A stretch of 42,998 nt of DNA from contig QHUB01000034.1 in NCBI GenBank assembly GCA_003221035.1, positions 1 to 42,998 on the forward strand. Direction: 5' to 3'. A program made the translations under genes and the position numbers. Origin of the DNA: Gemmatimonadota bacterium (lineage in GTDB: Bacteria; Gemmatimonadota; Gemmatimonadetes; Gemmatimonadales; GWC2-71-9). Position 1 is the first letter of the stretch; each line of letters opens with the position of its first letter. The notes beneath the pieces were generated by a model. That model was not told the origin of the DNA and made no database searches. It was given only the letters and a program-made list of their open reading frames with translations. This document shows, in pieces, positions 1 to 42,998 of this stretch.

Positions 1-185
1 TGCGGATCCCGAAAGGCGACGTCGAGATTCGGACCGAACGGCCGAACGCCTGGAGCGTGGTGCGCGAGCCGCACCTCGTCTGCCCCGGCTGTCATGCCCG
101 CGCGGTGATTCCGGAAGGGCAGAAGAACGCGAAGTGCGGTGAGTGCGGGAGGACGTTTCCGGTCGACTGGAAGGACGCAGGATAA
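1..185 (+). CDS. C-terminal end of a zinc-ribbon protein (5' partial)
   Basis: An open frame enters from the left edge (first full codon at position 3) and ends at TAA 183-185, giving the last 60 residues of a protein. Near the end are two Cys pairs, CPGC followed about 17 residues later by CGEC, which is the spacing of a small zinc ribbon; the chain then closes with a short acidic tail. The rest of the protein lies outside the window, so its function is unknown. The stop codon is only 3 bp from the decamer array that starts the S23-type element, and the gene converges with the DUF1003 gene on the other side of that element. Confidence 0.6.
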   Translation, partial: RIPKGDVEIRTERPNAWSVVREPHLVCPGCHARAVIPEGQKNAKCGECGRTFPVDWKDAG

Positions 186-187
186 AT

Positions 188-229
188 GGACGGTAAGGGA
201 CGGTAAAAGACGGTAAGGGACGGTAAGGG
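188..229. repeat. Left decamer array (4.2 units)
   Basis: Tandem units begin at 188, 198, 208 and 218 with consensus GGACGGTAAG, followed by GG. The junction of units 2 and 3 differs by GG to AA. The array ends 6 bp before the stop codon of the S23-type gene. Confidence 0.9.
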
Positions 230-235
230 TATACG

Positions 236-604
236 CTAACCTCTACGGCTTCCTTTCATCACTGCCTGATAAAGACGCCACGTCATAAAACCCGCCCTAC
301 CCCGTAATGCGTCGAGTCGGCTCCACTCATCATCCGACAAGAGCTTGAGATCACGAACCAGTCGTAGGATATATGCGAGCTCCGCGAGCGAGCCGATACT
401 GATGTCGATGAACCGCCTGAATTCCGTGGCGCCCCGTTTCGCTGACCCTTCAGCGATATTTACGGCAGCCGAGAACGCGGCTCGCCTAGCCTGAGAAGTC
501 AGACCATACAATTCGTGCTTCGGAAATGACTTCGTCGCTTCGTAGACAGCCAGAACCAACTCGTGACAGAGTTCCCAAGCGTGCAGTCGTTCATACGCAA
601 GCAT
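236..604 (-). CDS. Four-helix-bundle protein of the S23 / 23S rRNA intervening-sequence family
   Basis: A 122-aa protein with the signature of the S23/IVP family: an opening YERLHAWELCHELVLAVY helix, then the conserved block LTSQARRAAFSAAVNIAEGS, then helices with EFRRFIDISIGSLAELAY. The family forms homo-pentameric four-helix bundles, is often encoded inside 23S rRNA intervening sequences, and is related to the Avd accessory protein of diversity-generating retroelements; its biochemical role is not settled. I prefer the ATG at 604 because AGGA lies about 6 nt upstream and because family members start at this point. An in-frame TTG at 631 would add nine residues. Here the gene is not in rRNA but between two convergent protein genes, bracketed by inverted decamer arrays. 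No reverse transcriptase or variable repeat is nearby, so a retroelement role is not supported in this window. Confidence 0.88.
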   Translation of the reverse strand: MLAYERLHAWELCHELVLAVYEATKSFPKHELYGLTSQARRAAFSAAVNIAEGSAKRGATEFRRFIDISIGSLAELAYILRLVRDLKLLSDDEWSRLDALRGRAGFMTWRLYQAVMKGSRRG

Positions 605-653
605 GAACGAATCCTGTGGCGCGGTTGTCAACCAGAATTCAAAATAGTGTCGA

Positions 654-694
654 CCCTTACCGTCCCTTACCGTCCCTTACCGTCCCTTACCGTC
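654..694. repeat. Right decamer array, inverted relative to 188-229
   Basis: Four units of the complementary decamer (CCCTTACCGT phase) run without error to position 694. The last bases overlap the TGA stop of the DUF1003 gene (693-695), so the array contributes to that stop codon. The array lies just upstream of the S23-type gene and would be part of its leader. Confidence 0.9.
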
Positions 695-1445
695 ATAGTT
701 CGGGAGGAACATACGGCTCCGGCGCCGGCATCTTCACGTCAGGATTCGCGTGTCGCTCGCAGAGATGCTCCAGCAGCTCGATTTGCCTCTTCTGAATGTG
801 CCAGAGCTCGTGCCACTGCTTGAACCGCAGCGAATCCAGTTTGTCGTGCAGGTCCCGGATCTCAATCTCCGCCATCAGGTTGATCTCGTAGTCCTGATTC
901 GCCTGCATGCGATCTTTGTGCGCCTGCCGGTTCTGGCTCATCATGATGACCGGCGCCTGCAGGGCCGCCAGGGTCGAGAGGATGAGGTTCAACAGAATGA
1001 ACGGGTAGGGATCGAACGGATGCCGGCCCAACACCCACGCATTCACGATCATCCAGGCAACGAGGACGCCCCCGAACAGCCCGATGAACGACCAGCTCCC
1101 GCCGAATTGCGCGACGCGGTCGGCGACGCGCTCGCCGAACGTCATCTGCGTGTCCATGTCCTGATGGACGAGCTTGCTCACCCGTCCGCGCCGCGTCACC
1201 TTCGACACCACCGCATGCTCCAGCTCCGAGAGCTTCTGATACTCGGCCTCCAGATACGCGACGAACTTCTTGGCGCGGTAGGTCTCGAGACAGTTCGGGC
1301 AAATGCCGCGCTTCGCCTCCCAATCCGGCCGGTCCTGCTTGATGAGATCGAGAATGCGGTTCTCGAGTTTCTGCGGCGACGCCAGATGGCGACCGTCGAC
1401 GGGGCTGCTGCACAGCGAACACGCGAGTTTCGGCTTCGACGCCAT
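693..1445 (-). CDS. DUF1003 family membrane protein
   Basis: A 250-aa protein. The N-terminal third holds two Cys pairs, CSLC near residue 9 and CPNC near residue 49, that look like a zinc-binding site. The middle carries two membrane segments (around 119-137 and 147-166) with the DUF1003 hallmarks GSWSFIG before the first segment and PYPFILLNL at the start of the second. After them comes the family stretch MMSQNRQAHKDR and a long soluble helix rich in charged residues. The function of the family is unknown. ATG at 1445 is preceded by AGGAG at good spacing. The gene lies 10 bp downstream of the prolyl oligopeptidase gene and is probably cotranscribed. The stop codon falls in the first bases of the decamer array, so the C-terminus may have been set by insertion of the neighbouring element. 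Confidence 0.85.
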   Translation of the reverse strand: MASKPKLACSLCSSPVDGRHLASPQKLENRILDLIKQDRPDWEAKRGICPNCLETYRAKKFVAYLEAEYQKLSELEHAVVSKVTRRGRVSKLVHQDMDTQMTFGERVADRVAQFGGSWSFIGLFGGVLVAWMIVNAWVLGRHPFDPYPFILLNLILSTLAALQAPVIMMSQNRQAHKDRMQANQDYEINLMAEIEIRDLHDKLDSLRFKQWHELWHIQKRQIELLEHLCERHANPDVKMPAPEPYVPPEL

Positions 1446-1455
1446 CGCGGGACTC

Positions 1456-3570
1456 CTAGGGCAGCTGCATGTGAAGGGTGTGCACGAGGAACGCCCAGCG
1501 GTCCGTCTGCTCCTCGATGATTTTCGCGGTGGGTTTGCCGGCGCCGTGGCCCGCTTTCGTCTCGATGCGAATCAGCACGGGCGCGGCACCGCCCTGCGCC
1601 GCCTGCAAGGTCGCGGCGTATTTGAATGAGTGTCCGGGCACGACGCGGTCGTCGTGGTCCGCCGTCGTGATGAGCGTGGCGGGATAGTGCGCCCCCGACC
1701 TCACGTTGTGGATCGGCGAATACCGATACAAAGACGGAAACTGCTCCACATGGTCGGCGGAGCCGTATTCGGTTACCCAGGCCCATCCGATCGTGAACTT
1801 GTGGAAGCGCAGCATGTCCATCACTCCGACGGCCGGCAGCGCCGCGCCGAACAGCTCCGGCCGTTGATTCACGACCGCACCGACCAGCAGGCCGCCATTG
1901 GAGCCGCCCCCGATCGCCAACCGGCGCGGTGACGTGTAACCCTCCGCGATCAAGTACTCGGCCGCGGCGATGAAGTCGTCGAACACATTCTGCTTCCGCT
2001 CCAGCATGCCGGCCTGATGCCAATCCTCCCCATACTCCGATCCGCCCCGCAGCACCGCCTGCGCGTACACTCCGCCCATCTCGAGCCAGCCGAGCACGCC
2101 GATCGAGAACCCGGGTGTCATGTTCACATTGAAGCCGCCGTAGCCGTACAGATACGTCGGATTCGAGCCGTCCTGCTCCATGCCTCTTTTGTACGTCAAA
2201 AACATCGGGACGCGCGTGCCGTCCTTGCTGCGATAGAACACCTGCGTCGTCTCGTATTGCGAAGCGTCGAACGACAGCTCCGGCGCTTTGAACACCGTCG
2301 ACTGGCCCGTCAGGAAGTCGTGCCGGAAGATCGTGGTCGGATACAAGAACGACGTGAACGCGTAGAACATCTCGGTGTCCGCTGGCTCGCCGGTCACCTG
2401 CACAATCGAACCGAGGGTCGGAAGCGCGACCTCGCCCGCGCTTTTCCCGTCGAGCGCGAACAGCCGCAGCTGCGAATACGCATCGTGCAGGTAGCGCACC
2501 ACGAATGTGTTGTGCACGATCTGCGAGCCTTCGATCACGTCGCTCGCCTGCGGCACGACTTCCTGCCACCCGGCCTGTGCGGGATGCCTGATATCGACGG
2601 CGACGATGCGACTGCGCGGCGCCCCGTTGTCGGTCTGGAAGAAAAACGTTGGGCCGCTGTTTCCGACGAATCCATAGGATGCGTCGAACGCATCGAGCAA
2701 TCGCTCGACTGGCGCATCGACGCGCGGGTGATTGGCGTCGCCGAGGTCCTGATAGTAGATCCGGTTGCGGCGATCGGTGCCGAGCCACACGCTGTAGACA
2801 GCGTAACGCCCGTCGGCGCTGATCTCGACGCTGAAACCCCAATCGGGCTGGTCGGGGCGCTCATAAATCAGCCGGTCGGCCGATTGCTCGGCGCCGAGTT
2901 GGTGGTAGTAGACCTTTTGGTAGCGATTGACCTCGAGTAGCGGATCCGCGCCGGCCGCCGGCTCGGGGTAGCGACTATAGAAGAAGCCCGCTCCGTCATG
3001 GGTCCACGCGGCACTCGAAAACTTGATCCACCTCAGATGATCGGCGCGATCCTGTTTCGTCGCGACGTCGCGAACACGAAATTCCTGCCAATCCGAGCCG
3101 CTCCCTGAAGTCCCGTAGACCATCGTCGCGCCATCCTCGGCGAACGCGAGGATGGAAAGCGCCACCGTCCCGTCGGCTGACAGCGTGTTCGGATCGAGCA
3201 GCACCTCGGGCTCGGCGGTCAGCGCGCGTTGCGCATACAGCACCGCCTGGTTTTGCAACCCTGAGTTCTTGAAGAAGAAGTAGCGGCCGCCCTTCTTGAA
3301 CGGCGCGCCGTATTTCGGATAGTCCCACAGCTCGGTCAGCCGGCGCCGAATGCGCTCGCGCTCGGGAATCTGCTCGAGGTACGCGAACGTGATCCGGTTT
3401 TCGGCCTCGACCCACGCCCTGGTCTCCGGAGAATCCACGTCCTCCAGCCAGCGGTAGGGGTCGGCCACGTGGGTGCCGTGGTAATCATCGACCACGTCGT
3501 CCTTGCGGGCCAACGGATAATCCATCGACTGCGCGTCGAGAGGGACCGAGCGGACTTTTGTCGCCGTCAT
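1456..3570 (-). CDS. Prolyl oligopeptidase family serine peptidase (S9A)
   Basis: A 704-aa enzyme, the usual length for S9A peptidases, which cut short peptides after proline. The N-terminal [17 protein letters not shown] motif is followed by a beta-propeller gate and a C-terminal alpha/beta hydrolase. The nucleophile is Ser557 in GGGSNGG, with Asp640 in DHDDRVVP and His675 in KAGHG. These positions are almost the same as in the pig enzyme (554, 641, 680), so the triad is intact. No clear signal peptide is visible, suggesting a cytoplasmic enzyme. The ATG at 3570 gives the longest form; a second ATG at residue 16 (before DYPLARKD) is a possible start. The gene is transcribed away from recQ, with only 71 bp between them, and leads into the DUF1003 gene. 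Confidence 0.95.
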
Positions 3571-3641
3571 GTCGCGTAAACGTGCCCAGGTCCGCGCTTT
3601 TGGGGTAGGGGGTGAGCGCTCCTGACGCGTTTTCGTGAGCC

Positions 3642-4814
3642 ATGCCGACGACGTTCAGCGGGGGACTTCCAGCCGCGCGCGCGATTCTGGAGGAGCGGTT
3701 TGGGTATCCGCGCTTTCGCGTGCACCAGCTCAAGGTGCTCGGCCCGCTCTTGTCGGGACGAAACGTGCTCGCAGTTCTGCCCACCGGCGCGGGCAAGTCG
3801 CTCTGTTATCAAGTCCCAGCACTCCTCGGAACCGGCTTGACGCTCGTCGTCTCGCCGCTGATTTCGCTGATGCAGGATCAGGTGGGGGCGTTGCGGCGGC
3901 GCCGGATCGCGGCTGCCTATCTCAACAGCCAGCTCGATGCGGACCAGCAGCGCGTCACTCTCGATTCAGCGATCGACGGACGCCTGGTGCTGCTCTACTG
4001 TGCGCCGGAGCGGATGGCGTCGTTGACGCGGCGCCTCGTTGCCACGGCGACGCCAATCAGTCTGCTCGCGATCGATGAAGCCCACTGCATCACGGAATGG
4101 GGCAATGAATTCCGTCCGGTGTATCGGCGCCTGGGGATGTTCCGCTCATTCTTGGGTCGTCCGCCAACGATCGCGCTCACCGGTAGTGCCACGCCCGCCA
4201 CGCGCGAAGACATCATCCGGGTCTTACGAATGCCCGACGCCGAGGTCGTGGTTACCTCGTTTGACCGACCGAATCTCAGGTTTGCGGTGCGACGGGTAAG
4301 CGACGATCGCGAACGCTTTGCGATCATCCGGACGCGGGTGCGCGAGTCTTCCGGCCCGGGCACGGGCGGGGGCAGGGGCGGGGGCGGGGGCGGGGGCGCG
4401 TCACTGATCTACACGCCCACCCGGCGACTCACCGAGCTGGTCACCCGAGCGCTGCTCAGGACGAGTGTGCGCGCCGCTCCTTACCATGCCGGCCTGACCG
4501 CCTCGGTTCGGCGCCGAGTGCTGCGCGCATTTCTCGCGGACGAGGTGGACGTCGTTGTCGCGACGAGCGCGTTCGGTATGGGGATCGACAAGCCGGACGT
4601 GCGGCACGTGTTGCATTGGGGACCGCCGCCTACGCTCGAGGCTTACTATCAGGAGGCGGGCCGGGCTGGCAGAGACGGCGAGCCATCCGAATGTCTCATT
4701 CTGTGGCGACCGCAGGACTTCGCATGGGGAAATGTGGCGCACCCAATGCGGCGATACGTGGAGGCGCGTCGGGACCACCGCGCAATCATTCTCCAACACT
4801 TCGGCGAGATGTGA
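3642..4814 (+). CDS. recQ: RecQ-family ATP-dependent DNA helicase, short form
   Basis: A 390-aa protein with both RecA-like helicase lobes of RecQ. Walker A is LPTGAGKS (residues 46-53), the Walker B box is DEAH at 145-148, followed by CITEWG. LTGSATP is motif III and [10 protein letters not shown] is motif VI. RecQ unwinds DNA 3' to 5' in repair and fork restart. The chain stops just after a QHFGE sequence that aligns with the YFGE immediately before the CxxCDxC zinc site of full-length RecQ. The zinc subdomain, winged helix and HRDC domain are therefore all missing. The stop is a run of TGA TAG TAG, the last inside a 28-bp palindromic repeat. The linker between the lobes is expanded to a poly-glycine run by a G-rich microsatellite. 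It could be a natural short RecQ or a truncated gene. Confidence 0.9.
4357..4400. repeat. GGGGGC microsatellite inside recQ
   Basis: About seven copies of a GGGGGC-like hexamer encode a Gly/Arg run in the linker between the two helicase lobes. The hexamer unit keeps the reading frame when copies are gained or lost. The G-runs are dense enough to form a G-quadruplex on the coding strand. Confidence 0.75.
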
Positions 4815-4816
4815 TA

Positions 4817-4844
4817 GTAGGGGCGCAGCATGCTGCGCCCCTAC
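4817..4844. repeat. 28-bp perfect palindrome, copy A (possible terminator)
   Basis: The half-site GTAGGGGCGCAGCA is followed directly by its reverse complement. It begins 2 bp after the recQ stop (TGA 4812-4814). There is no T-run, so it is not a standard Rho-independent terminator. A degenerate half copy, GCAGCATGGCTGGGCCCCTAC, lies at 4854-4874. Near-identical copies occur at 8034-8061 and 24866-24893. Confidence 0.85.
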
Positions 4845-4915
4845 CCATACAACGCAGCATGGCTGGGCCCCTACATACACAACCACTCGCTCGAGCCTCT
4901 TCTATATTTCACCCC

Positions 4916-6142
4916 ATGCACGACGCCCTCTATTTCAGCGACCACCATCTCCAGGTTCGCGAGATGGTCCGCGATTTCGCCAACACCGTCGTCAAACCCA
5001 CCGCCCGTCAATACGATCTCGACAGCAAGTTCCCGTGGGACAACATCAAGCAGATGGCGGAGCTCGGGCTGTTCGGGATTCCGTGGCCGGAGGAGCTGGG
5101 CGGATCGGGGATGGACTACCTCTCGTACATCACCGTCATCCACGAGATGGCCAAGGTCGATGCGAGTCACGCGATCACCATCAGCGCGCATACCACGCTC
5201 GGCACGTCTCCGATCATGGACTTTGGGACGGACGAGCAGAAGAAGCGCTTCGTCCCTCTGCTGGCGACGGGTACCGTGCTGGGCGGGTTCGGCCTCACGG
5301 AGCCGGGCGCCGGCTCGGATGCCGGCGGCACCAGGACGACCGCGGTCGATAAGGGCGACCATTACGTCCTGAACGGCTCCAAGATCTTCATCACGCACGC
5401 GGGCGTGGGCGAGATCTTCTGTGTGACCGCGCGCACCGATCCGAATCAGAAACGCACCCACGGCATCACCGCGTTCATCGTCGCCAAGGACACGTCCGAT
5501 CTCGAAGAGACCAAGCGCGTCGGGACCGGACATGCATCGCCTGCCGAGCTCCCCAAGAGCCGCGGGGTGCTCTCAGGCAAAAAAGAGGACAAGCTCGGCT
5601 GGCGCGCGTCGGACACGCGTGAGTTGATCTTCCAGGATGCCATCGTTCCCAAAGAGAACGTGCTCGGTCCCGTGAACAACGGCTTCCGGCAGTTCCTCCA
5701 CACCCTCGACGGCGGGCGGATCGGGATCGCCGCCCTCGCGCTGGGGCTCGCCGAAGGCGCGCTGGAGGAATGCCTGACCTATACCTCCACGCGCAAACAA
5801 TTCGGCCGGCCTATTGCCAGCTTCCAGGGTGTCCATTTTGCCCTCGCCGACATGGCGACCGAGATCGAGGCGGCCAAGCAGCTCGTCTACCATGCCGCCT
5901 GGCTCAAGCAGCACGGCCACTCCTTTAAGAAGGAAGCGGCAATGGCTAAGCTGTACGCGTCCGAGCTCTGCATGCGCGCTACCACCAAGGCGGTCCAACT
6001 CCACGGCGGATACGGATATACCACCGAGTACCCCGTTGAACGGATGATGCGGGACGCTAAGATCTGCGAAATCGGTGAAGGAACGAGCGAAATCCAGCGG
6101 ATTGTCATTGCGAGACAATTGCTGGGTGGGCTGATAGACTAG
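4916..6142 (+). CDS. Acyl-CoA dehydrogenase
   Basis: A 408-aa flavoprotein that would oxidise an acyl-CoA to the trans-2-enoyl-CoA and pass electrons to ETF. The N-terminal helical domain is followed by the FAD/substrate motif [14 protein letters not shown], then [15 protein letters not shown]. The C-terminal helical domain contains [20 protein letters not shown], and the catalytic glutamate is expected in GEGTSEIQR. There is an extra stretch of about 20 residues before [15 protein letters not shown], which lengthens the protein beyond the usual ~380. I chose ATG 4916 because the domain begins there; the open frame upstream only runs through recQ and the palindromic repeat. The gene stands alone between two inverted repeats, and its substrate cannot be told from sequence. 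Confidence 0.93.
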
Positions 6143-6191
6143 GCGGGCGAAGTCGGTCGAGGGCGGGCAAGGGCGGTTGCCTTCGCCCGCC
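6142..6191. terminator. Inverted repeat after the acyl-CoA dehydrogenase gene
   Basis: GGCGGGCGAAG at 6142-6152 is the exact reverse complement of 6181-6191, with a G-rich spacer (GGGCGGGCAAGGGCGG) between. The left arm starts at the last base of the stop codon. There is no clear U-tract, so termination is only probable. The internal repeats of GGGCGGG make it similar in style to the other G-rich inverted arrays in this window. Confidence 0.45.
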
Positions 6192-6198
6192 ATTTATG

Positions 6199-6227
6199 TT
6201 GACCTAACCTGGCACTCGTCTTACGTT
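6199..6227 (+). promoter_or_regulatory. Candidate sigma-70-type promoter for the RNase E/G gene
   Basis: TTGACC (6199-6204) and TACGTT (6222-6227) are separated by 17 bp and lie just after the inverted repeat that follows the upstream gene. If used, the leader of the RNase gene would be about 155 nt. No protein gene is convincing in 6192-6390. The call rests on pattern only. Confidence 0.35.
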
Positions 6228-6390
6228 TACCTCATGAATTGGGCTTTGGTGTCACTCAGCCGCCTCTCCAATCGCATCATCGCTTTGCCCCCGATCATGT
6301 CAAATCGGCGCGGCGAATTGGACTATTGCTGGGACAACCATACGCTCCCGGGAGCTGGATGCTTCCCGCCGGGGCACGAGGGCAACTGCT

Positions 6391-8037
6391 TTGAAGCGCG
6401 AAATACTGATTTCAGGAAGCCAGCGGGAGACCCGCGTGGCCATTCTCGAGGACGACCGCCTTGTTGAGCTCCTGGTCGATCGTCCAGACTCCCACCGGTC
6501 CGTCGGCGACATCTACCTCGGCAAGGTCGAGGCAGTGCTCCCCGGCATCCAAGCCGCCTTCGTCGACATCGGCGCTGAAAAGAGCGCCTTTCTCCACGCC
6601 TCGGACCTGATCGAGGCCGACGAAGACGAAGATCCCGAAGACCGCGAGCCTGACGACGCAGACGAAGAGAATGGCAGCGGCAACGGGAACGGCGGGAGCG
6701 GGAGCGGGGGCGGCGACGGAAAAAGCGAAGGGAAGGGCGCTGCGCAGGTAATTGCGAATAGGCGCGGCCCGCCGCGCTCGCGCCGCCGCCAGGCACCGAA
6801 CATCGCCGACGAGTTGAAACGCGGGCAGACCAAGCTCGTCCAGGTCATCAAAGAAGCCATCGGTACGAAGGGACCGCGCGTGACCGCGCAGGTCTCGCTC
6901 GCCGGCCGGTTCCTCGTCTACATGCCGTTTGCGTCCAAGGTCGGCGTCTCGCGCAAGATCGAGAACCGCGAGCAACGCGCGCGCCTGCGCGAGATGGTCA
7001 CGAAGCTCGTCCCGAAGGATGAGGGCGGCTGGATTATTCGCACCGTCGCCGATGATCTCACGGAAGCGAGCTGCAAGCGCGAGATCGATCACCTCCTCGG
7101 CCTCTGGAAAAAGATCCAGCGGAAGTCCTCCTCCGGCAGGGCGCCGCAGGTCGTGCAACGCGAGACGAGCCTCACGCGCGGCATTGTACGCGACTTGCTG
7201 TCGGACAAGGTCGACCTGTTACTCCTCGATTCGAAGCTCTTGTACAACGAGGTCGAGCAGTACCTGAAGCAGATCGATCCCGAGCTGCTGCCCAAGGTCA
7301 AGATGTATCACGACGAGGCTCCCCTGTTCGATGCGTACGACATCGAGGCGGAGATCCGGAACCTCTTCAAGCAGCGCGTGGATCTGCCGACGGGCGGCTA
7401 CCTGATCATTCAACCGACCGAGGCGCTGATCTCGATCGACGTGAACACCGGGCGCTACACCGGCAAGCGCGATCCCGAGAGCACGATTCTGCGCACGAAT
7501 CTCGAGGCGGCCCGGGAGGTCGCCCGGCAGATCCGGTTGCGCGACATCGGCGGCATTATCGTGGTCGACTTCATCGACATGGAGACGAGGTCGAATCGCG
7601 ACAAGGTGCTGCAGGAGCTGCGCACGCACCTGGGCCGGGATCGCGCGCGCACGCGGGCGTTTGCGGTCTCGGAGCTCGGGTTGATCGAAATGACGCGGCA
7701 GCGCGTGCGGCCGTCGCTCTGGCAGTCGATGACCACCGAGTGCCCGACCTGCAATGGCACGGGGCGGGTGTTCCGGCCCGAGGTGGTCGTCCGTCGGATG
7801 GAGCGCTCGCTCAAGCGCGCCGGGGCCGATCATAAGGAGCGGCAACTCTCGGTTCGGCTGCATCCCGAGGTCGCGCTCTACCTGGTGGAGCAGGAGCCTA
7901 ACTTCCTGCGTCAGTTGGAGAAGCTGACCGGCCTCGAGCTCGAGGTGCGAGACGACCCGATGATGCGACTCGACGAATTCCGGATGATGGCCCGCCCAGC
8001 GGGACGCGATGTAACGGAGCAATACGCTGTGGCGTAG
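6391..8037 (+). CDS. rng: Ribonuclease E/G family endoribonuclease
   Basis: A 548-aa RNase G-sized enzyme that would cut single-stranded AU-rich RNA for mRNA decay and rRNA/tRNA maturation. The N-terminal S1 domain carries GDIYLGKVEAVLPGIQAAFVD. It is interrupted after residue ~73 by a long acidic then Gly/Ser/Asn-rich insert (to about residue 120), after which the S1 fold resumes. The catalytic DNase I-like domain has the Mg ligands Asp350 in SIDVNTGRYTGKRD and Asp393 in VVDFIDM, and the Zn-link CPTC begins at Cys451. There is no long C-terminal scaffold region of the RNase E type. The start is TTG at 6391: the family N-terminus MKREILI begins there and GAGGG lies 7-8 nt upstream. Its TAG stop lies inside palindrome copy B. 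It is followed by rplU-rpmA, a common neighbourhood for this family. Confidence 0.95.
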   Translation: MKREILISGSQRETRVAILEDDRLVELLVDRPDSHRSVGDIYLGKVEAVLPGIQAAFVDIGAEKSAFLHASDLIEADEDEDPEDREPDDADEENGSGNGNGGSGSGGGDGKSEGKGAAQVIANRRGPPRSRRRQAPNIADELKRGQTKLVQVIKEAIGTKGPRVTAQVSLAGRFLVYMPFASKVGVSRKIENREQRARLREMVTKLVPKDEGGWIIRTVADDLTEASCKREIDHLLGLWKKIQRKSSSGRAPQVVQRETSLTRGIVRDLLSDKVDLLLLDSKLLYNEVEQYLKQIDPELLPKVKMYHDEAPLFDAYDIEAEIRNLFKQRVDLPTGGYLIIQPTEALISIDVNTGRYTGKRDPESTILRTNLEAAREVARQIRLRDIGGIIVVDFIDMETRSNRDKVLQELRTHLGRDRARTRAFAVSELGLIEMTRQRVRPSLWQSMTTECPTCNGTGRVFRPEVVVRRMERSLKRAGADHKERQLSVRLHPEVALYLVEQEPNFLRQLEKLTGLELEVRDDPMMRLDEFRMMARPAGRDVTEQYAVA

Positions 8038-8061
8038 GGGCGCAGCATGCTGCGCTCCTAC
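8034..8061. repeat. 28-bp palindrome, copy B
   Basis: Same sequence as the copy at 4817-4844 except for one C-to-T change in the right half. The TAG stop of the RNase E/G gene (8035-8037) is formed by bases 2-4 of the repeat. It separates the RNase gene from the rplU promoter region and may act as a terminator. Confidence 0.85.
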
Positions 8062-8069
8062 CCCGTGCC

Positions 8070-8098
8070 TTGACTAACCGATTGCCCGCATTTAGGTT
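8070..8098 (+). promoter_or_regulatory. Candidate promoter for rplU-rpmA
   Basis: TTGACT (8070-8075) and TAGGTT (8093-8098) are 17 bp apart. A start site 6-8 bp further on would leave only a few nucleotides before the rplU ATG at 8108, so the message might be nearly leaderless; only a weak AGG lies upstream of that ATG. Pattern-based. Confidence 0.4.
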
Positions 8099-8107
8099 CC
8101 GCGCCCT

Positions 8108-8425
8108 ATGTCATACGCCATTTTCACCAGCGGCGGCCAACAATTCCGCGCCGAGCCGGGCCTTACCATCAAGGTCCCGCTGCTCGATGCGAAGCCGGGG
8201 GATGAGGTCTCGTTCGATCAGGTCCTCGTCGCCTCGGACGGCAAGAGCGTCCAGACGGGCGCCCCGCGCGTAAAAGGCGCGATGGTCACGGCCGAAGTCG
8301 TGCGCCACGGCAAGGGCAAGAAGGTCCGGATCTTTCGGTTTGCGCGCCGCACGGGCTATCGGCGCCACGCGGGACACCGGCAGGACTTCACCGAAATCAA
8401 GATCGCCGGCGTGAAGGTCGGCTGA
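8108..8425 (+). CDS. rplU: 50S ribosomal protein L21
   Basis: A 105-aa protein, the normal length for bL21, a 23S rRNA-binding large-subunit protein. The N-terminus [18 protein letters not shown] is the family opening, and the C-terminal part has the conserved [11 protein letters not shown] and [16 protein letters not shown] that fit the L21 signature. It is followed after 7 bp by rpmA, the near-universal rplU-rpmA pair. In many bacteria the GTPase Obg follows; here it does not, because the run ends in a strong terminator and a convergent gene. Confidence 0.98.
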
Positions 8426-8432
8426 GGATAGC

Positions 8433-8708
8433 ATGGCTCATAAGAAGGGCGTCGGCTCCTCGCGCAACGGGCGCGACTCGAATCCGAAATACCTCGGCGT
8501 GAAGCGCTTCGGCGGGGAATTCGTCCGCGCCGGCACGATCATCGTGATTCAGCGCGGCACCAAGTTCCATCCCGGCAAGAACGTCCGGCGCGCCTCGAAC
8601 GACACGCTGTTCACCACGATCGACGGTCAGGTGAAATTCGAGCACAAGAACAAGCAGCGCTTTCAGGTGAGCGTGTATCCGCTGGCGGTAGAATCGGCAG
8701 CGAAGTAA
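8433..8708 (+). CDS. rpmA: 50S ribosomal protein L27
   Basis: A 91-aa bL27. The N-terminus [20 protein letters not shown] is the family motif; this tail reaches toward the peptidyl-transferase centre. There is no extra N-terminal leader of the Firmicutes type that needs proteolytic removal. [13 protein letters not shown]-type core residues (here [18 protein letters not shown]) follow. GAGGA lies 6 nt before the ATG. A hairpin with five U residues follows at 8737-8763. Confidence 0.98.
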
Positions 8709-8709
8709 G

Positions 8710-8804
8710 ACGGCGGCGAAGGGGCGGCGAAAGAGGCGGCGGCGAGACATCGCCGCCGTTTTTGTTCGCCGCCGATTTATTCGCCGCCGCTTGTTCTCGC
8801 CGCC
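8710..8804. repeat. Inverted array of GGCGGCGAA units downstream of rpmA
   Basis: Three copies of a GGCGGCGA-type unit (8711-8745) face four copies of the reverse complement TCGCCGCC (8750-8804). The innermost pair forms the terminator at 8737-8763. The outer right unit abuts the stop codon of the convergent amidohydrolase gene (8805). The layout, short G-rich tandem units followed by the same units inverted, repeats that of the S23-type element but without a gene in the middle. Confidence 0.7.
8737..8763 (+). terminator. Rho-independent terminator after rpmA
   Basis: A 9-bp perfect stem (CGGCGGCGA with TCGCCGCCG), a GACA tetraloop, then TTTTT at 8759-8763. It ends the rplU-rpmA transcript before the convergent amidohydrolase gene. 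Confidence 0.85.
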
Positions 8805-10013
8805 CTAGTATTTCGGCGGCAACGTCCGATATCGCTCCAGCAACTCCGTCTGCCTGCTCCGCAGCGGGATGTCTCGCCCCCGAATAAATACGTGATCGAC
8901 GCCGGTCGAGAACTCGAACGGATCTCCCGTCCAAACGACCACGTTCGCGATTTTCCCGGCTTCGAGCGATCCATAACGGTCAGCAACCCCAAAAATCTCG
9001 GCCGGCGTGAGTGTGACCGCCCTGAGCGCCTGATCCCACGTCATGCCGCTCGCCACTGCATTGCCAGCCTCCTGCCGCAGGTCTCGCGTATTCTCGGTCG
9101 CGGTCTCCATGAGCGCGATCTTCACCCCCCCCTTGGCGAGCAGCGGCGCGTTCTCGTACCGGATGCCGAGCGCGTCATAGCTCGGGATGTTGTCGAGCGG
9201 CTCGACGAGGACCGGAACTCCGGCCGCGGCGATCTCGTCGGGAATCATCCACCCCTCGGCCACACCCGCAAGAATCAGTTTGAGCTTGTATTCTTTCGCG
9301 ATCCGCAGCGCCGTCTCGATATCGCTGCGCCGATTCGCAATCACCAAAAGCGGCAGCTCGCCGCGCAAGACCGGCTGCAGCGCTTCGAGGTCGGCCGCAC
9401 TGGCCGACAGGTTCTGAATTTGATTCCGGCGGAAGTCGGCGCGCCGGGTGCCGTATTCACGGGCATCGTTCAACACCTGGCGCAGCCGTTGCGCCACGCC
9501 TGCCCGCGAGCCGCCACCGGCATCTTTGGAGCCTTCACTCAGGTCGGCCACCATCGCCGCCGGCGACTTCACTCGCATCGCCTCGATCGTCCTGCCGTCG
9601 AGATCGATCAGAACCGCCTGGCCCAAGATCAGACTGCCGTTCGGGACGGCGAGCGTGGTCGTGATGCCCTCGATGCGGTTGACGGCGATCAAGGTCGAGG
9701 CGGGATTGATGCCCTCGAGCACGTTGAAGGACGCGGCCACCGGGTCGCCGGATACCGATGACTCGTTCGTGTTGTTCACCGCACTGATTTCACGCAGGCC
9801 CATCTGGCCGGCGCCGTCGAGGAATCCGGGCGTCACCCATTTGCCCGATGCGTCGATCCGCGTGGCTCCCGCCGGCACGGCGACGCTGGTCCCGACGGCC
9901 GCGATGCGACCATCACGAATCAGCACGGTCGCATTCTCGATCTTGGGGCCGGAGACCGGATAGACCGTGCCGCCGGTGATCGCGATCGTCTGAGCAAGCA
10001 GGAAGGCAATCAT
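8805..10013 (-). CDS. Amidohydrolase-family protein lacking the metal-binding HxH
   Basis: A 402-aa member of the amidohydrolase superfamily in the imidazolonepropionase/D-aminoacylase-like group. The N-terminal beta-sandwich strand and GKWVTPGFLDG are present, and the C-terminus has the family LTPAEIFGVADRYGSLEAGK and VVVWTGDPFE. In place of the HSHLG metal motif it has GAGQMGL, and other expected metal His residues are also missing, so it is probably not a standard metallohydrolase. The short hydrophobic N-terminus MIAFLLAQTIA may be an export signal. It overlaps the upstream intact amidohydrolase gene by 4 bp (ATGA), which implies translational coupling and perhaps a heteromeric complex. 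It is the last gene of the long minus-strand operon. Confidence 0.85.
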   Translation of the reverse strand: MIAFLLAQTIAITGGTVYPVSGPKIENATVLIRDGRIAAVGTSVAVPAGATRIDASGKWVTPGFLDGAGQMGLREISAVNNTNESSVSGDPVAASFNVLEGINPASTLIAVNRIEGITTTLAVPNGSLILGQAVLIDLDGRTIEAMRVKSPAAMVADLSEGSKDAGGGSRAGVAQRLRQVLNDAREYGTRRADFRRNQIQNLSASAADLEALQPVLRGELPLLVIANRRSDIETALRIAKEYKLKLILAGVAEGWMIPDEIAAAGVPVLVEPLDNIPSYDALGIRYENAPLLAKGGVKIALMETATENTRDLRQEAGNAVASGMTWDQALRAVTLTPAEIFGVADRYGSLEAGKIANVVVWTGDPFEFSTGVDHVFIRGRDIPLRSRQTELLERYRTLPPKY

Positions 10014-11434
10014 TGCCGCGGTCCCCCCTGTCCGAGCGTGAAGTCCGTCTTGGGCTGGTGCGTGGGATCGTTGCGGTCATAGACCAGCCAACCGTCGTTG
10101 TAGACCTGGACCGCGCGCGCATACACCGACAGCGGATCGCCCGACCAGAGCACGACATCGGCCATCTTCCCCGGCTCGAGCGTCCCGACGATCGAATCAA
10201 GCCCGAGGATCCACGCCGGGTTGGCGGTGAACCAGCGCACCGCTTGATCGCGGGTGATGGGAATGCCGGCACGGCGGCCCGCATACATCGCTTTCGCCGC
10301 TTCCTGATTGAGCCGCTGGATGCCGCCGGGATCGTCTGAGTGAATGTCGGCCTTCGCGCCGGCTTGCTCGACGAGCGCGGCATTCTCGTGAATTCCGTCC
10401 ATCGCTTCTTCCTTGAAGCCCCACCAGTCCGACCACATGGCGGCGGCAGTGCCGTCGCGCGCCAGCAGGTCGGCGATTTTGTACGCTTCCACCGCGTGGT
10501 GGAACGCGCGGATCTTGAAGCCGAACTCCCTGGCGAGATCGAGCATCTGGGCCATCTCGTCCGCGCGATAGCAGTGGTTCTGCACGTAGATGTTGCCGCG
10601 CAGCACCTCCGCCAGCGTTTCGTTGCGAAGGTTGCGCTCCGGTGGATCGCCCTGGTGATCCTTGTCCCACTTGTCCCACTTCTGGCGATAGCCTTGAGCC
10701 GCGATGAACGCCTCGCGATAGCCCGCCATGTTGCCCATGCGCGTCGACGGACCGCCGCGCTGGCCGTATACGCGCTTGGGATTCTCGCCGCACGCCATCT
10801 TCAGGCCGTAATGCGCACCGGGGAACTTCATTTCCTGGACGGTGCGGGCCGGGATCAATTTGAGCACGGCGCTGCGCCCGCCGATGAGATTCGCCGATCC
10901 GGGCAGCGCCTGAATCGTCGTCACCCCCCCCTCGATGGCCAGCGGGATCTGCGGATCCTGCGGCCAGAAGGAGTGCTCCGCCCACACCTCGGCGGTGACC
11001 GGCCGCGTTGCCTCGTTGCCGTCTGACTCCGCAAACGTCCCGGGCGCGGCATACACGCCGAGATGCGAGTGCACGTCGATGACGCCCGGCGTCACCCACT
11101 TGCCCGTGCCGTCCACCACCGTCGCGTCACTCGGCGCCTGGACGTTCGTGCCGACGGCGACGATGCGACCATCCTTGAACAGGATCGAGCCGCCCTGAAT
11201 CTCCTGACCCGCGGCCGTCATGATGGTCGCGTTGCGGATCAGCACAGGCGGGTTCGGGTGACGCGTGTACGTGGAGGGATACTGCGAGCCGATTCTGCCC
11301 GATGTGTCCTGCGTCGCCGGCTTCGCGGCAGTTGTCGCAGGACTGGGACTCCCGCTTGTTCGTGCGGTTCCCGACGCGCAACCTGCCGCGACAAGGACCG
11401 CGAGGACCGGTGCTATCGACCGCCGCATTATCAT
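10010..11434 (-). CDS. Amidohydrolase, exported lipoprotein
   Basis: A 474-aa amidohydrolase with intact metal motifs. A signal peptide ends in the lipobox VAAGC with Cys19 (19th codon from the first ATG), so it should be lipid-anchored in the envelope. The beta-sandwich is followed by VTPGVIDVHSHLG with His122 and His124. FHHAVEAY and the metal-ligand aspartate region HSDDPGG follow, and the C-terminal GTLEPGKMADVVLWSGDPL closes the fold. Related enzymes hydrolyse cyclic amides, N-acyl amino acids or dipeptides; the substrate here cannot be assigned. GGGGGA lies 5 nt before the ATG at 11434; an ATG two codons later is also possible. It lies 6 bp after an M16 gene and overlaps the degenerate amidohydrolase gene by ATGA. 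Confidence 0.92.
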   Translation of the reverse strand: MIMRRSIAPVLAVLVAAGCASGTARTSGSPSPATTAAKPATQDTSGRIGSQYPSTYTRHPNPPVLIRNATIMTAAGQEIQGGSILFKDGRIVAVGTNVQAPSDATVVDGTGKWVTPGVIDVHSHLGVYAAPGTFAESDGNEATRPVTAEVWAEHSFWPQDPQIPLAIEGGVTTIQALPGSANLIGGRSAVLKLIPARTVQEMKFPGAHYGLKMACGENPKRVYGQRGGPSTRMGNMAGYREAFIAAQGYRQKWDKWDKDHQGDPPERNLRNETLAEVLRGNIYVQNHCYRADEMAQMLDLAREFGFKIRAFHHAVEAYKIADLLARDGTAAAMWSDWWGFKEEAMDGIHENAALVEQAGAKADIHSDDPGGIQRLNQEAAKAMYAGRRAGIPITRDQAVRWFTANPAWILGLDSIVGTLEPGKMADVVLWSGDPLSVYARAVQVYNDGWLVYDRNDPTHQPKTDFTLGQGGPRQ

Positions 11435-11440
11435 GTCCCC

Positions 11441-13540
11441 CTATTTCACGAGTTCAAACACGATCGGCGCGCCGGTCGGCGCGATGCGCACGAGCCGCCG
11501 CGGCGTCTGCTGCGTCACATGCATGACAACCGGCAACTGCATCCCGGCGATCTCCAGCCGGTAGGACGGAAGATTGCCCGCGGGCACCTGGACGGTCTCC
11601 AGGCCCGCCACTTTCACCGTCACCACCTTGGTCGTGCCCTCGCCCGACGAGAAGACGTTCAGGTTGAATGTCTTTCCGACTGCGAGGGGCAGGGCGGGCA
11701 CGAGCAGCGGCAACGTATTGTCGTCGATCGTCCCCACGGCAATGGTGGTGTCCACTGTGATCGACTTGACGGTGCTGCCCGGCCGCGGCGTCTGGCTCGT
11801 GCCCTTCACGCGTCCATCGCTGTAGGTCAGGTGAATCTCCGCGTGCTGGCCTTGGACGGTGCTCGTCTGGTCCGTGTGCCGCGGCGATAGGTCGCTGTTC
11901 AAGACCACGGTCGACTGCTGTTGGAACGGGCCGATCGTCGTGGATTCCGTATAGGAGATCGAGTCGCCCGTCACGGTGATCGCGCCGGTCTGCGCGCCGA
12001 AGACCTGGCCTTGCACCAGTGCCTGGAAGCTGTCACTCCGCGCGACGATCTGGCTTTTGTCGAACGCGACCGGCCCGCCGGTGGGATTGAGCTGCGCCGG
12101 ATCGATCCGGTTGCCCTCGATATCCACGATGCGCACCGCCGCGATCGGCTTCAGCTTGTCGTACAGCGACTTGGCGTCACCGACCACGACGATCGTCAGG
12201 TTATCGCGGCGGATCGTGCGCTGAGCCGCGGATCGTGCGCGCGTGGGCGTCACGGCGGACAAACGGTCGCGGTAGGTCTGCACATAGTTCGAGCCGAGGC
12301 CCAGGAGCCGGGCCGTCGACACGACCTGCGCGATCTGGCTCGGCGTCTCGATCGTCAGCGGGAACGACCCGACGAGAAACCCCTTCGCGGCGTTCAGCTC
12401 GCTGTCGGGAATCGTCTCGGTGCGAACGCGGTCAATTTGATGCAGCAGCTCGACCAGCGCGCTGTCCGTGACCTCGGTTCGCCCTTCGAACGTCGCCTGC
12501 CAGTAGCCCAGGCCGCGGTTGCGGCGCAGGCCGGCATAGGACCCGTAGGTCCAGCTTTTCTGCTCGCGCAAGATCGTGAACAGACGCGAGTCCGAGCCGC
12601 CGCCCAGCACCTGCGTCGCGATACGCGCCGGATAGTAGGTGCTGTCAGTCGGGAGGAACGTCGTGTTCCCGATCACAATGTTCGACTGCACGGAGCCCGG
12701 GCGATTGACGAGCAGGATGTCCGTGCTGCGCTTGGTCGGCGCGGCAGGGAAGGCGGTCGCCGCCGGCGCAGCGCCCGTCCACGTGCCGAAGGCTCTCGTC
12801 GCGAGCTCGCGCGCGCGCGCGAGCGTGATGTCGCCGGCCACGACGAGCAGCGCGCCGCTTGGGCGCAGCCGCCGCTGCGCGAACCCGACGACGTCGTCAC
12901 GCGTGATCGCCTTGTACGAGGCGGCGCTGGTGCTGCGTCCGTACGGATTACGGCCGAAGAGCTCCTTCTGGAAGGCGCGCGCGGCCACATTGCCCGCCTG
13001 CGACAGCTCGACGTCGAGCGATGACAGGGACCGCGTGCGCGTGAGCTCGAGCTCCTCCCGCGGATACGTCGCGCGGCGCGTGACGTCGCCGAGCAGCGTG
13101 AATGCGAGATCGGCATGATCGCTGAGCCCGTCGGTCGAGATTGTGAGGAAATCGCCACCGGCACTCGCGCCGATGCTACCGCCTGCACCCTCGATGGTCG
13201 AAGCGATCTGCTCCGCATCGCGCGTCGGCGTCCCCTTGGTCAAGAGGTCGGCCACGAAGTCCGCGACACCCTCCTTGCCCGCGGGATCGTAAATGCTCCC
13301 GGCGCGGAAGCTCAGGCTGAGCGCTAGCGTCGGCTGCTCATGGTTCTCGACGAGCAGCAATGTCATGCCGTTGGGCAACGCGACCTGCTGGAACGGTGGA
13401 AAGCGCACGGGATGCAGCTTCTCCGCCACCGGCGGCCGGCTGGGGAAGGAATCCTGCGCGGAAAGGTGGAGTACCGGTACGCACAGCACGGTCAGGACAA
13501 ACAGCCCGACCCTCAGTCCGTCCGACCGTCTCGCCGTCAT
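11441..13540 (-). CDS. M16-family peptidase homologue, catalytically inactive, with extra C-terminal domain
   Basis: A 699-aa exported protein (signal peptide ending near LHLSAQ). Residues ~45-450 form the two M16 repeats. Where an active enzyme has HxxEH this one has VADFV, so zinc binding is lost. It keeps the motif KSWTYGSYAGLRR, similar to the Arg/Tyr segment that non-catalytic M16 subunits use for substrate binding. The last ~240 residues are a beta-rich extension (from about KSQIVARSDS) with no M16 similarity; it resembles DUF3108-type domains, a weak call. The gene overlaps the active M16 gene upstream by ATGA (13537-13540). The known family pattern is an active/inactive heterodimer, as in mitochondrial processing peptidase. 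Confidence 0.92.
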   Translation of the reverse strand: MTARRSDGLRVGLFVLTVLCVPVLHLSAQDSFPSRPPVAEKLHPVRFPPFQQVALPNGMTLLLVENHEQPTLALSLSFRAGSIYDPAGKEGVADFVADLLTKGTPTRDAEQIASTIEGAGGSIGASAGGDFLTISTDGLSDHADLAFTLLGDVTRRATYPREELELTRTRSLSSLDVELSQAGNVAARAFQKELFGRNPYGRSTSAASYKAITRDDVVGFAQRRLRPSGALLVVAGDITLARARELATRAFGTWTGAAPAATAFPAAPTKRSTDILLVNRPGSVQSNIVIGNTTFLPTDSTYYPARIATQVLGGGSDSRLFTILREQKSWTYGSYAGLRRNRGLGYWQATFEGRTEVTDSALVELLHQIDRVRTETIPDSELNAAKGFLVGSFPLTIETPSQIAQVVSTARLLGLGSNYVQTYRDRLSAVTPTRARSAAQRTIRRDNLTIVVVGDAKSLYDKLKPIAAVRIVDIEGNRIDPAQLNPTGGPVAFDKSQIVARSDSFQALVQGQVFGAQTGAITVTGDSISYTESTTIGPFQQQSTVVLNSDLSPRHTDQTSTVQGQHAEIHLTYSDGRVKGTSQTPRPGSTVKSITVDTTIAVGTIDDNTLPLLVPALPLAVGKTFNLNVFSSGEGTTKVVTVKVAGLETVQVPAGNLPSYRLEIAGMQLPVVMHVTQQTPRRLVRIAPTGAPIVFELVK

Positions 13541-14883
13541 TGGGCACCTCCCGGACCTGCTCGCACAATCAGGAGCGTCAGGTTCGCAGGCGTGAGATAG
13601 GTCGCCGCCACGCGCTTCACGTCATCACTCGTCACGGCCAGCATCTTGTCGAGATCGGTATTGATCTCGTCGATCGAGTCATGGAACGTCTTGTAGTGGT
13701 GCAGCTCCTCCGCTGTGCCCAAGGTTGTCTCGCGATTCGAAATGAAGCCCGCCCGCACCGCGTTCTTGGCCTTCTCGAGCTCCGCGGCCGCGATGCCGTT
13801 CGCCCGGATGGTGTCGAGCTGAGTGCTGAGCAGGGAGTCGAGCCGGTCGGAGGAGACCCCTTGATTCACGATCCCGTACACGGCGAACACGCCGGGCCCA
13901 TTGCGCGAGCCGTAGGGGTTCATGACCGTGCCGGTGCCGAGCGCCGCCTTGTCATGCCGGACGACTGAGACGTTCAGTCGTGAGCTTTCGCCCTGACCCA
14001 GAATGATGTTGAGGATTTCCAGGGCGGGCGTATCGGCATGGCGATGCTCCGGGATGCGGTACAACCGCATCACCAGGTCGAGGTTCGCCTGGGCGTCGTG
14101 GACCTCGCGCCGCACCGGTCCCTTGGCAGCGGCGATGTTGCTCTCGCAGCGCGGCGCTTCCGGCGCCGGGTGACTCGGCACGCCGGCGAAATACTGGTTC
14201 ACGAGCCGCCGCAGCTCGCTCTGGTTGAAGTCGCCCACCACCACCAGCGTCGCGTTGTTGGGCGCGTAGTAGGTGTCGAAGAACGCCTGCACGTCCGGCG
14301 CCGCGGCGGAGTCGAGATCGGCCATCGAACCGATCACCGTGTGCGCGTAGGGGAAGCAGCTCGTGCTGTCGAACGGCCACGTCAATCCATCCGTGAACGC
14401 CGCGGCGTAGGGCTGATTGTCCACGCGCAGCCGGCGTTCTTCCTTCACCGCCTGCCGCTGGTTCTCGAACTTATCTTCCGTGATCGCGAGCGAGCGCATG
14501 CGGTCAGCCTCGAGCCAGAGCGCCAGGTTGAGCCGGTTGGACGGCACCGTCTCCCAGTAGTTCGTGCGATCTTCCGCGGTGCTGCCGTTGTAGTTGCCGC
14601 CGGCGCGCTCGATCAGCTGCGCGTGCTCGGATTTCTTCACGTGCGCCGACCCCTCGAACATCATGTGCTCGAACAGGTGCGCGAAGCCCGAGCGGCCGGG
14701 CCGCTCGTTGCGCGAGCCGACCTCGTACCACATGTCCACCGACACGATCGGCGTCGAGTGATCCTCGGAATAAATGACGCGCAGGCCGTTGGGAAGGGTG
14801 AACTGTTCGAAGGCGATATGTCCCGCTTGTTGCGCCGCCAGCGTTGCAGGCAGCAGCGAGAGCAGGGCGAGCAGTCTACGCAT
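13537..14883 (-). CDS. M16-family zinc metallopeptidase, active subunit
   Basis: A 448-aa pitrilysin/processing-peptidase type protein. A signal peptide (MRRLLALLSLLPATLAAQQ) sends it to the periplasm. The inverted zinc motif is intact: HLFEH in SGFAHLFEHMMFEGSAH, with the third ligand glutamate in NQRQAVKEERR. Two M16 repeats follow, the second with FNQSELRRLVNQYF. M16 peptidases cut small peptides in a closed chamber. It begins 8 bp inside the end of the amidohydrolase-2 gene and overlaps the inactive partner by 4 bp. Strict coupling suggests equal production of both subunits. Confidence 0.94.
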   Translation of the reverse strand: MRRLLALLSLLPATLAAQQAGHIAFEQFTLPNGLRVIYSEDHSTPIVSVDMWYEVGSRNERPGRSGFAHLFEHMMFEGSAHVKKSEHAQLIERAGGNYNGSTAEDRTNYWETVPSNRLNLALWLEADRMRSLAITEDKFENQRQAVKEERRLRVDNQPYAAAFTDGLTWPFDSTSCFPYAHTVIGSMADLDSAAAPDVQAFFDTYYAPNNATLVVVGDFNQSELRRLVNQYFAGVPSHPAPEAPRCESNIAAAKGPVRREVHDAQANLDLVMRLYRIPEHRHADTPALEILNIILGQGESSRLNVSVVRHDKAALGTGTVMNPYGSRNGPGVFAVYGIVNQGVSSDRLDSLLSTQLDTIRANGIAAAELEKAKNAVRAGFISNRETTLGTAEELHHYKTFHDSIDEINTDLDKMLAVTSDDVKRVAATYLTPANLTLLIVRAGPGGAQ

Positions 14884-15745
14884 GGGTCCGCGACTCCATC
14901 GGAAAGAGCGCCAGCGCGTTGGTTTCGAGGATGGCCTGTTGCTGCTCGGGCGCGAGCGGCAGGGCCAGGAATTGATCGATGTTTTGCCGCAGGTCCTTCA
15001 CCCCGGGGCTCGGCCAGTCCGTGCCCCAGAGCACGCGGTCCCCAACCTCCGCCAGGCGGGGAAAGTACTCGAGCAATTTGCCGGGCGGAATGCCCGAGAC
15101 ATCCAGCCTGACTTGCCTATGACGTCGGAGGATGAAAAACGCTTCTTCCATGTACAGCGGCCGGCCGCCGTGCGCCATCACGAGCCGGAGATCGGGAAAA
15201 TCGATCGCGACATCATCGAGCTCCATCGGATTGCCGTACTTCGAGCGCGCGCCCGGGAAAATGGAGGTACCGGTGTGGACCATCACGGGGAGCCCGCGCT
15301 CCTCGCAGCGGCGGTAGATCTTGCCGAGCGCGGCGAGGCCGTCGGTGTAGGCGTTCGCGGGGAAGGCCTGGTGCGGCGGATGGATCTTGATCAGTTGAAT
15401 CCCGAGATCGATCAAGCGGTCCACGTCGCCCGTGGGATCCTTCGTGAAACGCGCGTGCACGCCGCCGTAGGGGATCAGGCGCTCGGGATTGGCCTGCGCG
15501 TATGTGGCGGCGAAGGCATTGGTCGAGTCGTCGAACCCCATGATGTCGGGGCTTGGATAGTTCACGAGGCCGACGCGCCACACGCGCGAGCGATCCATCA
15601 CCTCGAGCAGCGCGCGCGGATCGTCCATCATCGAGATCAGCAGCTCCCAATGATCCTCTTTGCCCTTGCGCATCGCTTCCTGCACGGTGGGCTTGAGTTG
15701 CCACCAGGGCTGGATGTGGATGTGGACGTCGGTGATGCGGCTCAA
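14876..15745 (-). CDS. Amidohydrolase_2-type metal-dependent hydrolase (ACMSD-like TIM barrel)
   Basis: A 289-aa cytoplasmic TIM-barrel enzyme. Metal residues of the amidohydrolase-2 family are present: DVHIHIQPWW at the N-terminus, MVHTGTS and MAHGGRPL in the middle, and GTDWPSPG near the end. The family includes decarboxylases (ACMSD, gamma-resorcylate) and hydrolases such as 4-sulfomuconolactonase acting on aromatic breakdown products. That makes it a reasonable candidate for an unassigned step in the aromatic-CoA route of this operon, though this is inference. The start is TTG at 15745, overlapping the stop of the dehydrogenase gene (TTGA). Confidence 0.88.
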   Translation of the reverse strand: MSRITDVHIHIQPWWQLKPTVQEAMRKGKEDHWELLISMMDDPRALLEVMDRSRVWRVGLVNYPSPDIMGFDDSTNAFAATYAQANPERLIPYGGVHARFTKDPTGDVDRLIDLGIQLIKIHPPHQAFPANAYTDGLAALGKIYRRCEERGLPVMVHTGTSIFPGARSKYGNPMELDDVAIDFPDLRLVMAHGGRPLYMEEAFFILRRHRQVRLDVSGIPPGKLLEYFPRLAEVGDRVLWGTDWPSPGVKDLRQNIDQFLALPLAPEQQQAILETNALALFPMESRTHA

Positions 15746-16596
15746 TCGCTCCAGGTATAGAACCCCTTTCCCGTCTTCTTCCCGAGCTCGCCCTGCTTCA
15801 CTTTGTCCCTGAGAATCCTGGGCGGCTCGTACTGCGACTTCCCCAGCGTCTTGTACAAGTACTCGGCGATCGCCAGCCGCACATCGAGCCCGACCAGGTC
15901 GGTGAGCTTGAGCGGGCCCATCGGGTGGTTGTAGCCCAGCTCCATCGCCTTGTCGATGTCCTCCGCGCTGGCCACGTCCTGCTCGAGCATCCGCATCGCT
16001 TCGAGGCCGAGCACTACGCCGAGCCGGCTCGATGCGAAGCCCGGCGAGTCGCGCACCACGATCGGCTCCTTGCCCAATTGCCGCGCGAACGCGACGGCGC
16101 GCTCAGCCGCCGGCAGGCTGGCCGCACCGTGCGTGACGACCTCGACCAGCTTCATGACGTGCACGGGATTGAAGAAATGCATGCCGACCAGTCGCGCGGG
16201 CTGGGCCAGCGTCGCGGCGATGGCGGCGATCGACAGCGAAGACGTGTTCGAAGCGAGCAGCGCGTCGGGCGGGGCGGTGCGTTCGACATCGATGAACAGT
16301 CGTTGCTTGACCGCGAGATCCTCCACCACGGCTTCAATGATCACATCGGCGTCCCCCAGCGCAGGGCGGAGCTCCGGTTCCGTCGCGACCCTGGCCCGTA
16401 CCGCCGCGCGCTCCGCGCCGGTCAGCTTGCCGCGCTTGACGCCACCCTCGAGCAGGCCGTCGATCTTGGCGAGTGCCGCGGGAAGCGAATCGGCTCGCGC
16501 GTCAGTGATCCGCACGTCGCAGCCGGCGAGCGCCGCGGCGTAGGCGATGCCGTGGCCCATGGTGCCGGCGCCGATGACCGCGACGCGCGACCTCAT
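15742..16596 (-). CDS. 3-hydroxyacyl-CoA dehydrogenase (PaaH/Hbd-like)
   Basis: A 284-aa NAD-dependent enzyme that would oxidise a 3-hydroxyacyl-CoA (3-hydroxyadipyl-CoA in the phenylacetate route) to the 3-oxoacyl-CoA. The Rossmann motif GAGTMGHG is at residues 9-16. The catalytic segment LVGMHFFNPVHVMKLVEVV contains the active-site His, and VEDLAVKQRLF and NTSSLSI are conserved. The helical domain ends in GELGKKTGKGFYTW, which is typical. I chose ATG 16596 because the Rossmann strand begins there and it forms an ATGA overlap with the stop of the phosphodiesterase gene. The longer open frame upstream is only out-of-frame phosphodiesterase sequence. Confidence 0.95.
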   Translation of the reverse strand: MRSRVAVIGAGTMGHGIAYAAALAGCDVRITDARADSLPAALAKIDGLLEGGVKRGKLTGAERAAVRARVATEPELRPALGDADVIIEAVVEDLAVKQRLFIDVERTAPPDALLASNTSSLSIAAIAATLAQPARLVGMHFFNPVHVMKLVEVVTHGAASLPAAERAVAFARQLGKEPIVVRDSPGFASSRLGVVLGLEAMRMLEQDVASAEDIDKAMELGYNHPMGPLKLTDLVGLDVRLAIAEYLYKTLGKSQYEPPRILRDKVKQGELGKKTGKGFYTWSD

Positions 16597-17297
16597 GTGG
16601 CTCGGTGAGCATCGACGATGGGACGAGCGCGCTCGGGATGATTGGTACAGATGCCATCGACGCCCCAGCGCGCGAACTGCTGGATCTCCAGGGCGGTATC
16701 CACGGTCCAGGCGATGACGCTCGCTCCAAGCTCGTGCACCTGTGTGACCAACTGCTCGTCCAACGTCGCGCGCTCCTGCCACAGCGTCCGTGCCCTGGCG
16801 TCGTCGAGCGTCTGCTTCGGCGAGCGTGTCGCGACCTCGGACAGCACTCCGCACGGCAAACCCGGGCGCTTCTCGGCGAGACGCCGGACGACGTGAAACG
16901 CAAAGCTGTGGACGGCGTACCCACCGGGGTTCGGCCCAGCGTCGAGGACCGTCAAGAAGCGATCGTCCCACCGAGGATCGAGCACTTTTATTTCCACGAA
17001 CACCTTGAGCGCGCCGAGGACCTGCAGCGCCTGAGCCAGGGTGGGGATCGGCTCGCCGTTCGCGAGCGGCACCGCGGCGAGGTCGCGGGCGCGCGCCTGC
17101 GCGATGGGAAGGCCCAGCACCGACGGATCATGGTGTACGACGATCTCGCCATCCAGCGTCGAGTGCACGTCCAGCTCGACCGCGTCGGCGCCCTGGCCGG
17201 CAGCCAGCCGAAACGCGGCCAAAGAGTTCTCGAGCGCGACACTGGACGCACCCCGGTGGGCGATCACCAGGGGCTTCGCGGGTTTCGAAGGCTTCAC
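16593..17297 (-). CDS. Glycerophosphodiester phosphodiesterase
   Basis: A 234-aa GDPD. Key residues are visible: AHRGASSVALENS (metal/catalytic His and Glu), ELDVHSTLDGEIVVHHDPS with the Glu-x-Asp metal pair and second catalytic His, and VFVEIKV. It would hydrolyse glycerophosphodiesters to glycerol-3-phosphate and an alcohol. No signal peptide is seen, so it is probably cytoplasmic. The start is GTG at 17297, overlapping the oxygenase stop (GTGA). It is an odd member of an aromatic-degradation operon, but overlaps on both sides show it is translated with it. Confidence 0.93.
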   Translation of the reverse strand: MKPSKPAKPLVIAHRGASSVALENSLAAFRLAAGQGADAVELDVHSTLDGEIVVHHDPSVLGLPIAQARARDLAAVPLANGEPIPTLAQALQVLGALKVFVEIKVLDPRWDDRFLTVLDAGPNPGGYAVHSFAFHVVRRLAEKRPGLPCGVLSEVATRSPKQTLDDARARTLWQERATLDEQLVTQVHELGASVIAWTVDTALEIQQFARWGVDGICTNHPERARPIVDAHRAT

Positions 17298-18424
17298 TGC
17301 GACAGGCTATCGGCTTTTTTCGGCTCGATCCAGTCCGGCTCTTTTTCGATGTCGTGCACGATCGCGATGTCTTCGGGGCGCGGCAGCACGGTCTCGAGAT
17401 AGGCGGCGTATTTGTTCTCGTCGAGCGGCTGACCGTCCACCGTGAACTTCTGGTGCGCGTACATCCCGATCCGGCGGTTGAACTTGAGATCCGGCACCTT
17501 CAGCTGCCGCTCGCGCTCGGGAATGAACATGTTGAGCCGTTCGACGAGCTTCACGATCTCCTGGCGGTAGAGATTCCGCGCCAGCTCGTTCAGCTTGCTC
17601 TTGTCCGGCTCATTTCCATTCGTCGGGTTCTCGCGTTCGTCGTAGCGACCTTTGAGTCCCCAGACGTATGCCCAATGCGCCGACGAGGAACTGTCGGTCC
17701 CGAACAGATCGAACGCCGTGGGGATCCACTTATAGAAGAAGCGCTGGATCACCTCGGGGGGCATCTTGCCCGCTTTCACGATGCGAAGCAGTCCATTGTT
17801 GCCGGTGCCGAGGTGGTAGGACTCCTCTTTGAGCATCGGACCCATCGAGCGGGACAGCGGATCGAACGCCGAGACCGACAGCATCTTGAGCTGGAACTTG
17901 CCGTCGCGGTCGATGAACTGCGTGTAGGTGAAGAAGTCGAGCCAGTTGTCGACGATCTCGTTGAACGAGCCGAGCAGGCGCTCGCCTTCGTCGGCGCGCC
18001 GCTCGAGCAGCTTGGCGGCCTCGCGCTTGCCCTCGTCCCCAAAGTGCGAGCAAAGCAGGTAGGACATCTGCCATCCGTGCCGCATCTCTTCGGTCATCAC
18101 GCGCTGCAGCGACAGCAGATCGTAATCGGAGGGCGCATGGTGCAGCAGGTTGCGCTGCTGCTCGACCGACGCGAACTCGGTGTCGCCCTGATAGACGATC
18201 AGGTTGAGCAGCGCGTCGCGAATGCGCTGATCGGGGATGTGCATCACCGTCGGCCATTTGCGTTGGCCCTTGTAATGGCCGAACTCGATGTGCGAAATCT
18301 CCTGATCGCCGAACTTGGCGTCGAATTGAAAGGAGCGCAGCGCACCCTGCGGCAGGCCAATCGAATCCTGCCAGTATCTGAAGTAGTCGATCCAGTCGTC
18401 GAAGTTGCCAAGTTTGCGGACCAT
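17294..18424 (-). CDS. Diiron oxygenase of the PaaA/BoxB family, BoxB-like
   Basis: A 376-aa ferritin-like diiron protein. Two EExxH-type iron motifs are visible: E112-E113-H116 (TEEMRHGW) and E200-E201-H204 (KEESYHLG). Flanking blocks such as YQGDTEFASVEQQ, FTYTQFIDRDGKFQL, and NRRIGMYAHQKF in the C-terminal part resemble benzoyl-CoA 2,3-epoxidase BoxB (from memory of the family) more than phenylacetyl-CoA epoxidase PaaA. It is shorter than BoxB (~470 aa) and a little longer than PaaA (~310-330 aa). It would epoxidise the ring of an aryl-CoA using O2 and a separate reductase; none is encoded here, nor are PaaB, C or D. It sits between a PaaG-like isomerase (1-bp gap) and the phosphodiesterase (GTGA overlap). 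Confidence 0.82.
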   Translation of the reverse strand: MVRKLGNFDDWIDYFRYWQDSIGLPQGALRSFQFDAKFGDQEISHIEFGHYKGQRKWPTVMHIPDQRIRDALLNLIVYQGDTEFASVEQQRNLLHHAPSDYDLLSLQRVMTEEMRHGWQMSYLLCSHFGDEGKREAAKLLERRADEGERLLGSFNEIVDNWLDFFTYTQFIDRDGKFQLKMLSVSAFDPLSRSMGPMLKEESYHLGTGNNGLLRIVKAGKMPPEVIQRFFYKWIPTAFDLFGTDSSSSAHWAYVWGLKGRYDERENPTNGNEPDKSKLNELARNLYRQEIVKLVERLNMFIPERERQLKVPDLKFNRRIGMYAHQKFTVDGQPLDENKYAAYLETVLPRPEDIAIVHDIEKEPDWIEPKKADSLSQ

Positions 18425-18425
18425 A

Positions 18426-19163
18426 TCAGCGATTCCTCATGAGTTGGCGTGCTTCCGGGGTCGCGAACAACGCTTCCTGGTCGGCGATTTCGACGTCGAG
18501 CATTTCCTCGAGCGTCGCGTGCAATGAGCGATACAGCGCGGCCTTGGCTTTCCGCACCGCGAGTGGCGCCATACCCGCCCAGCGCCGGGCCAGCGCCCTG
18601 GTCTCGGCGCCGAGCGCCTCGGCCGGGACGACGCGATCGAACAAACCGAGCTGTACTGCTTCAGCGGCCGGGACCATCCGAGCGCTCCACACGAGCTCGA
18701 GCGACTTCGAGATACTCGTGAGGCGCGGCAGGAAATAGCTGCCGCCCCAGTCGGGGCCGAGCCCCAGCTTGTGGAATACCTGCCCGATTGCCGCTTGATC
18801 CGACGCGAGGCGGTAGTCGCAGGCGAGCGCCAGGTTAGCTCCCCCGCCCGCGGCGGCGCCGTTGACGGCCGCGAGCACCGGTTTCGGTGCATTTCGAATC
18901 GTGAGCGCGATGTCCTTGCCCGCCTTGACGAGCTGGTCGCCCTGGGTTCCCAGCACGCCCAGATCGGCCCCGGCGCAGAACGCCTTGCCGGCTCCCGTGA
19001 TGACGATGACGCGCACCGCATCGGCGCTCGCGAGCATGCGCAACGCCTCCAGCAGGTCATCGCACATGTCCGGATCGAACGCGTTCGCCTTCTCGGCACG
19101 ATTGAGCGTGAGGGTACCGATATGATCGGTGATTTCGACGAGGATGCGATCGTACGCCGCCAT
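18426..19163 (-). CDS. Enoyl-CoA hydratase/isomerase, PaaG-like isomerase
   Basis: A 245-aa crotonase-fold protein. The oxyanion-hole motifs AFCAGADLG and NGAAAGGGANLALACD are present. Both catalytic glutamates of true hydratases are absent: Asn110 and Phe130 stand in their places. Instead Asp138 lies in KLGLGPDWGG, matching the catalytic aspartate of PaaG (KLGLIPDCGG in E. coli, from memory). PaaG converts ring-epoxide CoA to oxepin-CoA and shifts double bonds. The location directly before the diiron oxygenase supports this. ATG 19163 shares a base with the thiolase stop (TGATG); the upstream in-frame extension is out-of-frame thiolase sequence and was not used. Confidence 0.9.
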   Translation of the reverse strand: MAAYDRILVEITDHIGTLTLNRAEKANAFDPDMCDDLLEALRMLASADAVRVIVITGAGKAFCAGADLGVLGTQGDQLVKAGKDIALTIRNAPKPVLAAVNGAAAGGGANLALACDYRLASDQAAIGQVFHKLGLGPDWGGSYFLPRLTSISKSLELVWSARMVPAAEAVQLGLFDRVVPAEALGAETRALARRWAGMAPLAVRKAKAALYRSLHATLEEMLDVEIADQEALFATPEARQLMRNR

Positions 19164-20347
19164 CAGACGCGCTCCACGATCATCGCGATGCCCTGACCGA
19201 CGCCGATACACATAGTCACTAAACCGTAAGAGGAATTCGTACGAGTTAAGGCGTGAACCAAAGTCGTCAAAAGCTTCGCTCCCGTGCACCCGAGCGGATG
19301 GCCGAGTGAGATGCCGCCGCCGTAGATGTTCACCGTTTCGGGATCGAGCTTCAGCTCGCGGATGCAGGCGATCGCCTGAGCGGCGAATGCCTCATTCAGC
19401 TCGACGAGGTCGATCTGATCGATCGTCAGCCCGGCTCGCTTGAGCGCGAGCTTCGTCGCGGGGATCGGACCGAGACCCATGCAGCTCGGATCCACGCCGG
19501 TGACCGCACTCGCCACGATTCGCGCCATGGCCGCCTTCTGCCGCCCGTTGCCGCCTGGGGTGGCCGTCACGAGCAGCGCGGCTGCTCCGTCATTGATACC
19601 GCTCGAGCTCGCCGCGGTAACGGTCCCGTCCTTTTTGAACGCAGGCTTGAGCTTGGAAACCGACTCCAGCGTGGTGCCGGCCCTCGGGTATTCGTCCTTG
19701 GCGAAGGTCGATCCATCGGAGAGGGGAACCGGGACGAGCTCATCGGTGAACACACACTGCTGCAGCGCCGTCTCGGCCCGCCGTTGGCTCTCGACAGAAA
19801 ACGCGTCCTGCTCGGCTCGACTGATCTTGTAGCGCTCGGCCACGACTTCCGCCGTCTCGCCGAGCGAGATCGTCCATTCCTTCTTCATACGCGGATTCAC
19901 GAACCGCCAACCAACCGTGGTATCGGCGACCTCCGGCGTCCTCCGGCTGAACGGCTCGTTGGCCTTGAGCATCACGTACGGCGCCCGCGTCATGCTCTCG
20001 ACGCCGCCGGCGATGAAGGTCTCGCCTTCACCGGCCTTGATTGCCTGCGCCGCACTGGCGACCGCCTGCAATCCGGAGCCGCACAGCCGGTTCACGGTCT
20101 GCCCCGGGACCTCGACCGGCAGCCCGGCAAGGAGCAGAGCCATGCGCGCGACGTTGCGATTGTCTTCGCCCGCCTGATTGGCGCAGCCCAAGATCACGTC
20201 GTCGATCGAAGCGGGATCAACGCCCGAGCGCGCGAGGACCGCCTTGATCGGAACGGCAGCGAGATCATCCGGTCGCACGTTCGCGAGCGAGCCGCCATGC
20301 TTGCCGACGGGCGTCCGCAGCGCGACCGAAATGAACGCGTCGGTCAC
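19163..20347 (-). CDS. Acetyl-CoA acyltransferase (thiolase; PaaJ/PcaF-like)
   Basis: A 394-aa thiolase. The nucleophile is Cys89 in NRLCGSGLQA. The other family blocks are GGVESMTRAPYV, NEAFAAQ, GGGISLGHPLGCTGAK (catalytic His) and CIGVGQG (second Cys). In this context it would split 3-oxoadipyl-CoA or another 3-oxoacyl-CoA into acetyl-CoA and a shortened acyl-CoA. The start is GTG at 20347, overlapping the aldehyde dehydrogenase stop by 4 bp (GTGA); an upstream GTG would only add four residues. Sequence alone cannot separate PaaJ-type from general fatty-acid thiolases. Confidence 0.95.
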   Translation of the reverse strand: MTDAFISVALRTPVGKHGGSLANVRPDDLAAVPIKAVLARSGVDPASIDDVILGCANQAGEDNRNVARMALLLAGLPVEVPGQTVNRLCGSGLQAVASAAQAIKAGEGETFIAGGVESMTRAPYVMLKANEPFSRRTPEVADTTVGWRFVNPRMKKEWTISLGETAEVVAERYKISRAEQDAFSVESQRRAETALQQCVFTDELVPVPLSDGSTFAKDEYPRAGTTLESVSKLKPAFKKDGTVTAASSSGINDGAAALLVTATPGGNGRQKAAMARIVASAVTGVDPSCMGLGPIPATKLALKRAGLTIDQIDLVELNEAFAAQAIACIRELKLDPETVNIYGGGISLGHPLGCTGAKLLTTLVHALTRTNSSYGLVTMCIGVGQGIAMIVERV

Positions 20348-21777
20348 AATCCCACCCACACCGTCTTCGTCTCCAGGTACCCATCCAACGCTTCGCGGCC
20401 AAGATCTCGTCCAAAGCCGGACGCCTTGAAGCCTCCGAACGGCGCTCCGGAGTCATAGGAGTTGTAGGAGTTGATCCAAACCGTCCCGGCGCGAATCGCC
20501 TTGGCGGCGCGATGCGCCTTCTGGATGTCCTTCGTCCAGATGCCGGCGGCCAGCCCGTAGATCGTGTTGTTCGCGAGTTTGACGCCCTGCTCGAAGTCAT
20601 CGAACGTCAGGACCGCGAGCACCGGACCGAAGATCTCTTCGCGCGCGATCGTCATCTCGGGCTTCACGGCGTCGAAAACGGTCGCTTCGACGTAGTAGCC
20701 CTTGCCGTTGGGCTTGGCGGCCTTGCCGCCCGCGACGAGCCGAGCGCCTTCGTCCACGCCCTTCTTGATATAGGAGAGCACCGTCTCCTGCTGCTTCCTC
20801 GAGACGAGCGCACCGAGACGCGTGTTCTTGTCGAGTGGATCGCCCGGCGTGAGCTTCTTCGCGCCTTCGGCGAGCTGCTCGACAACCTGCTGGTGCACCG
20901 CCTGCTCGACGAGCAGGCGCGAACCGGCGGCGCAGACTTCGCCCTTGCCGTAGAAGATGCCGGTCTGGGCGCCGCGTACCGCCGCTTTGAGATCGGCGTC
21001 CGCGAAAATGATGTTGGGACTCTTGCCGCCGAGCTCCATCGTCACGCGCTTGTTCGTCTCGGCCGCCATCTTCATCACCTGACGGCCGACCTCCGTCGAG
21101 CCGGTGAACGAGATCTTGTCGACGTCAGGGTGACGCACGAGTGCGGCGCCGGCCGTCGAGCCGCCACCCGGCACCACGTTGAACGCACCCGGCGGCAACC
21201 CCGCCTCCAGGGCAATCTCGGCAAAGAGCAAAGCGGTAAGCGGCGTTTCGGACGCGGGCTTGAGGATGACGGTGCATCCAGCCGCGAGCGCGGGCGCAAA
21301 CTTCCAGCTCGCAATGTTGAGCGGAAAATTCCACGGCACGATCGCGCCCACGACACCGATCGGCTCGCGCAGGGTGTAGGTGAAGAAGGGCCCTTCGACG
21401 GGCAGGGTATCGCCGACGATTTTATCGGCCCAGCCCGCGTAATAGCGCAGCGTGTTGATCGTCATCCCGATTTCGATCTTCGACTCGAACAGCGTTTTGC
21501 CGTTCTGCGCCGTCTCGAGCCGGGCGACTTCGTCGAGCCGGGCCTCCAGCAGATCCGCCGCCTTGTACAGCATGCGGCCGCGCTTGCGGGCCGACAGGTC
21601 CTTCCACGCCGCGGACTCGAAGCACGTCTTGGCCGCCCGGACGGCATTATCGACGTCCGCGGCGTCAGCGGCCGCGACGTCGGCTATGGTTTCTTCCGTG
21701 GCGGGGTTTTCGACGGGGAAGCGTTTCCCCGAGGCGGCCGGCCGCCACTCGTTATTAATGAAGAGGTCGGTCTTCAC
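20344..21777 (-). CDS. NAD(P)-dependent aldehyde dehydrogenase
   Basis: A 477-aa member of the ALDH superfamily with an intact active site: Asn150 in VPWNFPL, Glu248 in TMELGGKSP and Cys282 in GEVCAAGSRL. It is close in motifs to betaine/4-aminobutyraldehyde-type enzymes. In box and paa pathways an aldehyde dehydrogenase oxidises the semialdehyde formed when the ring is opened (BoxD or the N-terminal half of PaaZ). This gene may do that job, although it lacks the PaaZ hydratase half. The start is GTG at 21777, overlapping the hydratase stop (GTGA). Confidence 0.95.
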   Translation of the reverse strand: MKTDLFINNEWRPAASGKRFPVENPATEETIADVAAADAADVDNAVRAAKTCFESAAWKDLSARKRGRMLYKAADLLEARLDEVARLETAQNGKTLFESKIEIGMTINTLRYYAGWADKIVGDTLPVEGPFFTYTLREPIGVVGAIVPWNFPLNIASWKFAPALAAGCTVILKPASETPLTALLFAEIALEAGLPPGAFNVVPGGGSTAGAALVRHPDVDKISFTGSTEVGRQVMKMAAETNKRVTMELGGKSPNIIFADADLKAAVRGAQTGIFYGKGEVCAAGSRLLVEQAVHQQVVEQLAEGAKKLTPGDPLDKNTRLGALVSRKQQETVLSYIKKGVDEGARLVAGGKAAKPNGKGYYVEATVFDAVKPEMTIAREEIFGPVLAVLTFDDFEQGVKLANNTIYGLAAGIWTKDIQKAHRAAKAIRAGTVWINSYNSYDSGAPFGGFKASGFGRDLGREALDGYLETKTVWVGL

Positions 21778-22583
21778 TTCCCCTTGAACTCCGCCACACG
21801 CTTTTCGTTGTAGGCGGCGATGCCTTCCTTGGCATCCTCGCTCTGGAAGAGCTGCTGCTGCAGCTCGCGCTCGATCGCGAGCGCGCTCTCGAACGGCACC
21901 TCGGCGCCGGATTGAACGGCCCGCTTGATGAGCCCGACGGCCTTGGAGGCCTTGTGGGGCGGGCAGAACTGCCTGGCGTACAGCAGGACCTGCTCCCAGA
22001 AGGCGTCAGCAGGGAAGATCTCGTTGACGAGACTCAACTCCTTCGCGCGGTCGAACGAGAATGTCTCGCCCTTCACCATCAGCTCGATCGCCAACGACTT
22101 GCCGACGACTCGCGCCAGGCGCTGCGTGCCGCCGGTGCCGGGGAGGACGCCGAGGTTGACCTCGGGCAGCCCGATCTTGCCCGCGTTCTCTTTCGCAAGC
22201 CGGATGTCACACGCCATCGCGATCTCGAGCCCGCCACCCACGGTGTGGCCGTTGAGTGCGGCAATCGTGAGCTTGGGCGTCTGCTCGAGCCGATTCAAGG
22301 TCTCGTTGGCATGGAGGCAAAAGAAATACTTGAAGCGGGGTGTGACCTTGTTGAGCATCGCGATGTTCGCGCCGGCCGAGAAGAACTTCTCGCCGTGGCC
22401 ACGCAGCACGATGACGTGCACGTTGTCGTCGAAGCGCGCCTTGAGAATGGCTTCGTCGAGCTGATGCATCATTTCGAACGTGTAGGTATTCGCCGGAGGA
22501 TCGTCCAGCTCGATGATCGCGAGCCCGTCCTCGGCGCGGTATTGAATGAGTGTCTTGACTTGCGGTTCGGTCATCGTTGCCAT
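21774..22583 (-). CDS. Enoyl-CoA hydratase (PaaF-like)
   Basis: A 269-aa crotonase-fold enzyme with both hydratase glutamates: Glu120 in VGGGLEIAMACD and Glu141 in GLPEVNLGVLPGTGGTQRL. It should therefore be a real hydratase, unlike the second crotonase gene of the operon. It would hydrate a 2,3-dehydroacyl-CoA to the 3-hydroxyacyl-CoA used by the dehydrogenase at 15742-16596. It starts 4 bp after the TetR gene at ATG 22583; another ATG three codons later is possible. Confidence 0.94.
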   Translation of the reverse strand: MATMTEPQVKTLIQYRAEDGLAIIELDDPPANTYTFEMMHQLDEAILKARFDDNVHVIVLRGHGEKFFSAGANIAMLNKVTPRFKYFFCLHANETLNRLEQTPKLTIAALNGHTVGGGLEIAMACDIRLAKENAGKIGLPEVNLGVLPGTGGTQRLARVVGKSLAIELMVKGETFSFDRAKELSLVNEIFPADAFWEQVLLYARQFCPPHKASKAVGLIKRAVQSGAEVPFESALAIERELQQQLFQSEDAKEGIAAYNEKRVAEFKGK

Positions 22584-22587
22584 GGGA

Positions 22588-23157
22588 TTACTTAGCCTCC
22601 TGAGGAGTCTCGACGAAGCCGCCGAGGAAGATGCTCGCCATGAGATCGGCCAGCCGGGCGGGGTCGATCTGGCCGGCCGGGTCGTACCAGTTGTAAATCC
22701 AGTTCATCATGCCGAAGAGGATGTACGTCGCGGCGCTGCGGTCGACGTGACTCTGCTCGGGCGCCGCTTCCTTCAATACAGTTTCGAGCAAATCGACGTA
22801 GCGCCGCTTGATCGCGTTCACGCTCCGCGGCGGCGTCTCGTGCGACATCACCTTCATCTCCGCCATGTGATTCGCAAAGAACTCCACGTGGTGACGGATG
22901 AAAGCCTGCAGTTTCTCCTGCGGATCCCGCGCCGCGTGCAGAGCCCTCCGCGCTCCCTCCACTACCTGGGTGAAACAGCGCTCCTGAATCAGCGCGAGCA
23001 GGTCTTCCTTGCCGCGGACGTAGTAGTACATCCCGGCCAGCGACATGCCGCTTGCGGCGGACAGATCCCGCATGGTGGTGGGGTGATAGCCCTTGTCCGC
23101 AAAGACCCGCGCGGCGCGGGCGAGCAGGTGGTCTAGGCGCTCGTCGTAGGGTCGCAT
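22588..23157 (-). CDS. TetR-family transcriptional regulator
   Basis: A 189-aa TetR regulator. The N-terminal helix-turn-helix is recognisable: RAARVFADKGYHPTTMRDL, then SGMSLAGMYYYVRGKEDLL. The C-terminal ligand domain has a tryptophan/tyrosine-rich helix (MMNWIYNWYDP). TetR proteins that head CoA-degradation operons usually sense an acyl-CoA or aryl-CoA (PaaR, FadR-type), which is the likely ligand here. It is the first gene of the long minus-strand operon, and a perfect 18-bp palindrome lies 4 bp upstream of its start, so autoregulation and control of the whole operon are expected. Confidence 0.93.
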   Translation of the reverse strand: MRPYDERLDHLLARAARVFADKGYHPTTMRDLSAASGMSLAGMYYYVRGKEDLLALIQERCFTQVVEGARRALHAARDPQEKLQAFIRHHVEFFANHMAEMKVMSHETPPRSVNAIKRRYVDLLETVLKEAAPEQSHVDRSAATYILFGMMNWIYNWYDPAGQIDPARLADLMASIFLGGFVETPQEAK

Positions 23158-23161
23158 GTTT

Positions 23162-23179
23162 TTCGAACGATCGTTCGAA
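23162..23179. promoter_or_regulatory. Perfect 18-bp palindrome, probable TetR operator
   Basis: TTCGAACGATCGTTCGAA reads the same on both strands. It lies 4 bp upstream of the TetR start codon and about 95 bp before the divergent ECF sigma gene. Length and symmetry fit a TetR dimer site; so close to the start codon it would also block ribosome access or early transcription. Confidence 0.8.
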
Positions 23180-23273
23180 TTCGGAAGCTATTCGTGAGGC
23201 GCGGCACTGACAAGGGCGGCAACGGGCGTCTTAATATTCCAGCATCCTCCACGTCCACCGACACTACGGACCC

Positions 23274-23825
23274 ATGGCGAATCCCCTGCCGCGCACCGTT
23301 GCGGCGACCGATGCGGCATTAATTGCTGCATGGCGAAACGGCGACGAGCGGGCTGCGGCGGAGTTGGTCGAACGGCACGCCCGGCCGCTGGCGCGCTTTC
23401 TCGCGGGCGCCGGCGCGCCGGAGAGCGACGTGGACGACCTCGCCCAGGAGACGTTCGTCCGCGCATTTCGCAGCGTGGATCGCTTTCGCGGGCAATGTCA
23501 GTTTCGCACCTGGCTCCTGACGATCGGGGGCAACGTGCTGAAGGATTTCGGGCGCCGGGCATCGCGGCGCAAAGTGGTGCCGCTCGAGGAAGCCGTGCGG
23601 GACCGGACCGGGAATCCGCACGACCATGCCGAAGCGCGCGAAGCGGAAGAGCTGCTCGCGGCCGGATTACAGCGGCTGCCGAGGTTGCAGCGGGAAGTAT
23701 TCCTGCTCAGAGCGCAGCAGGGACTGGAATATGACGAGATCGCCGGAGCGTTAGGGACGACGCCGGGGGCGGCGCGGGTACACTATCATCACGCGGTGCG
23801 GCGTCTGAAGGAGATCGTGAAATGA
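23274..23825 (+). CDS. ECF RNA polymerase sigma factor
   Basis: A 183-aa ECF sigma factor. Region 2 contains DVDDLAQETFVRAFRSVDRFRG and FRTWLLTIGGNVLKDFGRR. Region 4 contains LQRLPRLQREVFLLRAQQGLEYDEIAG with a helix-turn-helix, then GAARVHYHHAVRRLKE. It would direct RNA polymerase to a small set of envelope or stress promoters. The next gene, a one-pass membrane protein, overlaps it by ATGA and is probably its regulator. It diverges from the TetR operon, with the palindrome in the shared 116-bp gap. Confidence 0.94.
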   Translation: MANPLPRTVAATDAALIAAWRNGDERAAAELVERHARPLARFLAGAGAPESDVDDLAQETFVRAFRSVDRFRGQCQFRTWLLTIGGNVLKDFGRRASRRKVVPLEEAVRDRTGNPHDHAEAREAEELLAAGLQRLPRLQREVFLLRAQQGLEYDEIAGALGTTPGAARVHYHHAVRRLKEIVK

Positions 23826-24262
23826 TTCGAAATGAAGAAGGCGACGCCGGGCTCGAGAGCCTCGCGAAGCGGCTCGGAACGCGAGCGGCCGAGCACGTGG
23901 ATGTCGGCCGGATGGCGAGGCAGGTGGTCGAGCAGCTGCGCGAGCAGCCGAAGGCGCGCGTAACCTGGATCCAACCCGCATGGCTGCGGATCGCAGCGAC
24001 GGTGGTGATCCTGGTCGGCCTCGGCGTGGTTTGGTCGCACGTGACTCCGGCGCGTCGCCCTGCGGCCGTCGGCCATCCCGCGCACTATGTAGCGGATGAT
24101 CTGAATGATCTGTCCGCCGACGAGCTGCGCGATGTGCTCGCGTCATTCGATGACATCATCAGCAGCGACAGTGCGGTCGTGCCCGATAGCAGCAGTGATT
24201 TCCGTGGACTGGATGCGCAGCAGCTGCGCGAAGTGCTGCGCGCGTTGCAAGGGGAGGGATAG
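23822..24262 (+). CDS. One-pass membrane protein, probable anti-sigma factor
   Basis: A 146-aa protein with a cytoplasmic N-terminus of about 50 residues, one membrane helix (about 54-73, IAATVVILVGLGVVW) and an acidic periplasmic part rich in Asp, Ser and Leu. The pattern DLSADELRDVLASFDD recurs in weaker form as GLDAQQLREVLRALQ. Overlap with the sigma gene (ATGA) and topology argue for an anti-sigma factor. It lacks the HxxxCxxC zinc motif of ZAS-type anti-sigmas, and the family is not recognised with certainty. Confidence 0.75.
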   Translation: MIRNEEGDAGLESLAKRLGTRAAEHVDVGRMARQVVEQLREQPKARVTWIQPAWLRIAATVVILVGLGVVWSHVTPARRPAAVGHPAHYVADDLNDLSADELRDVLASFDDIISSDSAVVPDSSSDFRGLDAQQLREVLRALQGEG

Positions 24263-24263
24263 G

Positions 24264-24833
24264 ATGAAGAAGCATATCGTGTTCTGTCTGGCCGTCATGC
24301 TCGCGCCGAGTCTCCGGGCGCAGCAGCGCGATACGGCGGCGGGCGCCGCGACGGCCGCGCGGAACGACACCGCTGAGGCGCGGGCGTTGCGCGACCGCAT
24401 CGAGGCGGCGTTCAGTGAGCGCGTGCAGGAGAACCTGAATCTGTCGACCGAGCAGTCAACCAAGCTGCGCGCGACGCAGGAGCGCTTCGGCGCGCGCCGC
24501 CGCACGTTGCAGCAACAGCAAATGGACCGGCGTCGCGCCATCGACGATCAGATGCAGCCGGGCGTCGCAGCCAACCAGGACAGCCTGCGCAAGCTCCTCG
24601 ATGCACAGCGCACGGGCCGCGCCGAGCTGGCGAAGATTGAGCAGGACGAAGACCAGGAGATGGCGGGGTATCTGACGCCGGTGCAGCGGGCTCGCTACGA
24701 GCAGATGCGTGGCCGGCTCATGCAGCGGGTGGTGGAGATGCAGCTGGAGCGCCGGGATGGGCGGATGGGGCGGGGGATGCAGCCGGGAGTTCGTCCTGGC
24801 CAGCGGGCCGGGCGCAGGGGTCGGGGCATCTAG
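24264..24833 (+). CDS. Spy/CpxP-like periplasmic protein
   Basis: A 189-aa protein. A signal peptide (MKKHIVFCLAVMLAPSLRAQ) is followed by a long helical, Arg/Gln-rich region. Two LTxxQ-type motifs are visible: LNLSTEQSTKLRATQERF and YLTPVQRARYEQM. That is the pattern of the Spy/CpxP fold, which includes periplasmic chaperones and stress sensors. The C-terminus ends in a Gly/Arg/Met-rich tail. ATG 24264 has GGAGGGATAGG just upstream. It follows the sigma and anti-sigma genes without a gap and is likely part of the same stress operon, perhaps feeding back on the membrane protein. Confidence 0.82.
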   Translation: MKKHIVFCLAVMLAPSLRAQQRDTAAGAATAARNDTAEARALRDRIEAAFSERVQENLNLSTEQSTKLRATQERFGARRRTLQQQQMDRRRAIDDQMQPGVAANQDSLRKLLDAQRTGRAELAKIEQDEDQEMAGYLTPVQRARYEQMRGRLMQRVVEMQLERRDGRMGRGMQPGVRPGQRAGRRGRGI

Positions 24834-24865
24834 AAAAAGCAGGCGGGGAACGCGTCGGGGAAACA

Positions 24866-24893
24866 ATAGGGGCGCAGCACGCTGCGCCCCTAC
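24866..24893. terminator. 28-bp palindrome, copy C, between convergent genes
   Basis: A copy of the palindrome at 4817-4844 and 8034-8061 with small changes; TAGGGGCGCAGC and its complement flank a central AC (24867-24892). It lies between the convergent Spy-like gene and the duplicated-domain lipoprotein gene and could terminate both. Confidence 0.65.
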
Positions 24894-24903
24894 CCGTTTG
24901 TGG

Positions 24904-25740
24904 CTAGGACAGCGACTTGCTGATCTGCTCGCAGCGACCCAGCAGCGTTGCGCTACCCACGGGCGTCCCGCTCGCGTCCGTGAAGCCCGCGAAGATCCAG
25001 GGATTCCCGCCCACGCCGCCTTGTGACGGCTGTTTGGGGAAGGTCAGGTTCAGACCAGGCGGAATGACCGTGAGGACGTCACTGACGCTCGCCTCATGCG
25101 GTCCACCGACCGGGTTGTCGTTGTTGCGGAAAATGATTCGGAGGCCGAGGCCGTCCATCGTGAGACCGGCGGTCACATCAATGAAGGGACCGGGACTGTT
25201 CTCGCAGCTCGTGATCTCGAACTGAGCAAACCCGGCGCCTGAAGTGCCCTGCCCGCGATTGAAGCCGTAGCGTGTGCCTTGCACGCACCGTCCCAGGAAG
25301 ATCTCGTCGCTCGTCGGATTGCCCTTCGCATCCACAAACTGCACCCAAATGAACGGATTTCCGCCCGTCCCGCCGCGCGACGGTTGTTTCGGAATCACAA
25401 TGGGGCCACCGCTGTTCTGGAAGGAGACGTCTACGACGTTGTCCGCCGTGTAGGTGTGCGTGCCCTTCAAGTTATTCGTGAACGTCATCTCGACGCCGAA
25501 GCCGCCCACGGCCGCAACACCCTCCAGAGTGATCCGCGGTCCGGGATTGTTGGAGCACTGCTCGGCGGTGAAGGTGGCGTTGAGGCTTACGGGAATGGGG
25601 ATGTTCGTCCTGTTGATGTGCGGAAGTGACGACGAAGCAGTCGCGGTCGTCGCCGCGGTGATCCGCTCGGGCGAGGCGCCCGGCTCGTTACACGCCGCGA
25701 GCGCTGCCAGCACAGTCAGCAGGGCAGTGAAGCGTTTCAT
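24904..25740 (-). CDS. Lipoprotein with two tandem copies of an uncharacterised domain
   Basis: A 278-aa lipoprotein: the signal peptide ends at LAALAAC with Cys17. The mature part is two homologous beta-rich units, about residues 62-152 and 179-270. Each begins with a Cys just before NPGP or SPGP, carries PKQPS(R/Q)GG(T/V)GGNP near its middle, and ends in LGRC. One Cys pair per unit (62/152 and 179/270) probably forms a disulfide closing the domain. I do not recognise the domain. The GGAGGGAGG ribosome site before ATG 25740 is strong, so it may be highly expressed. A 10-bp inverted repeat lies just upstream. Confidence 0.8.
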   Translation of the reverse strand: MKRFTALLTVLAALAACNEPGASPERITAATTATASSSLPHINRTNIPIPVSLNATFTAEQCSNNPGPRITLEGVAAVGGFGVEMTFTNNLKGTHTYTADNVVDVSFQNSGGPIVIPKQPSRGGTGGNPFIWVQFVDAKGNPTSDEIFLGRCVQGTRYGFNRGQGTSGAGFAQFEITSCENSPGPFIDVTAGLTMDGLGLRIIFRNNDNPVGGPHEASVSDVLTVIPPGLNLTFPKQPSQGGVGGNPWIFAGFTDASGTPVGSATLLGRCEQISKSLS

Positions 25741-25759
25741 GCATTCCTCCCTCCGTTGT

Positions 25760-25802
25760 GGTGAAAATCAAAATGCGTCGCAGTGAACGGTGGATTTTCA
25801 CC
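25760..25802. promoter_or_regulatory. Inverted repeat upstream of the duplicated-domain lipoprotein
   Basis: GGTGAAAATC (25760-25769) and its exact reverse complement (25793-25802) are separated by 23 bp and lie 20 bp before the lipoprotein start. It may be an operator or a leader hairpin. I see no gene in the rest of 25803-26018. Confidence 0.4.
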
Positions 25803-26018
25803 GGCGTCGGGACAACGGATCAAAAGGGTGTGGCGAGGTTGCGGCCACGGAATTCTTGGTCAAACGTAGTTGCTGTTGGTGCGTTACCTGACGAGGACTT
25901 GGAGCATCTCCTGTCTTCACCCTGTCCTCAAGGATCCCGGGGCGCTGGCGGACCGAGAAGGTGCGCGCTCGCTCCCGGTCTTGGCTTTGTGTGGGTAAGT
26001 TATCGAGCCCGCGAGTTG

Positions 26019-26101
26019 GCCCGAGTGGCGGAATGGCAGACGCAGGGGACTCAAAATCCCCCGGGGGCAACCCCGTGAGAGTTCGACTCTCTCCTCGGGC
26101 A
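26019..26101 (+). tRNA. tRNA-Leu (anticodon CAA)
   Basis: A class II tRNA of 83 nt. The acceptor arm GCCCGAG (26019-26025) pairs with CTCGGGC (26094-26100), followed by discriminator A. The anticodon stem GGGGA/TCCCC encloses the loop CTCAAAA with anticodon CAA (26052-26054), reading UUG. The long variable arm CCGGGGGCAACCCCG-type and the T-loop GTTCGACTC are clear. The 3' CCA is not encoded. A protein gene begins 6 bp later. Confidence 0.97.
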
Positions 26102-26107
26102 TCCGCT

Positions 26108-27130
26108 ATGACGCACCTGTCGGTTGTGGTCCTCGCCCAGCTCGCCGCTGCACAGCACCCGACGCTCCGCGGCGCCATCGTCGCCGCCGAAACGGGTCAA
26201 CCCCTCGGCTTCAGCATCGTGACGTTGCTTCCGAACGGCGGCAGGCAGTTCAGCGACGCCGCCGGAGCCTTCAGCTTTGTCGCCGCCCCCGGATCCTACG
26301 TGCTCAGCGTCCGACAGATCGGCTATGCGCCGCTCGACACACAAATCGTCGTCGGCGACTCCACTTCCGTGCGCATCGCGCTTCGCCGATTGGCGATCGA
26401 GCTGCCCCCAGTCACTATCACGGCGCAACGATGCACGAACCCCGGCCGCCCCGACTCGAGCGATGCGGCGCTGCGCGCGGTGTTCGACCAGCTTCAGGAA
26501 AACGCGCGCCGCTACGAGCTGCTCGCGGACTCGTTTCCGTTCGAATACACGCTCGAGCTCTCCGCCCGTGAAGTGAGCCAGCGCGGCGACACGGGCGATC
26601 CCGTGCGGCGCCGGCTCCACTTCTCGAGCGAGCAGGATCATCCCTATCATGTCGGACGCGTCGTGGAACCGGCGTGGGGCGCCTGGGGAAATCCCGACAG
26701 CTTTGTCGTAATCCACAGCGCCGAGCTGCAGGACCTGGGGAACCCGACCTTCGTCGCGAATCACTGTTTCTCGTTGGCCGGGAGGGACACGATTGGTGGC
26801 GAAACCCTCGTGCGCCTCAACTTCGAGCCTGCCGCCCGGATCGGCTCGGCCGACATAGCGGGCGCCGCGTACCTCGATTCCACCACCTACGAGCTGCGGT
26901 ATACCGAGACGCGACTCACGAGACCCGAGCGCTCCGCGCTGATTGACACGCGCGCGATGAACTTTCGGACCCGGTTCCACAACATCGCCCCGGGCGTTCC
27001 TCTGCAAGATTCATTGATCGTGATTACGACATATCGGTACGGGCCGCGTGCGAAAGTAATCGACGTGCAACGCACTCTCGACGTGCGGTTTCGACGCGCC
27101 AAACCTGGTGGGACGAGCGAACACCCCTGA
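26108..27130 (+). CDS. Exported protein with a carboxypeptidase-regulatory-like domain
   Basis: A 340-aa protein. A short signal-like N-terminus (MTHLSVVVLAQLAAAQ) leads into a CarboxypepD_reg-like beta-sandwich (about 18-95) with the usual GAIVAAETGQPLGFSIV, then SDAAGAFSFVAAPGSYVLSVRQIGY split over two blocks. Such domains sit at the front of many TonB-type and surface proteins. The remaining 240 residues are beta-rich and not recognised. The gene starts 6 bp after tRNA-Leu with no ribosome site of its own, so it may be made from a processed tRNA precursor as a nearly leaderless message. It converges with the 59-aa lipoprotein gene. Confidence 0.8.
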   Translation: MTHLSVVVLAQLAAAQHPTLRGAIVAAETGQPLGFSIVTLLPNGGRQFSDAAGAFSFVAAPGSYVLSVRQIGYAPLDTQIVVGDSTSVRIALRRLAIELPPVTITAQRCTNPGRPDSSDAALRAVFDQLQENARRYELLADSFPFEYTLELSAREVSQRGDTGDPVRRRLHFSSEQDHPYHVGRVVEPAWGAWGNPDSFVVIHSAELQDLGNPTFVANHCFSLAGRDTIGGETLVRLNFEPAARIGSADIAGAAYLDSTTYELRYTETRLTRPERSALIDTRAMNFRTRFHNIAPGVPLQDSLIVITTYRYGPRAKVIDVQRTLDVRFRRAKPGGTSEHP

Positions 27131-27164
27131 CAAACATCAGACCAGAGGTGTCGCTCGGCATTCG

Positions 27165-27344
27165 CTACTCGCCAAGATCGAAGCCCAATACCTGATCGAC
27201 GTTCACGCGTGCGGCCTGCGCCGCGACGATGTGTTGGACAACTTTGGAGGTGTCAGGACCCGTTGGTCCACCATAACCGCCGCCACATCCCGCCACCGCG
27301 CCGGCAAGCACGAGCCCTGCGGCAATCAATAGCGCGCATTTCAT
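27165..27344 (-). CDS. Small lipoprotein, 59 aa
   Basis: A short gene. ATG 27344 is preceded by GAGGAG at ideal spacing, and TAG is at 27165-27167. The product starts MKCALLIAAGLVLAGAVAGC, a signal peptide with lipobox VAGC at Cys20, then a Gly/Tyr/Pro-rich spacer and a short helix ending VLGFDLGE. It would be about 40 residues after processing. No homologous family is recognised. The ribosome site, lipobox and clean start make it a real gene in my view. It lies between the tRNA-linked gene (convergent, 34 bp apart) and the beta-propeller gene (divergent). Confidence 0.75.
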   Translation of the reverse strand: MKCALLIAAGLVLAGAVAGCGGGYGGPTGPDTSKVVQHIVAAQAARVNVDQVLGFDLGE

Positions 27345-27464
27345 GACTGCTCCTCATGTTAGGTGCATCGGCACTCTCACCGGCGCGCACCGCGCCGCAC
27401 CATCGCTCCAGTGATGAGGTGATCTAAACCACTTGCGCCCCGTGGGTGCATGGGGGGATATGGG

Positions 27465-27478
27465 GCCTCTCAGGAGGC
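27465..27478 (+). promoter_or_regulatory. Small hairpin covering the ribosome site of the beta-propeller gene
   Basis: GCCTC (27465-27469), loop TCAG, GAGGC (27474-27478). The right arm is the Shine-Dalgarno sequence for ATG 27485. Sequestration would lower or condition translation; stability is modest. Confidence 0.35.
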
Positions 27479-27484
27479 TAAACC

Positions 27485-29479
27485 ATGGCGCTCTCGCTGC
27501 TGCTCGTACTGCTTCAGGCTACTCCCGTTCGCAACGCGTCGACGACCGCGCCCCCCGCGGCACAACCGAGCGCCGGTTCGGTGGCAGCATGGACGCTGCA
27601 CTTCACTGGTGAAGTGCGCTGGCAACAGACCACGCCCGCCGGCGCGTTGCTCGTGGCAACCGATGCCGCACTCGCGGGGGTAGACATCGAGCGCGGTCAG
27701 ATCGCGTGGCAGAAAAACGATCTCGGCGGCCTCTCGGCCGATAGCGTCCACATGATCGAAGGCTCGCTCCTGATGGAAGCCGCGAAGCCCGGTGTGTCCG
27801 TCATTTTCGATCCCGTCACCGGCACCGTGCTGTTCGACTCGCGCGCGCTGAGTCTCACCAGAGTGGTGACGCGGCGCGCGCTCCCGCAGTCGGGCACACT
27901 GCTGGTGCACGGCCAACGCGCCTCGGGCCCGCCACTGGTCGCGTTGTACGATCTTGCGACGGGCAAACAGCGCTGGGTGAGCGAATCGCTGTTCCAGCAG
28001 ACCGAACCCAAGCGCGGCGGTCTCGGCGGCCTGATGCAGGGACTCGTGCGCGCGGCGTCGTCCGGCACGCGACTCGAGGTGCTGCAGGCGGGACCAGACC
28101 TGATTGTCGTGTACACGCTGCTGGGGCTGCGCGCGCTCGATGCCAGGACGGGCGCGATCCGCTGGACCGCGTCGTTGCCAATGGCCCACTCGGGGTCACT
28201 GCCGCACCAGGTGCACCTCTACGCGTCACTGCGAAAGAATGACCGCATCTACGTCAGCTACGACGACCGGCTCATGGCGTATGGAATTGCCGACGGCCGT
28301 GCGCTATGGGCGAAGCCGGCGAACATCGACGGCTGGATTCGCGACATCGTCGAGCATCCCGCCGGCATCGTGATGCTGCCCGAATCGCCGCCCGCCGATC
28401 AGGCCACGGGAAACGTGCGGATCGTCAACGGCGTGGTGCAGACCGGCCTCAACATCGCCCGCTACGAAGACGGGACCATGCTCGCCCCGAAGCCGTTGCG
28501 CATGCACGGCACCGTCAAGGACGCGCTGCCTACCGGCGGTGACGCGCTGGTGCTCGCCATCGATGCGGAGTCGAAGACGTTCGTCAACGTGCTGAACGTA
28601 CCGACGGCCACGCTGCGCCTGCAGAAGGATGTGAAGATCAAAGGACAGCTCGATTACGCCGAGCTGGTCCCCGCAGGTCTCTTGTACATCTCGCGCTCGG
28701 ACGCATCGACGAACGGAGAAGTGAACGTCATCGACCTGTCGAGCGGTGAGCCGAAGTACAAAGATGCGGTCGAAGGCGGAAAGAACTCCGTCGTGCTGCA
28801 CGCGACGGAGGGTGGCACGCTGTACGTGTACGCCAACAAGGACCACCATCTCTACGCGGTCAACCGGCAGGACGGCAGCTATCGCGCGCTCGGGCCCGAG
28901 ATCCGGCTGCAGGGCGACGAGGATCCGACCACGCTCGAGGTTCGCACTGCGGGCCTCGTACTCACCTCGGCGCAGAACATGGTGATCGTGAGTCGCGACG
29001 GGCAGATCAAGCAGCAGGTCTATCATCCCGCACCGCAGCTGCCGGGGCTGATGCGGGCGCTGTATCGCATCAACTCAGTGCGTGCGGGACTCTACGGCGC
29101 CGCGGCCACGTCATACGGTGACGCCTTCGCGCAAGCATCGCGCTCCACCAGCGACACGGTGGTCAAGCGAGTGACCGCCGAGCTCGCCACAGCCTATTCA
29201 CAGGGCGGGGCACAGCTGACCGGCTATTCGCAGCAGGCCGGCGCCCTGGCCTCGAAACGCTTCAAGGCTTCGCTCGCTACGCCGAGTTCGGTGTTCGTGC
29301 TGACGAAGGGACCGGAAGGCAACGGGAATGTGCTGCTGCAGATCGACAAAGACACCGGCCAGCCGCGCTCACGCGTGGATCTCGGCAAGCAGCGCGAGCC
29401 GGTCTATGCGGTAGATGATATCTCCGGGATGCTGTTTCTACAGACGACGCCGGGAACGTTGGCGGGATATCGACTGTAG
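27485..29479 (+). CDS. PQQ-like beta-propeller protein
   Basis: A 664-aa protein with repeated propeller blades. Each blade has a pattern like a DxxTGxxxW or DIxRGQxxW end, for example VDIERGQIAWQKND, YDLATGKQRWVSES, LDARTGAIRWTASLP, YGIADGRALWAKP and VNRQDGSYRALGP. This is the PQQ-binding-like (PQQ_2) fold seen in BamB and in quinoprotein dehydrogenases. No quinone-binding or catalytic residues are evident, so a scaffold role is more likely. The N-terminus (MALSLLLVLLQ) is a short hydrophobic signal. AGGAGG precedes the ATG, inside a small hairpin. Confidence 0.82.
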   Translation: MALSLLLVLLQATPVRNASTTAPPAAQPSAGSVAAWTLHFTGEVRWQQTTPAGALLVATDAALAGVDIERGQIAWQKNDLGGLSADSVHMIEGSLLMEAAKPGVSVIFDPVTGTVLFDSRALSLTRVVTRRALPQSGTLLVHGQRASGPPLVALYDLATGKQRWVSESLFQQTEPKRGGLGGLMQGLVRAASSGTRLEVLQAGPDLIVVYTLLGLRALDARTGAIRWTASLPMAHSGSLPHQVHLYASLRKNDRIYVSYDDRLMAYGIADGRALWAKPANIDGWIRDIVEHPAGIVMLPESPPADQATGNVRIVNGVVQTGLNIARYEDGTMLAPKPLRMHGTVKDALPTGGDALVLAIDAESKTFVNVLNVPTATLRLQKDVKIKGQLDYAELVPAGLLYISRSDASTNGEVNVIDLSSGEPKYKDAVEGGKNSVVLHATEGGTLYVYANKDHHLYAVNRQDGSYRALGPEIRLQGDEDPTTLEVRTAGLVLTSAQNMVIVSRDGQIKQQVYHPAPQLPGLMRALYRINSVRAGLYGAAATSYGDAFAQASRSTSDTVVKRVTAELATAYSQGGAQLTGYSQQAGALASKRFKASLATPSSVFVLTKGPEGNGNVLLQIDKDTGQPRSRVDLGKQREPVYAVDDISGMLFLQTTPGTLAGYRL

Positions 29480-29508
29480 ACCTCCAAGGCGCGAACCGGC
29501 GCAATAAG

Positions 29509-29544
29509 GCGCAGCACGTGTGAACTACACCTGCTGCGCTTTTT
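29509..29544 (+). terminator. Rho-independent terminator after the beta-propeller gene
   Basis: GCGCAGCA (29509-29516) pairs with TGCTGCGC (29532-29539), with further pairs GTGT/ACAC inside, followed by TTTTT (29540-29544). The stem shares the GCGCAGCA core of the 28-bp palindrome family. Confidence 0.85.
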
Positions 29545-29575
29545 CGCGCATCGCTGCGCCTTACACTTCAGCGTC

Positions 29576-30022
29576 TTATGGTCCCGTGACCGTCGTGATC
29601 GAGAAAATCGTGCTGGTCACCGCAGCGGCTCCGCTCGTCGAGGCCTGGAGCGTGTAGGTCCCCGCCTTATCGACCGCCAGATCGTCGAACGACGCAATCC
29701 CTTTGACCGCCCGCCGTGACGGGGTGCCGTTCAGGGCCGCGCCTGTGGAGTTGTTGGTGAGTCCTATCGAGATCGTGCCGGTGAACGTGGAATCGGTCCC
29801 GCCCAACGAGTCCTTCGCCACGACTTCAACCGCGGGGCTGATCAGCTGACCGACATTCGCGGTGTTCGGCTGCACGAAGAATGCGAGCACGGGCGGGGCA
29901 CCGCTGCCGGTGCCGCCGGTACCGCCGTTCACCCCGATAATGATCGGCGCGGTACCACTGAAGCAGCCGCTGACGACGAGCGTGATCAGCGACCGGACGA
30001 TGGTCGAATGAGCAATTCGCAT
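29576..30022 (-). CDS. Ig-like (Big family) lipoprotein
   Basis: A 148-aa lipoprotein: MRIAHSTIVRSLITLVVSGC gives a lipobox at Cys20. A Gly-rich spacer (GVNGGTGGTGSG) is followed by a single Ig-like domain of the bacterial Big_3/invasin type, with QPNTANVGQLISPAVEV and the closing AVDKAGTYTLQASTSG. Such domains are adhesion or scaffold modules. I chose ATG 30022; an upstream start would place charged residues before the signal. It converges with the beta-propeller gene across the terminator at 29509-29544. Confidence 0.75.
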   Translation of the reverse strand: MRIAHSTIVRSLITLVVSGCFSGTAPIIIGVNGGTGGTGSGAPPVLAFFVQPNTANVGQLISPAVEVVAKDSLGGTDSTFTGTISIGLTNNSTGAALNGTPSRRAVKGIASFDDLAVDKAGTYTLQASTSGAAAVTSTIFSITTVTGP

Positions 30023-30210
30023 ACATGGGCCTACCCACGCCACCCGCCGCCGTTCCGGCAGGTCACATTCGGCAGGGATTAGGCATAGGCGGAGATGCGT
30101 TTAGATCGGACGTCGTACACCACTTCACAACCACTCGATCGATTTGTTTCGCGCGCGGCCCCGGCGAACGTGGTAGGAAGCACGGCTCTATCACCTATTT
30201 GGAGGTTCGT

Positions 30211-30795
30211 ATGTTTCGAGGCATCGCGTTAGCTGCTCTGCTCGGTGCGGTGGGCGTTGCGCCCGCGGTCGCACAGAGCGGCTTCTCCGTCACTCCGTGG
30301 GCGGGCGCCTATGTCCCGACACGGAACAGCTTCAGCGCAGTTGGTACCGACATCAAGCGCGACAACAGTTTCATTGGTGGCGCGCGTCTGACATTCTGGG
30401 GCAACAGCCCCGTTGGGTTCGAGCTCACCGGCGGGTTCGCGCCCGCGCGCGTGCACATTTCCGGCACGAACACGACGATCAACGGCGACCGCAACACGCA
30501 GGTCTTCGTCGGCGGCGCCAAGCTCATGCTTGGCCTGTCCCCCGCGACCTCGCGCGTCGGAATTTTCCTGAGCGGTGGTCCGTCGCTCATTCGGCGGGGC
30601 GCGGACGTGGCCCGTGAAAGCGACAGCCATACGGACTGGGGCGGCGTGGCCGGCCTCGGCGTCCGGATTCCGTTCTCCGCGTCGGTTGGTCTCCGGTTGG
30701 AGGGCGAAGACTTCTTTTATGGCGGCAATTTCAACACCGGTCGCAAGTTCCAAAACGACCTCGTGTTGAGCGCTGGTCTCGCGCTCGGCTGGTAG
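30211..30795 (+). CDS. Outer-membrane beta-barrel protein
   Basis: A 194-aa protein with a signal peptide ending APAVAQS. The mature part alternates polar and hydrophobic residues in strands with Gly-rich turns (FIGGARLTFWG, FVGGAKLMLGL, WGGVAGLGVRIPF) and ends in LGW, an aromatic C-terminus fitting recognition by the BAM machinery. The predicted barrel has about eight strands, like OmpA/OprF-type small barrels. ATG 30211 has GGAGG 6 nt upstream. A strong terminator follows at 30817-30844. The 188-bp region before it holds no other gene that I can support. Confidence 0.83.
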   Translation: MFRGIALAALLGAVGVAPAVAQSGFSVTPWAGAYVPTRNSFSAVGTDIKRDNSFIGGARLTFWGNSPVGFELTGGFAPARVHISGTNTTINGDRNTQVFVGGAKLMLGLSPATSRVGIFLSGGPSLIRRGADVARESDSHTDWGGVAGLGVRIPFSASVGLRLEGEDFFYGGNFNTGRKFQNDLVLSAGLALGW

Positions 30796-30816
30796 GACGC
30801 CGGTTCTGCAACAGAG

Positions 30817-30844
30817 AAGCTCGCCTGCAAAGGCGAGCTTTTTT
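30817..30844 (+). terminator. Rho-independent terminator just before icd
   Basis: A 9-bp perfect stem (AAGCTCGCC and GGCGAGCTT), a TGCAAA loop and a run of T that continues to 30844. It ends only 8 bp before the first possible icd start codon. Confidence 0.9.
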
Positions 30845-30852
30845 GTTGTAGT

Positions 30853-32103
30853 ATGGGGTCCATGCCAACACAGGTTGAAGGCCGCCGCGGCGGTGCCGTG
30901 GGCGTCAAAATCGACTTTCGCGATGGCCGCTGGATCGTCCCCGACCATCCCATCATCCCCTTCATCGAAGGCGACGGCACCGGGCCCGACATCTGGCGCG
31001 CCGCGGCCAATGTCTTCAACGCTGCCGTCGAAAAGACGTCCGCCGGCCGGCGCAACGTCATGTGGCGCGAAGTTCTGGCGGGGGAGAAGGCGTTCAATCA
31101 GACCGGCAGCTGGCTGCCCGAAGAGACGCTCAACGTCATTCGCGAGCACCGCGTCGCGATCAAGGGACCGCTGACCACGCCCGTGGGCGGCGGCATCCGG
31201 TCGCTCAATGTCGCGCTGCGGCAGATTCTCGATCTCTACGCCTGCATCCGCCCGGTCCGCTACTTCGAGGGCGTGCCGTCGCCCATGAAAGATCCCGGCA
31301 AGCTGAACATCGTCATCTTCCGCGAGAACATCGAAGACGTCTACGCGGGCATCGAATACAAGGCGCACAGCGCCGAGGCCGATGCGGTGATCGAGTTTCT
31401 CACGCGGCGGTTCGGCGCGAAGATCCGCGAAGGCAGCGCGATCGGCATCAAGCCGATGTCGAAGTTCGGCTCGCAGCGCCTGATGGCGAAGGCGATTCAG
31501 TACGCCATCAAACGTCGCCTGCCGTCGGTCACGCTCGTGCACAAGGGCAACATCATGAAGTTCACCGAAGGCGCGTTCCGCGACTGGGGCTACGAGATCG
31601 CGAAGGAGCGCTTCGGGGACCACACCATCGCCGAGGCGGAAGGTGGAAAGCGCAAGGAGGACGCCGGCAAGGTGATCATCAAGGATCGCATCGCCGACTC
31701 GATGTTCCAGCAACTGTTGCTGCGGCCCAACGAGTACTCCGTGGTCGCATCGCCGAACCTGAACGGCGACTATCTCTCCGACGCCGCTGCCGCACAGGTC
31801 GGCGGACTCGGCCTGGCGCCCGGCGGCAATGTCGGCGACGGGTACGCGGTGTTCGAAGCGACGCACGGCACCGCGCCCAAGTACGCGGGTCAGGACAAGA
31901 TCAACCCGAGCAGCGTGATTCTGTCCGGCGTCATGATGTTCGAAGAGCTGGGCTGGGACGACGTCGCGCGCGCGATCGTGCGCGGCCTGGAGGGCGCGAT
32001 CGCCTCCAAGCGCGTCACGTACGACCTCGCGCGCCAGATGCCCGGTGCGACCGAGGTCTCCACCTCCGCGTTCGCGGAAGCCATCGTCGAGCACCTCACA
32101 TGA
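30853..32103 (+). CDS. icd: Isocitrate dehydrogenase, NADP-dependent
   Basis: Up to 416 aa, the length of the E. coli enzyme, which it resembles throughout. It converts isocitrate to 2-oxoglutarate with NADP in the TCA cycle. Conserved blocks: [34 protein letters not shown] (the Ser that E. coli phosphorylates is Ser117 here), [32 protein letters not shown], and [17 protein letters not shown] with the metal aspartates. [15 protein letters not shown] is in the cofactor region typical of NADP enzymes. ATG 30853 and ATG 30862 are both possible; neither has a clear ribosome site. It overlaps pepA by ATGA. Confidence 0.96.
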
Positions 32104-33569
32104 AGACTCAGATCTCGTCGCGCCCCCTCGCCGGCATCGAGAGTCCCCTGGTGGCCATCATCGTCGCCCAGGGCGCCCCGGCACCGCTCAAAGATCCGGG
32201 CCTCGAGCGCGCGATCGCCTCCGGCGACTACCAAGGCAAGAAGGACGAGGCGCTGCTGGTCTACGGCGCGGGCAAGACCGAGCGCGTGCTGCTCGTGGGC
32301 ATCGGCAAGACGAGCGAGATCACGCGCGGCGCGGTGCGTCGCGCGGCGGCGATTGCGGCGAAGCGCGCGCGGAGCCTCGGCACCAAGACATTCGCGCTTA
32401 CCGTCGCCAAAGAGGCGCGCGGCGGGCTCGGCGCCGCCGAACTGGCGCAGGTGCTCATCGAAGGCGCGGCGCAGGGCAGTTGGCAGTTCACGGAGCTCAA
32501 GAAGCAGCCGGAGGATCCCAAGCCCGAGCTCGAGTCGGTCGAGCTGCTCTTCGACGGCGGGGACAAGAAGGTCGCGGAGACGGGCCGCCGGATCGGAGAC
32601 GCCATTGCCGCGGGCTATCTCTACACGCGCAATCTCCAAATGCAGCCGGGCAACGTCTGTACCCCCAGCTACCTCGCCGAACAGGCCCGCACGCTGGCCG
32701 CGACGCACGGCTTTGGCGTCACGATCCTGGACAAGGCGCAGATAAAGAAGGAAGGGATGGGCGCGCTGCTCGCGGTCGCGCAGGGCAGCGCAGAGGAACC
32801 CCGTTTCATCGTGCTGGAGTATCAAGGAAGCGATGGGGGAGGCGCCCCCGTCGCCCTGATCGGCAAGGGCGTCACGTTCGACTCCGGTGGCATCTCGATC
32901 AAGCCGGCGGCGAACATGGAGGACATGAAGTTCGACAAATCGGGCGCGACCGCCGTGCTGGGAGTCTTCGAGGTGCTCGGGCGCCTGAAGCCCAAGATCA
33001 ATGTGGTCGGCTTGATCCCCGCCACGGAGAACCTGCCGTCCGGGACCGCGGTCAAGCCGGGTGACGTCATCAGAAGCCATCTCGGCAAGACGATCGAGAT
33101 CATCAACACCGATGCGGAGGGGCGGCTGATCCTGTGTGACGCGCTGTCGTATGCCAGGCGCTTCAAACCGGTTGCCGCGATCGACGCCGCGACACTCACG
33201 GGCGCGGTCGTCATCGCGCTGGGGCATCACGCGATCGGCATGCTCGGCAACGACGAAGCACTGCTCGCCGAAGTGCGCGACGCCGGCGAGCGCGCCGGCG
33301 AGCGCTGCTGGCCGCTGCCGCTGTGGGACGAGTACCGCGAGCTGCTGAAGTCCGACGTCGCCGACGTCAAGAATTCGGGCGGGCGCGCCGCCGGCACGAT
33401 CGCGGGCGCGTGGTTCCTCCGCGAATTCGTGGATGGGTTTCCCTGGGTGCATCTCGATATCGCGGGCACGGCTTATCTGGAAGGCGAAGGCGCAAGCCAC
33501 GCCAAGGGCCCAACGGCGATCGGCGTCCGGCTGTTTACGGAATTCCTGTTGAAACGCGCCGGCGCTTGA
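32100..33569 (+). CDS. pepA: Leucyl aminopeptidase (M17)
   Basis: A 489-aa cytosolic aminopeptidase that removes N-terminal residues from peptides and works as a hexamer with two metals per subunit. The N-terminal regulatory domain is followed by the M17 catalytic domain. Key residues are Lys256 and Asp261 in [16 protein letters not shown], then Asp338 and Glu340 in the signature NTDAEGRL. Later blocks DAATLTGA and DIAGTAY are present. The start at ATG 32100 overlaps the icd stop (ATGA). Some PepA proteins also bind DNA; nothing here shows that. Confidence 0.96.
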
Positions 33570-35347
33570 TACCTGTTCGGGCGGGGATTCTCGTCCTCGC
33601 CCTGTTGCCTGCGGCCCTCTCCGCTCAGGTCGACACGACCGGTCGAGGCACGGCGGCACCGGACACGTCGGCACGAGATACCACAGCGGCAGCCAGGGAC
33701 AGCACACCCGCACTCTTGCCCACGCTGACGCCGGCGATTGTCGCCGGACCGCTCCCGCGAGGCGCCCGCTACACCTTCACGCTGGACTCGATCCTGCTGT
33801 CGAGCGCGCGCACACTCAGCGATTTGCTGGTGCATATCCCCGGCGTATACGTCGCGCGCGGCGGATGGTTCGGGCAGGCGGAGATCGTCCTGTACGCCGG
33901 GCGCGGACCCGCTTCGGTCGAGATCTATTGGGACGGGATGCGAATGCTGCCGCTCGGCGGCGATTCGCTCTACCTCGATCCCGGGCGCATTCCGCTGGGG
34001 CCGATCGAGCGGGTGGATGTCATCATCCTGCCCGCGTCGCTGCAGGTCTACCTGGTGACCAACCGGTATCGGTCCACCGCGCCCCAAACTCAGATCGGCG
34101 TTCTCACCGGCCGGCAGGACATTGCGGGATATCGCGCCGGTTACGCGAAACGGACGCGATCAGGATTCGGGTTGAACCTTGTAATGGACTGGTCGAGCAT
34201 CGCCGCGGGTCCGTCGGGCAACACGAGCACACCCTTCGGCACTGCCGACCTCTGGCTCAAGGCTGAATACATCCCACCCAAAGGACACTGGGGCGCGTCG
34301 TATCAGATCTCCAGCAACAGCTGGCATCGGACCAGCGAGGGCACCGTCGTGGAGGGGTGGCGTCAGGAACGCCGCGATCGTCTGTTGGAGCTCTTTGTCG
34401 CGTCGCGCTCCGATGGACTGGGCTGGCGGCTCTCGACGCAGCTCGCCCAGAGCGGCATCAGTCACGGGACGTTTGTGAATAAACGCGGCATCTCCGTGGG
34501 AAGCGTCGAGGCGAGCGTCGTGACGAATCGGGCGACAGCGGTCGGCACGGCCAGATACGGGACGGGCGGCGCGCCGGCGCAGTTCGAGGGCCGCGTCGGT
34601 TTGATCCCGCTCTCGGGAATCACGCTCGCGGGCAGCATTCGCCAATCGCTCTACTCTGAAGATCGCAAAGGGGCGCAAGCCTACGGCATGGCGGGCATTG
34701 CGCTGCCGTTCGGCTTCTCAGCGCGCGCCGAGGGCACCTGGCGCAAGGAGCCGCAGTCGCCATTCGAAGCAACGAGGCCGGTCACCCAGCAGGTGGACGT
34801 CGCGGCCTGGCTGCGGCTCGACCACCGGCTGTTCTCCATCGAGGTCGGTCGCGGACATCGCGACCCATTCGCGCCGTTCGGCTTCGCCGAGGGCATCGGC
34901 ACCATCGATTCGCTGGCTCCGACGCCCGCCACCGATTTCGTCGCGGCGCGGGGCCTCGTGCACGTTGCGCCTGGGCTGACGTTCTCCGGCTGGTACTATG
35001 ATCCAGTCGTCGGGGGCGGCGATTTCGAGCCGCCGCGTCACGGGCGGGTGTCGGCGACGTTCTACTCCAAGTTCTGGCGAGTCTTCCCGAGCGGCATCTT
35101 TGCGCTCAGGGCCGAGCTCGCGATGGAGTCCTGGAGCCGCGGCGGCAGTGGCGGCATCAGCGCCGGGTCGCGCTTCGGCTTGGCGGGAGCGACATTCACG
35201 GAGACGAACATCGAGATGCAGCTTGGCGGGGCCACCCTCTTCTGGAACTCGAAGAACATCAATGTCACGCACGCGAGCTATGTGCCGGGATTAGGCTATC
35301 CGCAGGCCGCCCAGCAGTGGGGCGCCCGGTGGTTCTTCACTAACTAG
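33566..35347 (+). CDS. TonB-dependent receptor plug-domain protein with a barrel
   Basis: A 593-aa outer-membrane protein. The signal peptide ends in PAALSAQ; a Thr/Asp/Ala-rich linker follows. The plug domain (about residues 65-150) reads TLSDLLVHIPGVYVARGG, then IYWDGMRML and IERVDVIILPAS. The rest is strand-rich, with regular aromatic-bounded segments, and ends WGARWFFTN with aromatic residues at the C-terminus. It is shorter than most TonB receptors (~700-900 aa), and a TonB box is not evident. The start is TTG at 33566, overlapping the pepA stop (TTGA); an ATG is not available near the signal peptide. It is an unusual insertion in a housekeeping run. Confidence 0.85.
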   Translation: MIPVRAGILVLALLPAALSAQVDTTGRGTAAPDTSARDTTAAARDSTPALLPTLTPAIVAGPLPRGARYTFTLDSILLSSARTLSDLLVHIPGVYVARGGWFGQAEIVLYAGRGPASVEIYWDGMRMLPLGGDSLYLDPGRIPLGPIERVDVIILPASLQVYLVTNRYRSTAPQTQIGVLTGRQDIAGYRAGYAKRTRSGFGLNLVMDWSSIAAGPSGNTSTPFGTADLWLKAEYIPPKGHWGASYQISSNSWHRTSEGTVVEGWRQERRDRLLELFVASRSDGLGWRLSTQLAQSGISHGTFVNKRGISVGSVEASVVTNRATAVGTARYGTGGAPAQFEGRVGLIPLSGITLAGSIRQSLYSEDRKGAQAYGMAGIALPFGFSARAEGTWRKEPQSPFEATRPVTQQVDVAAWLRLDHRLFSIEVGRGHRDPFAPFGFAEGIGTIDSLAPTPATDFVAARGLVHVAPGLTFSGWYYDPVVGGGDFEPPRHGRVSATFYSKFWRVFPSGIFALRAELAMESWSRGGSGGISAGSRFGLAGATFTETNIEMQLGGATLFWNSKNINVTHASYVPGLGYPQAAQQWGARWFFTN

Positions 35348-35372
35348 CGTTCCCCGTTACATTTATCGCCCT

Positions 35373-36251
35373 GTGCCGCGCAGTATGACAGGCTTCGGCG
35401 CTGCCGAAGATCGGGTGCTTCGCGGACGGCTGCGAATTGAGATCCGCACCGTCAACCACCGCTATTTCAACCCGCAGCTCAAGCTGCCGGCGGATCTGGC
35501 CGGAGTGGAGGTCGAGCTGCGCGAGCGGCTGCGGCAACTGCTCGAGCGCGGTCATGTGACGGTGACGGCGCGGTGGGTCGAGAGCCCGGGCCCGGAGCGC
35601 GAAGTGACGATCGATCTGTCACGGGCGCGTCAGGTGCTGGCGGCCGCGCAGCAGCTCAAGAAGAAGCTGAAGCTGAAGGGAACGGTGGACCTGGCGTTCG
35701 TCGCGCGGCATCCCGACGTCATGACGGCGGCGAACGGCGCTACCGACCAGCCGGTGCAGTGGGCGGACGTGCAGTCGGTGGTGGAGAAGGCCGCGCGCGA
35801 AGTCGTGGCGATGCGCGAGCGCGAGGGTCAGGCGCTCGTCGTCGAGCTGAACGCGCGGCTCGACGCGTTGGAAACGGCGGCGCGCGCCATCGAGGCGCAG
35901 GCGCCGGCGCGGCTCAAGGCAGAGCATGAGCGGCTGAAGCAGGCAGTGCAGGAGCTGACGAGCCGGGCCAACGTGGACGAGCAGCGGCTGGCGCTCGAGA
36001 TCGCGCTGCTCGCGGATCGCGTGGACATCACGGAAGAGCTGGTGCGGTTCCGCGCGCATGTCGCGGCGGCACGGGCGGCGCTCGCATCCGACCACGCGGT
36101 CGGCAAGCAGCTCGGGTTCCTGGCGCAGGAGCTGCTGCGCGAGGTCAACACGATGGGGTCGAAGGCGAACGACGCGCGCATCACGCAGTCGGTGATCGCG
36201 ATGAAGGGCGACCTCGAGAAGTTCCGGGAGCAGCTGGAGAATTTGGAGTGA
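35373..36251 (+). CDS. YicC/YloC family endoribonuclease
   Basis: A 292-aa protein. The N-terminus MPRSMTGFGAAED and the following IEIRTVNHRYFNPQLKLP are the family opening; the long helical middle and the end TMGSKANDARITQSVIAMKGDLEKFREQLENLE are also characteristic. YicC proteins are hexameric endoribonucleases involved in sRNA and mRNA turnover. The start is GTG at 35373, giving the usual four residues before MTGFG. The GTGA overlap with gmk is typical, as yicC-gmk-rpoZ is a common bacterial cluster. Confidence 0.95.
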   Translation: MPRSMTGFGAAEDRVLRGRLRIEIRTVNHRYFNPQLKLPADLAGVEVELRERLRQLLERGHVTVTARWVESPGPEREVTIDLSRARQVLAAAQQLKKKLKLKGTVDLAFVARHPDVMTAANGATDQPVQWADVQSVVEKAAREVVAMREREGQALVVELNARLDALETAARAIEAQAPARLKAEHERLKQAVQELTSRANVDEQRLALEIALLADRVDITEELVRFRAHVAAARAALASDHAVGKQLGFLAQELLREVNTMGSKANDARITQSVIAMKGDLEKFREQLENLE

Positions 36252-36889
36252 CGGTGGGGCCGCGCATCGTCGTCCTGTCGGCGCCATCGGGCGGCGGCAA
36301 GACGACGATTGCGAAGACGCTCCGCGAACGGTATCCCGACCAGTTTGGCTTCTCGGTGTCCGCCACGACGCGGCAGCCGCGGGGGGGGGAAACCGACGGC
36401 GTCGATTACCGCTTTTGGACGCCGTCGCAATTTTTGGCCGGCGTGAATCAGGGACAGTTTCTGGAGCACGCGCAGTACGGCGGCGAATTGTACGGCACGC
36501 TGCGCAGCGATGTGGCGAAGATTCTCGAGTCCGGCCGGCACGTGCTGCTCGATATCGAAGTCAACGGCGCCGCGCAGGTGCGCAAGCTGGACTCGCACGC
36601 GCTCACGATTTTCATTTTGCCGAGCGACCCGCGGGTGCTGGTGCAGCGGCTGGTGGGGCGGGGGAGCGAATCGCGCGACGAGATCAAGCAGCGGTTGGAG
36701 CGTGCCATCGACGAGATCACCGAAGCCACGGCGTTCCATCGGTGGGTACGGAACGACGATCTCGACCAGGCCGTGGAAGCCGTCCTGAAGGTCAGCGAGG
36801 AGCCTGCTACATTTGTGCGGGACCCCAGGGACCTTCCCTGGATGAAGCAGTACCTGATAGATCTGGACGACGAGAGGCATCGCCTCTAA
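36248..36889 (+). CDS. gmk: Guanylate kinase
   Basis: A 213-aa enzyme that phosphorylates GMP to GDP. The P-loop SAPSGGGKTT is at residues 11-20. The GMP-binding segment SVSATTRQPRGGETDGVDY and the later LLDIEVNGAAQVRK are standard. A run of nine G (36381-36389) encodes the Arg-Gly-Gly of the GMP-binding loop. The start is GTG at 36248, overlapping the yicC stop. The C-terminus includes a DLPWMKQYLIDLDDERH tail. Confidence 0.97.
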   Translation: MTVGPRIVVLSAPSGGGKTTIAKTLRERYPDQFGFSVSATTRQPRGGETDGVDYRFWTPSQFLAGVNQGQFLEHAQYGGELYGTLRSDVAKILESGRHVLLDIEVNGAAQVRKLDSHALTIFILPSDPRVLVQRLVGRGSESRDEIKQRLERAIDEITEATAFHRWVRNDDLDQAVEAVLKVSEEPATFVRDPRDLPWMKQYLIDLDDERHRL

Positions 36890-36913
36890 GAACGTACGCG
36901 AAAGGTGAAGCAC

Positions 36914-37129
36914 ATGCGGATCGTGACACCCTCAGAAGTCGCAGGACAGACCCAGAACAAGTACCTCGGCGTGCTCGTTGCGGCCAAGTTCGCGCGCTTC
37001 GTGAACGACTTCCCACGTGACCGCTCGGTCGACTGGGAGGAGAAGCTCACGACCCGCGCGTTCGACGAGCTCGTGCGCGGCGGCCTGAAATACCGCCTGG
37101 TGCGGCGGCGGCGCCAGCAGGAAGGCTGA
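36914..37129 (+). CDS. rpoZ: RNA polymerase omega subunit
   Basis: A 71-aa protein. It keeps the core of omega: NKYLGVLVAAKFARFVNDFP and a C-terminal basic stretch. Omega helps assemble RNA polymerase and binds (p)ppGpp in some bacteria. ATG 36914 has AAGGTG upstream; an in-frame GTG at 36905 would add three residues. Its stop shares a base with the coaBC start (TGATG). Position between gmk and coaBC agrees with the common bacterial order. Confidence 0.92.
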   Translation: MRIVTPSEVAGQTQNKYLGVLVAAKFARFVNDFPRDRSVDWEEKLTTRAFDELVRGGLKYRLVRRRRQQEG

Positions 37130-38340
37130 TGCCGTTCTCGCACCGCCACGTCGTCCTTGGCGTGTCGGGCGGAATCGCCTGCTACAAGAGTTGTTTCCTG
37201 GCGCGCCGGCTCACGGAAGCGGGCGCCACCGTGGATGTGGTGCTCACCGCCGCGGCCGCGGAGTTCGTCCGTCCCGTCACGTTCGAAGCGCTGACCGGCA
37301 GGCCCGTGCTGACATCGCTGTGGGAGCGGGGGGGGGGCCGCGCGCTCGCGCACATCGATCTCGCCAAAGAACCCGATCTCGTGATTGTCGCGCCCGCGAC
37401 GGCCAACCTGCTCGCGCGCGCCGCGATGGGGATGGCCGACGATTTGCTGACCGCGCTGCTGCTCGCACGAGCGCGCCGTCTCGTGCTCGCCGCGCCCGCG
37501 ATGAACGACGACATGTACGCGAACCCCGCCACCACGGCAAACATCAAGACGCTGGAGAGTCGGGGCTGGCACTTCATCGGTCCCGAGAGCGGCGCGCTGG
37601 CCGAAGGGCCGAGTGAGCGACCGGGCCGGATGAGCGAGCCGGATGCGATCTTCGCCGCCGCCGCGCAGCTGCTCGAGCAGGGCGACAATCCGGGCAAGAG
37701 TAAGTGGTCGGGCAAGCGGGTCGTGGTGACGGCCGGACCGACGCGCGAGCATCTCGATCCCGTGCGCGTGATCACGAATCCTTCGAGCGGCCGCATGGGC
37801 TACGCGCTCGCCGAAGCCGCGCGCGCGCGCGGCGCCGATGTCGTGCTCGTCAGCGGTCCCACCGAGCTGACGCCGCCCGCCGGCCTGAAGACGCAGCACG
37901 TCGAGACCACGGAGCAGATGCAGCAGGCGGTGCAGGGACTCGTGGGCAGCGCGGACGCGCTGATCATGAGCGCGGCGCCCGCCGATTACCGGCCCGCGAC
38001 GCAGTCGGCCAAGAAGCGCCCGCGCAGCAACGGCGCCTTCACCCTCGAGCTCGAAGCGACGCCCGACATACTCGGCTCGCTCACGCGCCGCAAGGGGATG
38101 GTCGTCGTCGGTTTCGCACTCGAGACGGGGAACGGACTCGCGAACGCGCGCTCGAAGATGCAGAATAAGGCGCTCGACTACGTGATCCTGAACGACGCCA
38201 CTGAGCCCGGCGCCGGATTCGAGGTCACGACCAATCGCGTGACGATCCTGGGACCGGGCGGCAAGCAAGTCGACCTGCCGCTGCTCCCGAAACGCGACGT
38301 GGCCGACCGAATTCTCGACGTGGTGGAAGAGGCGCTTTGA
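37129..38340 (+). CDS. coaBC: Bifunctional phosphopantothenoylcysteine decarboxylase / phosphopantothenate-cysteine ligase
   Basis: A 403-aa enzyme of coenzyme A synthesis. The N-terminal CoaC flavoprotein half (about 1-185) has GVSGGIACYK, the active-site His in RALAHIDLAKEP, APATANLLARAAMG and APAMNDDMYANP. The C-terminal CoaB half (about 195-403) has TAGPTREHLDPVRVITNPSS, the AAPADYRP block and KNKALDYVILND-like NKALDYVILND. At the loop where E. coli CoaC has its reactive Cys (LACG) this protein reads LAEG, so the Cys is replaced. A run of ten G (37328-37337) encodes part of a Gly loop. ATG start at 37129. Confidence 0.95.
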   Translation: MPFSHRHVVLGVSGGIACYKSCFLARRLTEAGATVDVVLTAAAAEFVRPVTFEALTGRPVLTSLWERGGGRALAHIDLAKEPDLVIVAPATANLLARAAMGMADDLLTALLLARARRLVLAAPAMNDDMYANPATTANIKTLESRGWHFIGPESGALAEGPSERPGRMSEPDAIFAAAAQLLEQGDNPGKSKWSGKRVVVTAGPTREHLDPVRVITNPSSGRMGYALAEAARARGADVVLVSGPTELTPPAGLKTQHVETTEQMQQAVQGLVGSADALIMSAAPADYRPATQSAKKRPRSNGAFTLELEATPDILGSLTRRKGMVVVGFALETGNGLANARSKMQNKALDYVILNDATEPGAGFEVTTNRVTILGPGGKQVDLPLLPKRDVADRILDVVEEAL

Positions 38341-39140
38341 CTGACCCCTGGGCTCTAGCTGCGCAATACCTGCGACAACAGCGGTTGCTTGGTGGAGATT
38401 CGGTGATCCTGGCGGAATCTGAAGGAGCCGGGAGTCGGGAGCCGGAAGTCGGGGATTCGCGTGCACCGGCGCCGATGGTCGTTCCCACATCCAACCCAGC
38501 AGCCCCGGCTCCCGGCTCCCCGAGCCCGGCTCCTGGAATTTCCTTCGACCCACCGTCGGCCGATCTCTTTGCCAGCGATCCCATCCAGCGGGCCACCAGC
38601 TTGGAGGACGTCGCGGCGCTCATCGCCGGCTGTCGCCGCTGCAAGCTGTGCGACGGCCGCACCAGGACGGTGCCGGGCGAGGGCCTCGCCACGGCGCGTC
38701 TGGTGGTGATCGGCGAGGGGCCGGGGCGCACTGAAGACGAGACCGGACGACCGTTCGTCGGCCGCGCCGGCGAGCTGCTCACCAAAATTCTCGAAGCGAT
38801 CGCGCTGCCGCGCGATCAGGTGTTCATCTGCAACATCGTGAAGTGCCGGCCTCCGGAGAACCGGCTGCCGCAATACGACGAGATCGCGGCCTGCCTGCCG
38901 TTTCTTTACCGGCAGATCGAGCTGGTGAAGCCCACGGTCATCCTGGCCATGGGAGGGACGGCCGCCCAAAGCTTGCTCAATACCAAGCAGTCGCTCGGTG
39001 CCCTCCGCAATCAGGTTCATCGGTTCCGCGGCATTCCCGTCATCGTGACCTATCATCCGGCGGCCTTGCTCCGAAACCCCAACTGGAAGAGACCAACCTG
39101 GGATGACGTCCGTATCGCCGCTCGCCTCCTCGACGGCTGA
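38337..39140 (+). CDS. Uracil-DNA glycosylase, family 4 (Fe-S type)
   Basis: A 267-aa enzyme that removes uracil from DNA. An N-terminal helix (DPWALAAQYLRQQRLLGG) is followed by a Pro/Ala/Ser linker of about 45 residues and then the catalytic domain. Fe-S ligand candidates are CRRCKLC, the Cys in VKCRPPEN and the Cys in IAACLPFL. Motif A is GEGPGRTEDETGRPFVGRAG and motif B is YHPAALLRNP. The start is TTG at 38337, overlapping the coaBC stop (TTGA). The linker is encoded by a GC-rich inverted repeat (38423-38534) that looks inserted. The gene overlaps dnaB by 38 bp. Confidence 0.95.
   Translation: MTDPWALAAQYLRQQRLLGGDSVILAESEGAGSREPEVGDSRAPAPMVVPTSNPAAPAPGSPSPAPGISFDPPSADLFASDPIQRATSLEDVAALIAGCRRCKLCDGRTRTVPGEGLATARLVVIGEGPGRTEDETGRPFVGRAGELLTKILEAIALPRDQVFICNIVKCRPPENRLPQYDEIAACLPFLYRQIELVKPTVILAMGGTAAQSLLNTKQSLGALRNQVHRFRGIPVIVTYHPAALLRNPNWKRPTWDDVRIAARLLDG
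38423..38534. repeat. In-frame inverted repeat inside the uracil-DNA glycosylase gene
   Basis: Left arm 38423-38454 and right arm 38503-38534 (32 bp each) are reverse complements apart from a few changes. Each arm is built of a GGGAGCCGGGAGTC-like tandem unit. It encodes residues ~30-66, a low-complexity linker between the N-terminal helix and the Fe-S domain. The length is consistent with insertion without frame loss. Confidence 0.75.
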
Positions 39141-40515
39141 GAGGGCGAGTGAGTACGCCGGCCGCCAAACTCCGTGGAGCAACGAGGCGGAGCAGGCGGT
39201 TCTGGGCGCGATGATGCTGGACCAGGATGCGGCGCTCAAGGCGGCCGAAATCCTGGACGACACGATGTTCTACAAGGAGAGCCATCGCCTGCTGTATCGG
39301 TCGATGCTCTCGCTCACCGAGCGCGGCGACGTGATCGATCCCGTCACGCTGCAGGGCGAGCTGCAGCGCCGCGGCGATCTCGACCGGGCCGGCGGCATGG
39401 AGTACATCGCCGCGCTGATCGACGTCGTGCCGACGGCCGCAAACGTCGACTATCACGCCAAGATCGTGCGCGACAAGGCGGTGATGCGCCGTCTCGTCGA
39501 AGCGGCGACCGGCATCATCCAGGACATCTACGAAGGCCACGGCACCGCCGGGGAAGTGCTCGACAACGCCGAGCACCGCGTCTTCCAGGTGGCGCAGTTC
39601 CGCCGCGCCGAAGAGTTCATCCGCATCAAGGAGCTCATCTGGCCGACGATGGAGCGCATCGAGCAGCTCCAGTCGGGGGCGGGTGCGCTGACCGGAGTCC
39701 CCAGCGGCTTCGTCGATCTCGATCGCTACACCGCGGGCTTCCAGCGGTCGGATCTCGTCATCCTCGCCGCGCGCCCATCCATGGGCAAAACGGCGCTCGC
39801 GCTGAACGTCGTCCAGCACGCCGCCATCGAGCACAACACGCCGATCGCGGTGTTCTCCCTGGAAATGTCCAAGGACCAGCTCGTGCAGCGGCTGCTCTGC
39901 TCGGAAGGCCTGGTCGACGCCCAGCGGCTGCGCCGGGGCCAGCTCCGCGACGACGACTATCCCAAGCTCGCGCGCGCGGCGGGCCTCCTGGGCACCGCGC
40001 CGATCTGGATTGACGATTCGGCTGCGCTCACGCCGCTCGCCATGCGGTCCAAGGCACGGCGGTTGAAGGCCGAGCACGATATTGCGCTCGTGATCGTGGA
40101 CTACCTGCAGCTCATGCAAGGTCCGGGCGACGTCGAGAACCGGCAGCAGGAGATCTCCTACATCTCGCGCTCGCTCAAGGCGCTCGCCAAAGAGCTGGAC
40201 GTGCCGGTGATCGCGCTGTCACAGCTGTCGCGCGCGCCCGAGCAGCGCGGCGGCGAGCACCGCCGGCCGCAGCTCTCGGACCTGCGCGAATCGGGCGCGA
40301 TCGAGCAAGACGCCGATGTCGTGTTGTTCATCTACCGGCAGGAGTTCTATGACGGCCCGGTCGATCCCAAGACCAACGAGAGCATCGAGGGAATCGCCGA
40401 GGTGCTCGTCGGCAAGCAGCGCAACGGACCGACCGGAAACCTGAAGCTGCATTTCAAGAAGGAATTCACCCGCTTCGACAACTACAGCGCGCGCGAGGCT
40501 CCCGCGAGTGTCTAA
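39103..40515 (+). CDS. dnaB: Replicative DNA helicase DnaB
   Basis: A 470-aa hexameric 5'-3' fork helicase. The N-terminal primase-interacting domain starts at PWSNEAEQAVLGAMMLD. The RecA-like domain has Walker A ARPSMGKTALALN (Lys229), FSLEMSKDQLVQRLL, Walker B VIVDYLQLM, LSQLSRAPEQR and LRESGAIEQDADVVLFIYR. No intein is present. ATG 39103 lies within the end of the glycosylase gene and supplies a short disordered leader of about 22 residues before the conserved domain. Confidence 0.97.
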   Translation: MTSVSPLASSTAERASEYAGRQTPWSNEAEQAVLGAMMLDQDAALKAAEILDDTMFYKESHRLLYRSMLSLTERGDVIDPVTLQGELQRRGDLDRAGGMEYIAALIDVVPTAANVDYHAKIVRDKAVMRRLVEAATGIIQDIYEGHGTAGEVLDNAEHRVFQVAQFRRAEEFIRIKELIWPTMERIEQLQSGAGALTGVPSGFVDLDRYTAGFQRSDLVILAARPSMGKTALALNVVQHAAIEHNTPIAVFSLEMSKDQLVQRLLCSEGLVDAQRLRRGQLRDDDYPKLARAAGLLGTAPIWIDDSAALTPLAMRSKARRLKAEHDIALVIVDYLQLMQGPGDVENRQQEISYISRSLKALAKELDVPVIALSQLSRAPEQRGGEHRRPQLSDLRESGAIEQDADVVLFIYRQEFYDGPVDPKTNESIEGIAEVLVGKQRNGPTGNLKLHFKKEFTRFDNYSAREAPASV

Positions 40516-41857
40516 GGGCAAATCGGTGTTTCGCTGCACCGACTGCGGCGCGGACCAGCCGAAGTGGGGCGGTCGCTGCGACGCGTGCGGAGCGTGGAAT
40601 ACCCTGATCGAAGAGCCTGTCGGGAAGAAGGGGGGACGGGTGGACGGGTGGACTGAACGAACCGCAGTTCCGGTCCAACTGTCCAACCTTCCAACCGCCC
40701 AACGTGCGCGGTGGCAAACCGGCCTCGCCGAGTTCGACTTCGTCCTCGGCGGGGGGATCGTACCGGGCTCCGTCACGCTCGTGGGCGGCGAGCCCGGCAT
40801 CGGGAAGTCCACGCTGTTGATGCAATGTGCCGCGCGACTCGAGAGCCAAGGCGTGTCTACGCTCTATGTCTCGGGTGAAGAATCGCCGGATCAGCTGCGA
40901 CTCCGCGCCGATCGACTGAAAGAGAATGCCGGCGCCATTCACGTGCTCGGCGAAACGCGACTCGAATCGATCATCCATCATGCGACGCAGCTGAAATCGG
41001 CCGTCGTGTTGCTCGACTCGGTGCAGACGACCTACACCGAAGCGCTCGAAGGCGCGCCGGGCAACGTCGGTCAGGTTCGCGAATGCGCGGCGCGCTTGAT
41101 GCGCTTCGCCAAGGAATCAGGTCCCGCCGTGCTGCTGGTCGGTCACGTCACGAAAGGCGGCGGCATCGCCGGCCCCAAGACGCTCGAGCACATTGTCGAT
41201 ACCGTGCTCTACTTCGAGGGTGAGGCCACGCTGGATCACCGCCTGCTGCGCGCCGTGAAGAACCGATTCGGGTCCGTGGACGAGATCGGCGTCTTCCAGA
41301 TGACGGGCGCGGGACTCGAGCCCGTCGCGAATCCGGCGGCGGCATTTCTTGCCGGACGCTCGACCGGTGCGTCCGGCTCGGCCGTGACCGCGCTGATGGA
41401 AGGCACGCGTCCGATGCTCGTGGAGATCCAGGCGCTTGCGTCGAAGGCGGGATTCGGCACGCCGCAGCGCGTCGCGACGGGCCTGGATCACCGCCGGCTC
41501 GCGCTCCTGCTCGCGGTGCTCGAGCGGCGCGGCGGGCTCCCGTTCGGGAGTCTCGATGTGTTCGTGAACGTGACGGGCGGCATCCGACTCCTCGAGCCGT
41601 CGACGGACCTCGCCGTGCTCGCGGCGCTGGTCTCGACCGTCCATGACCGCCCGGTGCCCGCGGATGCGCTGTTTTTGGGAGAGGTCGGTCTCGGCGGCGA
41701 GATTCGTCCCGTCGCCGGTGTCGAACGGCGCCTTGCGGAGGCGGCGCGTCAGGGCTTCCGCCGCGTGTTCCTGTCGAACCGCTCGAAAGCGAGCACAGAG
41801 CTCGAGGTGATCGGACTGGAAGGAATCGGTGAGCTCGCCCGCCGTCTCGCAGCCTGA
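40508..41857 (+). CDS. radA: DNA repair protein RadA
   Basis: A 449-aa RecA-like protein that drives branch migration in recombination. The N-terminal zinc finger uses Cys10, Cys13, Cys24 and Cys27 (FRCTDCG and GRCDACGAWNTL). Walker A is GGEPGIGKSTLL with Lys100. The RadA-specific VKNRFGSVDEIG block is present, and the C-terminal Lon-like domain has DVFVNVTGGIRL and LFLGEVGLGGEIRPV. The segment between zinc finger and ATPase (about 42-66) is atypical and encoded by an imperfect G-rich inverted repeat. The start is GTG at 40508, overlapping dnaB by 8 bp. Confidence 0.97.
   Translation: MSKGKSVFRCTDCGADQPKWGGRCDACGAWNTLIEEPVGKKGGRVDGWTERTAVPVQLSNLPTAQRARWQTGLAEFDFVLGGGIVPGSVTLVGGEPGIGKSTLLMQCAARLESQGVSTLYVSGEESPDQLRLRADRLKENAGAIHVLGETRLESIIHHATQLKSAVVLLDSVQTTYTEALEGAPGNVGQVRECAARLMRFAKESGPAVLLVGHVTKGGGIAGPKTLEHIVDTVLYFEGEATLDHRLLRAVKNRFGSVDEIGVFQMTGAGLEPVANPAAAFLAGRSTGASGSAVTALMEGTRPMLVEIQALASKAGFGTPQRVATGLDHRRLALLLAVLERRGGLPFGSLDVFVNVTGGIRLLEPSTDLAVLAALVSTVHDRPVPADALFLGEVGLGGEIRPVAGVERRLAEAARQGFRRVFLSNRSKASTELEVIGLEGIGELARRLAA
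40631..40703. repeat. In-frame imperfect inverted repeat inside radA
   Basis: GGGTGGACGGGTGGACTG on the left (within 40631-40656) faces tandem TCCAACCTTCCAACCGCCC on the right (within 40672-40703). Units are 9-10 bp, and the arms match at about 14 of 18 positions. It encodes the linker after the zinc finger. Less regular than the repeat in the glycosylase gene. Confidence 0.55.
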
Positions 41858-42575
41858 CGTCGGCGTCGTCGTCGTCGCGGCCGGGGCCGGCGTGCGCGCG
41901 GGTCCCGGTGAGCCGAAGCAATTCCGCCCTATCCTGGGTGTCCCGATGGTGCTGCGCGCGCTGCGCGCGTTCACCGGCCATCCGGAGGTACGGCACGTGA
42001 TCGTGGCGCTCCCGCCGGAGTATGCCCGGCGTCCCCCCGAGTGGCTGGCCACGCTGCGCGGTGAACGCCTGGCGTTCGTCCCCGGCGGCGCGCAGCGATT
42101 CGACTCCGTGCGCGCCGGGCTCGAGGCATTACCGGCCGAGGTGACGATCGTGCTGGTGCACGACGCCGCGCGGCCGTTCGTGAGCCGCGGAACCATCGAT
42201 GCCGTCATCGCCCGCGCGCGCGCCGGCGTCGGCGCCGTGGCGGGTGTGCCAAACTCGGACACGCTGAAGGAAATTGGGCAGGGGGCACCGCGCCTCACGC
42301 CGCGCATCACGCGTACCGTGGACCGCGAACGGATCTGGCGCGCGCAGACGCCGCAGGGCTTTCCGCGGCAGATGCTGGGTGACGCCTACCGTCAACTGCG
42401 CGCCGAGCCGGCAAAGACGGCAAACGGGGCTGCCCCCCCCCCGGCTGATGACGCCGAGGTATGTGAGCGAGCAGGGTTTCCGGTGGAGCTGATTCCTGAT
42501 TCGCCGTACAATTTCAAGATCACCACGGCCGACGACTTCCGGATCGCCGAGGCTCTCGCCCGTGAATTGCGGTGA
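41829..42575 (+). CDS. ispD: 2-C-methyl-D-erythritol 4-phosphate cytidylyltransferase
   Basis: A 248-aa enzyme that makes CDP-methylerythritol in the MEP isoprenoid pathway. The CTP-binding loop is AAGAGVRAGPGEPKQF (the usual GxGxRxGxxxPKQF). LVHDAARPFVS, TPQGFPRQML and the ending KITTADDFRIAEALAREL are conserved. A run of ten C (42433-42442) encodes Ala-Pro-Pro-Pro in a loop just before DDAEVCERAG, which is slightly longer than usual. The start is GTG at 41829, overlapping radA by 29 bp. Confidence 0.95.
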   Translation: MSSPAVSQPDVGVVVVAAGAGVRAGPGEPKQFRPILGVPMVLRALRAFTGHPEVRHVIVALPPEYARRPPEWLATLRGERLAFVPGGAQRFDSVRAGLEALPAEVTIVLVHDAARPFVSRGTIDAVIARARAGVGAVAGVPNSDTLKEIGQGAPRLTPRITRTVDRERIWRAQTPQGFPRQMLGDAYRQLRAEPAKTANGAAPPPADDAEVCERAGFPVELIPDSPYNFKITTADDFRIAEALARELR

Positions 42576-42998
42576 AGCCTCTGCCGTTTCAGACGAGCGC
42601 GGAGGTGCAAGCCGCGATCCCGCGCATCGTCGTGCACCTGGGAAGGGGCGGCCTGCTCGCCTATCCGACGGAGACGGTCTACGGCCTTGGCTCGCGCGTC
42701 GTGCAGACCGACGTCGCGGCACTCGCCGCCCTGAAGGGCCGCGTCGCCAGCAAACCCTTCCTCTTATTGATCAGCGATCGCTCGATGGCTGAGGCGCACG
42801 GCCTCGCATTCAACGCCACGGCCGACGCACTGGCCCGCGCGTTCTGGCCGGGCCCGCTGACGCTGGTCCTGCCGGGCGGGTCCGGCCGCCTGCCGGACAT
42901 GCTGCGCGGGCCGGACGGCGGGATCGCCGTGCGCTGGACCTCGCATCGCGATATCGCGCAGCTCGTGGCCGCGCTCGGCTCGCCGTTGACGTCCACGT
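42572..42998 (+). CDS. tsaC: Threonylcarbamoyl-AMP synthase (3' end outside window)
   Basis: The first 142 residues of a YrdC/Sua5-family protein that makes threonylcarbamoyl-AMP for the t6A modification of ANN-reading tRNAs. Conserved blocks are LLAYPTETVYGLG, the KGR...KPFLLLI region, FWPGPLTLVLPGG and IAVRWTSH, then PLTST at the window edge. The start is GTG at 42572, overlapping the ispD stop (GTGA). Whether it is a short TsaC or a long Sua5 form cannot be seen. Confidence 0.93.
   Translation, partial: MKPLPFQTSAEVQAAIPRIVVHLGRGGLLAYPTETVYGLGSRVVQTDVAALAALKGRVASKPFLLLISDRSMAEAHGLAFNATADALARAFWPGPLTLVLPGGSGRLPDMLRGPDGGIAVRWTSHRDIAQLVAALGSPLTST

What the first reader, a model, noticed from the sequence alone, without database searches (positions are those of the whole stretch)
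24904..25740. Lipoprotein built of a duplicated, unrecognised disulfide-bounded domain
Two ~92-residue units share a start Cys before (N/S)PGP, a PKQPSxGGxGGNP centre and a closing LGRC. I do not recognise the domain. A strong ribosome site and an upstream inverted repeat suggest regulated, high expression.
Basis: seen in the sequence. Interest (0 to 1): 0.5.

Follow-up and report, generated by a model that had tools for sequence, protein, structure and literature searches.

The report
Mobile two-domain secreted protein, undescribed family
A soil bacterium carries a surface-anchored protein made of two copies of an undescribed, probably disulfide-linked domain; relatives of the same two-copy form turn up patchily in other bacteria and in archaea and have been swapped between genera, which suggests a useful but still unknown extracellular job.

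Summary
The 278-aa gene at 24904-25740 (minus strand) encodes a lipoprotein-type signal and two homologous ~105-residue units, each with one Cys pair (alignment score 183, best of 5000 shuffles 66; profile-profile E 2e-40). Nothing convincing matched in Pfam, NCBIfam, PHROGs, PADLOC or the PDB. Relatives occur in 11 of 102 genomes of the window's family, its own and one remnant included, and in Verrucomicrobia and archaeal MAGs. All 18 rows examined have two units; units 1 and 2 fall on opposite sides of one branch (15 against 15, support 100/98), so the duplication predates the spread. Over 30 units 19 residues are invariant (C, NN, H, KQP..GG.GGNP, GRC among them). The gene sits beside tRNA-Leu, is absent from that site in sister genomes, is decayed in one, and has moved between genera (AU p=0.001). 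Structure models are poor (pLDDT 54 and 56.5); both give seven strands per unit. Regulated high expression is not supported: the upstream inverted repeat occurs once in the genome and in none of 8 relatives. Best reading: an extracellular tandem binding protein, ligand unknown.

The parts
24904..25740 (-). Whole gene, 278 aa plus stop
   Evidence: dN/dS 0.085-0.623 in every pair listed
25690..25740 (-). Signal peptide with lipobox LAAC, presumed lipid Cys C17
   Evidence: read from sequence; Pfam LPAM_1 E 0.02, 15.8 bits, below its cut-off of 20
25270..25599 (-). Unit 1, residues 48-157
24907..25269 (-). Unit 2, residues 158-278
25555..25557 (-). C62, opening Cys of unit 1 (presumed partner C152 at 25285-25287)
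   Evidence: invariant in 30 of 30 units
25204..25206 (-). C179, opening Cys of unit 2 (presumed partner C270 at 24931-24933)
   Evidence: invariant in 30 of 30 units
25354..25389 (-). KQPSRGGTGGNP stretch of unit 1
   Evidence: KQP, GG and GGNP invariant in 30 of 30 units
25000..25035 (-). KQPSQGGVGGNP stretch of unit 2
   Evidence: KQP, GG and GGNP invariant in 30 of 30 units
25746..25754 (-). Shine-Dalgarno-like GGAGGGAGG
   Evidence: read from sequence
25760..25802 (.). Inverted repeat upstream, 10-bp arms, 23-nt spacer; not conserved in relatives
24867..24892 (.). Palindrome between the two convergent genes; its 22-bp core is one of 30 copies in the genome

Best explanation
The gene encodes a secreted, membrane-anchored tandem binding protein. 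After export the N-terminal Cys is lipidated (inferred; +2 is Asn, not Asp, so by the E. coli rule, recalled, probably outer membrane) and two disulfide-closed beta-sandwich domains project outward. In each domain the invariant stretches (C.N, NN...H, KQP..GG.GGNP, GRC.Q) would lie at one end and form a polar surface that binds an extracellular ligand; two copies would give avidity. The ligand is unknown: the invariant set holds N, H, K, Q and R but no Asp or Glu, which suits an anionic or a sugar/amide group. The gene is an accessory cargo, gained, lost and exchanged at one chromosomal site and shared with other soil and groundwater prokaryotes. Shown here: duplication, conservation, purifying selection, patchiness and exchange within the family. 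Inferred: disulfides, fold, pole, binding and ligand class.
For: Internal duplication, older than the spread. 19 invariant residues over 30 units from bacteria and archaea. Two units in 18 of 18 rows, 6 of them cut by contig ends. In 13 of 13 rows Cys lie only in the signal region or at the conserved positions. Purifying selection. Both models give seven strands per unit; with the strands 17 of 35 positions in one set of alternate loops are invariant against 2 of 36 in the other, p 4e-5 (made on the 25 residues invariant in the 15-unit alignment A3). Hydrophobic export signals, read by eye, in the rows with an N-terminus. Exchange between genera, empty sites and a remnant.
Against: No ligand, constant partner gene or functional annotation. 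Both models are poor (mean pLDDT 54.0 and 56.5). With the strand limits of the other model the pole effect is weak (15 of 38 against 2 of 15, p 0.10). The best structural Z of 7.6 is within background for the method. Gly/Asn/Pro-rich invariant stretches could be structural rather than a binding site.
Confidence: 0.45

Rival explanations
1. A structural protein of the cell envelope or surface: the invariant stretches serve stability or packing between the two units or between molecules, with no outside ligand.
For: Of the 19 invariant residues 9 are Gly or Pro and 4 Asn, as expected for tight turns; fixed two-unit architecture in 18 of 18 rows.
Against: Patchy presence, loss and exchange between genera are unusual for a core envelope part; no second gene was found in the window's genome.
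Confidence: 0.2
2. A secreted inhibitor or antagonist, for example of a peptidase, a lysozyme or a competitor's toxin, acting through the Gly/Asn/Pro loops.
For: Single-gene accessory cargo that moves among soil prokaryotes and is lost in some; small domains in tandem with one Cys pair each.
Against: No inhibitor family was listed for any of 10 members in Pfam up to E 1; no toxin or peptidase gene was seen as a recurrent neighbour in the loci read (Pfam was run on 20 neighbours only). The resemblance to chagasin-type loops is recalled, not tested.
Confidence: 0.15
3. An enzyme whose active site uses the invariant His, Lys and Arg with the Asn/Gln residues.
For: Invariant H95, K118, R151, N64, N89, N90, N128, Q119, Q154 (window numbering, unit 1).
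Against: No invariant Asp, Glu, Ser, Thr or Tyr; no enzyme family match of note; the weak structural rows align to sandwich domains of FN3 proteins, cytokine receptors and glycoside hydrolases.
Confidence: 0.08
4. A metal-binding protein with the invariant His of each unit as a ligand.
For: One invariant His per unit.
Against: No invariant Asp, Glu or Met, and the two Cys per unit look like a disulfide pair.
Confidence: 0.05

Closest known systems
Ig-like / fibronectin type III beta-sandwich domains in tandem (for example the FN3 monobodies and GH2 sandwich domains)
   Same: Seven strands in about 105 residues and a tandem arrangement in an exported protein, by low-confidence models.
   Different: No Ig or FN3 family was listed in Pfam up to E 1; Z at most 7.6, within background; the invariant stretches have no counterpart known to me.
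Bacterial surface lipoproteins
   Same: A loose lipobox pattern in 7 of the 9 Gemmatimonadota rows that have an N-terminus, 4 of them also by the strict pattern, and TGAC in the other 2 (strict count made by eye).
   Different: Verrucomicrobia and archaeal members with an N-terminus look like ordinary secreted proteins; G403 is ambiguous.
Npun_F0296 exosortase-dependent surface protein domain (NF050191)
   Same: Weak NCBIfam hit over residues 85-149, E 0.036.
   Different: 14.4 bits against a cut-off of 29, and only 1 of 10 members hits.

Membership tests
Bacterial lipoprotein | Lipobox [LVI][ASTVI][GAS]C at the end of an N-terminal signal peptide (pattern recalled) | tested here: met
   MKRFTALLTVLAALAAC in the window; the Pfam LPAM_1 score is below its cut-off; lipidation itself not tested
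Ig-like / FN3 beta-sandwich | Two-sheet sandwich of about seven strands | tested here: inconclusive
   Seven strands in both models but pLDDT 54.0 and 56.5, no Foldseek hit at E <= 0.001, best Z 7.6
Ig-like / FN3 beta-sandwich | Sequence profile match to an Ig or FN3 family | tested here: inconclusive
   None listed in Pfam for 10 members up to E 1. A single-sequence PDB search gave 7 nanobody sequences, best E 0.0039, not repeated by the unit profile
Npun_F0296 exosortase-dependent surface protein | NCBIfam NF050191 score of at least 29 bits | tested here: not met
   14.4 bits
Chagasin-type inhibitors (I42) | Profile match and the three inhibitory loops | tested here: inconclusive
   No such Pfam match listed for any of 10 members; the loops were compared from memory only
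Anti-phage defence proteins (PADLOC) | Convincing profile match | tested here: inconclusive
   One of 10 members hit HEC-01B at E 0.0044, the window protein none; not followed up

The most novel reading that the evidence does not exclude
An undescribed extracellular domain family, always in tandem pairs, that travels as a single-gene cargo between soil bacteria and archaea, with a near-invariant loop surface. That would mean one ligand shared by the envelopes or surroundings of bacteria and archaea, as expected of a protein for interaction or competition between microbes.
Probability: 0.35. Interest if true: 0.6.

Novelty: new variant of a known kind. Interest (0 to 1): 0.4.

Why it matters
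It is a compact, strongly conserved domain without a library match, present in bacteria and archaea and exchanged between genera at a fixed locus. Conservation this strict in an accessory secreted protein points to one specific target, and one structure with a binding screen could identify it. If it is only structural, it is still a family to annotate.

Tried and rejected
Library matches: nothing convincing in Pfam, NCBIfam, PHROGs or PADLOC. Weak hits in one or two of 10 members: Pfam LPAM_1 E 0.02 and Toxin_4 E 0.23; NCBIfam Npun_F0296 E 0.036 and SfnB E 0.2; three PHROGs of unnamed function, best E 0.18; PADLOC HEC-01B E 0.0044. I take these as chance, LPAM_1 apart. PDB by sequence: 7 nanobody sequences against residues 67-113, best E 0.0039, not repeated with the unit profile (one chain, E 3.3). 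Foldseek with both models: no hit at E <= 0.001. VIA-align reached Z 7.6 over GH2, FN3 and cytokine-receptor domains, within background.

Phage, plasmid or viral origin: no tblastn match in the plasmid and phage collections; in viral contigs 5 stretches matched a peptide pattern but none was confirmed, and a motif pattern gave 0.

Regulation by the upstream inverted repeat: rejected as a family trait.

Hits read and set aside: L007 (G051, E 5.5e-4, two stops), which I judge chance from its translation; L055 (G018, E 0.0035), a protein of other repeats. L089 (G1086, E 3e-4, one stop) may be a decayed relative and was not used.

Rows left out of the 18-row set: L008 and L090 (second pieces of genes already represented, identical where they overlap), L026 (remnant in G249), L033 and L034 (N-terminal pieces in G405 and G404), L091 (fragment in G1106), L089, and duplicate records of the same contigs.

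Literature: two searches for peptide strings found no paper on the family (GGNPWI, IFRNN, four unrelated listings; GGVGGNP, NPVGGPH, IPKQPV, FRNNDN, none). One search listed two grassland-soil metagenome papers (PMC6784897, PMC5103831), of which I saw titles and the start of the abstracts. No paper was opened.

Full report
What is there. The ORF at 24904-25740 on the minus strand encodes 278 residues: a signal peptide ending LAAC (C17), a short linker rich in Ser, Thr and Ala, and two homologous units, 48-157 and 158-278. The halves align with score 183; in 5000 shuffles the best was 66 and the mean 31. Profile-profile comparison of unit 1 with unit 2 gave E 2e-40. Within each of the 12 proteins with two complete units the units are 41-57% identical.

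No known family. Pfam shows only a sub-threshold lipoprotein signal for the window protein. Scans of 10 members in Pfam, NCBIfam, PHROGs and PADLOC gave only weak, scattered hits (listed under Tried and rejected). The PDB search by unit profile gave one chain at E 3.3.

Relatives. A pattern scan of genome contigs found 9 loci: 6 titled Gemmatimonadetes, 1 Verrucomicrobia and 2 Euryarchaeota MAG records. Profile searches found 9 of 395 genomes in a sample of the window's phylum. In the window's family 12 of 102 matched; one of these (G018) is a chance hit on reading, which leaves 11, the window's own genome and one remnant (G249) included. In the family of the archaeal MAG 4 of 22 matched, and in the order of the Verrucomicrobia MAG 5 of 196, one of them borderline with a stop. 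Wider phylum samples gave only the seed genome: 1 of 337 and 1 of 292. The archaeal placement is supported by neighbours in two genomes: an HMG-CoA-synthase-like gene, a thiolase, an OB-fold protein and an HTH gene lie beside the gene in G405 (Pfam) and, by look-alike sequences, in G1066 on a 94-kb contig. In G404 the HTH and synthase genes lie about 9.5 kb away, and G1049 has other neighbours. That this operon is typical of archaea is from my own knowledge.

Architecture and conservation. All 18 rows examined have two unit hits; 6 are cut by contig ends. Over 30 units 19 window positions are invariant: C62, N64, G80, N89, N90, H95, K118, Q119, P120, G123, G124, G126, G127, N128, P129, G150, R151, C152, Q154 (unit 1 numbering). 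The DNPV insert of unit 2 is absent from unit 2 of two Verrucomicrobia members (G1236, G1106), and the archaeal unit 2 lacks the PGP. In a tree of the 30 units the 15 first units are one side of a branch against the 15 second units, support 100/98 (99/99 with 21 units). So the duplication came before the spread. Every pair listed (more than 100 shared codons, unsaturated) has dN/dS of 0.085-0.623.

Export. By the loose pattern used, 7 of the 9 Gemmatimonadota rows with an N-terminus have a lipobox; the other 2 have TGAC. The Verrucomicrobia and archaeal rows with an N-terminus look like ordinary signal peptides; G403 has ALAC inside a longer hydrophobic stretch and is ambiguous. No signal predictor was run. 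In 13 of 13 rows checked, Cys occur only in the signal region or at the conserved positions. Disulfides are therefore likely, not shown.

Locus and mobility. In the window's family the gene lies between a convergent gene that I call Spy-like and tRNA-Leu(CAA), next to a TetR gene and an ECF sigma gene. The Spy-like and anti-sigma labels are my reading; Pfam gave no match for the first and one weak unrelated match for the second. Three further rows (G034, G295, L010, also G380) have one or two extra small genes between this gene and the tRNA; the tRNA lies beyond the contig piece or was not reported for G019. Of the 10 genomes of the genus, 4 carry the gene; G002, G006, G007 and G009 keep the flanks without it, G004 keeps the TetR-to-Spy side, and in G001 the locus was not found. 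tblastn at E 10 found no convincing remnant in the five gaps searched, for G004 only part of the gap. G249 keeps only a remnant of unit 2 there.

Exchange. The G019 copy (another genus) is 81-89% identical to those of G003, G005 and G008, while the Spy-like neighbours are 46-53% identical; the window's own copy is 59-67% identical to these same-genus copies, with Spy-like at 60-67% (identities of local alignments of open frames, some partial). A tree that holds the genus together is rejected (AU p 0.003; p 0.001 with more rows), and so is one that holds genus g26 together (p 0.019). Between G003 and G005 dS is 0.12 for this gene and 0.65-1.07 for five flanking genes. Between G019 and these three the contrast in dS is smaller: 0.61-0.64 here against 0.70-1.57 for the flanking genes, the lowest being the enoyl-CoA hydratase. 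Exchange at the same locus is the simplest reading. Direction between phyla is open: one clade is not rejected for the Verrucomicrobia rows (p 0.19) or the Gemmatimonadota rows (p 0.20).

Structure. The full-length model has mean pLDDT 54.0 and the unit model 56.5. Both give seven strands per unit. Neither has a Foldseek hit at E <= 0.001; VIA-align reached Z 7.6 with sandwich domains, within background. If strands alternate, invariant residues concentrate in the loops of one end: 17 of 35 against 2 of 36, p 4e-5; with the other model's strand limits 15 of 38 against 2 of 15, p 0.10 (on the 25 residues invariant in alignment A3). This is suggestive only.

Regulation. The upstream inverted repeat is real but occurs once in the genome and is absent in 8 of 8 relatives examined. 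The palindrome between the convergent genes is a dispersed repeat with 30 copies.

Conclusion. I read it as an exported tandem binding protein carried as an accessory gene. Binding, ligand and fold remain inferences.

Noticed in passing
window 24869-24890 and 4820-4841: A 22-bp palindrome GGGGCGCAGC-NN-GCTGCGCCCC occurs 30 times in the 3.36-Mb genome, with 0 matches of the reversed control. It may be a dispersed terminator-like or REP-like element.
   Followed up: partly
window 26019-26101 and syntenic sites L076-L080: The stretch beside tRNA-Leu(CAA) varies between relatives: no extra gene in some, a second match to the downstream CarboxypepD_reg gene in G007, and about 2.6 kb between the tRNA and that gene in G006.
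   Followed up: partly
L012, L013, L014, L016, L017, L088: Contigs of six genomes (G003, G005, G008, G404, G405, G1106) end inside this gene. Near-identical copies shared by co-occurring species, or strain variants, may break the assembly.
   Followed up: no
L037 6444-6581 (G249): Remnant of unit 2 in the syntenic place, evidence of loss.
   Followed up: yes
L091 (G1106): A short frame joining the start of a unit 1 to the end of a unit, as if by internal deletion.
   Followed up: no
window 25961-27130: The ORF as listed reads through the tRNA-Leu gene; the real CarboxypepD_reg-like gene probably starts at about 26108.
   Followed up: partly
L015 6876-7670: The Verrucomicrobia relative has a gene with a lysyl oxidase domain nearby.
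   Followed up: no
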